Positions 1-64,000 of a stretch of 64,000 nucleotides of DNA are shown here, piece by piece (the stretch's first letter is position 1; every line of letters begins with the position of its first letter). The DNA lies in contig NZ_ML214297.1 in assembly GCF_004698125.1 (NCBI RefSeq), positions 124,001 to 188,000 of the forward strand. Reading direction: 5' to 3'. This DNA is from Halosimplex halophilum. Its GTDB lineage: Archaea > Halobacteriota > Halobacteria > Halobacteriales > Haloarculaceae. The notes under the pieces are model-generated. The model was not told where the DNA came from. It saw only the letters and a program-made list of their open reading frames with translations, and ran no database searches. A program made the position numbers and the translations under genes.

Positions 1-1
1 G

Positions 2-151
2 GTCCGCAAGTACGGCGAGGTGATCGGCGAGGCCACAGAGCCGATAGCCGCCGGCGAGTGGGTTCACACCCACAACTGCGAGAGCCGGCGCGGCCGGGGC
101 GACCGGGCGGCCGAGGCGGCGGACGGACCCGGAAGGGGTGAGTCGGCGTGA
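2..151 (+). CDS. UxaA-type dehydratase, SAF-domain (small) subunit, 3' end only
   Basis: Partial gene; the 5' end lies outside the window. The last 49 codons read VRKYGEVIGEATEPIAAGEW then VHTHNCES, a stretch typical of the N-terminal SAF domain of altronate/galactarate dehydratases, where the His-containing segment helps form the active site. After it comes a short polar tail. Its TGA overlaps the GTG start of the next gene (GTGA), so the small and large parts of the enzyme are two translationally coupled ORFs here. Expected role: dehydration of a sugar acid (altronate, galactarate or similar) to a 2-keto-3-deoxy acid. The substrate cannot be told from this fragment. Confidence 0.8.
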   Translation, partial: VRKYGEVIGEATEPIAAGEWVHTHNCESRRGRGDRAAEAADGPGRGESA

Positions 152-1281
152 GCCTGCGGCAGGGGTTCGAGGCGGTCGACCGCGGGGACCGCGGCGTCGG
201 CGTGCGCGAGAAGGTCCTCGTGCTCCCCTCGGTCATCTGCTCGCGGGAGGTCGCCGACCGGATCGCCGACCGGGTACAGGGTGCGGTCAGCGCGCCCCAC
301 GACCACGGCTGCGGGCAGATCGGAGCGGACAAGGCACAGACGCTGCGGGCGTTCCTCGGGGTCGGATCGAACCCAAACGTCGCCGGGACGGTCGTCGTCG
401 GCCTGGGCTGCGAGTCGATCCAGAGCGACGACGTGGCGGCCGACCTCGCCGACCTGGGCGTGCCCGTCCGCGAGGTCGCGATCCAGGACGCCGGCGGCAC
501 CGACGCGACGGTTGAGGCGGGCGTCGAAGCCGTCGAGGAACTCCGCGGGCAGTCTACCCGCGACGGCCGGGGGACATCGGACGACGGCCGGGGAGCCACC
601 ACGGCGGACCTCTCGGATCTCACCGTCGGCGTCGTCTCGGGCGACCTCGCCGAGTCGACCCGCGAGACGGCGGACCCGCTGGTCGGTGCGGTGGTCGACG
701 ACCTGGTCGACGCGGGCGCGCGGGTGGTGGCGGCCGGGAGCGAGCGCGTCGTCGCCCATCCGGAAGCGGCGGCCGCGCGGGCCGACGACGAGGCGGCGGC
801 CGCGGACCTCCGCGAACTGGCCGAGCGCCACCGCGGCCGGCCCGCGCGGGCGTCGCGGGTCGGACGCGAGGCGCGGGACCACGAGTTCGCGGCGGTGACG
901 CGGGCGTGGGGCGACCGGCCGGTCCGGGCGGTACTGGACTACGGCGAGCGGGCGATCCACGACGAGGGGCTGGCGGTCGTCGACGCGCCCTCGCGGTTCG
1001 CCGAGGCGGCGACCGGCCTCGCGGCGGCCGGAGCGCAGGTCGTCGTCCACGTCACTGGCGAGGGCGTGGCGACCGGCCACCCGGTCGCGCCGGTGGTGAA
1101 GGTCTCCGGCGATCGGACGACGCTCGACGCCGTGGGCGACGACATCGACGTGGACGCGACGGCGACCGACCCCGCGGCCCTGCTCGGGCGCCTGCGGGCT
1201 GTCGCGGGCGGCGAGCGCGTGCGCGCGGAGGAACACGGGCTCGTTTCCTCGGCGATCACGCGGGTCGGCCCGTCCATGTGA
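148..1281 (+). CDS. UxaA-type sugar-acid dehydratase, large (C-terminal domain) subunit
   Basis: A 377-residue protein matching the C-terminal catalytic domain of altronate hydrolase/galactarate dehydratase. Visible family motifs are HDHGCGQIG at residues 51-59, GLGCESIQ near residue 84, and a late [13 protein letters not shown] segment. The Cys and His residues of the first motif belong to the metal site that serves the dehydration. The GTG start at 148 overlaps the stop of the SAF-domain subunit, so the two form one enzyme. The stretch around residues 133-155 is low-complexity and looks like a lineage-specific linker. The substrate is not determined; altronate, galactarate and related acids are possible. 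No sugar-acid transporter or regulator is visible in the window. Confidence 0.8.
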
Positions 1282-1394
1282 GCGGGGCCGGCGCGGGGAC
1301 GGGCGGTTCGCCGAGGGGTCGCCGCCGTCGGTCGATACCCGTCGGTGCGGACGGTACCACCAGCGTTTTCTCCGCGGCGGGCTTCCGACCGGGT

Positions 1395-1943
1395 ATGAGT
1401 GACGAGTTGACAGCGACGCTCCACACCTCCGAGGGCGACATCGAGGTGCGGCTGTTCGAGGACAGGGTACCCAACACCGTCGAGGCGTTCGTCGACCACG
1501 CGACCGAGTCCGACTACGAGGCGGCCGAGGTCGGCCCGGGCGAGGGCGCCTGGGAGGACCCCGAGAGCGGCGAGAAGCGGGTCGACCCGCTGTACGACGA
1601 CATCGAGTTCCACCGGGTCATCGAGGACTTCATGATCCAGACCGGCGACCCGACCGGCACCGGCCGGGGCGGCCCGGGCTACACCTTCGACGACGAGTTC
1701 CACGAGGACCTGCGCCACGACGAACCGGGCAAGCTCTCGATGGCCAACCGCGGCCCCGACACCAACGGCTCGCAGTTCTTCATCACGCTGGACGCCCAGC
1801 CCCACCTCGACGACAAACACGCCGTCTTCGGCGAGGTCGTCGACGGCATGGACGTGGTCGAGGCCATCGGCTCGGTCGACACCGACCCCAGCGATCGACC
1901 CATCGACACGGTCGTCCTCGAATCGGTCGAGATTCACCGGTAA
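1395..1943 (+). CDS. Cyclophilin-type peptidyl-prolyl cis-trans isomerase
   Basis: Predicted to speed cis-trans isomerisation of X-Pro bonds during folding in the cytoplasm (no signal peptide). The 182 residues hold the cyclophilin core: [19 protein letters not shown] with the catalytic Arg, then [17 protein letters not shown] and [15 protein letters not shown]. The position of the cyclosporin-contacting Trp in human CypA is His here ([14 protein letters not shown]), so strong cyclosporin sensitivity is unlikely. Roughly residues 40-65 hold an acidic insertion ([16 protein letters not shown]) before the first core strand, as in other haloarchaeal cyclophilins. ATG at 1395 is chosen because the longer reading frame upstream is Arg/Gly-rich shadow sequence. 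It stands alone as a single gene. Confidence 0.93.
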
Positions 1944-2132
1944 TACCGACCGTTCATCGCAGCTTTTGCCCAGTACGCTTATATTCCCTTAAGCCGTCAG
2001 TGTGTCTCGGACATCCACCGGTGGTCCTCTAATTCCCCGTTATAATAGAAGGGGGTAGAATATAATTTAAGATAATTTTCGACCGCCGTGGTACTGCGAT
2101 TTCGGCGACAACTAACGGCAAGTTCCACCGCA

Positions 2133-2140
2133 ATTTAAGT
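2133..2140 (+). promoter_or_regulatory. TATA box of the peptide ABC transporter operon
   Basis: ATTTAAGT sits 24-31 nt before the ATG at 2164, the spacing expected for a leaderless haloarchaeal mRNA. The preceding ~110 bp (about 2030-2140) is markedly more AT-rich than the surroundings and could hold operator sites. Assigned by inspection only. Confidence 0.6.
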
Positions 2141-2163
2141 ATCGCGCTCGGTAATGGGGACGT

Positions 2164-4098
2164 ATGCCTCGCGACACTGACGGCTCGGACACCAGCCGAC
2201 GACGATTTCTGAAAGCGACCGGTGCGGCCGCGCTCACCTCGGCAGTTGCGGGCTGTGGGAGCGACGGCGGCGACACCGCCACGCCGGGTGACGGTGGCGA
2301 CGACGGCGGCGACGGGACCGACACCGGAACCGACACCGGTCCGGTGACGGTAAGCGAGTACCCCTACGGCGTGGGCGAGACGATGATCGGTGAGGCCCAG
2401 CGGGTGATGGAGGAAGCGGGCTACGGCCCGGACGACCGCTTCGAGCTCGACTGGCTGCAGTACGAGAGCCCGACGTGGTCGGAGATGGCGTCGACGATCG
2501 CCAGCCGGCTGGAGTCGGCGCACATCGACATGAACCAGAGCTCGGCGGCGTTCTCGCCGCTGCTGGAGGCCACCCGGAACGGCAACCACGAGGCGTACAC
2601 CCTCGGGTGGGTCGCCGACTACCCCGGCCCGCAGAACTTCGTCCAGCTGGTCGACCCGCGGAACACGGTCTACGACGAGAACGCGGCGGCCAACGGCGCC
2701 CGGCTGTTCTGGTCGGAGGACGCCGAGGCCGACCCCGAGGTCCGCCAGTACATGATCGACCAGTTCGAGCGGATCTCGAACAACCCCGAGGACACCGAGG
2801 AGGCCGCCGAGGTCCGCGGCGACGCCGCGGTGAAAATGGAAGAGGGGATGTGGCAGGAGGCCGCGCTCATCCCGATCTACCAGGGCGTCACCGAGGCGAT
2901 GTGGTACGACCACGTCGACTACAACCCGCCGGGACCGATGGAGCCCTCCCGGGCGAAGACCAGCAACTCCGTCGCGGGCCTGGAGGGCAAGGACCGACTC
3001 AGCACCATCTCCTCGACGTTCAGCAGCCTCGACCCGATCGCCTCCGGGAACACGGCCTCCGGGGGCAAGATCATGGACATGTTCGACGCGCTGACGAACT
3101 ACGTCAACGGGACGACCGAGGTCGAGAACCTGCTGGCCGAGGGGTACGAGGTCAGCGAGGACTTCCGCACCTACACGTTCACGCTGAAGGAGGGCGCGAC
3201 CTTCCACAACGGCGAGGAGGTCACCGCGCAGGACTTCGAGTACTCCATCAAGCGGCTGATGGTCTCGGACAACTCCACGAACGCGCGGTTCCCCGTCAGC
3301 GTCATGGGGATCGAACACGAGACCGAGGAGGTCACGGTCACCGACGACGAGGGCGACACCGTCACGGACACCGCCTCCGGCGAGCCGGAGACGACCACCC
3401 GGATCATCCCCGACTCGATCGGCGTCGAGGCGGTCGACGACTACACGCTGGAGATCACGACCAGCGAGCCGTTCGCGTTCTCGCTGTCGGTGCTGGCCTA
3501 CTCGGCGTTCTCGGCGGTTCCCGAGGGCATCGTCGGCGACGTTGAGGGCTACGACGGCGAGATGGAGTGGGAGGAGTTCTCCCAGAGCCCGGTCGGCGCC
3601 GGCCCCTTCGAGTTCGTCAACTGGGAGTCGGGTAACGGCGGCGAGATCGTCATGGACACCTTCGACGACTACCACGGCGAGGGCGCCTCCTTCGACGGCA
3701 TCGACGCCGCCATCCTCACCGAGACGCAGGCCCGGTACAACTACTTCCTCAACGAGAACGCGGACATCGGCGGCGTGCCCACGGCCCAGTACAACGCCGA
3801 CAGCGTGACCGTCGAGGAGACCGACGACGTTGGTCGTGACCTGGGGACCTACGACCTGGAGAACGGGACCACCGTCAACTACGCTCGGACCCCGGAAATC
3901 GGCACTTTCTACGTCGGCTTCAACATGGAGCAGGTGCCCAGGCCGGTCCGGCAGGCGATGGCCTACGTCATCAACCAGCCGGAGTTCATGGCGAACGTGT
4001 TCAAGGACCGCTTCGAGCCGGCCTACCACCTGACGCCGCCGCAGATCTTCCCCGGCGGGATCGAGGCCTACGACGAGCACGTCGGCGGCTCCGAGTGA
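2164..4098 (+). CDS. Peptide-type ABC transporter substrate-binding lipoprotein, apparently circularly permuted
   Basis: Extracellular family-5 (DppA/OppA-like) solute-binding protein, 644 residues. The N-terminus is a Tat lipoprotein signal: SRRRFLK with the twin Arg at 12-14, and lipobox AVAGC with Cys31, then a Gly/Asp/Thr linker to about residue 60. The order of the mature fold is unusual. Residues ~64-255 look like the part that normally ends these proteins (AQRVMEEAGYGPDDRFELDW, a GWVADYPGPQNF segment, a late helical region). Residues ~268-644 look like the part that normally begins them (a TISSTFSSLDPI opening and YTFTLKEGATFHNGEEVTAQ) and end at AYHLTPPQIFPGG, where the C-terminal lobe would usually follow. 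It heads an operon with two permeases and two ATPases. Substrate is probably peptides or similar oligomers, by family only. Confidence 0.88.
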   Translation: MPRDTDGSDTSRRRFLKATGAAALTSAVAGCGSDGGDTATPGDGGDDGGDGTDTGTDTGPVTVSEYPYGVGETMIGEAQRVMEEAGYGPDDRFELDWLQYESPTWSEMASTIASRLESAHIDMNQSSAAFSPLLEATRNGNHEAYTLGWVADYPGPQNFVQLVDPRNTVYDENAAANGARLFWSEDAEADPEVRQYMIDQFERISNNPEDTEEAAEVRGDAAVKMEEGMWQEAALIPIYQGVTEAMWYDHVDYNPPGPMEPSRAKTSNSVAGLEGKDRLSTISSTFSSLDPIASGNTASGGKIMDMFDALTNYVNGTTEVENLLAEGYEVSEDFRTYTFTLKEGATFHNGEEVTAQDFEYSIKRLMVSDNSTNARFPVSVMGIEHETEEVTVTDDEGDTVTDTASGEPETTTRIIPDSIGVEAVDDYTLEITTSEPFAFSLSVLAYSAFSAVPEGIVGDVEGYDGEMEWEEFSQSPVGAGPFEFVNWESGNGGEIVMDTFDDYHGEGASFDGIDAAILTETQARYNYFLNENADIGGVPTAQYNADSVTVEETDDVGRDLGTYDLENGTTVNYARTPEIGTFYVGFNMEQVPRPVRQAMAYVINQPEFMANVFKDRFEPAYHLTPPQIFPGGIEAYDEHVGGSE

Positions 4099-4204
4099 GC
4101 GAGCGGGTCCCCGGCCGCTCCCGATGAACTCCCCGCTCAGACGACGAACGTATTACGTTGCGGCCCACACAGAGAGACAACTACACGCATAACGGAGACA
4201 CGCC

Positions 4205-5275
4205 ATGAACAAACTCCTGTATATCGCGAAGCGCCTCGTCCTCGGGGTGCCGGTGGTCCTGTTCGGACTCACGATGACGTTCGTCATCCTCTACCTGTCG
4301 CCGTTCGACCCGATGACCGCGATCCTGGGTCGTGACGCGGACCCCCAGACCGCCCGGCAACTCGCGGTCTCGCTCGGCCTCCGGTACCCGAACGGCGAGC
4401 CCGTCCCCCTGTGGATACAGTACCGGGACTTCCTGATCGATACGGTCACGTTCAACTTCGGCCAGTCGTGGGTCGTCACCCGCGGCCAGTCGGCCGCCCA
4501 GCTCATCTGGGAACGGATGCCCGCGACGCTGTGGCTCGGCATCTGGTCGGTCGTCATCGCGCTGGCGCTGGGCATCCCGCTGGGGCTGTACGCCGGCCTC
4601 CGGGCCAACACCTGGGGCGACTACACCGCCTCCTTCGGCGGGATCGTCTGGCGCGCCATGCCGAACTTCTGGCTGGCCGTGATGCTCGCCGGCCTGCTGT
4701 CGGCCGGCGGCCTGCTGTCGTTCTACCGGGGGTTCCTGATACCGACCGACGTGATCGGCACCCCGGCGGCGCTGGGCAACCTGTTCGGCAGCTACTCGCT
4801 GGGCCCGGTCGGGATCCCGGTCCCCGACCCCTACAACTGGGCGGTCGCGTTCAAGTGGATCCTCCCGGCCGCGCTCGTGCTCGGCTCCTCGTCGATGGGC
4901 AACGAGGTCCGCATCGGACGGACCGCGGTGCTGGAGAGCCTCAACTCCCCCTACATCGACACGGCCAAGGCCAAGGGGGTCTCCGAGCGGGTGATCGTCG
5001 GGAAACACGTCGCGCGCAACGCGATGATCCCGCTGTTGCCGGTGATCATGGGCGAGTTCTACCTGCTCATCGGCGGGTCCGTGCTCGTGGAGCTCATCTT
5101 CGGGATCCGCGGGCTCGGGAACCTCTTCCTCTCGGCGGTCCTCGCGTCGGACGTACCGATCATCGGCGCGCTCACCTACGTATTCATCCTCATACTCGTG
5201 TTCTTCAACATCGCACAGGACGTGGCGTACACGATCATCGACCCGCGGATCGGCCTGGAGGGCCGGGAGGACTGA
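4205..5275 (+). CDS. dppB: Peptide-type ABC transporter permease, DppB/OppB family
   Basis: Inner-membrane permease of 356 residues, the usual length for the family, with six predicted membrane segments. The first is LYIAKRLVLGVPVVLFGLTM near the N-terminus, the segment that DppB proteins place just after their start. The EAA-type loop that docks the ATPase is at about residues 250-275 (TAKAKGVSERVIVGKHVARN). GGAGA-like purine-rich sequence lies a few bases before the ATG. The gene follows the binding-protein gene after 106 bp and precedes the second permease by 4 bp, so the two permeases are surely co-transcribed and form the heterodimeric channel. Confidence 0.92.
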   Translation: MNKLLYIAKRLVLGVPVVLFGLTMTFVILYLSPFDPMTAILGRDADPQTARQLAVSLGLRYPNGEPVPLWIQYRDFLIDTVTFNFGQSWVVTRGQSAAQLIWERMPATLWLGIWSVVIALALGIPLGLYAGLRANTWGDYTASFGGIVWRAMPNFWLAVMLAGLLSAGGLLSFYRGFLIPTDVIGTPAALGNLFGSYSLGPVGIPVPDPYNWAVAFKWILPAALVLGSSSMGNEVRIGRTAVLESLNSPYIDTAKAKGVSERVIVGKHVARNAMIPLLPVIMGEFYLLIGGSVLVELIFGIRGLGNLFLSAVLASDVPIIGALTYVFILILVFFNIAQDVAYTIIDPRIGLEGRED

Positions 5276-5279
5276 GACG

Positions 5280-6827
5280 ATGTGTGCGACGATCACCGAC
5301 TCGGCGCGCGACCGGGACCGGCGCGAGGAGACGCGGCTGCGCGACCGGCTGCTGGCCAACCCCGAACCGGCGCTGCGGTGGGGGGCGGTCGCCCTCGTGC
5401 TGGTCGCAGTCGAGCTCGGCGCGCTCGCCGGCGGCCTCCTGTTGCTGCTCGACGCGACGGTCATCGGGGTCACGGCGCTGATCGAGGTGATACTCGGCGC
5501 CTTCTCCCCGAGGGCCGGCGAGGCGGTCTACGCCGCCCAGCAGGCCGCCAGCGGCTTCCTCGACGGGCTCCGGTCCGCAGCCGGGAACGTCCCGACGCTG
5601 CTGTCCCGGGAGACGATCCCCAACGAGGGGTACAAGACGGGGCCGAACGGGCCCTGGGAGGGCACGTTCCTCGGGCTGCAGCCGGCGGTCGCCTGGGCGA
5701 TCCGGCTCGTGCTCGTCTACCTGTACGCCGCGGTCGTGTTCTACTGGGTCTACCGCGGCTGGCTGGTCTTCCGCGACCACTACCGCCAGGTCGACTGGAC
5801 GCCCCGCGACGACGTGGTCGACCGCCTGCGCGACCACCGCTGGGGCCAGTTCGGCATCGTCGTCGTCCTCGTGTTCGTGACGATGGCGCTGTTCGCCCCG
5901 GCGCTGGGGCCGACGACCGTCGAGCAGAACATCCAGTCGCCGTACAGCCACGAGATCCAGTATTACGACGCCGAGAGCGGGAGCGTCGAGACGGTGTACG
6001 TCGGCGACGCCAACTTCAACTCGAAGTCGAAGGGCCAGGGCGACCAGAACGTCGGGCCGATGACCTACGACGACTACGGCCGGTTCCACCCGTTCGGGAC
6101 CCTGACCAACGGCCGCGACCTGTTCACGTTCTCGGTGGCCGGCGCCCGGATCTCGATGATGATCGGGGGGCTGTCCATCGTGCTGGCGTCGCTGCTGGCG
6201 GTCATCGCGTCGATGACCTCGGCGTACTACAAGGGGCTCGTCGACCTGGTGACGATCCTCGTCGCGGACGGGATCACCTCCATACCGGGGCTGCTGTTGC
6301 TGTTGATGGTCGGGATGGCCTTCCAGGGCCACTGGCTGACGGGGGTGCTCCACGGCGGGTTCCTCTACGCGGTGACCTTCGGGATCATCCTCTTCCCGAG
6401 CCTGTGGCGGTCGGTGCGCGGCCCCGCCTTGCAGGTCTCCGAGGAGGAGTGGATCGACGCCGCCAAGAGCTTCGGTCAGCGCCCGCGGACGACCATGCGT
6501 AAGCACATGCTCCCGTACGTGGTGCCGTACCTGCTCGTCTACGGGTCGATGACCGTCGGCGGGGTCATCATCTCGATGGCGGCGCTGTCGTTCATCGGGA
6601 GCGGGCTCGGCATCAACCCGCCGACCCCCGCCTGGGGACGCGCCATCGACATGGGGCGCAACTACGTCTCCACCCAGTCGTGGCACATCGCGCTGATCCC
6701 GGGGATACTGATCGTCGTGCTCGTGACCGGGCTCAACGCCTTCGGTGACGGCATCCGCGACGCCATCGACCCCGAGAGCGAGGGCGGCGGTGAGGAGGAG
6801 GCGGCCGCGGGAGGTGCCGCCGGATGA
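5280..6827 (+). CDS. dppC: Peptide-type ABC transporter permease, DppC/OppC family, with long N-terminal extension
   Basis: Second permease. At 515 residues it is some 200 longer than ordinary DppC (about 300). The conserved channel core is residues ~275-505, with the ATPase-docking loop near 385-410 (WIDAAKSFGQRPRTTMRKHM). The extension holds extra hydrophobic segments near residues 37-58 and 140-160, plus a hydrophilic stretch at ~235-270 rich in Tyr, Asn and acidic residues that lies between a membrane helix and the core. The C-terminus ends in an acidic and Ala/Gly tail. ATG at 5280 is 4 bp behind the previous stop, and the stop overlaps the next ATG (ATGA), showing tight coupling to the ATPase gene. 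Confidence 0.9.
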   Translation: MCATITDSARDRDRREETRLRDRLLANPEPALRWGAVALVLVAVELGALAGGLLLLLDATVIGVTALIEVILGAFSPRAGEAVYAAQQAASGFLDGLRSAAGNVPTLLSRETIPNEGYKTGPNGPWEGTFLGLQPAVAWAIRLVLVYLYAAVVFYWVYRGWLVFRDHYRQVDWTPRDDVVDRLRDHRWGQFGIVVVLVFVTMALFAPALGPTTVEQNIQSPYSHEIQYYDAESGSVETVYVGDANFNSKSKGQGDQNVGPMTYDDYGRFHPFGTLTNGRDLFTFSVAGARISMMIGGLSIVLASLLAVIASMTSAYYKGLVDLVTILVADGITSIPGLLLLLMVGMAFQGHWLTGVLHGGFLYAVTFGIILFPSLWRSVRGPALQVSEEEWIDAAKSFGQRPRTTMRKHMLPYVVPYLLVYGSMTVGGVIISMAALSFIGSGLGINPPTPAWGRAIDMGRNYVSTQSWHIALIPGILIVVLVTGLNAFGDGIRDAIDPESEGGGEEEAAAGGAAG

Positions 6828-7990
6828 GCGCCCCCTACTCGGGCGACGCCGGGGCGTCGGCCCGCGACCGGGACGGCGAGGAGCCGGTCCTCTCGGTGCG
6901 GGACCTCCGGACCGTCTTCAGGACCGACCGCGAGACCATCCACGCCGTCGACGGGATCGACCTGGACCTCTACGAGGGCGAGACGGTCGGGCTCGTCGGC
7001 GAGTCCGGCTCGGGCAAGTCCGTCACCGCCCGGTCGATCATGGGGCTGGTCGAGGAGCCCGGGGAGGTCCTCCCCGGTTCGTCGATCAGGTTCAGGGGCG
7101 AGGAGATCACCGGCTACGACACCGCCCAGTACCAGGAGCTGCGGGGCAGCGGCATCGGGATGATCTTCCAGGACCCGCTGTCGTCGCTCAACCCCGTGTT
7201 CACCGTCGGCAACCAGATCAAGGAGGCGCTGAAGGTCAACCGCGGGATCACCGGCGAGGCCGCCCGCGAGGAAGCCATCGAGCTGCTCGAGGCGGTCCAG
7301 ATCCCGGACGCGGCCCGCCGGCTGGGGGAGTACCCCCACGAGTTCTCCGGCGGGATGCGCCAGCGGGCGGTCATCGCGATGATGCTCGCCTGCGAACCCG
7401 AGGTGCTGATCTGCGACGAGCCGACGACCGCGCTGGACGTGACCATCCAGGCGCAGATCCTGGAGCTCCTGCGGGACCTCCAGGAGGAACGCGGCCTGTC
7501 GATCCTGTTCATCACCCACGACATGGGCGTCATCGCCGACGTCACCGACCGCGTGAACGTGATGTACGCCGGCGAGATCGTCGAGAAGGCGCCGACCGAG
7601 GAGCTGTTCGCGAACCCGCGCCACCCCTACACGGAGGGACTGCTTGAGGCGATCCCCGGCCAGCACGCCGACGAGGACCGCCTGCGGACCATCGAGGGCG
7701 AGGTGCCGACCCCCAACGAGGCGGCGACCCACTGCCGGTTCGCGCCGCGGTGCCCGAAGGCCTTCGAGGAGTGCGAGGCGGTCCACCCGGAGCTCGTCGA
7801 GGTCGACGAGAGCACGACCGACCACACCGCGGCCTGCCTGCTCTACCCCGAACACATGACGACGCCGGAGGCCGTCGCCCACCACGAGCGACTGGGCGAG
7901 GCCGACGACGAGGCCGCCGACGCGGACGAAGGGACGGGCCCGGCGGAGCCCGGCGACGACGTCGCGGCCGACGGAGGTGACCGACGATGA
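6824..7990 (+). CDS. dppD: Peptide-type ABC transporter ATPase, DppD/OppD family
   Basis: Cytoplasmic ATPase that powers the two permeases, 388 residues. Walker A GESGSGKS is at about 58-66, the ABC signature FSGGMRQRAVIA near 174, and Walker B LICDEPTTALD near 196. A C-terminal oligopeptide-transporter domain has the expected cysteines (CRFAPRCPKAFEECEAVHP then AACLLYP). The last ~35 residues are an acidic Ala/Asp tail. The start overlaps the stop of the second permease by 4 nt, and its own stop overlaps the start of the partner ATPase by 4 nt, so translation of all four is likely coupled. Confidence 0.93.
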   Translation: MSAPYSGDAGASARDRDGEEPVLSVRDLRTVFRTDRETIHAVDGIDLDLYEGETVGLVGESGSGKSVTARSIMGLVEEPGEVLPGSSIRFRGEEITGYDTAQYQELRGSGIGMIFQDPLSSLNPVFTVGNQIKEALKVNRGITGEAAREEAIELLEAVQIPDAARRLGEYPHEFSGGMRQRAVIAMMLACEPEVLICDEPTTALDVTIQAQILELLRDLQEERGLSILFITHDMGVIADVTDRVNVMYAGEIVEKAPTEELFANPRHPYTEGLLEAIPGQHADEDRLRTIEGEVPTPNEAATHCRFAPRCPKAFEECEAVHPELVEVDESTTDHTAACLLYPEHMTTPEAVAHHERLGEADDEAADADEGTGPAEPGDDVAADGGDRR

Positions 7991-9327
7991 GCGAGATGAC
8001 CCAGCAACGCGGTCGAACCGAACCGAGGGGAACCGGCGAGACGCTCGTCGAGGTCGAGGGGCTCAAGAAGTACTACGGCGGCGACGGCGTCTTCGCGGAC
8101 CCGCCGGTCAAGGCCGTCGACGGCGTGAGCTTCCGGATCCAGCGCGGCGAGACGCTCGGGCTCGTCGGCGAGTCCGGCTGCGGGAAGACGACGCTCGGGC
8201 GGACGCTCGTGCAGCTGGAGACGGCCACCGAGGGCACCGTCGAGTTCGACGGGACCGACGTGACCGAGCTGACCGGCGAGCGGCTCAAGCAGTGGCGGCG
8301 CAACGCCCAGATCGTCTTCCAGGACCCCGAGTCCAGCCTCAACGACCGGATGACCATCGGCGAGATCGTCCGCGAGCCGCTGGACGTCCACGAGGTGGGC
8401 ACGCCCGCCGAGCGCCGCGAGAAGGTCAAGGACCTGCTGGCCCAGGTCGGGCTCCAGCCCGAGCACTACTACCGGTACCCCCACCAGTTCTCCGGCGGCC
8501 AGCGCCAGCGGATCGGGATCGCCCGCGCGCTGGCGCTGGAACCGGAGTTCGTCGTCCTCGACGAGCCCGTCTCGGCGCTGGACACCTCCGTCCAGGCGAA
8601 GATCCTCAACCTGCTGGAGGACCTGCAGGACGAGTTCGACCTGACCTACCTGTTCATCGCTCACGACCTCTCCGTCGTGCGACACATCTGCGACCGCGTC
8701 GCGGTGATGTACCTCGGGAAGATCATGGAGATCGGGGCGACCGAGGAGCTGTACACCGACCCGGCCAACCCCTACACCCACTCGCTGCTGTCGGCGATCC
8801 CCGAGCCCGACCCGACCGTCCAGAAGGACCGGATCACGCTCCCGGGGACGCCGCCGAGCCCGCGGGACCCGCCGACGGGGTGTCAGCTGACGACCCGCTG
8901 TCCGGCGAAGATCTACCCCGAGGAGTACGACCACGTCGACCCCGAGACGTGGCACGACATCGAGCGGTTCCGCGAGGTGATCCGCGAGCGCACCCGCATC
9001 GACCTGACGGTCCGCGACCGGATCCGCCGGTCGCTCGGCGCCTTCCACCGGTTCGACGACATCGACGAGACGGTCGCCGACATGTTCGGCGACGGCGTCC
9101 CCGACGAGGTCCGCGAGCACGTCGAGCGGGCCGCCGAGCACGTCAAGGAGGGGTACCCCGACCGGGCGCGCGAGTACATGAGCACGCAGTTCGACGGCGT
9201 CTGCGACACCGAGCGGCCGGAGCTGTACCCGGTGGGCGAGACCGACCGGCTGAGCTACTGCCACCGCCACTCCGGGGAGTACGAGAGCGTCGAGTCGGTG
9301 CTCGGTCGCGGGTCCGATGGCGAGTAA
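7987..9327 (+). CDS. dppF: Peptide-type ABC transporter ATPase, DppF/OppF family, with a long C-terminal insertion
   Basis: Partner ATPase, 446 residues against about 320-350 for typical DppF. Walker A GESGCGKTT, signature FSGGQRQRIGIARA and Walker B VVLDEPVSALD are intact. The C-terminal oligopeptide-transporter domain begins normally (GCQLTTRCP, Cys299 and Cys305), but the next two cysteines come only at 406 and 425, because ~90 charged, helical residues (about 310-400) are inserted between them. In ordinary family members these cysteines lie within about 10-20 residues. Overlaps the preceding ATPase gene by 4 nt and the following small membrane-protein gene by 11 nt. Confidence 0.92.
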   Translation: MSEMTQQRGRTEPRGTGETLVEVEGLKKYYGGDGVFADPPVKAVDGVSFRIQRGETLGLVGESGCGKTTLGRTLVQLETATEGTVEFDGTDVTELTGERLKQWRRNAQIVFQDPESSLNDRMTIGEIVREPLDVHEVGTPAERREKVKDLLAQVGLQPEHYYRYPHQFSGGQRQRIGIARALALEPEFVVLDEPVSALDTSVQAKILNLLEDLQDEFDLTYLFIAHDLSVVRHICDRVAVMYLGKIMEIGATEELYTDPANPYTHSLLSAIPEPDPTVQKDRITLPGTPPSPRDPPTGCQLTTRCPAKIYPEEYDHVDPETWHDIERFREVIRERTRIDLTVRDRIRRSLGAFHRFDDIDETVADMFGDGVPDEVREHVERAAEHVKEGYPDRAREYMSTQFDGVCDTERPELYPVGETDRLSYCHRHSGEYESVESVLGRGSDGE

Positions 9328-9709
9328 GCGACTCCTGCTCGCGGAGTTCGCCGTCTGGGTGCTCGCCGTCGGCGGACTCGTCGCCGGGGGCGCCGTCCTC
9401 GTCGGCTACCTCGTCGGCGGGACGCTCGTCGCCGCCAAGTACGCCGTCTTCCTCGTCGGCGTCGCCCTGTTCGGGATCGGCAGCCTCGGCATCCAGCCGA
9501 CCCCCTCCTACAAGGACGAGAAGCGGGTGACCCTGGAGTCGAAGCGCCAGACCGGCTTCGAGGCCCGGCTGCAGGAGATCCCCCCGCTGCGGGGCGAACG
9601 GGTCCCGTTCGACCAGCGGGTCAGCCGCGACAAGAAGGTCTTCGCCGCCAGCCTGGTCGTCCTCGGCGTCTCGCTCGTCATGGAGTTCGGCTTCGGGATC
9701 CGCCCCTGA
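9317..9709 (+). CDS. Small membrane protein at the end of the peptide transporter operon
   Basis: Protein of 130 residues that I do not recognise. It has two hydrophobic segments in residues ~5-58 (EFAVWVLAVGGLVAGGAVL and a second one), a basic/charged cytoplasmic-looking middle (KDEKRVTLESKRQTGFEARL), and a final hydrophobic segment at ~108-125. The start lies 11 nt inside the end of the DppF-type ATPase gene, so it belongs to the transporter operon. Its place suggests an accessory or assembly role, but nothing in the sequence proves one. Confidence 0.75.
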   Translation: MASKRLLLAEFAVWVLAVGGLVAGGAVLVGYLVGGTLVAAKYAVFLVGVALFGIGSLGIQPTPSYKDEKRVTLESKRQTGFEARLQEIPPLRGERVPFDQRVSRDKKVFAASLVVLGVSLVMEFGFGIRP

Positions 9710-9785
9710 CCGACCGAACCGGGCTCGGCGGTCGGACGCGGAACGGCATCCCGTCCCGCCCGGGACCGACCGCCCGGTGCACCAC

Positions 9786-9793
9786 CCTTTACT
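9786..9793 (+). promoter_or_regulatory. TATA box for the 187-residue protein at 9817
   Basis: CCTTTACT lies 24-31 nt upstream of the ATG at 9817. This spacing favours that ATG, read from a leaderless mRNA, over the GTG at 9796, which would lie upstream of the inferred transcription start. Confidence 0.5.
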
Positions 9794-9816
9794 GTGTGAA
9801 CGGCGTTGACCGAAGT

Positions 9817-10380
9817 ATGCCCCACCACGCCGAGAGTCCGGACGACGTCGACCGGAAGGAGGTCGTCGCCGACCACAGCGAGGAACTCAAGACCAACTGG
9901 CAGCGGGCGCTCGAGGACATGCAGGCGATGGCCGACGACCGCGAGGACCAGGGCTACGAGACGCTGGCCGTCCCGGCGGGGGACACGACGACGCTCTCGC
10001 CGTCGATGGGCGACGACGACACCTGGGGGCTCTCCCACGTCGTCCCGGACAACTTCGCCGAGGAGGTCGAGACGTACGTCGAGCGGTCCGACTTCGAGGA
10101 GACGGGCGTCTACCAGCTGGAGAGCGGCGGGTTCGTCTTCGTCGTGACCGAGTGCATCGACCACGACGAGGAACTCGTCCTCTTCGTCGCCGGCTCCTAC
10201 GACATGCGCTTCTCGGCCGGCCTCGTCCGCACCGCCGTCGAGCGCGACGAGATGTACACCCACCTCAGGACCCTCGACGGCACGGACCTGGGCACCGTCC
10301 GCCACGACGACCCCGCCGACTTCTTCCCCGAACCCGAGCAGTTCTACGCCTACGACATCACCGAGAGCGACGAGCGCTGA
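9817..10380 (+). CDS. Conserved haloarchaeal protein of unknown function
   Basis: 187 residues, strongly acidic, no membrane segment or signal. A helical N-terminal half (VVADHSEELKTNWQRALEDM) is followed by a strand-rich part (TGVYQLESGGFVFVVTECID, then ELVLFVAGSYDM). It resembles uncharacterised single-domain proteins found widely in Halobacteria (possibly DUF7529, from memory and not verified). The ATG at 9817 is preferred because of the TATA box 24-31 nt upstream. It stands alone between the transporter operon and a small membrane protein. No function can be named. Confidence 0.75.
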   Translation: MPHHAESPDDVDRKEVVADHSEELKTNWQRALEDMQAMADDREDQGYETLAVPAGDTTTLSPSMGDDDTWGLSHVVPDNFAEEVETYVERSDFEETGVYQLESGGFVFVVTECIDHDEELVLFVAGSYDMRFSAGLVRTAVERDEMYTHLRTLDGTDLGTVRHDDPADFFPEPEQFYAYDITESDER

Positions 10381-10388
10381 CCTCCTGG

Positions 10389-10404
10389 GCCGTGTCAACA
10401 CGGC
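10389..10404 (+). terminator. Short perfect hairpin behind the 9817 gene
   Basis: GCCGTG-TCAA-CACGGC is a perfect 6 bp stem with a 4 nt loop, starting 9 nt after the stop at 10380. There is no T-run after it, so it may be an RNA 3'-end structure rather than an intrinsic terminator. Confidence 0.35.
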
Positions 10405-10454
10405 TCGTGAAACTGAGTTCAGTAGCCTCGCCTACAGAAATGTATTTCAGATTA

Positions 10455-10463
10455 CCATTAAGG
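10455..10463 (+). promoter_or_regulatory. TATA box for the small membrane protein at 10490
   Basis: CCATTAAGG sits 27-35 nt before the ATG at 10490 and stands out in an otherwise GC-rich region. Confidence 0.4.
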
Positions 10464-10489
10464 GGGCGGCCGGCGTAGCATCGAGTGTG

Positions 10490-10762
10490 ATGAGACGAAC
10501 CGGTCCCCCGGTCGCTTCGGCCGGCCTGCCGACGCAGTACAGCCTGGCGCGCACCCTGCTGGTCTCGCTGGCGATGTCGCTCGCGGTCGCGGTCGCCGCG
10601 CTCGTGGTCATGTACCCGGGCGTCGCGGCGCTGGCGGCCGCGCTCGCGGCGGTCTCGTGGGTGCTGACGGCGGTGATCGTCCGCGTGCGGCTGCGGCGCC
10701 GCCCGGTCACCCGCGTCCTGATGGTCCGGGTCCCGTTCACCGACATCCACGTCGAGGTCTGA
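10490..10762 (+). CDS. Small two-helix membrane protein
   Basis: 90 residues, not recognised. Two adjacent hydrophobic helices (about residues 20-42 and 45-66: TLLVSLAMSLAVAVAALVVM and VAALAAALAAVSWVLTAVIV) are followed by an Arg-rich cytoplasmic stretch (RVRLRRRPVTR) and a short tail. By the positive-inside rule the C-terminus is cytoplasmic. ATG at 10490 is used; a GTG directly before it would add one residue. Monocistronic, followed by tRNA-Leu. Confidence 0.6.
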   Translation: MRRTGPPVASAGLPTQYSLARTLLVSLAMSLAVAVAALVVMYPGVAALAAALAAVSWVLTAVIVRVRLRRRPVTRVLMVRVPFTDIHVEV

Positions 10763-10878
10763 CCCGCCGGCGCGCCCTCCGAACAGCCCGTTTTCCCCTT
10801 CCCGCTCGCTTCGACGGCTCGCGAGCCACGCGACCGGACCGTAACCGCTATTCCGCCGGAGGGGCGACGGACGAACGC

Positions 10879-10963
10879 GCGAGGGTGGCTGAGCTAGGCC
10901 AAAGGCGGCGGGCTTAAGACCCGCTCCCGAAGGGGTCCGTGGGTTCGAATCCCACCCCTCGCA
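10879..10963 (+). tRNA. tRNA-Leu, anticodon TAA
   Basis: An 85-base gene folding as a class II tRNA. The acceptor stem GCGAGGG/CCCTCGC ends with discriminator A at 10963. The anticodon stem GCGGG/CCCGC encloses loop CTTAAGA, giving anticodon TAA (reads UUA). A variable arm of the long leucine type follows (TCCCGAAGGGGTCC region), and the T arm is GTGGG-TTCGAAT-CCCAC. CCA is not encoded, as usual for archaea. No intron is seen in the anticodon loop. Confidence 0.97.
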
Positions 10964-11045
10964 CTCTGTCGCTCGCAACTCGCGAGCGACTGCTCCCGCG
11001 ACGCGACACAACGGTCTTTTGCCGGCGAGCGCCCAATTCCGGGTG

Positions 11046-11561
11046 ATGACCGACGAGACGCCGGCCGGAGCGCGCGAGGCCTTCGAGGGCCACGACGCGT
11101 TCGCGGCCGCCGACGGGGGCTACCGCGTGACGACGACCGTCTTCGACGCCGAGGTGACGGCGAGCGAGCGCGACGACTACGCGACCGACTTCCGGGTGCG
11201 CGTCGACGTGCCGACGCTCCGGGCCGCTACCGAGGACGGCGAGGTCGGCGAGGCCGTCCAGTCGGGGTGGCTCGACACGCTCGAACGCCGACTGGAAGAC
11301 GCGCCGATGGCCACGCGGGCCTCGGTCGACCTCGACGGCTTCGACGTGACGACCGCCGACGGGACCGTCACCGTCACCTACGAGTTCGGCTACGGCGACG
11401 CCGCCCGCGGGGTCGAGATCGCGAAGACGCTCGTCGAGTACGTCGAGGGGACCTACGTCGAGGGCGTCGTCCCCGGCTACGAGTACGGCGAGCCGGTGAC
11501 CGACCTGCTGAGCGCCGCGGCGACCGACGACGACGGCGAGCGCGGCGGGACGCCGCTGTAG
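11046..11561 (+). CDS. Conserved haloarchaeal protein (DUF5813-like)
   Basis: 171 residues, acidic and soluble. Alternating strands and helices are suggested by YRVTTTVFDAEVTASERDDY, FRVRVDVPTLRAATED, VTVTYEFGYGDAARG and a helix EIAKTLVEYVEGTYVEG. It resembles the single-domain haloarchaeal family I remember as DUF5813; this is a memory match, not a search. The function is unknown. ATG at 11046 is used rather than the upstream in-frame start, whose extra residues are not acidic. It is convergent with the chemotaxis operon that starts on the other strand. Confidence 0.7.
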   Translation: MTDETPAGAREAFEGHDAFAAADGGYRVTTTVFDAEVTASERDDYATDFRVRVDVPTLRAATEDGEVGEAVQSGWLDTLERRLEDAPMATRASVDLDGFDVTTADGTVTVTYEFGYGDAARGVEIAKTLVEYVEGTYVEGVVPGYEYGEPVTDLLSAAATDDDGERGGTPL

Positions 11562-11591
11562 CTCGCGGCTCGGATCTCCGGCGCACGCGGT

Positions 11592-12458
11592 TCACTGGTC
11601 GCCGATCACGTCGCTGGCGATGTTGCGCCCGCGGGCCTTCAGGCGCACGTCGCGGCGGACGCGCTTCTCCCGGAGGATGCCCTCCTCGACGAGGCGGTCG
11701 AAGACGGCCTCGACCGCCTCGACCTCCATGCCGACGAACTCCGGGATCTCGAACGGCGAGACGCCCGAATAGAGGGCCATCAGGACCTCCATCTCGGTCT
11801 GGTCGAGGTCGGCGTCGGTCGCGTTCTGGAGTTCGCCCTGTCTGACGAGCGATTCGAGGATGGAGACGTGGCGGGTCGTCCCCGAGACGTAGGTCTGGAC
11901 GCTCGTGCCCTCCTCGTCGGTGTGTTCGATCTCGAGGATGCGGCGCTCGTCCCCGCGGACGGCGCCGTCCCGGGCCTCGACGGTGCCCACGTCGACGAGT
12001 TCGATCTCGACGAACTGGCCGCTGGCGATAGCCAGGCCGACGTGGTCGGACTCGACGTTGATCCGGGCCTTGCCCCACTCGGTGTCCCGGACGACGCCCC
12101 CCTCGACGGCGGGGTGTTTCACGAGTGCCACCTCGCCGTCGAGCAGGGCGGTGTACAGCGACTCCTCGAACTCGTCGGCGTCGGCCGGGGCGACGAGGAA
12201 CACGTCGTTGCCGGTCTGGACCGAGAAGTAGCCTGAGACGGCGGCCATCGCGTTGTTGCTGTTCTTGCGGTTCTTGACGGTGCTGACCTTCGCGAGGGCG
12301 ATCTGGCGCTTGCCCTCGTTGCTCGCGAGCACGAGCCGCTTGTTCGAGAGGAGGATCCGGCCGCCGAGCCACTCCAGGTCGTTGACCTTCCGGCCGCTCT
12401 TGACGACCTGGACGAACCGGCCCTGGGTGTCGGCCAGCGGCCGCTCCTCGTCGCTCAC
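11592..12458 (-). CDS. cheF: Archaeal taxis protein CheF
   Basis: 288-residue member of the archaeal CheF family (formerly DUF439). In Halobacterium, CheF proteins bind CheY, CheC2 and CheD and link the chemotaxis relay to the archaellum motor. Seen here are the N-terminal phrases RFVQVVKSGRKVNDLEWLGG and ILLSNKRLVLASNEGKRQI, and a C-terminal winged-helix-like part (FEIPEFVGMEVEAVEAVFDR, VEEGILREKRVRRDVRLKAR). It is the last gene of the leftward che operon, 22 bp after the HEAT-repeat gene. Only one CheF is present here, whereas Halobacterium has two. Confidence 0.93.
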   Translation of the reverse strand: MSDEERPLADTQGRFVQVVKSGRKVNDLEWLGGRILLSNKRLVLASNEGKRQIALAKVSTVKNRKNSNNAMAAVSGYFSVQTGNDVFLVAPADADEFEESLYTALLDGEVALVKHPAVEGGVVRDTEWGKARINVESDHVGLAIASGQFVEIELVDVGTVEARDGAVRGDERRILEIEHTDEEGTSVQTYVSGTTRHVSILESLVRQGELQNATDADLDQTEMEVLMALYSGVSPFEIPEFVGMEVEAVEAVFDRLVEEGILREKRVRRDVRLKARGRNIASDVIGDQ

Positions 12459-12480
12459 GGTCGGTCACCTCTCTCCCCGC

Positions 12481-13707
12481 TCATCCGCGACCACCCAGCT
12501 TCGAGATGGCCGAGAAGGCGCGCTTGCGGATCTGCTCGTCTTCGGTCTCGTCGAGCAGCGAGTCCAGCCGCTGGCGGGAGCGCTCGCCGCCGACCTTGCC
12601 GAGCGTGAACACGGCCTGGGCGCGGGCCTGCGAGGGGGCGCCCGTGTCGTCGACGAGTTCGAGCAGCCGGTCCTCGACGCGGTCCCCGCCCAGTTCGGCG
12701 AGGCTGGTCGCGGCGAACTGGGTGGTCATCCGGTCGTCGGCCCGCAGCGCGCCGACGAGCGCCTCGACCACCCGCTCGCGCTCCTCGGACTCGGTGACGC
12801 GGCCGAGCAGCCAGGCGGTGTTGCGCTGCTGGGCGGCCTGCTGGCTCTCCTCGAGTATCTCGACCAGCGGGACGACGACGTTGCGGTCGTCGGTCTCGCT
12901 CAGCCGCTCGACGACCGTCTCGCGGATCTCGTGGCTCTGTCCGGTGGGGACGTTCGCGAGCAGTTCGACCAGCGAGTAGACGGCGGTCCGGCGGACGGCC
13001 GGGGAGTCGTCGGTCAGCGAGGCGACGAGGTACTCGACGGGCTGGGCGTTGGGGAAGTTGCCGAACGCCCCCACTGCGACCCGCCGGACCCGCTCGTCGT
13101 CGTCCTCGTAGAGGGGCAACAGTGCGGACAGCGCCTGGCGGTTCCCGATGCTGCCGAGCGCCTCGGCGGCCTCCCGGCGGACGGTCGCGTTCGGGTCCGA
13201 GAGCAGCGACTCCAGGCCGTCGGTCGCCCGGGAGTCGGCGATCTGACCGCATGCGCGGGCGGCGCGGGCGCGGACCCGCGGGTCGGGGTCGTCGAACCGG
13301 TCGACGAGCTTCGGGACGGCGTCGGCCTGTTCGAGGGCGCCCAGGCCGTTGGCGGCGGCCATCCGCAGTTCGGGCATGTCGGCGTCGAGCGCCTTCGCGA
13401 ACGCCTGGGCCTTCTGCCAGTCCGCGCCCTCGCCCAGGTCGATGCCGGCGATCTCGCCGATGAGCCGTTCGATGGCGTCGCCGCCGAGTTCGTCCAGCGA
13501 GTCGACCGCGGCGGCGGTCACCTCGGCGCTGTCGTCGGCGCTGGCGACGCCGGCGAGGGCGTCGACCACGTCCGCGCGGTCGTCGTGGTCGGGGAAGTTC
13601 CCGAGCAGTTCGGCGGCGCGGGCGCGCAGCTCCGGGTTGTCGCTGCGGCGCATGACGCCGATGAGCTCCTGCACGTCGCCGTCGCGTTCGAGCTGGTAGA
13701 GTGACAT
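12481..13707 (-). CDS. HEAT-repeat protein of the taxis cluster
   Basis: 408 residues built almost wholly of ~30-residue HEAT/PBS-type helical repeats, e.g. DFDDPDPRVRARAARACGQI-like units, SDPNATVRREAAEALGSIGN and DDDERVRRVAVGAFGNFPNA. Such solenoids bind protein partners. In Halobacterium a HEAT-like protein is encoded beside the two CheF genes and was tied to the same interaction network, so a scaffold role between Che proteins and the motor is a reasonable inference. Its ATG overlaps the stop of cheR (ATGA), so its translation is coupled to cheR. Confidence 0.9.
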   Translation of the reverse strand: MSLYQLERDGDVQELIGVMRRSDNPELRARAAELLGNFPDHDDRADVVDALAGVASADDSAEVTAAAVDSLDELGGDAIERLIGEIAGIDLGEGADWQKAQAFAKALDADMPELRMAAANGLGALEQADAVPKLVDRFDDPDPRVRARAARACGQIADSRATDGLESLLSDPNATVRREAAEALGSIGNRQALSALLPLYEDDDERVRRVAVGAFGNFPNAQPVEYLVASLTDDSPAVRRTAVYSLVELLANVPTGQSHEIRETVVERLSETDDRNVVVPLVEILEESQQAAQQRNTAWLLGRVTESEERERVVEALVGALRADDRMTTQFAATSLAELGGDRVEDRLLELVDDTGAPSQARAQAVFTLGKVGGERSRQRLDSLLDETEDEQIRKRAFSAISKLGGRG

Positions 13708-14516
13708 CAGACGCGTCTGTAGATGCGGTGTTTCTTCTCGACCGGGTCGTAGCGGTCGCGGAACTCGGCGGGCAGCGTCTCGGTCATGCCGATCATCAGG
13801 TAGCCCGCCTCGGCGAGCGACCCGGTGATCGTCTCGAAGATGGGGACCTTGTAGTCGGCGTCGATGTAGATGAGCAGGTTCCGACAGCAGACGAGGTCGA
13901 ACCCGCTCTTCTCGCGGCCGCGGATGAGGTCGTGCCGTTCGAACTCGACGAGGTCCGTCACCCGGTCGGTGACGGTGAACACGTCGCCCTCGCGGTCGAC
14001 GTACGGTTCGTAGGCGTCGAGCGGTTCGAGCTCGGCCTCGATGTCCGTCGTCTGGGAGGTCTCGTAGCGGCCCGCCCGCGCGGTCCGGAGGATCTCGCGG
14101 TTGATGTCGGTGCCGAGGACCTCGACGCGTCGGGCGTCGATCTCGTCGTCGTCCAGCGCGAGCATGGCGATCGAGTACGGTTCCCGGCCGTCCGCGCAGG
14201 GGGCGCTCCAGATAGAGACGGTTCGCTGCTCGGCCGTGAGCTCGCGCAGGACGCCCCGCAGCGACTCCCAGGCCTCGGGGTTGCGGAAGAAGCCGGTGAC
14301 GTTGATCGACAGCGAGTCCAGCAGCTCGGCCCGCTCGCCGTCGTCGTCCTCCAGCAGCCGCTGGTAGGCGCGGTAGCCGTCGGCGCCGGTGCGGCGCATC
14401 CGCGCGTTGATCCGCCGGTCGAGGTAGGCGTCGTTGTAGAAGCCGGACTCGAAGTCGAGCTCGCGCTCGATGTAGCTCAGCAGCTCGTCGAACGCCTGGT
14501 CGCGTTCCTGTCTCAT
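13707..14516 (-). CDS. cheR: Chemotaxis methyltransferase CheR
   Basis: S-adenosylmethionine-dependent methyltransferase (269 residues) that methylates glutamates of taxis receptors for adaptation. Visible motifs are NVTGFFRNPEAWESLR, the SAM-binding SIWSAPCADGREPYSIAM, FDLVCCRNLLIYID and GYLMIGMTE. The N-terminal helical domain (about residues 1-75) is present and the length is normal. The gene lies 100 bp after cheA and overlaps the HEAT-repeat gene by 3 nt. No receptor gene is in the window, so its substrates are encoded elsewhere. Confidence 0.96.
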   Translation of the reverse strand: MRQERDQAFDELLSYIERELDFESGFYNDAYLDRRINARMRRTGADGYRAYQRLLEDDDGERAELLDSLSINVTGFFRNPEAWESLRGVLRELTAEQRTVSIWSAPCADGREPYSIAMLALDDDEIDARRVEVLGTDINREILRTARAGRYETSQTTDIEAELEPLDAYEPYVDREGDVFTVTDRVTDLVEFERHDLIRGREKSGFDLVCCRNLLIYIDADYKVPIFETITGSLAEAGYLMIGMTETLPAEFRDRYDPVEKKHRIYRRV

Positions 14517-14616
14517 GGTCGCCTCCCGTCGGTCGCCGTCGGGTGTCGGGCTCGCGTCGTCGACCCCGAATCCCCCGTGTGTTCGGTCACGTCGGTTCCT
14601 GCGTGTCCCAGTAGCA

Positions 14617-16848
14617 TCAAAGCGTCACCACGTCGAGGATGTGGACGATGTTGCCGTCGCCCAGCACCGCGGTCCCGCTGAGGCCGGGCGTCCCGCTGAG
14701 GATCCCCTCCAGCGGCTTGACGACGACCTCCTCCTGGCTGTTGACGGCGTCGCAGCGCAGCGCGACCTGGCGCTCGGACTCGCGGATGCGGACGAGCATC
14801 CCCTCGTCGCCGCCCGCGCCGCCCGTGCCGACGGTCCCGGCCATCGCCTCGCTGCCGGTGCCCGCGGCCCCCGCCGAGGGCGACGCGGGCTCGTCGGTCT
14901 CCACGGCCGACTCGCCGCCGGGTGCCGCCGATTCGGCCGTCGGCTCGCCGCCGTCGGTGGCGGCCGTCTCGGTCCCGTCGGCCCCGGCGGTCGCGTGCGT
15001 GCCGGGCACGTCGAAGCGCTCGGCGAGGTCGATGACCGGGTAGATGTCGCCGTTGTGCTTGATGACGTCGTTGCCGTTGATCTGTTTGACCTCGGTCGTG
15101 CGGGTGATCTCGTCGACGTTCTTCAGCGGGACGCCGTACTCCTCGTCGCCGACCTCGACGAACAGCACCTTGACGATGGCCATCGTCACCGGGAGCCGCA
15201 GGGAGACGGTCGTCCCCTCGCCGGGGGTGGAGTCGACGCTGACCGAGCCGTCGAGCTGGGTGACCGTGTCGTGGACCACGTCCATGCCGACGCCGCGGCC
15301 GCTGGTGTCGGTCACCTCGTCGGCCGTCGAGAAGCCGGGGTGGAAGATCAGGTCGTACACCGCCGAGTCGCTCATCGCCTCGATCTCGTCGGAGGAGCGC
15401 ACGCCCTTCTCGATGGCCTTGCGCTTGATGCCCTCCACGTCGAGGCCGGCGCCGTCGTCCTCGACCTCGATGATGACGTGGTCGCGTTCCCGGGAGGCGC
15501 GCAGTTCGACCCGCCCGGTCGGGTCCTTCCCGGCCGCCTCCCGTTCCGCGGGCGGTTCGATCCCGTGGTCCAGCGAGTTGCGGATGATGTGCATCAGCGG
15601 GTCGGATATCTCGGTGAGGATCGTCCGGTCGAGCTCGATGTCCTCGCCCTCGATGGTGAACTCCACGTCCTTGTCGAGCTCGCGGGAGAGGTCCCGGACC
15701 ATCCGCGGGAACTTGCCGACGACCTTCTTCAGCGGGATGAGCCGCATGTCCATCACCGTGTTCTGGAGGTTCGCCGTGATCTTGTCGAGCTCGTTGAGGT
15801 TCTCCGAGGCGCCCGCCAGGTCGTCGGTCTCGACGGCCCGCCGCAGCTTGATCCGGCTGGTGACCAGCTGCTCGACCAGCCCGTGCAGGTCGTCGAGCTG
15901 GTCCACGTCGACCCGGACGGACTTGATCTCGTCGACGGAGGCCCCCTCGTCGTCAGAACCTGCCTGGGGCGCGTCGCCGGCTGGTCCGGCCGCGCCGGTT
16001 CCGGCACTACCCGCGTCGGTGGTATCGCCCTCGGCCGCGCCGGCGGCGTCGCCGCCGGCACTGCCGGCCAGCGCGTCGGTCACGTCGACCACGTCGGCCT
16101 CCGTGACGGCGCCGATGGCGTCCAGTTCGGCCGCGGCGGCGTCCGCGTCGGGCGCGTCGAGCGCGAGCGCGAAGGTGTCCTCGAACTCGCCGTCCTCGAC
16201 GGCCTCGCGGTCGGGGTCGGCGTCGAGCAGGTCGAACGCGTCGGTGATCCGGTCGAGGGCGAGCATCGCGTCGACGCCGAGCATGTCGCCCTCGCCGACC
16301 GACACGTCCGCGCGGACGACCCGTCCCTCGGCGTCGCCGGGCGACACGTCGAATCCTTCGACGGCGGCGGAGTCGGTGTCCGTCGCGTCGGTTGCTCCCG
16401 CGGGGCCCTCGACGGCGTCACCGTCGGCGGCGGTCGGATCGGGCGTCCCGCCGGACTCGGCGTCGAAGTCGCTCTCCTCGAGGACGGCCCGGAGCTGGTT
16501 GACCATCTCGGTCGTGTCGGTCGTCGACTCGCCCTCGGCCTCGATCTCGCGGACGATGGCCTCGATCATGTCCACGCCGGCGAAGATGAGGTCCATCCGC
16601 TCGGGGGTGACCGCCATCTCGTCCTGGCGCATCGCGTCGAGCAGGTCCTCGATGGCGTGGGCCAGGTCGCTGGCGTCCTCGAAGCCCATGGCGCCGAAGT
16701 TGCCCTTCAGCGTGTGGGCCGTCCGGAAGATCCGGTCCATGGCGGCCTGGTCGTCCGGGTCGCTCTCCAGGTCGAGCAACGAGTTGTTCAGGTCGGTGAT
16801 CGCTTCCTCACTCTCGCGGATAAACGCGTCTAGATACTGGTCGTCCAT
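14617..16848 (-). CDS. cheA: Chemotaxis sensor histidine kinase CheA
   Basis: 743 residues. Domains in order: phosphotransfer Hpt (~1-105) with phospho-His45 in FRTAHTLKGNFGAMGF; a low-complexity acidic region with a P2-like CheY-docking segment (~140-270); dimerisation (~305-365); HATPase (~365-535) with N-box HIIRNSLDHGIEPP and G-boxes DDGAGLDVEG and GRGVGMDVV; and a CheW-like P5 domain to the end. P5 is split by ~75 residues of Ala/Gly/Ser/Glu-rich sequence between the VIDLAERFDVPG and MLVRIRESERQVAL parts. CheA autophosphorylates in response to receptors and passes phosphate to CheY and CheB. The start codon directly abuts the cheB stop. Confidence 0.97.
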   Translation of the reverse strand: MDDQYLDAFIRESEEAITDLNNSLLDLESDPDDQAAMDRIFRTAHTLKGNFGAMGFEDASDLAHAIEDLLDAMRQDEMAVTPERMDLIFAGVDMIEAIVREIEAEGESTTDTTEMVNQLRAVLEESDFDAESGGTPDPTAADGDAVEGPAGATDATDTDSAAVEGFDVSPGDAEGRVVRADVSVGEGDMLGVDAMLALDRITDAFDLLDADPDREAVEDGEFEDTFALALDAPDADAAAAELDAIGAVTEADVVDVTDALAGSAGGDAAGAAEGDTTDAGSAGTGAAGPAGDAPQAGSDDEGASVDEIKSVRVDVDQLDDLHGLVEQLVTSRIKLRRAVETDDLAGASENLNELDKITANLQNTVMDMRLIPLKKVVGKFPRMVRDLSRELDKDVEFTIEGEDIELDRTILTEISDPLMHIIRNSLDHGIEPPAEREAAGKDPTGRVELRASRERDHVIIEVEDDGAGLDVEGIKRKAIEKGVRSSDEIEAMSDSAVYDLIFHPGFSTADEVTDTSGRGVGMDVVHDTVTQLDGSVSVDSTPGEGTTVSLRLPVTMAIVKVLFVEVGDEEYGVPLKNVDEITRTTEVKQINGNDVIKHNGDIYPVIDLAERFDVPGTHATAGADGTETAATDGGEPTAESAAPGGESAVETDEPASPSAGAAGTGSEAMAGTVGTGGAGGDEGMLVRIRESERQVALRCDAVNSQEEVVVKPLEGILSGTPGLSGTAVLGDGNIVHILDVVTL

Positions 16849-17958
16849 TTAGGTCACCTCGAATGCGTCGAGTACCGCCGCCGCAACGTCGTTGACCGGC
16901 GCCACGCCGTCGACACAGCCGGTCTCGATGGCCCGCTTGGGCATCCCGAAGACCGCGGACGTGGCCTCGTCCTGAGCGACGGTGTAGCCGCCGGCCTCGT
17001 GGATGGCGCGGATACCGGCCGCGCCGTCCTCGCCCATCCCGGTCAGGATGACGCCGGCGAGGGGGTCCGTGACCCGCTCGGCCGCCGTCTCCATGGTCAC
17101 GTCCACCGCGGGCCTGACGTTGTTGACCGGCGGGTCCTGCGTGAGCCCGATCCGCAGGCGGCCCCGCCGGTAGCCGGTCACCTCCATGTGGTAGTCGCCC
17201 GCGGCGATGAGCGCCTCGCCGCCGCCGATCCGGGCGCCGTCCTCGGCCTCCCGCACGTCGTACTCGCTGCGGGCGTCCAGGCGCTCGGCGAACCGGCCGG
17301 TGAACCCGCTCGGCATGTGCTGGACCACCAGCACGCGCAGGTCCGCCGCCAGTGGCAGGTCCGAGAGGACCTGCTCGACGACGGTCGGTCCGCCGGTCGA
17401 GGAGCCGACGACGACGGTCGGGTTGTCGACGTACGCCGTCGCCGCGGTGTCGGGGTCGCTCGTCCCCGTTCCGGCCGTTCCGTCGGCGCCGGCGCCGCCG
17501 GTATCAACCCCCGACCCGGCGGTCCGGGCCGAGGCCACGTCCGAGGTGTCGGTCGGGTCGACGGCCGCGACGGACCCGACGACCTCGACGAGCTGGTCCT
17601 GCAGGCGGGACATCTCCATCGACACCTCGCCGCCGGGCTTGCGGAAGAAGTCGACGGCGCCCTTCTCCAGGGCCTCGAAGGTCACGTCCGCGTCCTCGTC
17701 GGTGTGCGCGGAGAGCATCAGGATCGGGGTCGGCCGGGTCGCCATGATGCGTTCCGTCGCCTCGATGCCGTCCATCTCGGGCATCTCCACGTCCATCGTC
17801 ACCACGTCGGGGCCGGTCTCGGCGACCGCCTCGACGGCCTCCCGGCCGTGTTTCGCCTGGGCCACCACGTCGATGCCGCCCTCCTCCAGGATGTCGGAGA
17901 TGACGCTCCGCATGAAATGCGAGTCGTCGGCGACCACCGCGCGCGGCGAACCTACCAT
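16849..17958 (-). CDS. cheB: Chemotaxis protein-glutamate methylesterase CheB
   Basis: 369 residues. The receiver domain (1-~125) has phospho-acceptor Asp56 in VVTMDVEMPEMDGIEA. The Ala/Gly/Thr-rich linker is ~140-185. The methylesterase domain carries the triad in VVVGSSTGGPTVVEQ (Ser), VQHMPSGFTGRFAERL (His) and GMGEDGAAG (Asp). It removes methyl groups (and deamidates) on receptors for adaptation, activated by CheA. The ATG at 17958 is chosen because the receiver fold begins right there (MVGSPRAVVADDSHFMRS); the upstream extension is Arg/Pro-rich shadow. First gene of the leftward operon, divergent from cheW. Confidence 0.96.
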   Translation of the reverse strand: MVGSPRAVVADDSHFMRSVISDILEEGGIDVVAQAKHGREAVEAVAETGPDVVTMDVEMPEMDGIEATERIMATRPTPILMLSAHTDEDADVTFEALEKGAVDFFRKPGGEVSMEMSRLQDQLVEVVGSVAAVDPTDTSDVASARTAGSGVDTGGAGADGTAGTGTSDPDTAATAYVDNPTVVVGSSTGGPTVVEQVLSDLPLAADLRVLVVQHMPSGFTGRFAERLDARSEYDVREAEDGARIGGGEALIAAGDYHMEVTGYRRGRLRIGLTQDPPVNNVRPAVDVTMETAAERVTDPLAGVILTGMGEDGAAGIRAIHEAGGYTVAQDEATSAVFGMPKRAIETGCVDGVAPVNDVAAAVLDAFEVT

Positions 17959-18113
17959 ATCGAGCCCCCGGTGACGGCTCGGGCGCGGCCCGAACGGCGT
18001 CGCCGGAACCCAGCCGGAGCCGGCACCATACCTACTCACGTGTGGCGCCAGCGCCGGGATAAAGACTCCGCCCGCCGTATCAGCGATGATAACCCGGGAG
18101 ACACCCTTAAGTC

Positions 18114-18122
18114 GCCGTCGCG
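18114..18122 (+). promoter_or_regulatory. TATA box of cheW
   Basis: CCCTTAAGT lies 25-33 nt upstream of the cheW ATG at 18147 in the 188 bp divergent cheB-cheW gap. A short-leader or leaderless mRNA is expected. The gap also holds AT-rich patches near 18026 and 18060 that could serve cheB on the other strand. Confidence 0.55.
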
Positions 18123-18146
18123 GGCTCTTTCGGGCAACGGGTACAC

Positions 18147-18596
18147 ATGGCATCAGGCACTCAGGACGCGGCCCCGGCGGCGACGGACGGACAGGTGCTG
18201 GAGTTCTCGCTGGGCGCGGAGACCTACTGCGTGAGCATCGACTACGTCACCGAGATCGTCGACGCCGGCGAGGTGACGACGGTCCCGAACTCCCCGCCCC
18301 ACGTCCGCGGCGTGATGGACCTGCGCGGGCGCACGACCTCGATCGTCGACCCGAAGGTCGTCTTCGGTATCGACGGCGACGGCGCCGAGCGGCGGATCAT
18401 CGTCTTCGACCCGGCGATCGTCGACGACGGGGGCGCCGCCGGCTGGCTGGTCGACGAGGTGTATCAGGTCGTCCGGGTCGACGGGTCGGACGTGGACGAC
18501 TCCCCCTCGCGGGACACCGACGCCATCCGCGGCGTGGTCAAGCGCGACGACGAGTTCGTCATCTGGGTCGACCCGAAGGCCGTCCACTCGGGCTGA
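18147..18596 (+). CDS. cheW: Chemotaxis coupling protein CheW
   Basis: Adaptor that joins CheA to receptors in the signalling array. 149 residues forming one SH3-like CheW domain: VLEFSLGAETYCVSIDYVTE, VPNSPPHVRGVMDLRGRTTS (the family hallmark), and a C-terminal RGVVKRDDEFVIWVDPKAV. The length is normal. Transcribed away from cheB-cheA and toward the archaellin side of the island, with its own TATA box. Confidence 0.96.
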   Translation: MASGTQDAAPAATDGQVLEFSLGAETYCVSIDYVTEIVDAGEVTTVPNSPPHVRGVMDLRGRTTSIVDPKVVFGIDGDGAERRIIVFDPAIVDDGGAAGWLVDEVYQVVRVDGSDVDDSPSRDTDAIRGVVKRDDEFVIWVDPKAVHSG

Positions 18597-18783
18597 CGGA
18601 CCGCGCCCGCGCCGTCGGACGCGCGCTCCGGTAAGCAGACCGTACCGCCCTCGGCCGATCCCTCCCGCCGCCCCGTCCGATCTCCGGTATCGCCCGGCTC
18701 GCCAACTGATCGCATGAACAAGACTTTTTACCACAGACACCGGATGCTCCACCAGCCGAGCGCCGCGAGGATCCACGGAAGAC

Positions 18784-19509
18784 ATGATCGAACTAACGAA
18801 AACCGGAATCGACGGGTTGGACGAGATCCTGAACGGTGGTATTGTCAAGAATTCGACGACCCTGGTGAGCGGGAACCCCGGGGCGGGCAAGAGCATCCTC
18901 TGTCTGCAGTTCATTTACAACGGCGTCGAGAAGTTCGACGAGAAGGGCATCTACCTGACCTTCGAGGAGGACGAGGAGGACCTGCGGGAGGCCGCCGAGT
19001 CGATCGGCTTCGACAGGTGGGGCGAGCACGTCGAGAACGGCGACATCAAGGTCTACGACAAGAAGGTGTTGCTGCGCGAGAACGACTTCTCGTCGTCGCT
19101 GGAACTCCTGCTGGACGACTTCGAGGACAACGACTACGACCGGGTCGTGCTCGACTCGCTGGCGATGTTCGAGCTCTTCTTCGAGACCGAACAGGAGAAA
19201 CGCACCTACCTCCTGAAGTTCACGGACATCCTGAGCCAGAACGACCTGACGACGCTGATGACCAACGAACAGGGCGCGGTCTTCCCGGAGACGGAGATCG
19301 GGCTGGAGAACTACCTCACCGACGGGAACATCTACCTGATCCAGACGCCGACGGAGTCGGGCGTCAACCGCTACGTCTGGGTGGCGAAGATGCGCAAACA
19401 GGACATCGAGACCGACATCTTCCCGATGGAGATCTCCCAGGGCGGGATCCGCGTCCACCAGAACGCCAGCGCGTTCTCGATGATGAGCGAGGACGACAAC
19501 CCGCTCTGA
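18784..19509 (+). CDS. KaiC-like single-domain RecA-family ATPase of the motility island
   Basis: 241 residues with one KaiC/RadA-type ATPase domain: opening TGIDGLDEILNGGI, Walker A SGNPGAGKS at 29-37, Walker B-like DRVVLDSLAMF near residues 119-129, and a C-terminal strand region. ArlH has the same fold, but this protein is not ArlH, which is encoded separately at 27525. Its position between cheW and a winged-helix regulator suggests a regulatory or signalling ATPase for taxis or archaellum production; that is inference. An AT-rich ACTTTTTACC near 18722 may be its TATA box, giving a leader of about 30 nt. Confidence 0.85.
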   Translation: MIELTKTGIDGLDEILNGGIVKNSTTLVSGNPGAGKSILCLQFIYNGVEKFDEKGIYLTFEEDEEDLREAAESIGFDRWGEHVENGDIKVYDKKVLLRENDFSSSLELLLDDFEDNDYDRVVLDSLAMFELFFETEQEKRTYLLKFTDILSQNDLTTLMTNEQGAVFPETEIGLENYLTDGNIYLIQTPTESGVNRYVWVAKMRKQDIETDIFPMEISQGGIRVHQNASAFSMMSEDDNPL

Positions 19510-19640
19510 CCGGCCCCGTTCTCACGAACGTAACCGGTTATTACGTTCGAAAACGCGTCCGGTGAACTGTCTCGGGCCCGTTTCGTGTGGATCCGCCCTC
19601 CCGCTCACGCTCCGGTAGGCGGCGGGTACTGGCAGCGATA

Positions 19641-19649
19641 GATTTATAC
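19641..19649 (+). promoter_or_regulatory. TATA box for the winged-helix regulator
   Basis: GATTTATAC is 28-36 nt before the ATG at 19677. A further AT-rich stretch, TGAATATACG, follows at about 19655 and might be an autoregulatory site. Confidence 0.5.
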
Positions 19650-19676
19650 TGCGGTGAATATACGCTTTGATAACGG

Positions 19677-20012
19677 ATGGCTTCAGCCGAGATCCTCCAG
19701 ACCCTGGGGAACAAATACAGCGCAGAGATCCTGGACGCGACCGACGAGCCCCAGTCCGCCCAGGAGCTGAGCGACGAACTCGGGATCCCGATCGCCACCT
19801 GTTATCGCCGGATCGACGAGTTGACCGAGCACGACCTGCTCGAACTCCACGACAACATCCTCTCGGACGACCGGCGACGCATCAAGGTGTACCGGCGCAA
19901 CGTCGACCAGGTCCACATCGACTTCGAGGAGTCGCTGACCGTCGAGGTCGAGGAGCGGACGGAGGTCACGAACAAGCTCGACGAAGCCTGGCGCACCCTG
20001 TCGGAAGGCTAG
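19677..20012 (+). CDS. Winged-helix (ArsR/HTH_20-like) transcriptional regulator in the motility island
   Basis: 111 residues. Residues ~1-75 form a winged helix-turn-helix: EILQTLGNKYSAEILDATDE, AQELSDELGIPIATCYRRID (recognition region), ELTEHDLLELHDNILSDDRR. The C-terminal helix (ESLTVEVEERTEVTNKLDEA) likely dimerises. There is no metal-binding Cys motif, unlike the arsenic regulator at 40305. Its place between the KaiC-like ATPase and the archaellin gene makes it a candidate regulator of archaellin or che genes. That function is inferred from position only. Confidence 0.85.
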   Translation: MASAEILQTLGNKYSAEILDATDEPQSAQELSDELGIPIATCYRRIDELTEHDLLELHDNILSDDRRRIKVYRRNVDQVHIDFEESLTVEVEERTEVTNKLDEAWRTLSEG

Positions 20013-20113
20013 TCCGGGCGTGCGCGCGTCGCAGAGCGGTGTCGTCCGCGTGCCGTCGCCGGGTCGGCCGGGGTCGGCGGCCCCGTTATCACGAGGGATA
20101 TTTTCGAGAGTGG

Positions 20114-20120
20114 ATTTAAT
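20114..20120 (+). promoter_or_regulatory. TATA box for the small membrane protein at 20148
   Basis: ATTTAAT sits 28-34 nt before the GTG at 20148 and supports that start. Confidence 0.45.
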
Positions 20121-20147
20121 ACGGGGTGTCGAGAACCCCGAGTCAAC

Positions 20148-20432
20148 GTGGTCACAGTGATCGAACTACTCTACGCCGTGTCGACGGTCGTCTTCGTCGT
20201 CGCCGGGCTGACGATGGTAGGCATGGCGATGCGCGCGTACGTGCAGACGTCCCGACGGGCGATGCTCCACCTCTCGCTGGGGTTCTCGCTGGCGGTGGCC
20301 GGCGCCGCCGCGACGATGATCAGCGCCTTCCTGACCGGCTTCGCGGGCCCGCGGTCGCTGCTGCTCGTCAACAGCGGGCTGACGACCTTCGGGTACCTCT
20401 TCGTCATGTACAGTCTGGTCACCTACGAGTGA
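20148..20432 (+). CDS. Small three-helix membrane protein (DUF7521-like) next to the regulator
   Basis: 94 residues, nearly all hydrophobic: three helices at about 3-25, 37-60 and 69-90 (VIELLYAVSTVVFVVAGLTM, LGFSLAVAGAAATMISAFL, LLVNSGLTTFGYLFVMYSLV). It resembles a haloarchaeal family, DUF7521 as I remember it, that often sits beside winged-helix regulators. A sensor or membrane tether for the regulator is an attractive idea, but nothing in the sequence shows it. GTG at 20148 is used because of the TATA box; a second GTG at 20157 is possible. Confidence 0.7.
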   Translation: MVTVIELLYAVSTVVFVVAGLTMVGMAMRAYVQTSRRAMLHLSLGFSLAVAGAAATMISAFLTGFAGPRSLLLVNSGLTTFGYLFVMYSLVTYE

Positions 20433-20613
20433 GCGCCGGGGCGGTAGCGTTATCATATTTTCAAATAATACTAGACTTCTCGACGACCGCCTGTTTCCAC
20501 CCCGATACCTCCAAATCAGCAGCTATAAACTATCTAAAGCCTATTTTTCCTCGCTGAAAACGTCCCGCGATCCGGTAGGGCTTGATTTTAATATCGATAA
20601 TTGGGGGATCACC

Positions 20614-20622
20614 CTTAATATG
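20614..20622 (+). promoter_or_regulatory. TATA box of the archaellin gene
   Basis: CTTAATATG in an AT-rich stretch lies 62-70 nt before the archaellin ATG (20684). This predicts a transcription start near 20645 and an unusually long leader of about 40 nt for this genome. The upstream 180 bp (20433-20613) is the most AT-rich gap in the island and probably holds control sites. A second AT block, GATTTTAATATCG, is at about 20584. Confidence 0.5.
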
Positions 20623-20683
20623 GAAGCGTGGAATCCTCGGAGTAGAGTCCGGGGCGGCGAACGGCTCCCGGGCGGAGAATCCC

Positions 20684-21361
20684 ATGCTACACAACGAACG
20701 CAACGAACGAGACCGCGGGCAGGTCGGTATCGGGACCCTCATCGTGTTCATCGCGATGGTCCTGGTGGCGGCGATCGCGGCGGGCGTGTTGATCAACACT
20801 GCGGGCTTCCTGCAGACGAAATCAGAGGAGACGGGCCAGCAGTCCGGACAGCAGGTCACCAACCGGCTGCAGGTCTCGGCGGCGACGGGGTCGAACCTCA
20901 GCGACTCGTCGGTCGGTGTCGTGAACCTGACGCTGAAGAAGTCCCCGGGGGCGAGTAACATCGACCTCGAGAACGCGACCGTCCAGTGGGTCGGTCCCTC
21001 GGGTACGTACAACCTGGTCAACGCCAGCGTCGACGCGGCCGGCGCGGACGGCCACTTCGGTATTGTCCCGTTCAAGGACGCGGACCAGTCACACCCGGTC
21101 CTCAACGACCCCGACGACCGCATGGTGATGGTCTTCGACCTCGGCCGCGACGACGTGGTCTCTGACGACCGCACGTCGCTCGATACGCGGGTGGGTCGCC
21201 AGACCGGTGAGGGCAGCGGTGAGGGCGATACGTTCTTCGGTGACCAGGTCCCCGAAGGCGCGTCCGTCAACGTCAAGATCACCACCAAGTCCGGTGCGAC
21301 CACGAGCGAACAGCTGACCGTCCCCGAGACGATCTCGGGCGCCGAAGCTGTCCAGCTCTAA
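20684..21361 (+). CDS. arlB: Archaellin (archaeal flagellin)
   Basis: Filament subunit of the archaellum, 225 residues. The type III (prepilin-like) signal is [20 protein letters not shown]; PibD/ArlK-type cleavage is expected between the Gly and Gln of RG|QVGIG, leaving a hydrophobic helix that packs the filament core. The outer domain is strand-rich and acidic, with several N-x-S/T sites for N-glycosylation (e.g. NLS, NLT, NAT, NAS). It is the only archaellin gene in the window. The 250 bp upstream gap is AT-rich with its own promoter, so it can be controlled apart from the arlCE-J operon. Confidence 0.95.
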
Positions 21362-21419
21362 ACCTGTCGGATAGCGGATATTCGACGGAACTAAACCCTT
21401 TTATCGCGGACAGTAGCGT

Positions 21420-21995
21420 ATGGCCAAGGGCGACGACGAACCGATCGACGGGGACGACGGCCCCATCCTCTCGCCCGACGAGCTCGACATCACCGACGAC
21501 GAGCACGTCGCCGAGATAGACGACGGCCGCTACGTCGTCTCCCCGGGCGACCCCATCGGGGACGTGCCGTCGGTCGACGACCGCTCGTCGACCGAATCGG
21601 CCCCCGAACCGACACCTGAACCGGCCGCAGGACCGGCGCCGGAGCTGACCGAGGAGGCCGTCCACGAGTTCCTCGCGACCCAGTTCGACGACTCGGGGTC
21701 GCGGTACGGCTTCGACATCACGGCGACGTTCGACGGGGCGACCCGCCAGCGACAGATGGTCTCGAACGACGTGGTGACGATCTTCGAGAGCCTCGTCCTG
21801 TGGTACGCCCAGCAGATCGACGGCAAGACGCCCGTCGAGGAGGTGCTGGGGATCCTGCTCATGGAGGCGAACGTCCCCGTCCGCTACCCCCCCTCCAGCC
21901 TCCGGCGGCTGCTCGAATCGACCGAGCTCTCCCCGGACGACTCGATCGCGGACCTCATCGCCGCCGTCGGCGACGAGGACGGCTTCCGGATCTGA
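21420..21995 (+). CDS. Archaellum-cluster protein of unknown function (DUF7500-like)
   Basis: 191 residues. The N-terminal third is acidic and disordered-looking, with a Pro/Glu/Ala-rich stretch near residues 58-80. The C-terminal ~110 residues form a folded domain (EAVHEFLATQFDDSGSRYGF, VVTIFESLVLWYAQQIDGKT, EVLGILLMEANVPVRYPPSS). It resembles a small haloarchaeal family found in motility loci (DUF7500 as I recall; not verified). It lies between archaellin and cheY and has its own AT-rich upstream core (ACTAAACCCTTTTATC, 21390-21405). The function is unknown. Confidence 0.75.
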   Translation: MAKGDDEPIDGDDGPILSPDELDITDDEHVAEIDDGRYVVSPGDPIGDVPSVDDRSSTESAPEPTPEPAAGPAPELTEEAVHEFLATQFDDSGSRYGFDITATFDGATRQRQMVSNDVVTIFESLVLWYAQQIDGKTPVEEVLGILLMEANVPVRYPPSSLRRLLESTELSPDDSIADLIAAVGDEDGFRI

Positions 21996-22071
21996 ACGGA
22001 TCCGCCCCGGCGCTCGCCGCGGCCGGACCGCCCGACCGCGGTCGACCCGACCGCCGCCGGGTGCTATCAAT

Positions 22072-22087
22072 CCCGATAATTTACGGG
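22072..22087. repeat. Inverted repeat CCCG-N8-CGGG upstream of cheY
   Basis: CCCGATAATTTACGGG has a 4 bp stem around an AT-rich 8-base centre. It ends 4 bp before the probable cheY TATA box, where a repressor or activator could act. The stem is short enough to occur by chance. Confidence 0.3.
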
Positions 22088-22090
22088 AAG

Positions 22091-22098
22091 CCTTTATC
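22091..22098 (+). promoter_or_regulatory. TATA box of cheY-cheC-cheD
   Basis: CCTTTATC lies 35-42 nt before the cheY ATG at 22133, predicting a leader of about 10-15 nt. Confidence 0.5.
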
Positions 22099-22132
22099 TC
22101 CCGTTTCACAGTACACGTGGAGTGTTAGGCCC

Positions 22133-22492
22133 ATGTCAGACGTATTGATAGCCGACGACTCGGAGTTCATGCGAAACCTGCTGCGGGAGATTCTGGAGGA
22201 GGACCACAACATCGTCGGGGAGGTGGAGAACGGCGTCGAGGCGGTCGAGACGTACAAGGAAGCCGAGCCGGACCTGGTGATGATGGACATCGTGATGCCG
22301 ATCCGCGACGGGATCGAGGCGACCGACGAGATCAAGACCTCGAACCCCGACGCGAACGTCATCATGTGTACCAGCGTCGGCCAGGAAGAGAAGATGAAGG
22401 AGGCGGTCAGAGCCGGCGCGGACGGCTACATCACGAAGCCGTTCCAGAAACCGAGCGTCATGGAAGCCATCGAGGACGTCGTCCCGTCATGA
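22133..22492 (+). CDS. cheY: Chemotaxis response regulator CheY
   Basis: Single receiver domain, 119 residues. The acidic pair is in IADDSEFMRN, the phospho-acceptor Asp in DLVMMDIVMPIRDGIE, the Thr/Ser switch in VIMCTSVGQEEKM, and the Lys in ADGYITKPFQKPS. CheA phosphorylates it and it changes motor switching through CheF in archaea. The ATG at 22133 follows a short leader. Its TGA overlaps the ATG of cheC (ATGA), so the two are translationally coupled. Confidence 0.97.
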   Translation: MSDVLIADDSEFMRNLLREILEEDHNIVGEVENGVEAVETYKEAEPDLVMMDIVMPIRDGIEATDEIKTSNPDANVIMCTSVGQEEKMKEAVRAGADGYITKPFQKPSVMEAIEDVVPS

Positions 22493-23703
22493 AGGTCGAC
22501 GTCCAGTCGCTCGGGACGTTCAACCGCCTGGCCCACGAGGGCGCCGAACAGGCCACCCAGTCGCTGTGTCAGATGACCGGGCTGGACGCCGTCGTCGACG
22601 TGACGAAGATCACGCTGGTCGACCGCGCGGACGTGGGCGAACAGCTGGCCGACGGGGAGTACGTCGGCGTCCAGTTCGCCTTCGACGGGGAACTGGCCGG
22701 CGACACGGTGCTCGTCTTCGACCGGGCCGGCAGCGAGACGATCGTCGAATCGCTGGTGCCGGGCGGCGCCGACGACGAGGCGATGGCCCGCTCCAGCGTC
22801 GAGGAGATCGGCAACATCATGATGAGCGGGTTCATCGACGGCTGGGCGGACTTCCTGGAGACGACCATCGAACACTCCCCGCCGGAGTACGTGACGGGCA
22901 ACGGGGCGGCGATGCTCCCGGAACCCCCGGAGGGCGCCGAGCGCGACCAGGTGTTCGTCTTCAAGAGCGAGATCGAGTGGGTCGGCGAGTCGGTGAGCTT
23001 CTACATCTACATGTTCCCCGAGTACGACCCGCTCGCGGACGTGATGGCTCGCACCGCCGACACCGAGGACGACGCCATCCCGGTCGACAAGCTCGAGGTC
23101 TTCAACGAGATGACCAAGGACGGCACCCAGCAGGCCGCCGAGAACGTCGAGATGATGACCGGGATCGAGACGGAAGCGGAGGTCACCCGGCTCAGTTTCG
23201 CGCCGATCGAGGACGTGCCCAAACAGATCGGGACCGACACCTACGTCGGGACCGTCGTCGAGTTCACGGGCGTCCCGAGCGGCTTCCTGCTCGTCCTGTT
23301 CGACGAGGCGTCGGCGGTCCACATCGCCGAGGCGATGATGCCCGTCGAGATGGACGCCGACGAGCTGACCGACCAGCACAAGGCCGCCATCGAGGAGCTG
23401 GGCAACATCATGACCTCGGGGTTCGTCGACGGCTGGGCGAACGTGCTCCAGACCTCGGTCGACCACACGCCCCCGCGGCTGGTCCACGACATGGGCCGGG
23501 CGGTCGTCGACCCCCTGGCCGCACAGGTCGGTCAGCACCAGGAGCACGCCTTCATCATCGACTCGGAGATGCGCACCGACGACATCGCCTTCGGCGCCGA
23601 GATCCACGCCCTTCCGAACGAAACGGAGTTACGGCAGGCGCTCGACGAGCTACTCGTCGAACGAGCGGACGAGACCGAGGCCGACGTGGAAACGATCTTC
23701 TGA
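22489..23703 (+). CDS. cheC: CheC-family CheY-P phosphatase with two CheC domains
   Basis: 404 residues in two tandem CheC repeats, each starting LGTFNRLAHEGAEQATQSL or LEVFNEMTKDGTQQAAENV. Both halves keep the E-x2-N-x21-P active-site pattern (SSVEEIGNIMMSG...SPP near residues 100-128 and AIEELGNIMTSG...TPP near 300-330), so both active sites look intact. CheC removes phosphate from CheY and works with CheD. Starts within the end of cheY by 4 nt and is followed after 3 nt by cheD. Two-domain CheC proteins are common in haloarchaea. Confidence 0.95.
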   Translation: MKVDVQSLGTFNRLAHEGAEQATQSLCQMTGLDAVVDVTKITLVDRADVGEQLADGEYVGVQFAFDGELAGDTVLVFDRAGSETIVESLVPGGADDEAMARSSVEEIGNIMMSGFIDGWADFLETTIEHSPPEYVTGNGAAMLPEPPEGAERDQVFVFKSEIEWVGESVSFYIYMFPEYDPLADVMARTADTEDDAIPVDKLEVFNEMTKDGTQQAAENVEMMTGIETEAEVTRLSFAPIEDVPKQIGTDTYVGTVVEFTGVPSGFLLVLFDEASAVHIAEAMMPVEMDADELTDQHKAAIEELGNIMTSGFVDGWANVLQTSVDHTPPRLVHDMGRAVVDPLAAQVGQHQEHAFIIDSEMRTDDIAFGAEIHALPNETELRQALDELLVERADETEADVETIF

Positions 23704-23706
23704 CAC

Positions 23707-24228
23707 ATGAAAGTCTACGACGGGACGACGACCGAGAGCGAGCCCGCGACGCGGCCCGAGCGGGTGAAAGTCGGCATCGCCGAGTCGAAGGTCGCCGACG
23801 GGGAGGCACACCTCACGACCAGCGGGCTCGGGTCGTGCCTCGGCGTGGCGGTGTACGACCCGGCGGCGGGCGTCGCCGGTCTCGTCCACGCGATGCTCCC
23901 CTCGATCGACGAGATGGAGGGCGACAACCAGGCGAAGTTCGCCGACTCCGGGATCCGCGCGCTCGTCGCCGACATGGAGCGGCGGGGCGCCGACCGCGAG
24001 CGCATGACGGCGAAGCTCGCCGGCGGCAGCGACATGCTCGACTTCTCCGAGAGCGGCTCGGGGATCGGCGCCCGCAACGTCGAGACGGGCCGACGGACCC
24101 TCGCCGAGTTCGACATCCCGGTCGTCGGCGAGGACGTCGGCGGCGACCACGGCCGCTCGCTGCGGCTCGAAACCGGGTCCGGCGACCTCGTCGTCAAGAG
24201 CGCGAACCGCGATCCGATCACGCTGTAG
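23707..24228 (+). CDS. cheD: Chemotaxis receptor deamidase CheD
   Basis: 173 residues. CheD deamidates glutamines on taxis receptors and binds CheC. Family motifs are visible: TTSGLGSCLGVAVYDP with the catalytic Cys, GLVHAMLPS with the catalytic His, AKLAGGSDMLDF and GIGARN. The length is normal. It closes the cheY-cheC-cheD unit and is followed by a 240 bp gap before arlCE. Confidence 0.95.
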   Translation: MKVYDGTTTESEPATRPERVKVGIAESKVADGEAHLTTSGLGSCLGVAVYDPAAGVAGLVHAMLPSIDEMEGDNQAKFADSGIRALVADMERRGADRERMTAKLAGGSDMLDFSESGSGIGARNVETGRRTLAEFDIPVVGEDVGGDHGRSLRLETGSGDLVVKSANRDPITL

Positions 24229-24313
24229 GGATAGGAACGATCACGCCGCAGGATGGGAGAACGTCCGACGCGCGTCCGACGGGGGCGCGCCCGGGGCTCC
24301 AGGGAACGCACTC

Positions 24314-24367
24314 GTTTCTCGCTTTCTTTCTCGAAATTTACGTCCGACCTTTCTTTCCGCCTTTCCG
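24314..24367 (+). terminator. Pyrimidine-rich transcript end behind cheD
   Basis: A run of about 50 bases is dominated by T and C (CGTTTCTCGCTTTCTTTCTC, then a second TTTCTTTCCGCC block). Archaeal RNA polymerase ends transcription at such T-rich tracts without a hairpin, so this probably separates the cheY-C-D transcript from arlCE. Confidence 0.45.
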
Positions 24368-24382
24368 GCGTTGATTCAACGC
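24368..24382. repeat. Perfect palindrome GCGTTGA-T-TCAACGC upstream of arlCE
   Basis: A 7 bp perfect inverted repeat with a single-base centre, 87 bp before the arlCE ATG (24469). This symmetry and location fit an operator for a dimeric regulator of the archaellum operon, perhaps the winged-helix protein at 19677. The link is conjecture. Confidence 0.4.
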
Positions 24383-24468
24383 TGATATGGCGGAATTAAC
24401 CTCTCTGTTATCAGTAATGATACCAGAAACGGTACATTGAAGGGCGTTAGGGCGGACCTACGCACGTA

Positions 24469-26121
24469 ATGAGTCCCGTCGCTCAGTCGCTGGGCCCGGC
24501 CCTGCCGGGCGCGTCGGACGCCCTCCCCGGACTGCTGGTCGTGTTGACCAGCGGCCTCGTCGGGATGAGCATCCGGCAGATGATCGACATCTTCGGCGAC
24601 GGCGACGGGAGCGACGAGGACGACGAGAGCATGGCCGACGGCGGCCTGATGACCGAAGACGGCGACGACGAGGAGCTCGGCGGCTTCGGCGGCCTCGAGG
24701 ACGACGGCGGCGACGAGTTCGGCGAGTTCGGCGACGACGAGTTCGGCGACATGGACGACGGCGGCGGCACCGACACCGACGAGCTCGAACACCGCCTCGA
24801 CGAGCTGGAGACGGAGGTCGGCAGCCTCTCCTCGACGGTCAACACCGTCCGCAACGAGAACGAGCAGATCGCAGAGACGGTCGACGACGTCGAGGAGAAC
24901 GTCCGGAAGCTGCTGGACATCTACGAGATGGTCACCCGCGGGGTCAACCCCTTCGCCGACGACATGGAGCCCGGCGGGATGGGCGGCATGGGCGGCGGCG
25001 GGAACTTCGGGCTGTTCGACGACGGCGACGAGGAGGAGGCGGACGAGGACCTGGACGACGAGATCGCCAACGCCGACGCCGAGGGCTTCTTCGACGAGGA
25101 CCTCGTCGAGGACGACGCCCCCGAGGGAAGCGTCGACGACGTGATGGGCGGCGACGACCTCGGTGACGACCTCGGTGACGACCTCGGCGGTTTCGAGGAC
25201 GACGGCGGCACGTTCGACGACGACTCGCTCGACGACGGCGACGACTTCGGCGGGGCGGACGACTTCGACGACGACCTCGACGGCGAGTTCGACGACGCGG
25301 GCGACGACGGAGGGAACGACGACATGAGCGACGCATCCGACGGGGAGGGCGGCAAGTCCTTCGCGGAACTGAAAGACGAGTACGAGTCCGGCGACGCCGA
25401 GTGGGCCGACGAGCTCGAAGAGGGAGACGACGAGGCGGACGCGCAGGACGGCGACGACGAGCTCGGTGACGACCTCGGCGACGCCGACGACCTCCTCGAC
25501 GACGGGGAGTCGGACGACGACATGGCCGACGACGACCTCTTCGACGAGGTCATCGAGGACGACGGAATGGACGAAGTCGACGACGGGGTCGGGGCGGACG
25601 CCGAACCGACCGACGAGGCGGCGACGGCGCCGGAACCGGCCGAGACCGAATCGGAGCCGGAGTTGGAGTCCGAACCGGAATCGACAGCGGACCCGGAACC
25701 GGGATCGACCGCGGACTCAGGCACCCGGCCCGGGAGCGACGCGGCGGACGCGCCCGCCGAAGCGGCGGCGGGCGACTCCGACGGCAAGCCGTACCTGGCG
25801 ACGATGCCGGAGGGGCTCGCTGCCGAGCTCGTCGTCGTCGAGTGGCTGGAGTACCTCGTCGACCGGGTGGGCGTCCGCGAGACGGCGCGGGCCATCGACT
25901 ACTACGAGCGGATCGACTGGGTGGCCGAGCCGGTCGCCGAGGACCTGCAGGCGTACCTGCGCGGGTTCGACGGCTCGGGTGGCGAGGGCGGACTCACGAT
26001 CGACCACCACACCCGGAGCCTGCGATACATCAGCCAGCTCGACGGCGACGCCGCCGAGTCCGTCGCGCTCTCGAAACTCGCGGGGTCACGGGGAGGTGGT
26101 GCCGATGGGCTTCAGCGTTAG
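24469..26121 (+). CDS. arlCE: Archaellum accessory protein ArlCE (ArlC-ArlE fusion)
   Basis: 550 residues. A hydrophobic segment lies at about 19-37, then a coiled coil at ~105-150 (LEHRLDELETEVGSLSSTVN; ArlC-type) followed by VTRGVNPF. A very acidic linker of ~260 residues carries repeated DDLGDDLGDDLGG-type motifs. An ArlE/ArlD-type domain at ~440-530 holds YLATMPEGLAAELVVVEWLE and VAEPVAEDLQAYLRGF. Euryarchaeal ArlC/D/E form a cytoplasmic ring around the motor and receive the taxis signal through CheF. No separate arlD is present. Its end overlaps arlF by 17 nt. The start follows a 240 bp gap with a palindrome. Confidence 0.92.
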   Translation: MSPVAQSLGPALPGASDALPGLLVVLTSGLVGMSIRQMIDIFGDGDGSDEDDESMADGGLMTEDGDDEELGGFGGLEDDGGDEFGEFGDDEFGDMDDGGGTDTDELEHRLDELETEVGSLSSTVNTVRNENEQIAETVDDVEENVRKLLDIYEMVTRGVNPFADDMEPGGMGGMGGGGNFGLFDDGDEEEADEDLDDEIANADAEGFFDEDLVEDDAPEGSVDDVMGGDDLGDDLGDDLGGFEDDGGTFDDDSLDDGDDFGGADDFDDDLDGEFDDAGDDGGNDDMSDASDGEGGKSFAELKDEYESGDAEWADELEEGDDEADAQDGDDELGDDLGDADDLLDDGESDDDMADDDLFDEVIEDDGMDEVDDGVGADAEPTDEAATAPEPAETESEPELESEPESTADPEPGSTADSGTRPGSDAADAPAEAAAGDSDGKPYLATMPEGLAAELVVVEWLEYLVDRVGVRETARAIDYYERIDWVAEPVAEDLQAYLRGFDGSGGEGGLTIDHHTRSLRYISQLDGDAAESVALSKLAGSRGGGADGLQR

Positions 26122-26533
26122 CGGCTCCGCGGCGCTGGTGTTCGCCGGCCTGCTCATCGCCTTCGGCATGTGGCACGGCGCGGCCTCCGAGAGCTTCGAG
26201 CGGGTCTCGGAGGCCCGGAGCGACAGGGCCGACCGCCTGCTCGACCAGCAGAACACGGCGGTCGCCCTCTCCGCGACGTACGTCGACGGGACGCTCACGG
26301 TCGAGGCCGCCAACGACGGCTCGACGGCGCTGTCGCTCAACCGCACGGACATCCTGGTCGACAACGAATACGAGACCGGCTGGCGGGCGAACGCCACCGT
26401 CGACGGCGACGAGGGGACGTACCTGTGGCTGCCGGGCGAACAGCTCACCGTCGAGATCGCCACGGGCGACACGCCGAGCCGGGTCAAGCTCGCCACGGAA
26501 GACGGCGTCTCGGGTACGGAGGTGGTCGCCTGA
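26105..26533 (+). CDS. arlF: Archaellum stator protein ArlF, first copy
   Basis: 142 residues. A single N-terminal membrane helix (SGSAALVFAGLLIAFGMWHG) is followed by a short helix and a strand-rich domain (LTVEAANDGSTALSLNRTDI, TYLWLPGEQLTVEIATGDTP). ArlF and ArlG form the stator that anchors the motor to the S-layer. Overlaps arlCE by 17 nt and shares one base with the next arlF copy (TGATG). The MGFSVSGS start is shared with the next gene, showing recent paralogy in the N-terminus. Confidence 0.88.
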   Translation: MGFSVSGSAALVFAGLLIAFGMWHGAASESFERVSEARSDRADRLLDQQNTAVALSATYVDGTLTVEAANDGSTALSLNRTDILVDNEYETGWRANATVDGDEGTYLWLPGEQLTVEIATGDTPSRVKLATEDGVSGTEVVA

Positions 26534-27000
26534 TGGGCTTCTCCGTCAGCGGGTCGCTGGTCGTGGTCCTGCTGGGGCTGTTCGTCGCCCTCTCGGCGTA
26601 TTACGGCAGCGTCGCCAACGCCGGCGAGCGGCTCCACGACGCGCGGGCCGCCGAGTCCGACCGGATCGACGGGATCGCCGACTCCGATATCGCGATCACC
26701 GGCCTCGACGTGGTCACGGACCCGTCCTGCGGGATCCGCGTCGAGGTCAACAACACCGGGTCGACGGAGCTCCTGCTGAGCGACACCGACCTGCTGCTGG
26801 ACAACGGCTACCGGACCGGCTGGGCGGGCGCGGCCGTCGTCGACGGGACCGCCAACGGGTCGGAGCCCGGGACGGATCTCTGGCTCCCGGGCGAGCGCCT
26901 CACGGTCGAGGAGACGGGCCTCGACGCGGCGCCCCGGTCGGTCAAGGTCGTCTCCGGGCCCGGCGTCGCCGCCACGCGGGGGGTGACCGCCTCGTGCTAG
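26533..27000 (+). CDS. arlF2: Archaellum stator protein ArlF, second copy
   Basis: 155 residues, same plan as the first copy: MGFSVSGS start, one membrane helix (LVVVLLGLFVALSAYYGSV), then a strand-rich outer domain. Matching phrases in both copies include NTGSTELLLSDTDLLLDNGY against NDGSTALSLNRTDILVDNEY, and DLWLPGERLTVEE against YLWLPGEQLTVEI. It is therefore a tandem duplicate that has diverged. A Cys near residue 59 and a C-terminal Cys have no partner in the first copy. The pair could form a heteromeric stator. Confidence 0.85.
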   Translation: MGFSVSGSLVVVLLGLFVALSAYYGSVANAGERLHDARAAESDRIDGIADSDIAITGLDVVTDPSCGIRVEVNNTGSTELLLSDTDLLLDNGYRTGWAGAAVVDGTANGSEPGTDLWLPGERLTVEETGLDAAPRSVKVVSGPGVAATRGVTASC

Positions 27001-27066
27001 CGAGCCCCCGTGCGGTCGACTCCGCCCGGCAGCCGGCCCGCCCGACCGGCGCGGAGGTGGTCCGGC

Positions 27067-27528
27067 GTGGCTAGCGTCTCCGTCTCCCACATGATCCTGT
27101 TCATCGCCTCGATGCTGGTCGCCGCCAGCGTGGCCGGCGTGTTCACCGACACGGTCGGCCAGCTGAGCAACGCCATCGACGACCAGGGGCTGCAGGTCAG
27201 CCAGGACGTGCGCACGGACGTCGAGATCATCAGCGACAGCGGCTCGTCGAACGTCTACGACGACACCACGGACAACGTCACGCTCCACGTCAAGAACACG
27301 GGATCGGAGACGTTACCGGCCGACCCGGGCGCGGTCAACGTCTTCGTCAACGGCCAGTTCGAGACGGACGTGACCGTGTCGCTGTACGGCGAGGGGCCGT
27401 CCTGGCGGCCCGGGTCGGTCCTGAAACTGGTGATCGACCGCTCCGACGACCCGCTCGCGGTCAACGAGGACCACCGCGTGAAGGTGGTCGTCAACGGCGA
27501 CGAGGAGGTGTTCGAGTTCCGCACATGA
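27067..27528 (+). CDS. arlG: Archaellum stator protein ArlG
   Basis: 153 residues. The N-terminal helix [20 protein letters not shown] matches the ArlG hallmark, followed by a strand-rich domain ([20 protein letters not shown], a [19 protein letters not shown] end). ArlG forms a filament that, capped by ArlF, binds the S-layer protein. The GTG at 27067 is used because the helix begins right after it; a purine-rich GGAGGTGG stretch sits about 10 bases upstream. Its stop overlaps arlH by 4 nt. Confidence 0.88.
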
Positions 27529-28286
27529 GCATCGCGACAAACGACCTGTTCTCGCTGGGACTGAAGGAGCGCGACCGGATCAACAAGGAGCTGGGCGGCG
27601 GCATCCCGCCGGGCAGCATCGTCCTCGTCGAGGGCGACTACGGCGCCGGCAAGTCCGCCATCAGCCAGCGGTTCGCCTACGGCCTCTGCGAGGAGGGCCA
27701 CTCGGTGACGATGCTCTCGACCGAACTGACGGTCGGGAGCTTCCTCGACCAGATGCACTCGCTGGACTACGGCATGGTCGAGCACCTGCTGGACGAGAAC
27801 TGCCTGTTCCTCCACGCCGACATCGGCGACGGGAACACCTTCTCCGGCTCCGAGGACGAGGGCGACCGCAAGGAGCTGCTCAAGCGGCTGATGGAGGCCG
27901 AGCTGATGTGGGAGTCGGAGGTCGTCATCATCGACACCTTCGACGCAATCCTCCGCAACGACCCCAAGTTCGAGGCGCTGGTCCGCCAGAACGAGGAACG
28001 GCAGGCCGCCCTGGAGATCATCTCCTTCTTCCGGGACATCATCTCCCAGGGGAAGGTCATCATGCTGACCGTCGACCCCTCGACGCTGGACGAGGAGGCC
28101 ATCGGCCCCTTCCGGGCGATCGCCGACGTGTTCCTCGAACTGGAGATGATCGAGGTCGGCAACGACGTGCGACGGCAGATCAGCGTCCTCCGCTTTGCCG
28201 GCATGGGCGAACAGGTCGGCGACACCATCGGCTACTCCGTCCGCTCGGGGACCGGTATCGTGATCGAATCGCGCAGCGTCGCGTAA
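27525..28286 (+). CDS. arlH: Archaellum ATP-binding protein ArlH
   Basis: 253 residues, KaiC-like fold. Walker A GDYGAGKS is at 37-44 and Walker [11 protein letters not shown] near residues 129-138. ArlH binds but hardly hydrolyses ATP, and docks on the motor ATPase ArlI as a regulator of assembly or switching. Starts within the end of arlG (ATGA). The length is in the normal range for the family. Confidence 0.95.
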
Positions 28287-28307
28287 CACACCAGGGAGGA
28301 GCACAGC

Positions 28308-29984
28308 ATGACAGACCACGGACGACCCAAACCCTCGGACGAACTCAGGCAGGTCGCGTCGCGCCGACCGCACCTGATGGACCACCTGAAGAAGTTCAAG
28401 CAGATCACCGGGGAGTTCCCCACGTTCATCGAGGAGGCCGACGACGACTACGAGTCCGACCGGCCGAACGTCCTCTACCCCGTCGGCGGGCCGATCTTCT
28501 GTCACATCTACGGCGACATCGGCCAGGACATGAAATACTACGCCATCGAGCCGGAGCTCGACGACGAGGAGTCGGTCGTCTTCGAGGAGGTCCGGAACAA
28601 GCTCCTCCAGAAGAGCGTCAACAAGCCCGCCCCCACCAGCGACACGGAGTACGACGACCGCATCGAGGAGCTGCTCCAGGAGTCGACCGCCGTCAAGAGC
28701 GGCGCCAGCGACGAGAGCGGCGTCCTCTCGCGGTTCTCCAAGCTCTCGAACCTCGGGAAGGTCGAGGTCACCGAGTCGACCTACGAGAACATCCTCTACC
28801 GACTGAATCGGGACATCGTCGGGCTCGGCCCCCTGGAGCCGGTGATGCGAGACCCGGCCAACGAGGACATCCACGTCATCGGCCCCCACGAGTGCCACGT
28901 CGACCACTCCGTCTACGGGATGCTCTCGACCACCGTGGACTTCGGCACGCCCGAGGAGTACGACCAGTGGCTCAAGAACATGGGCGAGCGCATCGGCGAC
29001 CCCGTCTCCGACAGCGACCCCATCGTCGACTCGACGCTGCCGGACGGCTCGCGTCTCAACCTCATCTACTCCGACGACGTGTCCGTCAAGGGCCCCTCGC
29101 TGACCATCCGCCAGGGCGACGAGGTGCCCCTCTCGATCTTCCAGATCACCAAGTGGGGGACGCTGAGCCCCCAACTCGCGGCGTATCTCTGGCTCTGCCT
29201 GGAGAACGAGCAGACCGTCTTCGTCGTCGGGGAGACGGCGTCCGGGAAGACCACCACCCTCAACTCCATCATGGCGTTCATCCCCCGGGACGCGAAGATC
29301 TACACCGCGGAGGACACCGCCGAGGTGCTGCCGCCCCACGACACCTGGCAGAAGCTCCTGACCAGGGAGGGCGACGACGAGAGCTCCAGCGTCGACATGT
29401 TCGACCTCGTCGCGGCCGCCCTCCGTTCGCGCCCCGACTACATCATCGTCGGCGAGGTCCGCGGCGAGGAGGGGCGCATGGCGTTCCAGGCCGCCCAGAC
29501 CGGCCACCCGGTGATGCTGACCTTCCACGCCTCCGACATCGTCTCGATGATCCAGCGGTTCACCGGCGAACCGATCAACGTCCCGGAGACGTTCATGGAC
29601 GTGGCCGACGTGGCGCTGTTCCAGAACCGCGTCAAGCAGGGCGACGACGTGCTTCGCCGGGTGACTTCCGTCCAGGAGATCGAGGGCTACTCCAAGGAGA
29701 TGGACGGGGTCGTCACCCGCCAGAGCTTCTACTGGGACCCCGTCGAGGACGAGATCGTCTTCCAGGGCATGAACAACTCCTTCGTCCTCGAGGAGCAGAT
29801 CGCGACGCTGCTGGGCTACGAGGACACCCGCGACATCTACGACGACCTGAACTTCCGTGCGAGCGTCATCGAGCGCGCGATCCAGGAGGGTATCCTGGGG
29901 TACCACGAGGTCAACGAGCTGATCGAGGACTTCCAGCGCGACGGCGTGGAGGGCCTCCCCTTCGACATCCACAGGACCGAGTGA
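28308..29984 (+). CDS. arlI: Archaellum motor ATPase ArlI
   Basis: 558-residue type II/IV secretion-family ATPase that drives assembly and rotation. The N-terminal ~220 residues are the family-specific domain; the ATPase core follows with Walker [13 protein letters not shown] at ~306-317, Asp box, Walker [15 protein letters not shown] near 378-391, and the His box [10 protein letters not shown] near 398. Length and motifs are complete. AGGGAGGAG precedes the ATG by ~8 nt, a clear Shine-Dalgarno site inside the operon. Its stop overlaps arlJ (TGATG). Confidence 0.97.
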
Positions 29985-31738
29985 TGGCGTCGGCAGACGA
30001 ATCCGCGGGTACGGTCGAACTCACGCTCACGTCCGCCCTCGCGGGGCTCGTCGACGCCTACGAGCAGATGCCGATGCCGCTGAACCGGTACCTCGGCGTC
30101 ATCCTCGTCCCCTCGGTGGTCTTCTTCGCCGCGACGGTCGGCGCCGGCCTGCTGCTGGACCTCCCGCTGCTGATCCGCGGGCCGATCCCGCTGCTCGGGT
30201 TCCTGCTGTTCGCCTCGGCGGTCTTCTACCCGAAGATACTGCTCTCCCAGCGCAGGGCGGAGCTCAACAACCAGTTCCACCTCGTCGTCACCCACATGAC
30301 GGTCCTCTCGACGACGAACATCGACCGCATGGAGGTGTTCCGCCAGCTCTCCAAACAGGACCAGTACGGCGAGATGGCCGCCGAGATCGGCCGCGTCGTC
30401 GAACTCGTCGACACCTGGAACCAGAGCCTGGACGACGCCTGCCGCCGCCGCGCCAAGCAGGTCCCCAGCGAGGTCGTCTCCGACTTCTTCGACCGCCTGG
30501 GCTACACCCTCGGCGCCGGCCAGGCGCTCGACGACTACCTCGTCTCCGAGCAGGACCAGATCATCGCCAACTACAAGACCGTCTACCAGGGCACGCTGGA
30601 CAACCTGGAGGTCATGAAGGACCTCTATCTGTCGATGATCCTCTCGATGACCTTCGCGCTGGTGTTCGCGGTCGTCCTCCCGGTCCTGACGGGCACGAAC
30701 CCGACGATGACCGTCAGCGCCGTCATCGTCCTCTACGTGTTCGTCCAGTCGGGCTTCTACCTCGCCATCCGCTCGATGGCGCCCCACGACCCGTTGTGGT
30801 ACCACCCCGAGGACAAGGACTCGCCCGTCGAGTCGAAGATCCGCAACGCCACCGTCGCCGGCACCGCCCTCTCGGTCGGCCTCCTCCTGTTTTCCCTGCT
30901 CGGGATGCTCGGCGTCTCGCCGGTCACGCTGGACGACGCGGTCTTCTTCCTCGACCCGCTCCCGCTGCCGTTCTACGCGGCGATCCCCACGCTCCCCTTG
31001 CTCATCCCCGGCTTCGTCGTCGGCGCCGAGGAGAAGAAGATCAAGGCGCGCGACGAGGAGTTCCCCAGCTTCATCCGCGCGCTCGGCGCCACGGAGGGCG
31101 CCAAGCAGTCGACCACCTCGACGGTGCTGGAGACGCTCCGCAAGAAGGACTTCGGGCCGCTGACCGACAACGTCGACAACCTCTACAAGCGGCTGAACAT
31201 GCGCATCGAGACGACCGAGGCCTGGCGCCACTTCACCGCCGAGTGTCGCTCCTCGCTCATCCAGAAGTTCTCGGAGATGTACCTCATCGGCCGCGAGATG
31301 GGCGGCGACCCGAAGCTGCTCGGCGAACTCATCTCCGAGAACATGATGGAGGTCCAGCAGCTGCGCCAGCGCCGCACGCAGGCGACCACCACGCTGATCG
31401 GCCTCCTCTACGGGATCACCGCCGCCTCCACGTTCGCCTTCTTCATCGGCCTCCAGGTCGTCAACATCCTCGCCTCGATGAGTCTCGACCTCCAGGCCAA
31501 CACCGACAACTTCGACGTGGGCAGCCTCATCAATACCGAGGTGTACAACATCCCGCTCATCGAGTTCCTGCTGGTCGTCATCATCATGTTCGGCGCGATG
31601 CTCTCGGCGCTGATGATCCGCACCGTCGACGGCGGACACAAGATCAACACCTACGTCCACTTCGTCGCGCTCACCTGGGTCGGCTCGATCACCGGCGTCG
31701 CCACGAAGTGGCTGGTGACGCAGTTCCTGGCAATATAA
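29984..31738 (+). CDS. arlJ: Archaellum membrane platform protein ArlJ
   Basis: 584 residues, polytopic membrane protein of the T2SF/TadC type that anchors ArlI and feeds archaellins into the filament. Hydrophobic segments lie at about residues 35-58, 64-82, 220-262, 295-325, 475-505 and 520-580, with two large charged cytoplasmic parts (LTNNQFHLVVTHMTVLSTTN-like region and EGAKQSTTSTVLETLRKKDF). Starts one base into the arlI stop. It is the last gene of the operon and is followed by an unusual non-coding region. Confidence 0.95.
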   Translation: MASADESAGTVELTLTSALAGLVDAYEQMPMPLNRYLGVILVPSVVFFAATVGAGLLLDLPLLIRGPIPLLGFLLFASAVFYPKILLSQRRAELNNQFHLVVTHMTVLSTTNIDRMEVFRQLSKQDQYGEMAAEIGRVVELVDTWNQSLDDACRRRAKQVPSEVVSDFFDRLGYTLGAGQALDDYLVSEQDQIIANYKTVYQGTLDNLEVMKDLYLSMILSMTFALVFAVVLPVLTGTNPTMTVSAVIVLYVFVQSGFYLAIRSMAPHDPLWYHPEDKDSPVESKIRNATVAGTALSVGLLLFSLLGMLGVSPVTLDDAVFFLDPLPLPFYAAIPTLPLLIPGFVVGAEEKKIKARDEEFPSFIRALGATEGAKQSTTSTVLETLRKKDFGPLTDNVDNLYKRLNMRIETTEAWRHFTAECRSSLIQKFSEMYLIGREMGGDPKLLGELISENMMEVQQLRQRRTQATTTLIGLLYGITAASTFAFFIGLQVVNILASMSLDLQANTDNFDVGSLINTEVYNIPLIEFLLVVIIMFGAMLSALMIRTVDGGHKINTYVHFVALTWVGSITGVATKWLVTQFLAI

Positions 31739-31739
31739 G

Positions 31740-31812
31740 CCCACTTTTTCGGCGGAGAGCTCCTTGCGCGCCGAAGGCCCGCTGCGGGGGTCCTCCGCCG
31801 AAAAAACGTGGG
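31740..31812. repeat. Large hairpin directly behind arlJ
   Basis: CCCACTTTTTCGGCGGA (31740-31756) pairs with TCCGCCGAAAAAACGTGGG (31794-31812): 17 paired bases with one small bulge around a 37-base GC-rich loop. It starts right after the arlJ stop. The T-run is in the 5' arm and the A-run in the 3' arm, so it is not a standard intrinsic terminator for the arl operon, though the T-run itself could end transcripts on either strand. Confidence 0.65.
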
Positions 31813-31822
31813 GAATAACACC

Positions 31823-31978
31823 GTCAGAGCAAGCTCTGACGAGGTCTCGTTCGCTACCCTCACGAGACTGCCGGACGACTCGGTCGCTACGCTCCCTCGC
31901 GTCCGGGGAACCGCGCCTGCGGCGCGGATGCTCGGGCACCTGCCTTTCCCCGGGTCGGCCGACGAGACGGCCTCCCGG
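31823..31978. repeat. Array of five further inverted repeats between arlJ and the next gene
   Basis: In order: GTCAGAGC-AA-GCTCTGAC (31823-31840, perfect 8 bp); GTCTCGT/ACGAGAC (31844-31868, 11-base loop); CCGGACG/CGTCCGG (31871-31906, 22-base loop); CCGCGCC-TGC-GGCGCGG (31911-31927, perfect 7 bp); and an imperfect CCGGG-GGCC/GGCC-CCCGG pair (31950-31978). With the large hairpin at 31740 this makes six structures in 240 bp, with no supportable ORF on either strand. The remainder of the 343 bp gap (31979-32081) is GC-rich, and I see nothing further in it. Confidence 0.6.
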
Positions 31979-32081
31979 CCACCGCTCCGCGCCGCGACCA
32001 CCCCGCGACCGCTCCGGCACCGCGACCGCACCGCCTGAACGGCCCCGTACAACTATCCGGGCCCCGGTCGACCACCGTGCC

Positions 32082-32390
32082 ATGGCAGAACCGGAAGACA
32101 CGCTCGCGCGCTCGCCCGTCGACTTCGACTCCGCGGTGGCCTACGCGCTCCACCCGGAGATGCGACGGCTCATCATCCTCTATCTCGTCGGGACGCTCCT
32201 GTTGCCGATCGGACTCTCGATGTTCGTGAACCCGCCCTTTATCGGCGGACTCGCCCAGATCGTCCGCCAGATCATCGGGCTGGGGATCGTGCTCGTCGGC
32301 GCGACCTTCTTCTTCGGCGGGGTCGTCGGCGCGGCGTTCAAGGTCGTCGCCGACGCCAACATCCTCGCCGCCGCGCTCTTCGAGGACTGA
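32082..32390 (+). CDS. Small membrane protein of unknown function
   Basis: 102 residues. After an acidic start (ALHPEMRRL) come two long hydrophobic segments at about 29-50 and 59-95 (LIILYLVGTLLLPIGLSMFV and GIVLVGATFFFGGVVGAAF). The ATG at 32082 follows a GC-rich gap with no clear TATA box. No family is recognised. It is separated from the SRAP gene by 45 bp. Confidence 0.65.
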   Translation: MAEPEDTLARSPVDFDSAVAYALHPEMRRLIILYLVGTLLLPIGLSMFVNPPFIGGLAQIVRQIIGLGIVLVGATFFFGGVVGAAFKVVADANILAAALFED

Positions 32391-32435
32391 CCGGCGGACT
32401 GTGCCGTTATTGCGGTGGCGCTCGTAGCGGGTGCC

Positions 32436-33155
32436 ATGTGTGGCCGCTACAGCCTGTTCGCCCCGCCCGACGACGTCGAGGAGCGGTTCGACGCGACGTT
32501 CGACTTCGCGTTCGAACCCCGCTACAACGCCGCGCCGAGCCAGGAACTCCCCGTGATCACCGGCGACGAGCCCGAGACCATCCAGCGCATGGAGTGGGGG
32601 TTGGTCCCCGCGTGGGCCGACGACCGCTCGGCGTTCGAGTTCATCAACGCACGCGCGGAGACGGTACGAGAGAAGCGCAGCTTCGCCGACGCCTACGAGT
32701 CGCGGCGCTGTCTCGTGCCCGCCGACGGGTTCTACGAGTGGGCCGAGACGGGGGGCGATGGGGGCGGCAAACAGCCCTACCGCGTCACCGTCGGCGACGA
32801 CGAGCTGTTCGCGATGGCCGGACTCTGGGAGCGGTGGACGCCCCCACAGACGCAGACCGGCCTCGCCGACTTCGGGGGCGGCTCCGCTCCGGACGCCGCC
32901 CCCGACCCGGTCGAGACGTTCACGGTACTCACCACCGAACCGAACGACACGATCGCGGACCTGCACCACCGGATGGCGGTGATCCTCGACCGCGACGAGG
33001 AGGAGACGTGGCTCACCGGCGACCCCGACGAGGTCGAGTCGCTGCTGGATCCCTATCCCGCCGAGCAGATACGGACCTATCCGGTGTCGACGGCGGTCAA
33101 CGACCCCGCCAACGACACGCCCGCGGTGCTCGAAGAAGTCGAAGTCGGCGGGTGA
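32436..33155 (+). CDS. SRAP-domain protein (HMCES/YedK family)
   Basis: 239 residues. SRAP proteins form a thiazolidine crosslink between Cys2 and abasic sites in single-stranded DNA, protecting them during replication. The start is fixed by chemistry: ATG at 32436 gives MCGRYS with Cys2. Other active-site elements are RYNAAPSQELP (Asn), FINARAETV, VPADGFYEW (Glu), and LHHRMAVIL (His). A ~25-residue Gly/Pro-rich insertion lies near residues 140-155. It stands alone and is followed by S17e. Confidence 0.95.
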   Translation: MCGRYSLFAPPDDVEERFDATFDFAFEPRYNAAPSQELPVITGDEPETIQRMEWGLVPAWADDRSAFEFINARAETVREKRSFADAYESRRCLVPADGFYEWAETGGDGGGKQPYRVTVGDDELFAMAGLWERWTPPQTQTGLADFGGGSAPDAAPDPVETFTVLTTEPNDTIADLHHRMAVILDRDEEETWLTGDPDEVESLLDPYPAEQIRTYPVSTAVNDPANDTPAVLEEVEVGG

Positions 33156-33203
33156 ACCCGAGCGGCCGGCCACGTCGGGGTCGCGACCGGCGCCGATTCG
33201 AAT

Positions 33204-33211
33204 CCTTTTAG
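33204..33211 (+). promoter_or_regulatory. TATA box of the S17e gene
   Basis: CCTTTTAG is 25-32 nt before the ATG at 33236, which suits a leaderless mRNA. Confidence 0.55.
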
Positions 33212-33235
33212 GGCGCGACCGGACAACGGGTCGGT

Positions 33236-33427
33236 ATGGCTATCAAACCCGCCTACGTCAAGAAGACGGCGACGCTGCTGATGGAGCGGTATCCCAACGC
33301 CTTCGGTCAGGACTTCGAGCACAACAAGGAAGTCGTCACCGAACTCACGAACGTCGAGTCGAAGGGCGTCCGGAACCGCATCGCCGGCTACGTCACCAGC
33401 AAGCAGGGCCAGACCGTCGAGGCGTAG
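33236..33427 (+). CDS. rps17e: 30S ribosomal protein S17e
   Basis: 63 residues covering the archaeal S17e, which is shorter than the eukaryotic protein. The hallmark [20 protein letters not shown] is followed by [20 protein letters not shown] and AGYVTSKQG. It is part of the small ribosomal subunit head in archaea and eukaryotes and absent from bacteria. Single gene with its own promoter. Confidence 0.97.
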
Positions 33428-33563
33428 GCGGCTCTCTCCTCTCTCTCCGCGTCGCGTGACCACGGAGCGGCGCCCCCGTCGTCCGGCGATCGGCAATGAT
33501 AGACCCTGACCGTGGTAGACGTATCCAAACAGTTTTGAAGGGCGGTCTCTCTATCCCGGATCA

Positions 33564-34601
33564 ATGACTGTCAGCGTAGGCATCCTCGGCGCGACCGGCG
33601 CGGTCGGGCAGCGACTCATCCAGCTCGTCGACCCGAACCCGGACTTCGAGATCGCGGCGCTCACCGCCAGCGAGTCGAGCGTCGGCAAGAGCTACCGCGA
33701 GGCCAGCAAGTGGCGCATCGACACGCCGATCCCCGAAGACGTGGCCGAGACCGAGGTCGTGGCGACCGAGCCCGACGCGGTCCCGGACGACGTGGATCTG
33801 ATCTTCTCGTCGCTGCCCTCTAGCGTCGGCGAGCGCGTCGAGCCCGACTTTTGCGAGGCGGGCTACGTCGTCTCCTCGAACTCCTCGAACGCCCGCTCGG
33901 ACGACGACGTGCCCCTGGTCATCCCGGAGGTCAACGCCGACCACATGGACCTCATCGAGGTCCAGCGCGACGAGCGCGGCTGGGACGGCGCGCTCATCAA
34001 GAACCCCAACTGCTCGACGATCACCATGGTCCCGCCGCTGGCGGCGCTGGACGAGGCCGCCGGCCTCGAACGCATCGAGGTCGCCACGCTGCAGGCCGTC
34101 TCCGGCGCCGGCTACTCGGGCGTCTCCTCGATGGAAATCATCGACAACGCCATCCCCCACATCGGCAAGGAGGAGCGGAAGATGGAGACCGAGTCCCGGA
34201 AGCTGCTCGGCGAGTTCGACGGCGCCGAGGTCCACTGGCACGACGCCGATGTGGCCGCCTCCTGTAACCGCATCCCGACCATCGACGGCCACCTGGAGAA
34301 CGTCTGGGCCGACACCGCCGAGGACATCTCTCCCTCCGAGGCCGAGGACGCGATGGAGTCGTACCCCTCGCTGGACCTGCCGAGCTCGCCCGACCAGCTC
34401 ATCGAGGTGTTCGACGAGCCCGACCGCCCCCAGCCCCGCATGGACCGGAACCTCGGCGACGGCATGACCGTCTCCGTCGGCGGCGTTCAGGAGACCTCTC
34501 ACGGGCTGCAGTTCAACTGCCTCGCCCACAACACGCTGCGCGGCGCGGCCGGCGCGAGCGTGCTGAACGGCGAACTGCTGGTCGACTCCGGGTACCTGTA
34601 A
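33564..34601 (+). CDS. asd: Aspartate-semialdehyde dehydrogenase
   Basis: 345 residues. Makes aspartate-4-semialdehyde from aspartyl phosphate with NADPH, leading to Lys, Thr and Met. The N-terminal dinucleotide motif is VGILGATGAVGQRLIQLV. The catalytic Cys150 is in KNPNCSTITM, with a VSGAGYSGVSSMEII segment after it, and the catalytic His is expected in the later HGLQFNCLAHNTLRGAAG end region. The layout is that of the archaeal/fungal type. The family-typical downstream S17e-asd order is common in haloarchaea. Confidence 0.96.
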   Translation: MTVSVGILGATGAVGQRLIQLVDPNPDFEIAALTASESSVGKSYREASKWRIDTPIPEDVAETEVVATEPDAVPDDVDLIFSSLPSSVGERVEPDFCEAGYVVSSNSSNARSDDDVPLVIPEVNADHMDLIEVQRDERGWDGALIKNPNCSTITMVPPLAALDEAAGLERIEVATLQAVSGAGYSGVSSMEIIDNAIPHIGKEERKMETESRKLLGEFDGAEVHWHDADVAASCNRIPTIDGHLENVWADTAEDISPSEAEDAMESYPSLDLPSSPDQLIEVFDEPDRPQPRMDRNLGDGMTVSVGGVQETSHGLQFNCLAHNTLRGAAGASVLNGELLVDSGYL

Positions 34602-34673
34602 CTCGTCGGCTCCCGCCGGCGACGCCCTGTCGAAGATAGACGACGTTTTCCCGTCCGTCCACCTACCGCGGGT

Positions 34674-35264
34674 ATGGACGAGGGGACCTACCGCGTGCTG
34701 CCCGGCGACGAGGACCGGTGGCGCTTTCTCGACCGCGAGACCTACGAGACGGTCGCCGTCCCCCGCGAGGGCCACGACGCGCCCGTCGCGGACCTCCGAC
34801 CCGGCTATCTCGTCGACGCGGGCCTCGACTGGGGCTCGGAGGAGCCCACGGTCCGCACGCTGTCGGTGCAGCGACCGACGCTCTACACCTACGTCGCCGA
34901 CGCCGACCCGGTCTTCGAGGTCGCGGAGAGCCTCTGGGAGGAGACCCGCGCCGCGGGCGAGGGGATGAACGCCACCCAGACGTACAACACCGACAACGCG
35001 GTCAACGGCGTCTGTTACGTCTTCGCCGACCCGGGCCAGCCGTCGGTGTTCGACGAGTTCCGGTCGGGCGCCCGCCCGGTCGAACCGCTGGTCGACCGGG
35101 TCAACGACGGCCCCGACGAGCCCGAACCCCGCGAGGTGTTCGTCCTCGACCCCGCCGACGGCGAGTTCACGGTCGTCACGATCACCCTCTCGAAGGGCGG
35201 CCGCTTCGCCGAGACGATGCGGGAGACCTACGAGCGCGACCACCCCGACGAGCCGCTGGTCTGA
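34674..35264 (+). CDS. Conserved haloarchaeal protein (DUF6663-like)
   Basis: 196 residues, acidic, soluble. The N-terminal half is strand-rich (YRVLPGDEDRWRFLDRETYE, ADLRPGYLVDAGLDW). The middle holds FEVAESLWEETRAAGEGMNA and NTDNAVNGVCYVFADPG. The end is a helix ETMRETYERDHPD. I recall such proteins as DUF6663 but cannot check that. No catalytic motif is recognised. ATG at 34674 follows GGGT with no clear Shine-Dalgarno site, as for leaderless genes. Confidence 0.7.
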   Translation: MDEGTYRVLPGDEDRWRFLDRETYETVAVPREGHDAPVADLRPGYLVDAGLDWGSEEPTVRTLSVQRPTLYTYVADADPVFEVAESLWEETRAAGEGMNATQTYNTDNAVNGVCYVFADPGQPSVFDEFRSGARPVEPLVDRVNDGPDEPEPREVFVLDPADGEFTVVTITLSKGGRFAETMRETYERDHPDEPLV

Positions 35265-35343
35265 GCACCGCGGCGACCCGGGCCGTCCCGCGCCGTCGCC
35301 GCTGCTGTTCCGACACCCCACTGCGAACGTCCGTCGGTGCGAC

Positions 35344-35352
35344 ACCTTATCC
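35344..35352 (+). promoter_or_regulatory. TATA box of the SPFH-protein gene
   Basis: ACCTTATCC lies 24-32 nt before the ATG at 35376. Confidence 0.45.
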
Positions 35353-35375
35353 GTCTGTAACGCACTAGCATACGT

Positions 35376-36524
35376 ATGAGTGTCCCGTCCGCCGGAGCCG
35401 CCCTCGCTGGCTCCGCCACACCCCTCCAGTCGCTGCCCGGTATCTCGCCGCTGACGGTGATCGGGGGATTGCTCCTCCTGCTCGCCGTCGCGGCCGTCTA
35501 CTCGGCGGTCGAGATCGTCGAGGCCTACGAGAAGGAGGCGCTGACGGTCTTCGGCGAGTACCGCAGACTGCTGGAGCCCGGGATCCACGTGATCCCGCCC
35601 TTCGTCAGCCGGACCTACCCCTTCGACCTGCGCACCCAGACGATCGACGTGCCCCAGCAGGAGGCGATCACCCGCGACAACTCCCCCGTCACGGCCGACG
35701 CGGTCATCTACGTCCGCGTCATGGACGCCAAGAAGGCGTTCCTCGAGGTCGAGGAGTACAAGCGGGCCGTCTCGAACCTCGCGCAGACGACGCTGCGCGC
35801 GGTGCTGGGCGACATGGAACTCGACGACACGCTCTCCCGGCGGGAGATGATAAACGAGCGCATCCGCGAGGAGCTGGACGAACCCACCGACGAGTGGGGG
35901 ATCCGCGTCGAGAGCGTCGAGGTCCGCGAGGTCAACCCCGCCGCGGGCGTCAAGCAGGCGATGGAGCAGCAGACCTCCGCCGAGCGCAAGCGCCGCGCCA
36001 TGATTCTGGAGGCGCAGGGCGAACGCCGCTCGGCCATCGAGCAGGCCCAGGGCGCGAAACAGTCCGACATCGTCCGCGCCCAGGGGAAGAAACAGTCGCA
36101 GATCCTCGAAGCGCAGGGTGACGCTATCTCGACCGTGCTGCGCGCCAAGTCCGCCGAGTCGATGGGCGAACGCGCCATCGTCGACAAGGGGATGGAGACG
36201 CTCGAAAACATCGGCCAGGGCGAGTCGACCACGTTCGTCATGCCCCAGGAGCTCACCTCGCTGGTCGGCCGCTACGGCAAACACCTCTCCGGCAGCGACG
36301 TGCGCGACGCGGCCGGCGCCGACGGGCAGGGGAGCCTCGACAGCCAGGGGTTCGACGCCGAGACGCGCGAGCTGCTCGGTCTCGACGACATCGCCGAGAT
36401 CATCGGGGAGATCGACGAGGAGGCGCAGGTCGACATCGACGCGATGGAGGAGGAGGCGCGGGCGATCAAGGAGGGCGACGACGCGCGGGCGAGCAGGTCC
36501 GAGCCGGTCGAGGAACGCGAGTAA
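35376..36524 (+). CDS. SPFH/band-7 (stomatin-like) membrane protein
   Basis: 382 residues. One N-terminal membrane anchor (about 22-43: PLTVIGGLLLLLAVAAVYSA) is followed by the SPFH domain (~48-215; ILEPGIHVIPPFVS-type phrase LLEPGIHVIPPFVSRTYPFD, and DNSPVTADAVIYVRV). Then comes a helical region rich in Glu/Gln/Ala with repeated EAQGERRSAIEQAQGAKQS-like units (~215-250), and a strongly acidic C-terminus. Such proteins form ring-shaped membrane platforms and often partner with a NfeD or protease gene. No such partner is adjacent here. Confidence 0.9.
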   Translation: MSVPSAGAALAGSATPLQSLPGISPLTVIGGLLLLLAVAAVYSAVEIVEAYEKEALTVFGEYRRLLEPGIHVIPPFVSRTYPFDLRTQTIDVPQQEAITRDNSPVTADAVIYVRVMDAKKAFLEVEEYKRAVSNLAQTTLRAVLGDMELDDTLSRREMINERIREELDEPTDEWGIRVESVEVREVNPAAGVKQAMEQQTSAERKRRAMILEAQGERRSAIEQAQGAKQSDIVRAQGKKQSQILEAQGDAISTVLRAKSAESMGERAIVDKGMETLENIGQGESTTFVMPQELTSLVGRYGKHLSGSDVRDAAGADGQGSLDSQGFDAETRELLGLDDIAEIIGEIDEEAQVDIDAMEEEARAIKEGDDARASRSEPVEERE

Positions 36525-36633
36525 CCGCGGGCGCAGCCTCCGGGCGGCCGTCGATTTTCCGCCCGTGCGACCCGCCGACCCCGGCCGCGCCGGCACCTCA
36601 AGGCTTATCCTCCGACCGGACGGATGACGGACT

Positions 36634-37023
36634 GTGGTCTCCAGAGACACGACCGTCCACCTGACGGTCGTCGCGCTCGCGCTCGCCGGGCTCGCGGCCG
36701 TGACGCAGTTCCCCTCCGACCCGGCGGTGACTGCCCTGGTTCTCGTCGGCTACAACGGCGCGGTCCTGGCGGGGGCACACCTGTATCTCGCCTGGCGCGG
36801 GGAGGATGGCATCGTCCCCGTCGCCGCGCGGTGGCGATTCGTCGCCGCCGTCGCGGCCGTCCTGTCGCTGGCCGCGCTGACCGTCCTCACCGACCCCGTC
36901 ACGATCGGGCCGCTCGCGTCCGACGCGCTGCTGGGGTTCGCCGCCGCCGTCGTCGCGGTCGGCTACCAGTTCGTCGAGGCGCGGGACGGCTACCGCGAGT
37001 CGACCGCCGACGGCGCCCGCTGA
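36634..37023 (+). CDS. Small four-helix membrane protein
   Basis: 129 residues with four hydrophobic helices at about 7-25, 33-52, 65-84 and 95-115 (LTVVALALAGLAAVTQFPSD, WRFVAAVAAVLSLAALTVLT). The start is GTG at 36634. No family is recognised. It is convergent with the 2-hydroxyacid dehydrogenase on the other strand, 43 bp away. Confidence 0.65.
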   Translation: MVSRDTTVHLTVVALALAGLAAVTQFPSDPAVTALVLVGYNGAVLAGAHLYLAWRGEDGIVPVAARWRFVAAVAAVLSLAALTVLTDPVTIGPLASDALLGFAAAVVAVGYQFVEARDGYRESTADGAR

Positions 37024-37066
37024 CCGGGTTCCCCGCCTCGGAGTCCCGGGTCGGGCTCGGACCCCC

Positions 37067-38041
37067 TCAGACCACCTGATTCGGGAGGTCCGCCCACTCG
37101 CCGGACTCCTCGGCGGTGGCGACGGCCTCGGCGACGATGTCGGCGAGGCGTTCGAAGTACTGGGGGGTGTGGCCGGCGTTGTGCGGCGTGATCAGGACGT
37201 TCTCGAATGTCCACAGCTCGTGGTCCTCCGGGAGCGGCTCGGGGTCGGTCACGTCCAGGGCGGCGCCGCGGATCGAGTTCCACCGGAGCGCGTCGACCAG
37301 GGCGTCCGTGTCGACCACGCCGCCGCGGGCGACGTTCACGAGGACGGCCTCGGGCGGCATCGTCAGGAACACCTCCTCGTCGACCAGGTCCTCGGTCTCG
37401 TCGGTCAGCGGGCAGGCGAGGACGACGTAGGCGGCGTCGGCGACGGCCTCGGCGATCTCGTCGTAGCCGTACACCTCGTCGGTCGGCCCGCCCTTCTCGG
37501 GGGAGTAGCGCACCCCGACGGTGTCGACCTCGAACCCCCGGAGGCGCTGGACGACCGACTCGCCGATCGAGCCCATACCGACGACGGCGACGGTGCTGCC
37601 GGCGAGTTCGTGAGCCTGGTGGGAGCGCCACTCGCGGCGGCGCTGGCGGCGCCGGGATTCGAGGAAGCCGCGGGTGAACGAGAGGATCGCGCCGAGGGCG
37701 TACTCGCCGATGTTGGGGCCGTGGACGCCCGAGGCGTTCGTGACGGCGACGCCGCGCTCGCGGAACGCCTCCAGGGGCAGGTGGTCGACGCCGGCGTACG
37801 AGCAGGCGAACAGTTCGAGGTTCTCCGCCCGGTCGAGGCGCTCCTCGTCGAGTTCGAACCCCGCGAGGACCTGCGCGTCCGGGAGCAGTTCGCGCTCCTC
37901 GTCGGGCGTGGCGGCGTATCCTACTTCGCGGTCCGGGAGCCGCTCGCGCAGGGCCGCGACGTACGACTCGGGCGGGATGCCGTGGATGTTCTGTCGCAGG
38001 ACCAGCACGTCGGGCGCGTCGGCGGTCGCCTCGTCGGTCAT
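37067..38041 (-). CDS. D-2-hydroxyacid dehydrogenase (NAD-binding)
   Basis: 324 residues. The cofactor-binding motif VVGMGSIGESVVQRL (GxGxxG) is in the middle. The catalytic Arg is in NVARGGVVDTDAL, the Glu in the LDVTDPEPLPEDHEL region, and the His in TPHNAGHT. No extra regulatory domain is visible, so it is of the short, general type. Substrate is unknown (glyoxylate/hydroxypyruvate or phosphoglycerate-like acids are the usual choices). The ATG at 38041 is supported by a GTTTTTTGC TATA-like box about 27 nt upstream. Confidence 0.9.
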   Translation of the reverse strand: MTDEATADAPDVLVLRQNIHGIPPESYVAALRERLPDREVGYAATPDEERELLPDAQVLAGFELDEERLDRAENLELFACSYAGVDHLPLEAFRERGVAVTNASGVHGPNIGEYALGAILSFTRGFLESRRRQRRREWRSHQAHELAGSTVAVVGMGSIGESVVQRLRGFEVDTVGVRYSPEKGGPTDEVYGYDEIAEAVADAAYVVLACPLTDETEDLVDEEVFLTMPPEAVLVNVARGGVVDTDALVDALRWNSIRGAALDVTDPEPLPEDHELWTFENVLITPHNAGHTPQYFERLADIVAEAVATAEESGEWADLPNQVV

Positions 38042-38099
38042 GCCAGACGCGTTCGAGGGCGGCGGGCAAAAAACCGGCCGCCGGTCGGAGGCCGCCGCT

Positions 38100-38600
38100 T
38101 CAGACCCCGACGACTCCAAGCACGTCGTAGCGGAGGACGTAGCGGGCGAACCCGGCGCCGTAGGCGAGGATCCAGAAGAACACGTAGCCGAACACGCCGA
38201 TCCGGAGGCGGCTGCGCCAGTGGTCCATCTGGTCGCCGCCGATCTCGTCGAGGAGCACGTCCTCGTCGTAGTCGTTGTACAGGTCGTGGCGCCGCTTGGC
38301 GGTGAAGATGCGGACGATCCCCGTGAAGCCGAACGCGAGCATGGCGTAGGCCTGCGCGCCGAGGAAGGCGTGGACCATCGCGAAGCCACCGAACTGGCTC
38401 AGCAGGCGCGGGGCCATCCAGACGAGCATCGGCACGGTCGTCAGCACCAGCCCCGTCACCACGAACTTCAGGTGGTGCATCAGCACCGACCAGGTGACCG
38501 GCTCGGTCTCGATGATGTACCAGGCGCCGTAGACGAAACAGGGGAAACTCGCCGTCACGGCCACCAGCACGACCGTCGCGATCACCCTGTCCGTGACCAT
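38100..38600 (-). CDS. Four-helix membrane protein (DUF7321-like)
   Basis: 166 residues with four membrane helices (ATVVLVAVTASFPCFVYGAW, VVTGLVLTTVPMLVWMAPR, AMVHAFLGAQAYAMLAFGFT, RIGVFGYVFFWILAYGAGFA). Histidines in LMHHLKF and VHAFLG lie near membrane faces and could bind haem or a metal, but this is unproven. It resembles a haloarchaeal family I remember as DUF7321, found near respiratory genes; the bc-complex cluster is 3 kb away. The ATG at 38600 has a CGTTTTAGC box about 27 nt upstream. Confidence 0.7.
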   Translation of the reverse strand: MVTDRVIATVVLVAVTASFPCFVYGAWYIIETEPVTWSVLMHHLKFVVTGLVLTTVPMLVWMAPRLLSQFGGFAMVHAFLGAQAYAMLAFGFTGIVRIFTAKRRHDLYNDYDEDVLLDEIGGDQMDHWRSRLRIGVFGYVFFWILAYGAGFARYVLRYDVLGVVGV

Positions 38601-38673
38601 AGCGTACGCTTTCGGCCAGTCGCGCTAAAACGTGCCGAAAGCGCGGCGATCGCGCGCGGCGACGCCGGTCTGG

Positions 38674-39138
38674 TTACGATCCGCCGGGTCCGTCGCCCGC
38701 GTCGCTGAACTCGTCGAACAGCGCGGCGACCCGGTCTTCGATCTCGTCGCGGATCTCCCGCACGCGCTCGGGGTCCTCCCCGTCGGGGTCGTCGAGCGCC
38801 CAGTCGCGCACGTCGACGTCGTCCTCGGCGTCGCCGAGGTCGAGCGTGGAACAGCCCATGGTGGCGACGTAGTCACAGGCGCGCAGTTCCTCGGCCGTGA
38901 TCGCCCGCGGCGTCCGGTCGGAGAGGTCGACGCCGACCTCGGCCATCGCGTCGACGACCCCGTCGTGGACGCGGTCCGCGGGGTGGGTGCCGCCGGTCAG
39001 GATCTCGACGCGGTCGCCGAGGCCGCGGCGGTCGCGCTCGCGCTCGGCGAAGGCGGCCGACATCTGCGAGCGGCCGGCGTTCTGGACGCACACGAAGGCG
39101 ATACGGGTCGGGTCGGTGGATTCGGATTCGGTTGACAT
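38674..39138 (-). CDS. arsC: Arsenate reductase, low-molecular-weight phosphatase (ArsC) type
   Basis: 154 residues. Reduces arsenate to arsenite with cysteines. The P-loop C-x5-R motif is CVQNAGRSQMS with Cys17 and Arg23; the later redox pair is in ACDYVATMGCSTLDL (two Cys, thioredoxin-coupled type), and the general acid Asp is in RDWALDDPDG. It is the last gene of arsR-acr3-arsC, 10 bp behind acr3. Arsenite produced here is then exported by Acr3. Confidence 0.92.
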   Translation of the reverse strand: MSTESESTDPTRIAFVCVQNAGRSQMSAAFAERERDRRGLGDRVEILTGGTHPADRVHDGVVDAMAEVGVDLSDRTPRAITAEELRACDYVATMGCSTLDLGDAEDDVDVRDWALDDPDGEDPERVREIRDEIEDRVAALFDEFSDAGDGPGGS

Positions 39139-39148
39139 CGTTCGGGTC

Positions 39149-40312
39149 TCAGTCGTTGGCCGCGGGTCGGTCGTCGGTCGGTTCGGGGCTCCCCGCCGCG
39201 GCGGTCCCCCAGTCGAGCCTGCGCTGGAAGTACAGCGCGACGTTGACCAGCGCGAGCAGGACCGGCACCTCGATGAGCGGGCCGACGACGGTCGCGAAGG
39301 CGACGCCGGAGCCGACGCCGAAGACGGCGACGGCGACGGCGATGGCCAGCTCGAAGTTGTTGCTCGCGGCGGTGAAGCCGATGGCGGTCGTCGTCGAGTA
39401 GTCGGCGCCGACCCCCTTGCCCATCGCGAAGCTGACGAGGAACATCACGACGAAGTAGACCGTCAGCGGGACGGCGATGATCAGTACGTCGGCGGGCGCG
39501 GCGACGATGTTCTCGCCCTGGGTCGCGAACATCACGACGACGGTGAAAAGCAGCGCGACCAGCGTCAGCGGGTCGATCAGCGGGACGAGCCGGTCCTCGT
39601 ACCACGCCTCGCTCTTCGCCCGGGTGCCGACGTACCGGGTGAGGAAACCGGCGGCGAAGGGGATCCCGAGGAAGACGACGATCGCCTCGAACACCTGCGT
39701 CGGGGTCACGTCGAACGCCGAGATGCCGGCGACGAGCGTCTCCATGCCGAGCAGCGGGGGCAGAAAGAGCGCGAAGAACCAGACGTACACGCCGTAGGTG
39801 ACGATCTGGAAGAGGCTGTTGAACGCCACCAGGCCGGTGACGTACTCGGTCGACCCCTCGGCGAGCTCGTTCCAGACGAGCACCATCGCGATGCAGCGGG
39901 CCATCCCGATGAACACGAGCCCGAGGAAAAAGTCCGGGCGCGCGGGCAGACCCGGGACGACCCCGCCGAAGAAGACGACGGCCAGCCCGAACATCAGCGT
40001 CGGGCCGATCAGCCAGTTCTGGACGAGGCTCAGGCTCAGCACCCGCCAGTTGCGGAAGACGGTCGGGAGCCGCGAGTAGTCCGCCTTCGCCAGCGGCGGG
40101 TACATCATCGCGACGAGCCCGATCTCGACGAGGTGCAGGTCCCGGATCGGCCGGGTCACCGAGGGGGCGACGTAGCCCAGCCCGACGCCGACGGCCATCG
40201 CGCCGAAGATCCAGACGGTGAGGTACTTGTCGAGGAAGTCCATCGACCGCGGGTCGCCGCAGGACTCGCAGTCGCAGTCCGGGCCGTGGGCGTGAGCGTC
40301 CGCGTTACTCAT
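39149..40312 (-). CDS. acr3: Arsenite efflux permease Acr3
   Basis: 387 residues, 10 predicted membrane segments. The Acr3-specific MARCIAMVLVWNELA segment contains the conserved Cys of the transport path; the later FNSLFQIVTYGVYVWFFALF segment is also typical. The N-terminus carries an extra Cys/His/Asp cluster (HAHGPDCDCESCGDPRS, residues 7-23) before the first helix, which could bind arsenite or another metal. It overlaps arsR by 8 nt, so both are read from one mRNA. Confidence 0.95.
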   Translation of the reverse strand: MSNADAHAHGPDCDCESCGDPRSMDFLDKYLTVWIFGAMAVGVGLGYVAPSVTRPIRDLHLVEIGLVAMMYPPLAKADYSRLPTVFRNWRVLSLSLVQNWLIGPTLMFGLAVVFFGGVVPGLPARPDFFLGLVFIGMARCIAMVLVWNELAEGSTEYVTGLVAFNSLFQIVTYGVYVWFFALFLPPLLGMETLVAGISAFDVTPTQVFEAIVVFLGIPFAAGFLTRYVGTRAKSEAWYEDRLVPLIDPLTLVALLFTVVVMFATQGENIVAAPADVLIIAVPLTVYFVVMFLVSFAMGKGVGADYSTTTAIGFTAASNNFELAIAVAVAVFGVGSGVAFATVVGPLIEVPVLLALVNVALYFQRRLDWGTAAAGSPEPTDDRPAAND

Positions 40313-40730
40313 CGCCGCCGCTCCCGTCCGGCAGCTCGTCGCCGACGCTCCCCTCCAGGACGGTGACGAGCGCGACCGCGCGGTTGGTCGCGCGGTACTT
40401 CTTCCAGCGGCCGTCCTTCCGGCCGTCGACGAGCCCCGCGTCGACCAGCGCCGACAGGGCGTGACTGAGCCCGCTTTCGGTCACGTCGACGACCGCGTTC
40501 AGTTCGCAGACGCACAGCTCCTCCCCGGCCGCCACGAGCACGCGGACGAGCGTGTAGCGCGTCTCGTTCGCGAGCGCCGAGAGCACGTCGAGTTCCGCCT
40601 CGACCTGCTCGGTCCCGAGCGCCGCTTCGAGCGTGCCGAGCTCGTCGAGGCGCCGGTCGACGTCTTCGCTCCGGCACTCGCCGAGTTCGTCGTCGAGGTA
40701 TCGGCGGAGCCGTTCTGTCGCTTGTGCCAT
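40305..40730 (-). CDS. arsR: ArsR-family arsenite-responsive repressor
   Basis: 141 residues with one winged-helix domain. The metal-sensing sequence EELCVCELNAVVDVTESGLS contains the C-x-C pair that binds As(III) in the alpha3 helix, followed by the recognition helix and wing (SHALSALVDAGLVDGRKDGR, WKKYRATNRAVALV). When arsenite binds, the repressor leaves the operator and the arsR-acr3-arsC operon is expressed. The stop overlaps acr3. A TATA box lies at 40752-40761. Confidence 0.93.
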   Translation of the reverse strand: MAQATERLRRYLDDELGECRSEDVDRRLDELGTLEAALGTEQVEAELDVLSALANETRYTLVRVLVAAGEELCVCELNAVVDVTESGLSHALSALVDAGLVDGRKDGRWKKYRATNRAVALVTVLEGSVGDELPDGSGGDE

Positions 40731-40751
40731 TGCCAGTCGATTGAATCAGTG

Positions 40752-40761
40752 TTAAATTAAT
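40752..40761 (-). promoter_or_regulatory. TATA box of the arsR-acr3-arsC operon
   Basis: ATTAATTTAA on the minus strand is 22-31 nt before the arsR ATG (40730). The operator should overlap or flank this site. The 341 bp gap between arsR and 41072 also holds a second AT-rich core at 40820-40828 (TTATAATAT, plus strand), a palindrome at 40847 and direct repeats at 40967. Confidence 0.55.
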
Positions 40762-40846
40762 TGTTCCGGTCTACCTTCGTAGTGGTGCGAACATTCTGGA
40801 AAAGTGCCTTCTACTGAGGTTATAATATCTATTCCACGATATCGAT

Positions 40847-40864
40847 GTTGAATGTAAATTCAAC
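40847..40864. repeat. Perfect palindrome GTTGAAT-GTAA-ATTCAAC
   Basis: 7 bp perfect inverted repeat with a 4-base centre in the AT-rich part of the gap between arsR and the bc-complex cluster, about 90 bp from the arsR TATA box. It looks like a dimeric-regulator operator. Confidence 0.45.
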
Positions 40865-40966
40865 TGTACTCCGTCCGGAGTTCGACCGGAGGACGGACGT
40901 GCTGACAGTACCGTCGGTCCGGACGACACCCGTCGTTTCCGCGCACGCGGGCGCCGTCCGGTCTCA

Positions 40967-41011
40967 GGTCGGGACATCCGTGCAGTCTCCGGTCGGGACG
41001 TTCGTGCAGTC
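40967..41011. repeat. Tandem direct repeat of 21 bases, period 24
   Basis: GGTCGGGACATCCGTGCAGTC (40967-40987) recurs with three mismatches at 40991-41011. The period of 24 keeps codon phase, so it could belong to a short ORF (40845-41075) or be two binding sites. Confidence 0.45.
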
Positions 41012-41040
41012 GGGTGCTGTCGCTTGCGCCGGGTCGGGGC

Positions 41041-41049
41041 GCTTTTACC
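41041..41049 (+). promoter_or_regulatory. TATA box for the membrane protein at 41072
   Basis: GCTTTTACC lies 23-31 nt before the ATG at 41072. Confidence 0.5.
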
Positions 41050-41071
41050 CCTCGGGGCCGGAGTTCCGACA

Positions 41072-41992
41072 ATGAGCGACGCCGCCGACGAACGGGTCGA
41101 CGGGGCCGAGGAGGCGTCGGAGGCCGACGGCGCCGGGACCGACGAGGGGGCCGGCGAGGACGCCGAGTCCATCGAGGCGCTGCGCGAGCGGGTCGAGGCC
41201 GAGTACGACTTCGACGACTTCGGGCCCCAGGACATGGCGTCGATGTCCTCCGAGGAGTGGGAGGCGGTCTTCGACCCGGAGTCGTGGATCACCGGCGAGG
41301 AGCTGCTCGACCGCGTCGAGGCCGACCTCAAGCGGCGGGTCGCCGAGCGGGAGGTGTTCGCCCGCGTCGAGCGCCACGACGACCGCATCGTGGCCTACTC
41401 CGACGAGGGGTACGCCACCGTCTACGCCGACGGCTCCGTCGAGGGCCACGGCACCGTCCTCCGGGACGTGAAGCCGACGGTCGCGCTCGCGTCGATGGAG
41501 TCGTACGACGTGCCCGAGGCGCCGCCCGAGGAGTTGCTCCCCGAGCCACAGGAGGTCCCGGAGGGCAGCGGTGAGTTCGGCAACACGGTGTTGCAGATCG
41601 TCGCTGCGATTCAGGTGCTCGCCGGGCTCGTGCTGATCGGCGGCTGGTTCGTGTTCTTCCTCGGGATCGTCTCCCCGCCGGGCGGCGGGTCGGTGCGCTC
41701 GCTGAACGTCGTCGCGATGCTGCTCGGCGGCGTCGTGTTCCTCGCGATCGGACTGTTGCTGTTCGGCGTCGTCGCCAACGCCCGCCTGTCGGACAAGTTC
41801 CGCGCCGAGGAGTACCGCAACCGCCTGCGCGCGGTCGAACTCGAACCGGACGAGCGGCCGGACTTTCTCCCCGACGAGGCGTCCCCCGACGACGCGTCGG
41901 GGGTCCCGGGTGAGCCCTCGGACGGGCTGCCGGGGGAGGGCGCGGACGGTCGCCCGTCCGGGAGCGGGGACGGTGCGGACGACGGGTCCTGA
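41072..41992 (+). CDS. Membrane protein at the head of the bc-complex cluster (DUF7319-like)
   Basis: 306 residues. The N-terminal ~165 residues are acidic and cytoplasmic-looking (AEYDFDDFGPQDMASMSSEE, VFARVERHDDRIVAYSDEGY), then two membrane helices at about 172-195 and 208-232, then an acidic low-complexity C-terminus. I recall similar proteins (DUF7319) next to haloarchaeal cytochrome bc genes. A role in that complex is inferred from position. ATG at 41072 is supported by the TATA box. Confidence 0.75.
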   Translation: MSDAADERVDGAEEASEADGAGTDEGAGEDAESIEALRERVEAEYDFDDFGPQDMASMSSEEWEAVFDPESWITGEELLDRVEADLKRRVAEREVFARVERHDDRIVAYSDEGYATVYADGSVEGHGTVLRDVKPTVALASMESYDVPEAPPEELLPEPQEVPEGSGEFGNTVLQIVAAIQVLAGLVLIGGWFVFFLGIVSPPGGGSVRSLNVVAMLLGGVVFLAIGLLLFGVVANARLSDKFRAEEYRNRLRAVELEPDERPDFLPDEASPDDASGVPGEPSDGLPGEGADGRPSGSGDGADDGS

Positions 41993-42153
41993 GCGGAGCG
42001 GTCGGCGTCGCAACCGAGTCGGGGCGGGAGTGCGCCGGCCGGTCGCGCCGGAGTGACAACGATTCGCACGGAGCGGCCGCGTCGGACCGACGACGCCCCG
42101 AATATCTCCGGCTGGCGCGGGGCTAATCGCGCGCCTGCGTGCGTATTCGGTGG

Positions 42154-42161
42154 GTTTATAC
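42154..42161 (+). promoter_or_regulatory. TATA box of the halocyanin-Rieske-cytochrome b operon
   Basis: GTTTATAC lies 26-33 nt before the ATG at 42187, in keeping with a leaderless mRNA. The genes at 42187-46379 then follow with overlaps or gaps of only a few bases. Confidence 0.65.
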
Positions 42162-42186
42162 AAATTCGGTACCGACCACCCTTTGT

Positions 42187-42843
42187 ATGAACAGACGGGA
42201 CTTTCTGCGGACCGCCGGCGGCGCCGCGGGCGGCGCGTCCGCCGTCGCCGCGGGCGCCGGTACGGCCGCCGCACAGGAGGGCGGTGGCGGAAGCGTACGC
42301 CCGGTCTTCCCCTCCTACGTGAGTGACGCGAACGGCCCCGGCTACGAGGACCTGCGCGGCAGCTCGGAGGTGACGATCGAGGTCGGCGTCGGCTCCGGCG
42401 GGTTCGGGTTCGGCCCGACGACCACCTGGATCGACCCGGGGACGACGGTCGTCTTCGAGTTCGTCGAGGCGGGCCACAACGTCAAGCCCAACAGCCAGCC
42501 CGACGGCGGGAGCCTCAACGGCACCGAAGGCGGCCAGTTCGCCACGATCGCCGCGGGCCAGACCTACGAGGTCACGCTGGAGACCCCCGGCATGTACACG
42601 TACAACTGCGCCCCACACGAGGGCCAGGGGATGCGGGGCGCCATCGCCGTCGGCGAAGACGTCGAAACCGAGGAGGTCGGGGGCGGGGGCCAGACGCCGC
42701 TCAACCCCGAGCACATGGGCGTGCCCTTCCACCCGCACTACGTCGGCATCTCGACCATCGTGATGATGGTCGTCTCGCTTTTGTTCACGTTCTTCCTGCT
42801 GAAGTACGGTGAATCGCCCAACGCCAAGGGAGGGAACGACTGA
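42187..42843 (+). CDS. Halocyanin-type blue copper protein with C-terminal membrane anchor
   Basis: 218 residues. The Tat signal is NRRDFLRTAGGAAGG. The cupredoxin domain (~55-160) has copper ligands His97 (EAGHNV), Cys141, His144 and Met149 (NCAPHEGQGM). A C-terminal membrane helix at about 187-208 (IVMMVVSLLFTFFLLKYG) ties it to the cell surface. As the cluster contains no cytochrome c, this copper protein is the likely electron acceptor of the complex. Its stop overlaps the next ATG (TGATG). Confidence 0.93.
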   Translation: MNRRDFLRTAGGAAGGASAVAAGAGTAAAQEGGGGSVRPVFPSYVSDANGPGYEDLRGSSEVTIEVGVGSGGFGFGPTTTWIDPGTTVVFEFVEAGHNVKPNSQPDGGSLNGTEGGQFATIAAGQTYEVTLETPGMYTYNCAPHEGQGMRGAIAVGEDVETEEVGGGGQTPLNPEHMGVPFHPHYVGISTIVMMVVSLLFTFFLLKYGESPNAKGGND

Positions 42844-43232
42844 TGTCCTCGTCGGGAAGCACGTACGGCGACATCCACCGGTACGAACCGGCCCGCGAGA
42901 GCACGGCCGCGGCGGTCGCGCTGGTCCTGCTGACCATCGTCGAGGTCGTGTTCGTGGGCCTGTTCACGTTCGGCCTCGTGAACGGCTGGGGGTACAGCCC
43001 GCTCGGGAACATGTACCTGGGCGGTATCCTCGCCATCATCTTCGTCGACCTGGCCTTTATCCTGATGGTCTACCGCAAGGAGTTCCTGCCGGACGTGATG
43101 ATCGTCAAGAAACGGCGCCGCAAGTGGGAGGACCTGTACGTCCGCGAGGAGGACGTCGACGGGACGTCGTTCGCGGACGGGAACCCTCTCGAGAGCGTGA
43201 AACGAGCTGTCTACCCCTACTACAAACGATAA
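42843..43232 (+). CDS. Small membrane subunit of the bc-complex cluster (DUF7318-like)
   Basis: 129 residues with two membrane helices at about 22-45 and 57-78 (VALVLLTIVEVVFVGLFTFG, GGILAIIFVDLAFILMVYRK) and a basic, then acidic C-terminal tail (KKRRRKWEDLYVREEDVDGT). It overlaps the halocyanin gene by one base and precedes the Rieske gene by two. I remember the family as DUF7318. Probably an accessory subunit; no cofactor ligands are visible. Confidence 0.78.
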   Translation: MSSSGSTYGDIHRYEPARESTAAAVALVLLTIVEVVFVGLFTFGLVNGWGYSPLGNMYLGGILAIIFVDLAFILMVYRKEFLPDVMIVKKRRRKWEDLYVREEDVDGTSFADGNPLESVKRAVYPYYKR

Positions 43233-43234
43233 CT

Positions 43235-44116
43235 ATGCCACTGGACGAAGACAAGTATCCGGGCGAGACGGGCCGACGCCGCTTCGTGAAGGGCGTCGTC
43301 GGCAGCGCCGCGCTGGCCAGCGTGGGCACCGGCGGCGCGGCCGCCGTGAACACGGTCACGTCCGCGGCGGGCGGCGGCGGTGGCCCGACACAGTACATCG
43401 CGATCGAGAACACGGACGGTCCCGCGCCCCGCGGGATGCCGATCGTCCCGCTGGAGGTGACCGACGCGGGCGAGCTCCGGGGCCTGTTCCCCGAGGCGAG
43501 CACGGAGACGGTCGGCGGCGTCGAGCGGACGGTCGCCGAGATGGACCTGGGCGGGACGACCTACTCCTCGCAGTGGTTCCAGTACTGCGGGCTCGAACAG
43601 TACCAGGGCGTCCAGCCGGAGGCGGACGCGGACAACATGATCCGCGCCTCGGCGAGCCCGCCGCCCGCCTACGAGTGGCAGCAGGACGTCGAGGGCGACA
43701 CCGTCCTCACCGTCGACATGTTCGAGGACTACGAGACGTGGGGCAACGGCATCGGCAAGGAGGGTATCGGGAAACCGGCGAGCGCGACGTGGCGCTCGCA
43801 GGGCGAGGACGCCAAGACCATCCCGGTGCAGGTGCTGCGCTCGCCGAAGGTCTCGCAGATGGCGAACGGCGAGGGGGAGTTCAGCGACCTCCCGAGTTCG
43901 ATTCAGAACTTCATCGGCGCGGCGACCGAACAGGACTTCATGGCCTGGATCAACAAGTGCACGCACTTCTGCTGCGTGCCGGGCTACAAGCAACTGGAGG
44001 GGAGCGCGAACTTCAACGCCGCGGACGAGGTGTACTGCCAGTGTCACCAGTCGGTCTACGACCCGTTCAGCCCGACGCAGGTACAGTTCGTGGCCCGCCC
44101 GCGGCCGGATGAGTAA
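43235..44116 (+). CDS. Rieske iron-sulfur protein of the cytochrome bc complex
   Basis: 293 residues. The N-terminus has a Tat-like twin Arg signal-anchor (TGRRRFVKGVVGSAALASVG). The [2Fe-2S] ligands are Cys242 and His244 in CTHFCC and Cys270 and His271 in CQCHQS. Cys247 and Cys268 are placed for the stabilising disulfide. This subunit carries electrons from quinol to the halocyanin. Two bases separate it from the gene before and two from cytochrome b. Confidence 0.95.
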   Translation: MPLDEDKYPGETGRRRFVKGVVGSAALASVGTGGAAAVNTVTSAAGGGGGPTQYIAIENTDGPAPRGMPIVPLEVTDAGELRGLFPEASTETVGGVERTVAEMDLGGTTYSSQWFQYCGLEQYQGVQPEADADNMIRASASPPPAYEWQQDVEGDTVLTVDMFEDYETWGNGIGKEGIGKPASATWRSQGEDAKTIPVQVLRSPKVSQMANGEGEFSDLPSSIQNFIGAATEQDFMAWINKCTHFCCVPGYKQLEGSANFNAADEVYCQCHQSVYDPFSPTQVQFVARPRPDE

Positions 44117-44118
44117 CA

Positions 44119-44922
44119 ATGAGCATTGAACGCAAGGACGAACACGACCACGAATCGTGGATGGAGAGCCGGGACCTGACGGCCATCGAGGAGATCTACC
44201 TGACCGTGCTGCTGTGGCTCGACAGGCGACTCCGCATCGTCGACTATCTGGAGATCCTCGAGAACATGTACTACAAGGTCAACTTCCAGATGCCCAAGAG
44301 CCACACCGAGCAGTACAACCTGGACAACAAGTTCTGGTACTGGTACCCGCTGTACGCGCTGGGGTCGTTCTCGACGATCGCGTACGTCGTCGCGGCCATC
44401 TCCGGCGCCCTGCTCGGGTTCTACTACGCGCCCGGCGCCGGCGCCTCCAACGGGACGCCGGACCTCGCGTACAACTCCATCACCTTCATCATGACCGACC
44501 TGAACTTCGGCTTCTTCCTCCGGAGTCTCCACCGCTGGTCGGCGCAGGTGATGGTCGCGGCCGTGTTCCTGCACATGCTGCGGGTGTACTTCACGGGCGC
44601 GTACAAGGAACCGCGCGAGCTCAACTGGATCATCGGCATCGTGCTCATCTCGCTGACGATGGTCTTCGGGTACACGGGGTACCTGCTCCCGTGGGACCAG
44701 CTGGCCTTCTGGGCCGGCCAGATCGGCGTCGAGATGAGCCTGTCGATACCGTTGATAGGCGAGTGGGTGGCCCAGCTACTCTTTGGCGGGTTCACCCTCA
44801 GCCAGTCGACGGTCCAGCGGATGTACATCCTGCACGTGTTCGTGCTCCCGTTCGTCACGACGGGGCTGATCGCCGTGCACATCGGCATCGTCTGGATGCA
44901 GGGCATCGCGGAACCCCACTGA
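44119..44922 (+). CDS. petB: Cytochrome b, N-terminal (PetB-type) subunit
   Basis: 267 residues. The haem ligands are spaced as in cytochrome b6: His138 and His152 (HRWSAQVMVAAVFLH, H-x13-H) and His239 and His254 (HVFVLPFVTTGLIAVH, H-x14-H). Other hallmarks are FGYTGYLLPWDQLAFWA. The spacing H-x14-H in the second pair follows the b6 rather than the mitochondrial b pattern. It forms the core of the quinol-oxidising complex with the subunit encoded 4 bp downstream. Confidence 0.95.
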   Translation: MSIERKDEHDHESWMESRDLTAIEEIYLTVLLWLDRRLRIVDYLEILENMYYKVNFQMPKSHTEQYNLDNKFWYWYPLYALGSFSTIAYVVAAISGALLGFYYAPGAGASNGTPDLAYNSITFIMTDLNFGFFLRSLHRWSAQVMVAAVFLHMLRVYFTGAYKEPRELNWIIGIVLISLTMVFGYTGYLLPWDQLAFWAGQIGVEMSLSIPLIGEWVAQLLFGGFTLSQSTVQRMYILHVFVLPFVTTGLIAVHIGIVWMQGIAEPH

Positions 44923-44926
44923 TACA

Positions 44927-45691
44927 ATGAGCGACAACGACGACAACAGCGAGGAAGTTCGCACCGACGGCACGGGCATCGTCCCGCCGGACGACGAGAC
45001 CCCGACCTGGAGCGAGCGCAAGGCTCGCAAGCAGGGGCTCGCCCGGCTGACCTACGAGTACTTCGAACGCTCCCGGCGCGAGGACCAGGACCTCCGCCAG
45101 CAGTCCAGCTACGTCGAACGCGACGTGCTCGCGTTCCCGACATGGCCCCACGAGATGATCCGCAACCTCGCGCTGACGAGCTTCTTCGTCGGCATGATCA
45201 TCTTCCTCTCGGCGGCGCTGCCGCCCCACATCGGCCCGCCGGCCGACTCCTCGTCGACGCCGGCGATCATCCTGCCCGACTGGTACCTCTACTGGTCGTT
45301 CGGCCTGCTGAAGCTCGGCCCGCTCAACCCCGAGATCAGCCTGCTCGGCGGCCAGAAGCTGATGGCCGACCGCACGTACGGCGTCATCGCCAACCTGGTC
45401 GTCGTCGGGTTCGTCGCCATCGTCCCCTTCCTCAACAAGGGCAGCGCCCGCCGCCCCGTCGAACAGCCGTTCTGGGCGGCCGTCGGGGTCAGCGGCGTGG
45501 TCTTCGCCTTCACCATCGCCGCGCTGTCGGTCAAGAACCTCATCCCGATGGACTCCCATCTCATCTTCGACCTGACCTTCCTGCTCCCGGTGCTGTCGGC
45601 GTTCCTCACGTACGCCGTCCTCCGGACGATGCGGGAGGGGTACATGTTCAACCTCAACCGCCGGTACTACCGCCTGCGGCCGCCGAAGTAG
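44927..45691 (+). CDS. petD: Cytochrome b, C-terminal (PetD-type) subunit
   Basis: 254 residues. The N-terminal ~80 residues are a polar extension (acidic, then basic). Three membrane helices follow (about 80-100, 175-195 and 215-240). The quinol-site motif is PDWY (ILPDWYLYWSFGLLK) in place of the common PEWY, a variant also met in other prokaryotic complexes. Split cytochrome b (PetB plus PetD) is the b6f-like arrangement. The next gene starts on the base after the stop. Confidence 0.93.
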   Translation: MSDNDDNSEEVRTDGTGIVPPDDETPTWSERKARKQGLARLTYEYFERSRREDQDLRQQSSYVERDVLAFPTWPHEMIRNLALTSFFVGMIIFLSAALPPHIGPPADSSSTPAIILPDWYLYWSFGLLKLGPLNPEISLLGGQKLMADRTYGVIANLVVVGFVAIVPFLNKGSARRPVEQPFWAAVGVSGVVFAFTIAALSVKNLIPMDSHLIFDLTFLLPVLSAFLTYAVLRTMREGYMFNLNRRYYRLRPPK

Positions 45692-46114
45692 ATGGCCGAC
45701 CCGTCCCGCCCCGGCGACTCGCCCGACGCGGCCGCCGACGGGACGGACGACCCCGCCGTCGCCGACGCCGATTCTGTCGCCGCTTCCAGGTCCGCCACCG
45801 ACGAGTCCGCCGCCAGCGACGACCCGGAGGGCGCGCGCGGTCGCGAAGTGGTCGTCCCGGACGCGGTGTACAAGCGCGTGACGGTCTTCTCGACGCTGTT
45901 CGCAGTGGCCGCCGTCGTCGGCGGGTTCCTGGTGCTCGACGTGGCGACCGACCGGGCGACGGCGGAGCTGTCGGAGGTTCAGCCGCTGGTCGCACTGGCG
46001 GGGGTCGGGTTGATCGCCGCCGGCGCGGTCACGTACGCGTTCTCGACGCGGTTCAGGGCCGACGGAATGGGAAACGCTAAAGAAGAAACCGACGAAAGGT
46101 CCGACAATGGCTGA
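45692..46114 (+). CDS. Two-helix membrane protein of the bc-complex cluster (DUF7315-like)
   Basis: 140 residues. The N-terminal half is acidic and disordered-looking. Two membrane helices are at about 66-86 and 100-122 (TVFSTLFAVAAVVGGFLVLD, PLVALAGVGLIAAGAVTYAF). The C-terminus is charged. It begins directly after the PetD stop and overlaps the next gene by 8 nt. I recall DUF7315 for it. Accessory role inferred from the operon. Confidence 0.75.
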   Translation: MADPSRPGDSPDAAADGTDDPAVADADSVAASRSATDESAASDDPEGARGREVVVPDAVYKRVTVFSTLFAVAAVVGGFLVLDVATDRATAELSEVQPLVALAGVGLIAAGAVTYAFSTRFRADGMGNAKEETDERSDNG

Positions 46115-46379
46115 CGAATTCGCGAAGGGAATGGCGATCTTCTCGGCCGCGGGGCTCGCGTGGCTGACCCTCGCCGGCTGGTATCGCACGCCCAGTTTCG
46201 AGGGGAGCGGCGTCCAGCTGGTCGCCCCGGTGGAGGGGGTCAACACGGTCTACGGACAGCTCGGCGTCGCGATCATGGACGTGATGGCCTGGTTCGCCGT
46301 CTTCGGCGCGCTCACCTTCTGGGTGGTCATCCCCGCCGTCGAGGAGCTCCGCGACGCCTACGCCGAGCGCTCGAACTGA
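46107..46379 (+). CDS. Small membrane protein closing the bc-complex cluster (DUF7314-like)
   Basis: 90 residues with helices at about 7-26 (GMAIFSAAGLAWLTLAGWY) and 56-79 (IMDVMAWFAVFGALTFWVV). The middle is a polar loop. It overlaps the previous gene by 8 nt, so it is in the same operon. I remember DUF7314 for such proteins. The function is not known. Confidence 0.72.
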   Translation: MADEFAKGMAIFSAAGLAWLTLAGWYRTPSFEGSGVQLVAPVEGVNTVYGQLGVAIMDVMAWFAVFGALTFWVVIPAVEELRDAYAERSN

Positions 46380-46505
46380 ACGCCGTCGGATTCTTCGGTT
46401 CGTTCCCCACCGCGTAGCGGACGGCGCGTGTCTCTCCTCCGGTCGCTCGATATTCACCCGGATCGCACACGTCCGGTCGGGAACGTCGATAGCCGCGTGG
46501 CGGAC

Positions 46506-46514
46506 GGTTTAACC
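46506..46514 (+). promoter_or_regulatory. TATA box for the class V aminotransferase
   Basis: GGTTTAACC lies 24-32 nt before the ATG at 46538. Confidence 0.5.
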
Positions 46515-46537
46515 GCGCACGGTCCGTCGGTTCGGGC

Positions 46538-47641
46538 ATGACTCCCGAGGAACTCCGGGCGGAGATGCCTGCGCTGGACGGGGGCGTCTACCTCAACACC
46601 GGCGCCGGCGGACCCAGTCCCCGGCGCGTCGTCGAGGCGACCGAGGACGCGCTCGAATTCCACGAGTACGAGGCCCCGACCGGCGCCGGCACCTACGGCG
46701 CGCTGTTCGAGGCGCTGGACGGGACGCGGGAAGCGGTCGCCGCCCACGTCGGCGTCGATCCTCACTCCGTCGCGCTGACCCAGAGCACGACCGACGGCAT
46801 CGGCCGGGTCGCCGCCGCGATAGAGTGGGAGCCCGGCGACGCGGTCGTCCGCACCGACCAGGAACACTCGGCCGGGATCCTCCCCTGGGAGCGGCTCCGC
46901 GAGACCCACGGCATCGAAGTCCGCGTCGTCGAGGCCGCGGACGGACAGGTCGACCGCGAGGAGTGGAAGGCGGCCGTCGACGGCGCGAAACTCGCCCTGT
47001 TCAGTTCGCTCACCTGGACCGACGGCTGTCGCCTCCCGGTCGCCGAACTCGCCGATATCGCGCAGGACGCCGGCGCCCGCGTCGTCGTCGACGCCGTCCA
47101 GTCGGTGGGCCAGCGCCCCGTCGACTTCGGCGAGTGGGGCGCCGACGCCGTCGCCGCCGCCGGCCACAAGTGGCTGCTCGCCCCGACGGGCACCGGCTTC
47201 CTCCACGTCACCGACGAGTTCGCCCGCGACCTCGACCCCGCCCAGGTCGGCTACATGGGCGTCGAGGACCCCGAGGCCGACGACTGGGACCTCAAGCCCG
47301 ACGCGCGGCGCTTCGAGACCGGCAGCGTCTCGCCGGTGCCCTACGCCGGCCTCGGCGAGGGCATCGGGACAATCGAGGACGTCGGCTACGACACCGTCAC
47401 CGACCGCATCGAACGGCTGACCGACCGGCTGAAAGAGGGGCTCGGCGACCGGCTCGTCTCCCCCGAGCGCTACGAGTCGGGGCTGGTCGCCTTCGAAGCG
47501 GACGACCCCGCCGAGACCGCAGAGCGGCTCGACGAGGCGGGTATCCGCGTCCGGGACATCCCGCCGACCGACACCGTCCGCGTCTCCGTCCACGTCTTCA
47601 ACACGGCCGCGGACATCGACGCCCTGCTCGACGCGCTCTGA
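46538..47641 (+). CDS. Class V PLP-dependent aminotransferase
   Basis: 367 residues. The PLP-binding Lys211 is in AAAGHKWLLAPTGTG; the preceding Asp/Gln pocket is in ARVVVDAVQSVGQRPVDF. The active-site opening YLNTGAGGPSPRRVVEATED is of the isopenicillin N epimerase-like/cysteine desulfurase-like class. There is no catalytic Cys in the usual desulfurase loop that I can see, and no SufU/IscU-like neighbour, so an aminotransferase or lyase role is more likely than sulfur transfer. Convergent with the glycerophosphodiesterase. Confidence 0.9.
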   Translation: MTPEELRAEMPALDGGVYLNTGAGGPSPRRVVEATEDALEFHEYEAPTGAGTYGALFEALDGTREAVAAHVGVDPHSVALTQSTTDGIGRVAAAIEWEPGDAVVRTDQEHSAGILPWERLRETHGIEVRVVEAADGQVDREEWKAAVDGAKLALFSSLTWTDGCRLPVAELADIAQDAGARVVVDAVQSVGQRPVDFGEWGADAVAAAGHKWLLAPTGTGFLHVTDEFARDLDPAQVGYMGVEDPEADDWDLKPDARRFETGSVSPVPYAGLGEGIGTIEDVGYDTVTDRIERLTDRLKEGLGDRLVSPERYESGLVAFEADDPAETAERLDEAGIRVRDIPPTDTVRVSVHVFNTAADIDALLDAL

Positions 47642-47659
47642 GGTGAGAACGGGTGGATA

Positions 47660-48307
47660 TCAGGACGGACAGCACTCCGGGAAGTCCGTGATCACGCCGT
47701 CGGCGCCCGCCTGCTGGACCTTCTCGGTCTCCTCCGGTTCGGTGACGGTCCAGGCGGTCACGTCGAGGCCGGCGCCGTGGGCCCGTTCGACGAGCGACGC
47801 GTCGCAGGCCGCCAGGTTCGGGGCGACCGCCGAACAGCCCAGCTCCCGCGCCCGCGAGACCAGCCCCTCGCCCTCCCACTGGACGAGCGCGGTGGGCAAC
47901 TCCCCCACCTCGGCCAGCGCCTCCGGGTCGAACGACGAGACGACGACCTCGGGGGCCGCGGCGGCGGCGACCCGCTCGACGGCCTCGCCGGTGCCGCGCT
48001 CCTTCAGCTCCGCGTAGAGCGCCACGTCGTCGGGGACCACCTCGACCACTTCCTCGAACGTCGGGACTCCCTGGTCCGACCCCTCGACGGAGAGCGCCGC
48101 CAACTCGTCGGCGGTGTGAGCCGAGACGGGACCGCTTCCGTCGGTCGTCCGGTCGACGGTCTCGTCGTGACAGACCACGAGTTCGCCGGAGCCGCAGATC
48201 CGCACGTCGACCTCGACGGCGTCGGCCCGCGCTGCGGCGTCCGCGACGGCCGCGACGGTGTTCTCGGGGTTGACGCCGGGGAAGCCGCGGTGGGCGATGC
48301 AGTCCAT
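47660..48307 (-). CDS. ugpQ: Glycerophosphodiester phosphodiesterase
   Basis: 215 residues, GDPD TIM barrel. Hydrolyses glycerophosphodiesters to glycerol phosphate and an alcohol. Catalytic motif IAHRGFPGVNPENT with the HRG signature at the N-terminus, then VEVDVRICGSGELVVCHDET with the acid and His residues, and the C-terminal DGVITDFP. No signal peptide is present, so it acts in the cytoplasm. The short family length is normal. Convergent with the aminotransferase. Confidence 0.93.
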   Translation of the reverse strand: MDCIAHRGFPGVNPENTVAAVADAAARADAVEVDVRICGSGELVVCHDETVDRTTDGSGPVSAHTADELAALSVEGSDQGVPTFEEVVEVVPDDVALYAELKERGTGEAVERVAAAAAPEVVVSSFDPEALAEVGELPTALVQWEGEGLVSRARELGCSAVAPNLAACDASLVERAHGAGLDVTAWTVTEPEETEKVQQAGADGVITDFPECCPS

Positions 48308-48358
48308 GGCCGGTGTTGGCCCGCCCGTCCGGTAGGTCTTGCGCCGGCCCGCGACGCA

Positions 48359-48367
48359 CCTTTAACC
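48359..48367 (+). promoter_or_regulatory. TATA box for the short-chain dehydrogenase
   Basis: CCTTTAACC lies 24-32 nt before the ATG at 48391. Confidence 0.5.
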
Positions 48368-48390
48368 GCCGCCGGCCCCAACCGACGACC

Positions 48391-49116
48391 ATGTCAGCCG
48401 ACTTCAACTTCGGTGACAGCGTGGTGCTCGTGACCGGCGCCGGCGGGACGCTCGGCAGTTCGGTCTGCGAGGCGTTCGCCGACGCGGGCGCGACCGTCTG
48501 CGGCGCCGACGTGGTCGGGCCCGACGACGAGGACTTCGAACTGGACACCGACCGCGACCGCGTCGACTTCTACCAGGGCGACTTCACCGACGAGGACGAC
48601 GTGGCAGAGACGGTCGAGGCCGTCGTCGACGACCACGGCGGGCTCGACGCGCTCGCGAACATCGCGGGCACCTGGCGCGGCGGCACGCCCATCGACGAGA
48701 CCGACGCAGACACGTTCGACTTCCTCGTGGACGTGAACCTCAAGACGATGTTCCTGGCCTCGAAACACGCGATCCCGCACCTCCGGGAGTCTGATCTGGC
48801 CGGCCAGGGCGCCATCGTCAGCGTCTCGGCGCGCTCGTCGCTGGAGGGCGGCGAGGGCGACGGCCCCTACCGCGCGTCGAAGGCGGGCGTCAGGATCCTC
48901 ACCGAGACCATCGCCGAGGAGAACACCGGTGAGGTGCGGGCCAACGCGGTGATGCCGAGCGTCATCGACACGCCGATGAACCGCGAGATGATGCCCGACG
49001 CCGACCACGAGAAGTGGGTCGACCCCGAAGACATCGCCGAGACCATCGTGTACCTCTGTTCGGACGCCGCCAGCGTCACCAGCGGCGCCGCCGTCCCGGT
49101 CTACGGCGAGGCCTGA
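48391..49116 (+). CDS. Short-chain dehydrogenase/reductase (SDR)
   Basis: 241 residues, Rossmann fold. Cofactor motif VLVTGAGGTLGSSV at the start, NIAG near residues 90-93, and catalytic Tyr160 and Lys164 in GPYRASKAG. A C-terminal end ASVTSGAAVPVYGE is typical of the family. Specificity cannot be told; 3-oxoacyl or sugar alcohol substrates are common. It has its own TATA box and is not in an operon. Confidence 0.92.
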   Translation: MSADFNFGDSVVLVTGAGGTLGSSVCEAFADAGATVCGADVVGPDDEDFELDTDRDRVDFYQGDFTDEDDVAETVEAVVDDHGGLDALANIAGTWRGGTPIDETDADTFDFLVDVNLKTMFLASKHAIPHLRESDLAGQGAIVSVSARSSLEGGEGDGPYRASKAGVRILTETIAEENTGEVRANAVMPSVIDTPMNREMMPDADHEKWVDPEDIAETIVYLCSDAASVTSGAAVPVYGEA

Positions 49117-49146
49117 GCGTCCGGCGAGCGGGGTTCGTGCGGGACT

Positions 49147-49779
49147 TCAGCAGCCGCCCGCGCCGCCCGCGGCTCCGGCACCCGCACAGCTCGCACTCGC
49201 CGCGCTCGCGCCCGCCGCAGCCGCGGCCGCACCGGTCACGACCGCGGCGTTGTCGTTCCTGCTGTAGTCGACGCACTCGCCCCAGGCCACGGGCGCGACG
49301 TGGTCGTCGATGTCGTCGGCCTCCAGCATCGCCGACTTGAACGCGGCGGCGTCGAAGCCCGTCTCGGCGACCAGCCGGTCGGCCAGTTCGGGGGTGACGG
49401 CGATCCGGCGACACTCCTCGGCCTCGAACAGGCCGTCCCCGTCGAAGGTGAACTGCACGTCGTAGTGGCGGACGAACACACCGTCGAAGGCGGGGACCAT
49501 CGCCCGGACCGCCTCGCCCGCGAGCTCCCACACGAGGTCGTCGTCGGGCGACTCCACGTCCTCGCCGAGCGAGAAGCGGGCGATGGGGACCGTGATCGGT
49601 TCCTCGTCGGGGCCTTCGTTGACGACCGCGACGCCGGTCACCGCGCAGTCGTCGATGCCGTAGCTTTCGGGAGTGACACGGTTCTCCAGGGCCTCGTGCG
49701 CTTCGTCTTCGCGCTCCCGGAGGTCGACGCCTTCTTCCGTCGAGTCGTCGCCGAGCAGCCGTTCCAGTAGGGAGGGCAT
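49147..49779 (-). CDS. Acidic protein with an Ala/Gly/Ser/Cys-only C-terminal tail
   Basis: 210 residues, not recognised. The body (1-~175) is acidic and folded-looking, with a strand region FVRHYDVQFTFDGDGLFEAE and a helix RIAVTPELADRLVAETGFD. The tail (~176-210) after VDYSRNDNA is made almost only of Ala, Gly, Ser and Cys and ends in Cys (AASASCAGAGAAGGAGGC). The ATG at 49779 is used, since the upstream extension is basic and shadow-like. It is divergent from the symporter at 49859, with only 79 bp between the two starts. Confidence 0.7.
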   Translation of the reverse strand: MPSLLERLLGDDSTEEGVDLREREDEAHEALENRVTPESYGIDDCAVTGVAVVNEGPDEEPITVPIARFSLGEDVESPDDDLVWELAGEAVRAMVPAFDGVFVRHYDVQFTFDGDGLFEAEECRRIAVTPELADRLVAETGFDAAAFKSAMLEADDIDDHVAPVAWGECVDYSRNDNAAVVTGAAAAAAGASAASASCAGAGAAGGAGGC

Positions 49780-49858
49780 GGCGTCTCTCCTGTCGCTCGC
49801 GCACGACTTAGCGTCTGTGGTCGTAGCCGTTTTCAGGGTCAGCGGCCGAAACCGGCGT

Positions 49859-51226
49859 ATGGTCGAACGAGAGACGTGGGCGACGCGGGTCGGCTTCCTC
49901 GTCGCCGCCATCGGGAGCGCAGTCGGCCTGGGGAACCTCTGGCAGTTCCCGTTCAAGACGGCCGAAAACGGCGGCGCCGCGTTCGTCGCCTTCTACCTGA
50001 TCGCCGTGGTGTTGATCGGGTTCCCGGCGATGCTCGCGGAGTTCGTCGTCGGTCGGCGCACGAACGTCAACGCCGTGGACGCCTTCAGGGAACTCGGCCA
50101 CCGGAACTGGCGCCTCGTCGGCGGTCTCGCCGTCGCCACCGGCTTCTGGATCCTCTCGTACTACAACGTCGTCGGCGGGTGGGTCCTCCGGTACATCCTC
50201 GGGAGCGCGACGGGTGCGTACTTCGACGACCCCGGGGCGTACTTCGGCGCCGTCTCGGCCGGACCCGAGGCGATCCTCGCGCAGGCGCTGTTCCTCGGCA
50301 TCGCCGTCGCCATCGTCGCGCTCGGCATCGAGAACGGCATCGAGAAGGCGACGAAGGTGATGGTGCCCTCCATCGTCGTGATCATGGTCGTGCTGGCCGG
50401 CTGGGCGGCGACGCTCGGCGGTGCGGGCGAGGGCTACGCCTACTTCCTCTCGCCCAGCCTCGACGCGATGGTCGAGAACGCCGGGACGGCGATCCCCTTC
50501 GCCGTCGGCCAGGCCTTCTTCACCCTCTCGCTGGGGATGGCGATCATGATCACCTACTCCTCGTACGTCGGCGAGGACGACAATCTCCCCTTCGACGGGG
50601 GCGTCATCGTCGTCACGAACACGCTCGTCGGCATCCTCGCCGGGCTCGTCGTCTTCCCGATCCTGTTCGCCAACAACGTCGACCTCGCGCTGACCGGCGG
50701 CGGCGGCGCGTCGGCGCTGTTCGTCGCCGTCGCGGCCGGGTTCGCCGAACTCCCGCTGGGGCGGTGGCTCGGCGTCGTGTTCTTCGTCGTCGTGCTCATC
50801 GCGGCGCTGTCCTCGGCGATCAGCCTGATGGAGGTCACCGTCTCGTGGGCCGTCGACAACTTCGACGTCTCGCGGCCGACGCTGGCGGTCGCCGTCGGCC
50901 TCGGTCTGTTCGTCCTCGGGCTCCCCTCCGCGTGGGACACCGCCTGGCTGACGTGGTTCGACAACCTCGCCTACAGCCTGTTCCTGCCGGTGTCCGTGTT
51001 GGCAGTCGTGGTCTTCGTCGGCTGGGTGATCGGTAGCGACGCGGTGGACGAACTCCGCCGCGGCACCGGCGGGCTCGGTCCCTTCGGCCCGCTCTGGCTG
51101 TGGACGCTCCGGCTCGTCGTCGTCGTCGGCGTCTTCGCGACGCTCCTGCTCGGCATCTTCGAGCTGTTCCTGCAGGACGACCCGACCGGGATCCCACCGC
51201 TGGTCGCGGGCGCGATCTTCCCGTAG
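49859..51226 (+). CDS. Sodium:neurotransmitter symporter family (SNF) transporter
   Basis: 455 residues with about 11-12 membrane helices. The family signature is at the N-terminus: WATRVGFLVAAIGSAVGLGN with unwound helix 1, then LWQFPFKTAENGGAAF. These prokaryotic LeuT-like carriers import amino acids or similar zwitterions with Na+. The ATG at 49859 is chosen because the next residues match the family start (MVERETWATRVGF). The substrate is unknown. It is divergent from the gene at 49147, possibly sharing a promoter region. Confidence 0.93.
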   Translation: MVERETWATRVGFLVAAIGSAVGLGNLWQFPFKTAENGGAAFVAFYLIAVVLIGFPAMLAEFVVGRRTNVNAVDAFRELGHRNWRLVGGLAVATGFWILSYYNVVGGWVLRYILGSATGAYFDDPGAYFGAVSAGPEAILAQALFLGIAVAIVALGIENGIEKATKVMVPSIVVIMVVLAGWAATLGGAGEGYAYFLSPSLDAMVENAGTAIPFAVGQAFFTLSLGMAIMITYSSYVGEDDNLPFDGGVIVVTNTLVGILAGLVVFPILFANNVDLALTGGGGASALFVAVAAGFAELPLGRWLGVVFFVVVLIAALSSAISLMEVTVSWAVDNFDVSRPTLAVAVGLGLFVLGLPSAWDTAWLTWFDNLAYSLFLPVSVLAVVVFVGWVIGSDAVDELRRGTGGLGPFGPLWLWTLRLVVVVGVFATLLLGIFELFLQDDPTGIPPLVAGAIFP

Positions 51227-51241
51227 AATCCCGGCGGCGAC

Positions 51242-51868
51242 CTACCGCACCATGTACGGGTCGTCGTCGGGGAGGAACCGCCCCAGGTCCGCCCGGCGCA
51301 CGTAGTCGCGCCGGCGCAGCTCGACGAGCGCCTCGACGAGCGCCGACTCGTCGTCGTCGGACCACTCGGCCGGATCCTTGATCGGCACGACGAGCCAGCC
51401 GCTGCCGGGGATCTCGGTCGCGTGCTGGCGCTCCAGGTCGACCTCCTCCGGGGGACGGGCGGTCATGTTGGCGAAGACGTGCCGCGTCGCGCGCTCGCCG
51501 ACCGGCAGGAGGACGTGAGCGGTGATAGCCCGGATCTCCGAGTCGAAGATGTTCTCCACGTCGGCGTAGTCGCGCTCGCTCGGGACGCCCTCGGGCACGC
51601 AGGGGTAGAGATACGAGAGGAAGGTCTTCTCGACGACCGGCGGGGACCCGGTCTCGGCGAGCAGACCGCCCTCGGAGAGCGCCCGCTGGAGGCGTTCGCT
51701 CGCGTCGAACTCGGTGAACGGGTAGCCCGATTCGGCCCCGCCGTGGACGCCGGGGTGGTCGCCGACCACGTGGAAGTCGGCGTTCGCGTCGCCGTACCCG
51801 GCGACGAACGGCTCGCACGGCGGCGAGAAGCCGAATGGGTTCGACTGGCGGGCCGTGACGTTCTTCAC
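51242..51868 (-). CDS. Uracil-DNA glycosylase superfamily protein
   Basis: 208 residues. Motifs: [20 protein letters not shown] (the Gly-x-x-Pro-Gly-type active-site loop and pocket) and a later [20 protein letters not shown] of the kind seen near the DNA-binding end of the fold. A middle [20 protein letters not shown] segment resembles the pocket region. The start is GTG at 51868 ([14 protein letters not shown]); the longer frame before it is shadow sequence. It has a TTTTGGCC-like box about 27 nt upstream. It has no obvious Fe-S cysteine set, so the exact class is uncertain, as is activity. Confidence 0.75.
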
Positions 51869-51960
51869 GTTCCCCCGCAGTGGCGGGCCGGCCAAAACTC
51901 CGCCGGTTCCCGCCGGCTCGCCGGACGGCCCCGCCGTCGCCCCCCCGGAATCGGGAAACG

Positions 51961-51968
51961 CTTTTCTC
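51961..51968 (+). promoter_or_regulatory. TATA box for the carboxyltransferase leader ORF
   Basis: CTTTTCTC, preceded by GAAACG, lies 23-30 nt before the ATG at 51991, which makes that ATG the probable 5' end of the mRNA rather than the GTG at 52047. Confidence 0.5.
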
Positions 51969-51990
51969 CCGGACTGCCGATGCCCCACCA

Positions 51991-52050
51991 ATGACCGCAC
52001 GGACCCGCGTCGACCGGCCGTTTCCCCCGTCCGGAGGTGGCTCGTCGTGA
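51991..52050 (+). CDS. 19-codon leader ORF overlapping the carboxyltransferase start
   Basis: An ATG at 51991 opens 19 codons ([19 protein letters not shown]) whose TGA at 52048-52050 overlaps the GTG start at 52047 (GTGA). The GGAGGTGG inside it (52033-52040) is a Shine-Dalgarno site 6 nt before that GTG. The TATA box at 51961 places the transcript start near this ATG. The simplest model is a leaderless uORF whose translation delivers ribosomes to the carboxyltransferase start. The peptide may have no function of its own. Not proven. Confidence 0.5.
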
Positions 52051-53597
52051 CCCGCGACGAAGACATCGAGGACCTGCGCGAGCGCAAGGAGTCCGCTCGC
52101 AAGGGCGGCGGCGAGGAGCGCATCGAGGCCCAGCACGACCGGGGGAAGATGACCGCTCGCGAGCGGATCGACTACTTCCTCGACGACGGCAGCTTCGTCG
52201 AGATCGACGCGCTCCGCGAGCACCGCTCGACGAAGTTCGACATGGCGGAGAAGGAGTTCCCGGGCGACGGCGTCGTCACCGGCTACGGCGAGGTCGACGG
52301 CCGCACGGTCTTCGTGTTCGCCCACGACTTCACCGTCCTCGGCGGGTCGCTGGGCGAGGCGTTCGCCCAGAAGGTCTGCAAGGTGATGGACAAGGCGATG
52401 GAGACCGGCGCGCCCATCGTCGGCCTGAACGACTCCGCCGGCGCCCGCATCCAGGAGGGCGTCGACGCGCTGGCGGGCTACGCCGACATCTTCCACCGCA
52501 ACCAGCTCGCCTCCGGCGTCGTCCCGCAGATCTCGGCCATCATGGGCCCCTGTGCCGGCGGCGCCGTCTACTCCCCGGCCATCACGGACTTCATCTTCAT
52601 GGTCGAGGAGACCAGCCACATGTTCATCACCGGCCCCGACGTGATCGAGACGGTCACCGGCGAGGAGGTGACCTTCGACGAACTCGGCGGCGCGGCCACC
52701 CACACCGGCGAGTCGGGCGTCGCCCACTTCGCACCCGCCGCCGAGGAGGAAGCGCTGGACGACATCCGCTACCTGCTCTCCTATCTGCCCGCGAACAACG
52801 CCGAGGACCCGCCGCGGGTCGAGCCGTGGGACGACCCCGACCGCGCCGACGAGAGCCTGCGCGACGTGGTGCCCCAGGCCCCGCAGAAACCGTACGACAT
52901 GCACCGGGTCATCGACGGCGTCGTCGACGAGGACTCCTTCTTCGAGGTCGCCGAGCGCTACGCTCGCAATCTCCTGACCGGCTTCGCCCGCCTCGACGGC
53001 CACGCGGTCGGCGTGGTGGCCAACCAGCCCCGCGTCAACGCCGGGACCCTCGACATCGACTCCTCGCTGAAGGGCTCGCGGTTCGTCCGCTTCTGCGACG
53101 CGTTCAACATTCCCCTGCTCACGTTCGTCGACGTGCCCGGGTTCATGCCCGGCAAGGACCAGGAGCAGGGCGGGATCATCAAACACGGCGCGAAACTGCT
53201 GTACGCCTACTCCGAGGCGACCGTGCCGCTGATGACCGTCATCACCCGCAAGGCCTACGGCGGCGCCTACGACGTGATGTCCTCGAAGCACGTCGGCAGC
53301 GACGTGAACTACGCCTGGCCCACCGCCGAGATCGCCGTGATGGGCCCCGAGGGCGCCGTGAACATCCTCTACGACGACGAACTCGACGCCGCCGAGCAGG
53401 TCGAGGAGAAACGCCGGGAACTCATCGACGAGTACCGCGACGAGTTCGCCAACCCCTACACCGCCGCCGAACGGGGCTACGTCGACGACGTGCTCGAACC
53501 GCCCGAGACGCGCTCGCGGCTGATCGGCGACCTGGAGACGCTACGCTCCAAGCGGAAAGACCACCCGGACCGGAAGCACGGGAACATCCCGCTCTAG
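52047..53597 (+). CDS. pccB: Acyl-CoA (propionyl/acetyl-CoA) carboxylase, carboxyltransferase subunit
   Basis: 516 residues, the usual length. Moves the carboxyl group from carboxybiotin to acetyl- or propionyl-CoA. Visible: [12 protein letters not shown] start, [60 protein letters not shown] (acyl-CoA site), [18 protein letters not shown] (biotin/CoA oxyanion loop), and the C-terminal-half loop [23 protein letters not shown] at 52047 is used: it has GGAGGTGG 6 nt upstream, and the residues before it in frame are not family-like. Partner: the biotin carboxylase/BCCP subunit at 56913, 3.3 kb away. Confidence 0.93.
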
Positions 53598-53614
53598 AGG
53601 TTCCCGCGGGCAGT

Positions 53615-54610
53615 TCAGCCCGTCTCCACGTTCGCGGCCAGTCGCCACCCGACGACGCCACAGAGCGCGAACCCGTAGGCGTTGAGCGACCCGTGGAGCG
53701 TCACCATCCGGCCGATGCTCAGCCCGAGCGGGTTCGTCCCGGAGAACGCCGCGACGCCGTAGCCGAGCGCCAGCGCCATCGACGCCGGCAGTGCGAGCGC
53801 CGACACGCCCACGAGCGCGGCCGGCGGGGCGTCCAGCGACGGGACGACCCGGACGAGCACCAGCAGGCCAAACGCCGCCACGGCGAGGGTGAACGCGCCG
53901 ACCGCGACCACCTCCACCAGCGGCGAGAAGGAGATACCGACCGCGATGATAGCGGGTCCGACCAGGATCACGCCGGCGACGGCGCGCGCCCCGCCCTCGA
54001 AGCCGCCGAGGTGTCGGCCCGTCACGCCCGCGAGGACCGGCAGCGCGAACCCGGCGAAGTGGAAGTGGACAGCGGTGAGCAGGACGATCGTCGGATCGAA
54101 CCAGAAGGTGATCCCGAGGTGCGAGAGGACGAGCGCGACGGCGGCGACCGGGGCGTAGGCGAGGCCGGCGTCGACGAGCGCGGCGGTCAGCGGTCGGATC
54201 GTACCTCGCTCGACCGCCCGCGAGACGCCGGCGAGCGCGAGCAGGCTCGTCACGAAGACCCACGGCGCGGCCAGCCCCGCGGCGGTCGGCCCGGCGTCGA
54301 CCACGAGCGAGAGGGCCATCAGCGCTGCGCCGACGGGGAGGAGCGCCACGGCGGCGCCGAGCAGTCGACCCGGGAGCCCGGCGAACTCCCCGCGCGCGGC
54401 CAGTCCGACGCCCAGCGGGACGACGACCAGCGGCGCCAGCGCGAGCGCCCGCTCGACCTGCGAGAGGCCGCCGGCGAGCGCGAGGACGAGCCACAGGCCC
54501 GCGCCGAAGACGGCGCTCAGGTCCGCGAGCGTGACGCCGGCGACGAGCCGGGCGAACGGGTCCGATTCGGTCTCCGCCGTGCTGTCCGAACCCGGTTCGT
54601 CGCCGCTCAT
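53615..54610 (-). CDS. YndJ-like membrane protein
   Basis: 331 residues with about 10 hydrophobic segments and a Gly/Ala-rich composition. The sequence LTAVHFHFAGFALPVLAGV, with closely spaced His, and the late MVTLHGSLNAYGFALCGVVG are the parts that I recognise from the YndJ family. In bacteria yndJ and DUF4166 genes occur together, as here. The biochemical function is unknown. The ATG at 54610 lies 4 nt inside the end of the DUF4166 gene, so they are co-translated. Confidence 0.75.
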   Translation of the reverse strand: MSGDEPGSDSTAETESDPFARLVAGVTLADLSAVFGAGLWLVLALAGGLSQVERALALAPLVVVPLGVGLAARGEFAGLPGRLLGAAVALLPVGAALMALSLVVDAGPTAAGLAAPWVFVTSLLALAGVSRAVERGTIRPLTAALVDAGLAYAPVAAVALVLSHLGITFWFDPTIVLLTAVHFHFAGFALPVLAGVTGRHLGGFEGGARAVAGVILVGPAIIAVGISFSPLVEVVAVGAFTLAVAAFGLLVLVRVVPSLDAPPAALVGVSALALPASMALALGYGVAAFSGTNPLGLSIGRMVTLHGSLNAYGFALCGVVGWRLAANVETG

Positions 54611-55278
54611 GGCGGCAGCGGGTCGACCCCGGTGACCGGTTTCAGGTCGTCGGGCACCCGCTCCATCTCCCGGCGCTCCTGGGTGAACGACCCGCGGTAG
54701 CCGAGGATGTGCCCGACGAGGCCGCTCTCGACGGTCGCGGTGACGTAGAACTGCTCGTCGTCCTCGTCGTATCGGTCGCGGACGGTCACGTCGACCCCGA
54801 GCGGGCCGGGTGTCGGGAGATAGCGGCCGCCGACGCGGGTCCACTGTTTGCCCCCCTCGACGACGAGAACACCGTCCTCGACGCGCGGGTGGAGTTCGGA
54901 GACGACGTGCCCGCCGGTGCCGAGGAAGTCGAACAGCCGCTCCCGTTCGCGGTCCCACACGGTCGTCGAGTCGAACTGTCGGGTCTTCCCGTCGAAGTCG
55001 AACTCCCGGCGGGTGGTCAGCGCCTCGTAGCCCGCGGGGTCGCGCCAGCCGGCGGTCGTCACCGAGAACGGCACGTCCTCGCCGGACTCGGGGAACAGCA
55101 GGTTCCGCGCGGGCATCGCGTAGAGAACCGGCAGCGCGACGGCGCCGCGCGTGATGTCCATCAGTCCGCGACCCACGGTCGCGAACGCGTCGTCGGGGCC
55201 GAGCGCGTACCGCTCGCGCACGTTCGGGTGCAGGTCGTCGGCCGCCTCGCCAAGCGCGTACTCGTAGACGCCCGTCAC
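54607..55278 (-). CDS. DUF4166-domain protein
   Basis: 223 residues, no signal peptide or membrane helix. The phrase LHPNVRERYALGPDDAFATV near the start and the FVSSGWRDPAGYEALTTRRE-like region (TTAGWRDPAGYEALTTRREF), ending GLVGHILGYRGSFTQERREM, match the family as I know it. Its stop overlaps the start of the YndJ-like gene (ATGA), so it is the first gene of a two-gene operon. The function is unknown, perhaps tied to lipid or envelope processes. Confidence 0.78.
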   Translation of the reverse strand: MTGVYEYALGEAADDLHPNVRERYALGPDDAFATVGRGLMDITRGAVALPVLYAMPARNLLFPESGEDVPFSVTTAGWRDPAGYEALTTRREFDFDGKTRQFDSTTVWDRERERLFDFLGTGGHVVSELHPRVEDGVLVVEGGKQWTRVGGRYLPTPGPLGVDVTVRDRYDEDDEQFYVTATVESGLVGHILGYRGSFTQERREMERVPDDLKPVTGVDPLPP

Positions 55279-55398
55279 AGCACCACCGCCGGCGGAGGAT
55301 TCATACCGGCACTGATGGGGCGAGCGACAAAACGGTTGCTGGCCGGCTGGGCAGTCGATCCGGGGCAGATCGGCGCGGCGGGGTCGACTGACCGACGT

Positions 55399-55557
55399 TC
55401 AGGACGCTTCCTGGACCATGTCGCGGGCGTCGTCGTCGCTCAGGTCCATGTCGTGTTTCTCTTGGGCGTGTTCCTTGACGTGCTGGATGACCTCCTGCTC
55501 GTCCTCGGACTTGATCATGAAGTCGTCTCCCTGGCTGCATTCGACCTGGTAGGCCAT
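55399..55557 (-). CDS. Small DUF1059 protein
   Basis: 52 residues: MAYQVECSQGDDFMIKSED, EQEVIQHVKEHAQEKHDMDL, SDDDARDMVQEA. This is the whole length of the DUF1059 family, small acidic cytoplasmic proteins common in archaea. A Cys and two His residues could bind a metal, but this is unshown. The ATG at 55557 is the family start; the longer frame is Pro/Arg-rich shadow. Single gene; its neighbours are not linked by function. Confidence 0.85.
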   Translation of the reverse strand: MAYQVECSQGDDFMIKSEDEQEVIQHVKEHAQEKHDMDLSDDDARDMVQEAS

Positions 55558-55669
55558 ACGGCGACCGACGGGCCGCGACGGTATTGCTATGGGGCGGCTT
55601 CCGACCGGTAGGCCCTTCCCTGTCAGTCGGTAGCACGACACATCCGCGAGTATCGACGGCCTGTCCCGC

Positions 55670-56785
55670 TCACTCGTCGCGCACCAACGCGTCGTCGCCG
55701 TGGCGTTCGCGCAACTCGCGGAGGTACGCTCGGCTTTCCCGGACGCGCGGGGTCGGTTCCTCGTACGCGTGTTCGAACCACGCCTCGACGTCGGGCTCGT
55801 AGGCCTCGGCGGCCTCGACCAGTTCGGCCACCCGCTCGCGGTTGCGCTCCTCGATTTCGGCGACCCGTTCGTCGTCCAGCAGGCCGCGCTCGCGGAGGAA
55901 CCGTTCCATCCGCGGGATCGGGTCCCGTTCGCGCCAGCGGTCGACCTCCTCGTCGGTGCGGTACCGCGAGGGGTCGTCGGCCGTGGTGTGGGCGCCGAAG
56001 CGGTACATCTCCGCCTCGACCAGCGTCGGGCGCAGCTGGTTCTCGGCGGGATCGCGGGCCTTCTCGACGGCCCCCCTCGTCACCTGGTAGACGGCCAGCG
56101 GGTCCATCCCGTCGACGCGGACGCCGGCGAAGCCGTAGGCGTCGGCCTTCTCCGCGATGGTCGCGCTGGCGGTCTGGCGCTCCCGCGGGACGGAGATGGC
56201 GTACTGGTTGTTGTTGCAGAAGAAGACGGCGGGCGCGTCGAACACGCCCGCGAAGTTGAGCGCCTCGTGGAAGTCCCCCTCCGACGTGGCACCGTCGCCG
56301 AAGTGACAGCAGACGACGCGGTCGTCGCCCCGCAGGCGGGCCGCCCACGCCATCCCCGTGGCGTGGGGGAGGTGGCTGGCGATGGAGATGTTCAGCGGGA
56401 AGACGTGCTTGGAGGCGAGCCACTCGTTGCCGACCTCGTGGCCCATCCAGTACAGGAGGTACTCGGGTTCGAGCCCGCGGACGGCGACGGCGCCGTGCTC
56501 GCGGTACTGGTCGACGATCCAGTCGTCGTCACGGAGCGCGTGGGTCGACGCGACCTGCGCGGCCTCCTGGCCGGCCAGCGGCGGGTAGGTTCCCATCCGG
56601 CCCTGGCGCTGGAGGGAGACGGCTCGCTCGTCGAGGTGGCGGGCGAGCTTCATCTCCCGGAACATCGCCACGAGCCGCTCGTCGGACAGGTCGGGCACGG
56701 TCGCGTCCTCGCGGACCTGCCCGTCGGCGTCGAGCACCTGCACCAGTCCGTCCTCGGTCCGCGCGACGGCGTCGCTGTCGCTCAC
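55670..56785 (-). CDS. 2-oxoacid (pyruvate-type) dehydrogenase E1 component, alpha subunit, without an adjacent beta subunit
   Basis: 371 residues. The ThDP/Mg motif is [20 protein letters not shown] with the NN of [13 protein letters not shown]. Substrate-side segments [20 protein letters not shown] and a [10 protein letters not shown]-type region ([20 protein letters not shown]) are typical of E1 alpha. The phosphorylatable loop of mitochondrial E1 is not recognisable. No beta subunit, E2 or E3 gene lies next to it, so it must pair with subunits encoded elsewhere or be a paralogue. GTG at 56785 is chosen because a GGTTATG box lies ~27 nt upstream; ATG at 56812 is the alternative and would add nine residues. 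Confidence 0.9.
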
Positions 56786-56880
56786 TGGTGGTTCGACGGC
56801 CAGCAACCGCATAACCGTTTTCCCGGTCGGCGCACGCACGACTCGTCAGCGCGGCCGCCGACCACCCCGGTGTCCGATTA

Positions 56881-56889
56881 GATTTAAAG
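56881..56889 (+). promoter_or_regulatory. TATA box of the biotin carboxylase subunit gene
   Basis: GATTTAAAG lies 24-32 nt before the ATG at 56913, consistent with a leaderless mRNA. Confidence 0.6.
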
Positions 56890-56912
56890 GGCGACGCGCG
56901 GTACAGGACGGT

Positions 56913-58763
56913 ATGTTCGAGAAGGTCCTCGTCGCGAACCGCGGCGAGATCGCCGTCCGCGTGATGCGAGCCTGCGAGGAGCTGGGGGTCGGGACGGTCG
57001 CCGTCTACAGCGAGGCCGACAAACACGCCGGCTTCGTCCGCTACGCCGACGAGGCGTACAACGTCGGCCCCGCCCGCGCGGCCGACTCCTACAACGACGG
57101 GGAGGCCGTCATCGAGGCCGCGAAGAAGGCCGGCGCCGACGCCATCCACCCGGGCTACGGCTTCATGGCCGAGAACGCCGACTTCGCCGCCCGCGTCGAG
57201 GAGACCGACGGGATCACGTGGATCGGTCCCTCCAGCGAGGCGATGGAGCGGCTCGGCGAGAAGACCCACGCCCGCAAGGTGATGCAGGAGGCCGACGTGC
57301 CCATCGTCCCCGGCACCACCGAGTCCGTCGAGGACCCCGAGCAGGTGGTCGAATTCGGCGAGGAACACGGCTTCCCGGTCCTCATCAAGGCCGAGGGCGG
57401 CGGCGGCGGCATGGGCCAGGAGGTCGTCGAGAGCGCCGAGGACGCCGAGGAGGCGCTGGAGACCGCCCAGCGCGAGGGCGAGGCGTACTTCTCGAACGCG
57501 TCGGTCTACCTGGAGCGGTTCCTCGACAACGCCCGCCACGTCGAGGTGCAGATCATCGCCGACAAACACGGCAACGTCCGCCACGTCGGGGAACGAGACT
57601 GCTCGCTCCAGCGCCGCCAGCAGAAGGTCATCGAGGAGGGACCGAGCCCGGCGCTGACCGACGAGTTACGCGAGCAGATCCGCGAGGCGGCCCGCAGAGG
57701 CGCCGACGCCGGCGACTACTACAACGCCGGCACCTTCGAGTTCCTCGTCGAGGACGAACAGCGCAACGACGAGGGCCTGCTCGACGCCGACACGGACTTC
57801 TTCTTCCTCGAAGTCAACACGCGCATCCAGGTCGAGCACACCGTCACGGAGGAGCTGACGGACATCGACCTCGTGAAGTGGCAGATCCGGGTCGCCGCCG
57901 GCGAGGAGATCACCTTCGATCAGGACGACGTGGAACTGGCGGGTCACGCGATGGAGTTCCGGATCAACGCCGAGAACGCCGCCAACGACTTCGCGCCCGC
58001 CACGGGCGGTGAGTTCGAGGTGTACGACACCCCAGGTGGTATCGGCGTCCGGGTCGATGACGCCCACCGCCAGGGCGACGAGCTGGTCACCGACTACGAC
58101 TCGATGATCGCGAAGCTCATCACGTGGGGCGAGGACCGCGAGGAGTGCATCGCCCGCGGCAAGCGCGCGCTGGCCGACTACGAGATCCGGGGCTTCCCGA
58201 CGATCATCCCGTTCCACCGGATGATGCTCACCGACGAGCCGTTCCTCGAAGGCAGGCACACCACGAAGTACCTCGACGAGGACCTGGACCACGACCGCAT
58301 CGAGGCGGCCCAGGAGCGCTGGGGCACCGAGTCGTCGGGGGGCGACGACGAGGACGAAGAGGTCGTCGAGCGGGAGTTCACCGTCGAGGTCAACGGCAAG
58401 CGCTTCGAGGTCGAGCTGGAGGAGCGGGGCGCGCCCGCCATTCCCACCGGCGGCGACGGCGCCGGTAGCGGCGGTCAGCAGGCCCAGCGGCCCCAGCCGG
58501 GCGGTGGCGGCGGGTCGGGTGGCGGCGACTCCGGCGGCGTCTCCGCCGAGGGCCAGGAGATCACCGCGGAGATGCAGGGGACGATCCTCGAAGTGAACGT
58601 CGCGGAGGGCGACGAGGTCGCCGCGGGCGACGTGCTCTGCGTGCTGGAGGCGATGAAGATGGAGAACGACATCGTCGCCGAGAGCGCCGGCACCGTGACC
58701 GCCGTCGCCGTCAGCGAGGGCGAGTCCGTCGACATGGGCGACACGATGTTCGTGCTGGACTGA
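56913..58763 (+). CDS. pccA: Acyl-CoA carboxylase alpha subunit: biotin carboxylase plus biotin carboxyl carrier
   Basis: 616 residues. The biotin carboxylase part (1-~455) opens with [20 protein letters not shown], has the ATP-grasp GGGGMGQ loop, [20 protein letters not shown] (here [20 protein letters not shown]) and [16 protein letters not shown] Gly/Gln/Pro linker (~510-545) follows. The BCCP domain (~550-616) has the biotinylated Lys582 in EAMKMEND. Carboxylates biotin with bicarbonate and ATP, then passes CO2 to PccB. The specificity (acetyl or propionyl) is set by PccB. The partner gene is 3.3 kb away instead of adjacent. Own promoter. Confidence 0.95.
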
Positions 58764-58811
58764 GACCGCGGCCGTCCGGGTCCGAGCCCGGAGTGTCCCG
58801 CCGACCGACAC

Positions 58812-58820
58812 GGTTTAGTC
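58812..58820 (+). promoter_or_regulatory. TATA box for the zinc-ribbon membrane protein
   Basis: GGTTTAGTC lies 23-31 nt before the ATG at 58843. A second AT-rich run (AAATTAATATCG, about 58825-58836) directly precedes the start. Confidence 0.45.
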
Positions 58821-58842
58821 GCCGAAATTAATATCGTTCGAC

Positions 58843-59397
58843 ATGACCGACGACCGGACACCGCTGGTCTCGCTCGCCGACGAGGCGTCGGCGCTGCTGT
58901 CCGGCGCCGCCGGCTGGCTGCTCGTCTGGCTGGGACTGTCCGGCGTCGCCGTCGTCGCGGCCCGGGCCGCGAGCGGAACGGTCTGGTCGCCGTGGCCGGC
59001 GCTGGTCGCGCTGGCGCTCTCGGTCGTCGCCGTCGCCGCGGGCGTCGCCGTCAACCCGCGGTTCGAGCGAGCGTACGCCCGCTCGCGGTTCGGCCGCGTC
59101 CCGACGGTCGAGCGCCGGGCGGTCCGCCCGTCGGAGGCGACCGACGAACCCTGCGTCGTCTGCGGGGGGCCCGTCGACGCCGGCCTCTGCCGGCGCTACC
59201 GCGAGGAGGCCGTCGTCGCCGGCGTCCCCGTCTCCGCGAGCGACGGCGAGGAGAACCACTACTGCCTCGACTGCGCCGCCGCCGAACTCGGGATCGACGC
59301 TGGGACGACCCCCGACGCGGAGGCGGCCGACGGGTCCCCGCCCGAGGCCGACCCGGAGTCCGACAGCGACGGCGAGCGCATCGCCGACTCGGGGTGA
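58843..59397 (+). CDS. Membrane protein with a zinc-ribbon-like C-terminal domain
   Basis: 184 residues, not recognised. Two membrane helices at about 20-43 and 49-70 (GWLLVWLGLSGVAVVAARAA, PALVALALSVVAVAAGVAVN). A Cys-rich part follows: CVVCGGPVDAGLC at ~107-119 and HYCLDCAA at ~144-151, two C-x2-C pairs that fit one zinc ribbon. Acidic disordered tail. The ribbon side should be cytoplasmic because an Arg-rich stretch (FERAYARSRFGRVPTVERRA) follows the second helix. Partner unknown. Confidence 0.7.
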   Translation: MTDDRTPLVSLADEASALLSGAAGWLLVWLGLSGVAVVAARAASGTVWSPWPALVALALSVVAVAAGVAVNPRFERAYARSRFGRVPTVERRAVRPSEATDEPCVVCGGPVDAGLCRRYREEAVVAGVPVSASDGEENHYCLDCAAAELGIDAGTTPDAEAADGSPPEADPESDSDGERIADSG

Positions 59398-59462
59398 CGC
59401 CCCCGGGCGGGACCGGGCCGGGAGTACAAGACTTATGAAAACTCGCCGAGGTGATCCGGTAG

Positions 59463-60776
59463 ATGGTCCCCGACAGTTCCCTCTCCAGGCGTCAGGTGCT
59501 CGCGAGCGGCGGCGCGGCGGGCGCGCTGCTGGGCGGCGGCGTCCTGGCGCGTCGCCTCCTCCCGACAGCCGCCGGGCGGTCACCGGACGGGTGGCCGATG
59601 GTCGCCCGCGACCCCGGCGGCACGGCCTACGCGCCCGAAGCCGACCCGCCGACCGACGGGGTCAAGGTGCGCTGGAAGTACGGACTACCGCCCTGGCCGG
59701 GTGCAGACGTGCGCCCCGCACCCGTCGTCGCCGGCGGCGTGGTCTACGCGGTCGGTCCGCACGAGTCGATGCCCCCTCACAGCCCCGAACTGGTCGCCCT
59801 GTCGGCGAGTGAGGGGAGTGTGCTGGCGCGCGCTCGGCGGCCGGTCCGGAGCGCGCCGGCGGTCGCGCCCGCCCGCGCCTACCGGGCTCGGACCGTCGCA
59901 ACGCTGGAAACGCCGACGTTCGACCCCCACCGGCTGGTCGGACTTCCGGGCGCCGACGCCGGCACGGGCGGGTGGCTCGGCGGGGGCGAGTCCGCCCCGT
60001 GGACCGGCACCGACGCGACCCGGTGGACGGCGTCGGTCGACGCGGACTCGGACAGCTACAGCCGGATCCGCTTCGGCGGAGCCACGACGCCGCCGCCCGT
60101 CGCCGTCGGCGACGCGCTCGTGACGTTCTTCCGGGGGACGCTCGCTGCGGTCGACGGGAGCAGCGGCGCGGTCCGGTGGACGAGCGACGAGGGACTGCCG
60201 GCCACACGCCCGGCCGTCCGCGACGGCGCCGCCTACGTCGTCGGTCCCGACCGGGGCGTCCGCAGCTACGACCTCGCGACCGGGGCGAGCACCGACCTGT
60301 CGGTCGACCTCCCGGGCCGGCCGATGTACCTCGCGGCGACCCCGGCCCGGCTGTACGTCGCTGGCCAGGGGTGGGTCAGCGCGCACTCGTTCGACGGCTC
60401 TGCCGACTGGCGGGCCACGTTCCCCGAGGGGGCGTCGGTGCCGGCCGGGCCGGTCGCCGTCGCCGACGGGACGGTCTACGTCCGGCGCGCGGACACGACC
60501 GCGACGCGGCTGTGCGCCCTCGACGCCGATGACGGCTCGGTCCGCTGGGTCTGCGAGGGCGTGACGCCGAGCGAGGCGGCGTACCTCCCGGCGGCGACCG
60601 ACGACGCGGTGTACGTTCCGACCGACGCGGGCGGGCTGGCGGCGGTCGACGCCGACGACGGGTCGGTCCGCTGGCGGTTCGACCCCGGCACGGAACCGTG
60701 TTCGCCCGCCGCCATCGTCGACGACGCCGTGTACGTCGTCGGGAGCGAACACCTCTACGCGCTGGAGGAACCATGA
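59463..60776 (+). CDS. Tat-exported PQQ-like beta-propeller protein
   Basis: 437 residues. Tat signal SLSRRQVLASGGAAGALLGG. The rest is built of ~40-residue propeller blades with the alternation 'W..G...V..L/A.DG..G...W' , e.g. LAAVDGSSGAVRWTSDEGLP, RLCALDADDGSVRWVCEG and GLAAVDADDGSVRWRFDPG. No PQQ-specific dehydrogenase ligand set is seen, so it is an extracellular binding or scaffold protein rather than a clear enzyme. Its stop overlaps the next ATG (ATGA), which ties it to a membrane partner. Confidence 0.82.
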   Translation: MVPDSSLSRRQVLASGGAAGALLGGGVLARRLLPTAAGRSPDGWPMVARDPGGTAYAPEADPPTDGVKVRWKYGLPPWPGADVRPAPVVAGGVVYAVGPHESMPPHSPELVALSASEGSVLARARRPVRSAPAVAPARAYRARTVATLETPTFDPHRLVGLPGADAGTGGWLGGGESAPWTGTDATRWTASVDADSDSYSRIRFGGATTPPPVAVGDALVTFFRGTLAAVDGSSGAVRWTSDEGLPATRPAVRDGAAYVVGPDRGVRSYDLATGASTDLSVDLPGRPMYLAATPARLYVAGQGWVSAHSFDGSADWRATFPEGASVPAGPVAVADGTVYVRRADTTATRLCALDADDGSVRWVCEGVTPSEAAYLPAATDDAVYVPTDAGGLAAVDADDGSVRWRFDPGTEPCSPAAIVDDAVYVVGSEHLYALEEP

Positions 60777-61630
60777 GCGACGAGCGCGACGCGACCGCCG
60801 GGGGTTCCGGAGCGCCGACTTCCGGTGAACCGTCCGGCGAGACCGACGGCGGCTATCCGACCGGCCCCGCGGTCGAGCGCGACGACCGGGTACCCCTCAC
60901 GGGAACCGGCCTGGTCCGCGAGAGTGCCGTCCGCCTGCGTCGGAACCCGAGCGCCTTCCTCGCCATGCTTCTGGCGGGACTGGCGGTCGCGGTCGTCGAC
61001 TGGGTCCGCCTGGCCGACCCGGTTCCGGTCGCCGCCTTCGAGGGCATCACCGCCGGACGCGTGACGGTCCACTACGGGATCATGGTGAGCGTCCCCGCGG
61101 GCGTGTCGACGCCGCTGTCGGCGCTGGCCGGCCTGAAGCCCGGCTGGCTGGCCTGGGTCGCGGCGCTGGAACTGTTCCGGGCCGCGGCGCTCGCGGCGGC
61201 CGGCGTCTACGCGTTCGCGACGCTGCTCGACGCCGAGCCGAGTCGTGGGGCAGCGGCCCGCTACGGCCTCGCCTTCGGCGCCCTCGCGCTGCTCCGGGCG
61301 TTCGCCCCCAGCGCCGACGTGCCGCTGCTCGTCGGGCTCCCGTTCGTCGCGCTGTACGTCTACGTCGTCGCCCACCTGGTCGCGCTCCCGGCACTGCTCG
61401 TCGAGGGCGCGTCGATCCCCGACGCGCTCGGGCGGAGCTGGGGGCTGGCGACCGGCCACGGCTGGGCGCTGGCCGGCGTCGTCGTGGTCCTCGGCCTCGC
61501 GACCTACCTCGCGGGGAGCGCGCCCGTCGGGGGTCCGGTTCTGGCGAGCGCCGTCGCGGCCGTGCAGGTCGGGACCGTCGCCGCGTTCGTCCGGCGGGCG
61601 CGGCGGACCGACCGGGCCGCCGCGGCGTGA
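60773..61630 (+). CDS. Polytopic membrane protein paired with the propeller protein
   Basis: 285 residues. After a 40-residue polar leader there are about six hydrophobic helices (FLAMLLAGLAVAVVDWVRLA, LEFRAAALAAAGVYAFATL-type, FVALYVYVVAHLVALPALLV, WALAGVVVVLGLATYLAGSA). I recall similar haloarchaeal membrane proteins under DUF7847 but cannot confirm. The start shares 4 nt with the propeller gene stop, so the pair is co-translated and may act together at the cell surface. The function is unknown. Confidence 0.7.
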   Translation: MSDERDATAGGSGAPTSGEPSGETDGGYPTGPAVERDDRVPLTGTGLVRESAVRLRRNPSAFLAMLLAGLAVAVVDWVRLADPVPVAAFEGITAGRVTVHYGIMVSVPAGVSTPLSALAGLKPGWLAWVAALELFRAAALAAAGVYAFATLLDAEPSRGAAARYGLAFGALALLRAFAPSADVPLLVGLPFVALYVYVVAHLVALPALLVEGASIPDALGRSWGLATGHGWALAGVVVVLGLATYLAGSAPVGGPVLASAVAAVQVGTVAAFVRRARRTDRAAAA

Positions 61631-61717
61631 CGGCCGACTGGGGCCCGCGTCGGGCACGGCCGGGCGGACCGCGCCGGCTCCGGACCACTTACGGTCGCGC
61701 CCGAGAGATGGACGGCC

Positions 61718-62674
61718 ATGCAGGAGACGCGCGAGCGGGTCCTCGACGCGCTGTCCGAGGGGCCGGTCACCGGGCCGGAGCTGGCCGAGCGGCTGGACGT
61801 GTCGCGGGCGGCCGTCTGGAAGCACGTCGAGGCGCTCCGGGAGGCGGGCTTCGAGGTCGCGAGCGGCGACGCGGGGTACGAACTGGTCGCGGTCCCCGAG
61901 TTCGGCGGCGCGGCCGTCGAGTACGGGCTGGCGGCTCCCTTCGACGTGGAGTTCCACGAGTCGATCCCCAGCACGAACGCCCGTGCCCGCGACCTCGCGG
62001 GGGAGGGCGCCGCCGACGTGGCCGTCCTCGCCGACGAGCAGACCGGCGGCCGGGGCCGACTCGACCGGGAGTGGTCCTCCCCGAGCGGCGGGGTCTGGCT
62101 GAGCCTGCTGGTGCGGCCGGACGTACCGGCCACCCACGCGCCCGCGTTCACGCTCGCAGCGGCGGTGGCCGTCGCACGGGCCGCTCGCGAGGCCGGTGTC
62201 GACGCGCGGATCAAGTGGCCCAACGACGTGGTCGTCCCCGCCGAGGACGCCGACGGCGACGGGATCGAGCGGAAGCTCGCGGGGATCCTCACGGAGATGG
62301 AGGGCGAGGCCGACCGCGTCTCGTGGGTCGTCGTCGGGATGGGGATCAACGCCAACGTCGACCCCGCGGACCTGCCGAGCGAGGCGCGACCGGCGACGCT
62401 GTCGGCGGAGGCAGGCGAGGTCGACCGGCGGGTGTTCACCCAGCGCGTGCTGGAGGAGTTCGACGACCTGCGCGGTGACCTGGAGTCGGTCGTGCCCGCG
62501 TGGCGCGAGCACGCGACGACGCTCGGCAAGCGCGTCCGCGTCGACACGCCCGGCGGCGAGGTCGTCGGCGAGGCCGTCGACGTGACGTTCCCGGGAACGC
62601 TCGTCGTCGACACCGGCGACGAGCGGGTAACGGTCACCGCCGGCGACTGCGAGCACCTGCGCCCGGTCGAGTGA
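61718..62674 (+). CDS. birA: Biotin-protein ligase BirA with N-terminal helix-turn-helix
   Basis: 318 residues. The N-terminal ~65 residues are a winged helix (TRERVLDALSEGPVTGPELA, RAAVWKHVEALREAGFEVAS). The ligase domain has the biotin/ATP loop STNARARDLAGEGAADVAVL, QTGGRGRLDREWSSPSGGVW and AIKWPNDVVV-type IKWPNDVVV. The C-terminal SH3-like part is present. It joins biotin to Lys582 of the carrier domain encoded at 56913, so enzyme and substrate genes are 3 kb apart. The HTH suggests that it may also repress biotin-related genes, as in E. coli; this is not shown here. Confidence 0.93.
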   Translation: MQETRERVLDALSEGPVTGPELAERLDVSRAAVWKHVEALREAGFEVASGDAGYELVAVPEFGGAAVEYGLAAPFDVEFHESIPSTNARARDLAGEGAADVAVLADEQTGGRGRLDREWSSPSGGVWLSLLVRPDVPATHAPAFTLAAAVAVARAAREAGVDARIKWPNDVVVPAEDADGDGIERKLAGILTEMEGEADRVSWVVVGMGINANVDPADLPSEARPATLSAEAGEVDRRVFTQRVLEEFDDLRGDLESVVPAWREHATTLGKRVRVDTPGGEVVGEAVDVTFPGTLVVDTGDERVTVTAGDCEHLRPVE

Positions 62675-62707
62675 AGGGGAGACGGGCGGACGGTCAGACC
62701 GGCCGTC

Positions 62708-63211
62708 TCAGGAGCTCTCGACGCCGGCCGCGGGGTCGGCGTCGGCCTCGACGACCTCGTCGGCCTCGACGGCGCCCTCGCTGACCGGCACCGTCACGAC
62801 GGGCACGGCCGACTTCCGGACGACCCGCTCGGCGACGCTCCCCAGCAGCAGGCGGTCGATCCCGCCGCGGCCGTGGGTGCCCATCACCACCACGTCGACG
62901 GGCTGGTCGCGCGTGTAGCGGACGATCTCGGTGCTCGGCGTCCCCTCGACGGTCTCGGCCTCGACGGCCACGTCGTCGGGGGCCAGCCGCTGGACCCCCT
63001 CCAGCGCCGTCTCGCCCTCCGACTCCAGGACGTTGCGGACGCCCTCCCAGGAGGTCTCCATCGGGAGCCCGGTGAAACTCGTCGCGTCGACGACGTACAG
63101 CGCCTGAATCGTCGCATCGTGGACCCGCGCCAGTTCCCCCGCGTGGTCGACCACCCGCTCGATGCCCGCCGAGCCGTCCGTCGGCAGCAGGATCGTGTCG
63201 TACATCCCCAT
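62708..63211 (-). CDS. Universal stress protein (UspA family)
   Basis: 167 residues, one Usp domain. Opening MYDTILLPTDGSAGIERVVD and the ATP-binding motif GTHGRGGIDRLLLGSVAERV (G-x2-G-x9-G-S) near the C-terminal third, then VPVVTVPV. ATP-binding type by the motif. A short acidic C-terminal tail follows. The ATG at 63211 gives MGMYDT; a second ATG at 63205 gives MYDT, equally possible. Confidence 0.9.
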   Translation of the reverse strand: MGMYDTILLPTDGSAGIERVVDHAGELARVHDATIQALYVVDATSFTGLPMETSWEGVRNVLESEGETALEGVQRLAPDDVAVEAETVEGTPSTEIVRYTRDQPVDVVVMGTHGRGGIDRLLLGSVAERVVRKSAVPVVTVPVSEGAVEADEVVEADADPAAGVESS

Positions 63212-63334
63212 GCCAGTACGTACCACGCACGGCGGTATAACACTTCGGCAGGATCGGACGGGCCACGTCGAGAGCACGGCAGAGACGGGATCAGGACGGA
63301 GAGAGCGGCAGGAGGATGGCTCGCCGTCCGTCGG

Positions 63335-63691
63335 TCAGGCGCCGGCCATCTCCCGGCAGGACTCCGCGCACTCCTGCAGCACGTCGGCGCAGACCTGGCA
63401 GTGGTCGGCGTCGTGCTTGCCGCACTCCTCGGCGCAGGCCTCGCAGGCGTCGGCGCAGGCCTCGGCGAGCGTGGAGCTGAACTGCGAGTCGCGGGCCATG
63501 AACCGGGCGTGCAGCGAGGCGAGGTCGGCCACGTCCCGACAGAGCCGGGCGCACTCCTCCATCTCGGCGTCGCCGAGACACTCGTCGGCGCACCACTCGC
63601 AGACCTCGGCGGCCTCGTTGCAGTTCTCGATGCACTCGCGCTGCTCGTCGCTCAGGCGGTCGATCCTGGAGACGGTGTCGGCAAGTGACAT
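63335..63691 (-). CDS. Cys-rich four-helix-bundle protein (DUF326 family; copper-binding Csp-like)
   Basis: 118 residues with many Cys. Pattern: CIENCNEAAEVCEWCADECLG in the first half, CARLCRD in the middle, and ACADACEACAEECGKHDADH then CQVCADVLQECAESCREMAG at the end. This repeated C-x3-C/C-x2-C spacing on helices is that of DUF326/Csp copper-storing four-helix bundles. No signal peptide or Tat motif is seen from the ATG at 63691, so it is cytoplasmic. A copper-storage or thiol-stress role is inferred by family. Monocistronic. Confidence 0.85.
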   Translation of the reverse strand: MSLADTVSRIDRLSDEQRECIENCNEAAEVCEWCADECLGDAEMEECARLCRDVADLASLHARFMARDSQFSSTLAEACADACEACAEECGKHDADHCQVCADVLQECAESCREMAGA

Positions 63692-63811
63692 TGCGTGTTC
63701 GGATAGGCGTGTGATTCCAGTCAACACACTGCCTGTATCTCCAAGCGGTGCCGTCCGAACAGTGGATCGGCCGATATCGGTGCCTTCGGGACGGTAGCGG
63801 GGGCGTACCGC

Positions 63812-64000
63812 TCAGCGCTCGGGCAGGTACACGTCGGTCACGTCGGCGACGCCGGCGCGGCGGACGACGGCACGGACGACATCCTGCGCGCCCGCGAGGT
63901 TGTCGGAGTCGCCGTCGAGCACCAGCAGTTTGGCGTCGCGGCCGGGCTCGACGAGCCCGCAGTTGCGGTCGGCGATCTCGGCGCCGTTGACCGTCGCCAT
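63812..64000 (-). CDS. Amidohydrolase-family protein, 3' end only
   Basis: The gene begins beyond the right edge; only the last 62 codons are inside. They read MATVNGAEIADRNCGLVEPG then DAKLLVLDGDSDNLAG, a typical end of metal-dependent amidohydrolases (cytosine deaminase/dihydroorotase-like superfamily), where the last part returns to the N-terminal beta-sandwich. The catalytic barrel with the metal ligands is outside the window, so substrate and activity cannot be judged. The Met at the edge is internal, not the start. Confidence 0.75.
   Translation of the reverse strand: MATVNGAEIADRNCGLVEPGRDAKLLVLDGDSDNLAGAQDVVRAVVRRAGVADVTDVYLPER

Follow-up and report, generated by a model that had tools for sequence, protein, structure and literature searches.

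A circularly permuted family-5 substrate-binding lipoprotein in Halosimplex halophilum, and recurrent permutation among its relatives

Introduction

Duplication followed by deletion is a mechanism of natural circular permutation. Such permutation is usually viewed as rare and as a single event per family. Natural cases have been surveyed across many proteins (PMC3281007, PMC2395249). The nearest precedent for the present case is a substrate-binding lipoprotein of Treponema pallidum, TpMglB-2 (Tp0684), a permuted protein of 'Type Ic / Cluster Bc' that binds glucose and changes its conformation on binding, and for which the authors suggested tethering as a reason for the permutation (PMC4990184). 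TpMglB-2 has a cluster B sugar-binding fold with one described topology. We found no published report of permuted family-5 proteins in a literature search that had little coverage of subscription journals.

Our subject is a gene in a 64,000-nucleotide stretch of DNA from Halosimplex halophilum (the window). Its product is homologous over the whole mature length to canonical DppA/OppA-type proteins (family 5, cluster C, PF00496) and shares with them the operon type and an Asp equivalent to OppA Asp419 / DppA Asp408, but it has the C-terminal segment first and the membrane anchor elsewhere. With TpMglB-2 it has in common a natural circular permutation in a lipid-anchored substrate-binding protein. 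Being a PF00496 protein and not of the cluster B fold, it does not belong to 'Type Ic / Cluster Bc', and its family differs from TpMglB-2 in being of cluster C (family 5), in having several cut sites and in the repetition of events in one syntenic operon. As in natural permutants generally, the old ends are joined by a short linker and the new ends lie elsewhere, and a fused tandem form is also present in the protein's class. Unlike in the general cases, one orthologous gene was cut at three places and once more inside a permuted clade.

Results

Segment order of the binding protein

The open reading frame at 2164-4098 (forward strand) encodes 644 amino acids and includes a Tat lipoprotein signal and a linker. 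Its parts, with the basis of each assignment, are as follows.

2164..4098, + strand: circularly permuted family-5 substrate-binding lipoprotein, CP-1 topology (profile and pairwise alignments)
2164..2256, + strand: Tat lipoprotein signal with RRR motif and lipobox VAGC, Cys31 (sequence; Pfam; NCBIfam)
2257..2352, + strand: Asp/Gly/Thr-rich linker, residues 32-63 (sequence; linker lengths)
2353..2967, + strand: first block, residues 64-268, the canonically C-terminal segment, profile positions 347-546 of 552 (profile alignment)
2617..2619, + strand: Asp152 in GWVADYPGP, on E. coli OppA Asp419 / DppA Asp408, mature numbering (alignment)
2968..2997, + strand: junction of the old C-terminus to the old N-terminus, residues 269-278 (profile; dN/dS)
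2998..4083, + strand: second block, residues 279-640, the canonically N-terminal segment, profile positions 5-345 (profile alignment)

The signal region combines a twin-arginine motif with a lipobox Cys (RRRFLKATG...VAGC), the two marks of a Tat-exported lipoprotein, and export itself is only inferred. NCBIfam TIGR01409 matches this region above its cut-off and Pfam TAT_signal below its cut-off.

A preliminary description of this DNA had claimed that the second block of a DppA/OppA-type protein is placed first here, and this was confirmed by three comparisons. PF00496 gives 205 bits against a curated cut-off of 32.4, which places the protein in family 5 / cluster C by score. Positions 257-359 of the model match 2356-2649 of the window (residues 65-162) and positions 1-260 match 3118-4077, so the later part of the model comes first. 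The same genome also holds a canonical-order relative with a separate operon (G000:C1:1208053-1209669, 659 aa); residues 282-640 of our protein correspond to its 107-444 and residues 66-252 to its 459-640, again in swapped order. The third comparison used a canonical profile of 16 aligned haloarchaeal proteins (552 positions), on which residues 64-268 match 347-546 (i-E 1.4e-59) and residues 279-640 match 5-345 (i-E 3.3e-140). When this alignment was written twice to give a doubled profile of 1104 positions, residues 64-640 aligned in one stretch, 347-897, with 675 bits, and canonical proteins aligned from about 2 to 551. The single stretch spans the whole circle once, which implies neither loss nor duplication, and the earlier statement that both blocks are complete thus holds. 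A rotated start with continuous alignment to the doubled parent is the mark of a natural circular permutant. All canonical segments of family 5 are present and only their order is not canonical, and we file the protein as a permuted variant, homologous to family 5, and not as a standard member.

The two blocks are 46% and 48% identical to those of a canonical Haloferax protein (L018), with the order swapped. In a scan of every rotation in 10-residue steps, scored by the best single match to the canonical profile, the window protein scores 409 bits unrotated and reaches 581 bits when rotated near residue 270, and the canonical haloarchaeal proteins tested as controls gain less than 1 bit. A profile made only of E. 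coli proteins was too distant and gave 112 bits with or without rotation of the window gene; it did show a rotation gain for some other proteins. Judged from these alignments, chance is excluded as an explanation of the swapped order.

The blocks had been placed at residues 64-255 and 268-644. That there are two blocks stands, with the limits now corrected to 64-268 and 279-640. They had also been called swapped lobes, of which the circular permutation can be kept but not the lobes, as what has changed places is two segments of the chain. With the cut close to where the canonical C-terminal third begins, the first block is this third and the second block all that canonically precedes it. The junction at 269-278 has no remnant of a signal or linker. 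It is hardly credible that an unrelated domain was added as residues 64-268 and that the remainder is a complete or degenerate binding protein, as might be read from the Pfam best-stretch listing, which covers only 319-637: we rejected this on the PF00496 match at residues 65-162 and the canonical-profile matches of both blocks, the first block being 28-46% identical to canonical C-terminal segments and the second ending at canonical position 345 of 552. The finding that would have refuted the permutation is therefore absent, in that residues 64-255 are not a foreign domain and the part after 268 is without a C-terminal third.

Conservation and operon context

Among the proteins sampled, 34 from at least 11 genera have the CP-1 order. 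Its sharing among haloarchaea can now be given as a count, 27 of the 392 genomes drawn (11 genera, four families), and several CP-1 genomes are single contigs. Alignment of 32 other CP-1 proteins with the window protein gave identities of 50-90%; Asp152 is invariant in all 33, and the twin arginines and lipobox are present in 34 of 34 CP-1 proteins. Comparison with seven close relatives gave dN/dS of 0.20-0.39 for the first block and 0.19-0.34 for the second, values that show both blocks to be under purifying selection. The junction region (256-283) has dN/dS of 0.08-0.18 against the four closest relatives and is more variable against others. One gene with swapped halves is a recognised symptom of mis-assembly, but an assembly or annotation artefact, or two genes falsely joined, is practically ruled out here by a single open frame with a single signal, by the conservation of the junction among the closest relatives and above all by recurrence, since the 34 sampled CP-1 proteins come from many independent genomes, some of them single-contig. 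The earlier dismissal of an assembly error was correct.

Downstream of the binding protein lie four transporter genes.

4205..5275, + strand: DppB/OppB-type permease (PF00528; synteny)
5280..6827, + strand: DppC/OppC-type permease with a long N-terminal extension (PF00528, PF12911; synteny)
6824..7990, + strand: DppD-type ATPase (PF00005, PF08352)
7987..9327, + strand: DppF-type ATPase (PF00005, PF08352)

With its two permeases and two oligo_HPY ATPases next to the binding-protein gene this is a Dpp/Opp-type operon, and the gene order B, C, D, F, which a DUF7529 gene often follows, is common to loci with canonical, CP-1, CP-2 and CP-3 binding proteins (the latter two topologies are described below). 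A working gene in a normal five-gene operon, as had been proposed, is supported by the BCDF genes, the selection estimates and the conserved order. Alignment of the first block to the C-terminal parts of OppA and DppA from E. coli puts Asp152 on Asp419 / Asp408, and we take these residues to bind the alpha-amino group of the peptide. This alignment and the invariance of Asp152 would make peptide binding likely, in the absence of binding data; the alignment alone is only suggestive of peptide binding or transport.

The explanation that we consider best, and in which we have high confidence, is that the gene encodes a working family-5 peptide-binding protein, lipid-anchored and part of a DppBCDF-type ABC importer, with a mature chain that is naturally circularly permuted. 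Its order, completeness, conservation and operon are observed, as is the recurrence of permutation among its relatives. Its ligand and its coupling to the importer are inferred, and no expression, binding, uptake or solved-structure data stand behind the function or the fold.

Predicted structure

The fold was inferred from AF2 models. Canonical L018 was modelled with pLDDT 87 and pTM 0.84, and the window protein gave a mediocre model (pLDDT 66, pTM 0.63). The secondary-structure elements of the two models correspond in swapped order: H75-84, E93-100, H103-117, E121-128 and H130-138 of the window protein are H422-431, E440-446, H450-464, E468-474 and H477-485 of L018, and E278-283 ... H593-602, H605-612 and H633-641 are E67-72 ... 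H362-371, H374-381 and H401-412. Foldseek depends on chain order. With it the canonical model aligned to solved OppA/DppA-type proteins over about 555-595 columns (TM by target about 0.7-0.85), and the permuted model over only about 230-325 columns (mostly 0.33-0.38). This partial coverage is consistent with what a permutation predicts of the model. The comparison with a non-permuted form that had been proposed thus finds the elements in the swapped order, but it leaves the fold unproven, as a moderate model can only be said to be consistent with a fold of three domains in two lobes.

Other cut sites in the same operon

The same binding protein is permuted at two further loops.

L016, 5893-7806: CP-2, the same binding protein permuted at another loop
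L077, G180:C1:97274-99109: CP-2, the same binding protein
L105-L117, L119, L124, L041, L044, L052: CP-3, a third loop of the same binding protein

CP-2 opens near canonical position 112-117, in Haloglomus irregulare (L016) and in genome G180 (L077), and CP-3 opens near canonical position 467, in sixteen proteins. Residues 57-486 of L077 correspond to 182-612 of L018 (64% identical) and 494-606 to 66-177 (61%), while the match to the signal region of L018 is kept in the first 42 residues. In the CP-3 protein L119, residues 54-154 correspond to 548-648 of canonical L047 (54%) and 156-616 to 82-549 (62%). Including these, pairwise swaps were seen at 42-68% identity in five pairs (L007/L174, L175/L178, L119/L047, L077/L018 and L016/L066). 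L119 and L077 lie in contigs of 2.7-4.1 Mb beside an intact operon, and the contig that carries L016 measures 710 kb. Among the genomes examined, neither L119 nor L077 has a congener that shares its order.

In a tree of 77 close-family proteins, each rotated to one order, the topologies require a minimum of 5 changes, against a mean of 35.5 after shuffling. CP-1 and L016 form one supported clade, in which CP-1 has long internal branches. L016 is nested within it and is most simply read as a permuted gene that was permuted again. L077 is placed among canonical proteins. CP-3 arose at least two times independently.

Permuted proteins in the wider family 5

For the wider family we used a generic doubled profile (469 positions) for which most of the sequences were canonical members from bacteria and archaea. 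The cut sites and further permuted proteins are the following.

Site A, near 98: CP-2
Site B, near 295: the window clade; also L180/L214
Site C, near 316: about twenty haloarchaeal proteins; L175
Site D, near 393-416: CP-3; L119; L007; L228
L007, G000:C1:1200921-1202003, - strand: permuted, divergent subfamily, the window's genome
L004, G000:C4:107636-108538, + strand: permuted, divergent subfamily, the window's genome
L131, G000:C3:662076-663098, + strand: permuted, divergent subfamily, the window's genome
L228, 727-2871, reverse strand: permuted, Sec-like lipoprotein signal, from a same-phylum archaeon outside the haloarchaeal order
L231, 4998-6674: permuted at site C, Ketogulonicigenium vulgare WP_273692309.1, in a full transporter operon
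L232, 4962-6683: permuted at site C, Neorhizobium galegae homologue (Alphaproteobacteria)

With L007, L004 and L131 the genome of the window has four permuted family-5 proteins among 19 family matches. The sisters of L175 (L178 and L179) are canonical. We dropped the idea that permutation is confined to haloarchaea on finding L228 in a non-haloarchaeal archaeon and the two alphaproteobacterial proteins. Two other bacterial tblastn matches (L233 and L234), seemingly collinear with permuted queries, proved canonical. As a rough bacterial control we took 60 records spread over the 3,343 plasmid records that match E. coli DppA; all were single-piece matches, most of them over 70-100% of the query. 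Nearly all family matches in same-phylum genomes outside the haloarchaeal order span the full profile length.

A tree of 107 proteins gave 12 changes as labelled. L044 was labelled canonical in it, since its small leading block scored low, and is CP-3 by the doubled profile. This mislabel inflates the number, and with the weak deep support we take about ten events at four recurring sites as an approximate estimate from sequence data.

Discussion

How the permuted forms arose is inferred. The likely route would be a tandem duplication, an in-frame fusion and then trimming at both ends, so that the mature domain was rotated repeatedly behind a retained N-terminal signal and linker. In the window protein the old N- and C-termini are fused by the short junction and the new termini were opened in the loop just before the 'AQRVMEEAGY' helix. 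The product is expected to keep the usual two-lobed clam fold, in which Asp152 would bind the alpha-amino group of the peptide, and should hand the peptide to the same permeases as the canonical form, with the membrane attached at a different point of the protein surface. The signal peptides stay homologous across permutants while the mature part rotates, which is consistent with trimming behind a retained signal. L188 (G013:C1) is a 1292-aa in-frame tandem of two canonical family-5 domains with halves 69% identical, plausibly the type of intermediate expected from duplication and fusion, but of a different subfamily. L189-L191 were considered as fused tandems and rejected; their very long frames are merely over-extended upstream starts.

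The recurrence itself, which the sequences show, amounts to at least five topology changes in the syntenic operon and an estimated ten or so in wider family 5, at four loops. We think it probable that archaeal, and above all haloarchaeal, family 5 is a natural laboratory of recurrent circular permutation, with about ten independent events, four hot-spot loops, re-permutation in a permuted clade and changes in place within one syntenic operon, perhaps eased by Tat. Tat is the main haloarchaeal export route and carries folded proteins (PMC2910488). That the export of folded proteins relaxes constraints on chain order, and so aids recurrence, is only a hypothesis, and Tat cannot be required given that L228 and the Neorhizobium protein have, by eye, Sec-like signals.

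One question is the role of the lipid anchor. The permutations could be adaptive, shifting the anchor to a preferred point of the protein, as was raised by the authors of TpMglB-2 as a reason in that case (PMC4990184). The reuse of the same few sites and the lipid anchoring of nearly all close-family permuted proteins would fit such a role. However, lipid anchoring is just as general among the canonical sisters, whose linkers are about as long (median 38 residues in canonical, 34 in CP-1 and 32 in CP-3 proteins), the permeases are homologous beside canonical and permuted forms, the anchor has been shifted to several different places, and structural tolerance with chance explains the data as well. 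The similar linker length after the Cys argues against a large effect of the anchor on docking, and together with the equal anchoring it leads us not to favour tethering as the cause; an adaptive anchor remains possible but doubtful.

The number of events could also be smaller, if recombination or horizontal transfer had spread a small number of permuted genes with their topologies. In support of this, CP-1 forms a single clade whose internal branches are long, and the site-C proteins of haloarchaea and Alphaproteobacteria may share one origin. This has little else in its favour when L119, L077, L007 and L175 each stand among canonical sisters and L016 sits inside the CP-1 clade, and we consider it improbable beside the recurrent permutation described above.

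It seems very unlikely, too, that the permuted protein no longer feeds the importer and is now a sensor or scavenging lipoprotein. Such a change could be imagined from a divergent permuted subfamily that has a PAP2 phosphatase as its neighbour and, in the stretches read, no annotated permease, but the window clade retains its full syntenic BCDF operon, the putative peptide-binding Asp is kept, and the gene is under purifying selection. We therefore keep to a binding protein of the importer.

In these proteins one orthologous gene in one conserved operon was re-cut several times at the same few loops. This provides a natural series for asking which new ends are tolerated, what the anchor position does in docking and where permutations come from. 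There is also a practical side, as profile tools list permuted proteins by partial matches and structure searches that depend on chain order capture only about half of them.

Minor observations

After the operon comes a DUF7529 gene (9796-10380 in the window), and several lineages keep the two in synteny. DppD has an insert of about 65-100 residues, near residues 94-106 of the window DppD, in CP-3 operons, L119 and L120; it was present in L105-L109, L114, L119, L120 and L124 and absent from CP-1, L016, L018 and L121. The CP-3 protein L117 (5792-8689) has 965 aa, about 410 of them ahead of the binding domain, and in its neighbourhood no counterpart of the window's transporter genes was detected.

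At L235 (3169-8594) and L236 (5995-8723) members of a permuted subfamily lie directly upstream of a gene for a PAP2 phosphatase, and the annotation of the stretch shows no permease. Natronorubrum bangense has a tandem duplication of this module of two genes.
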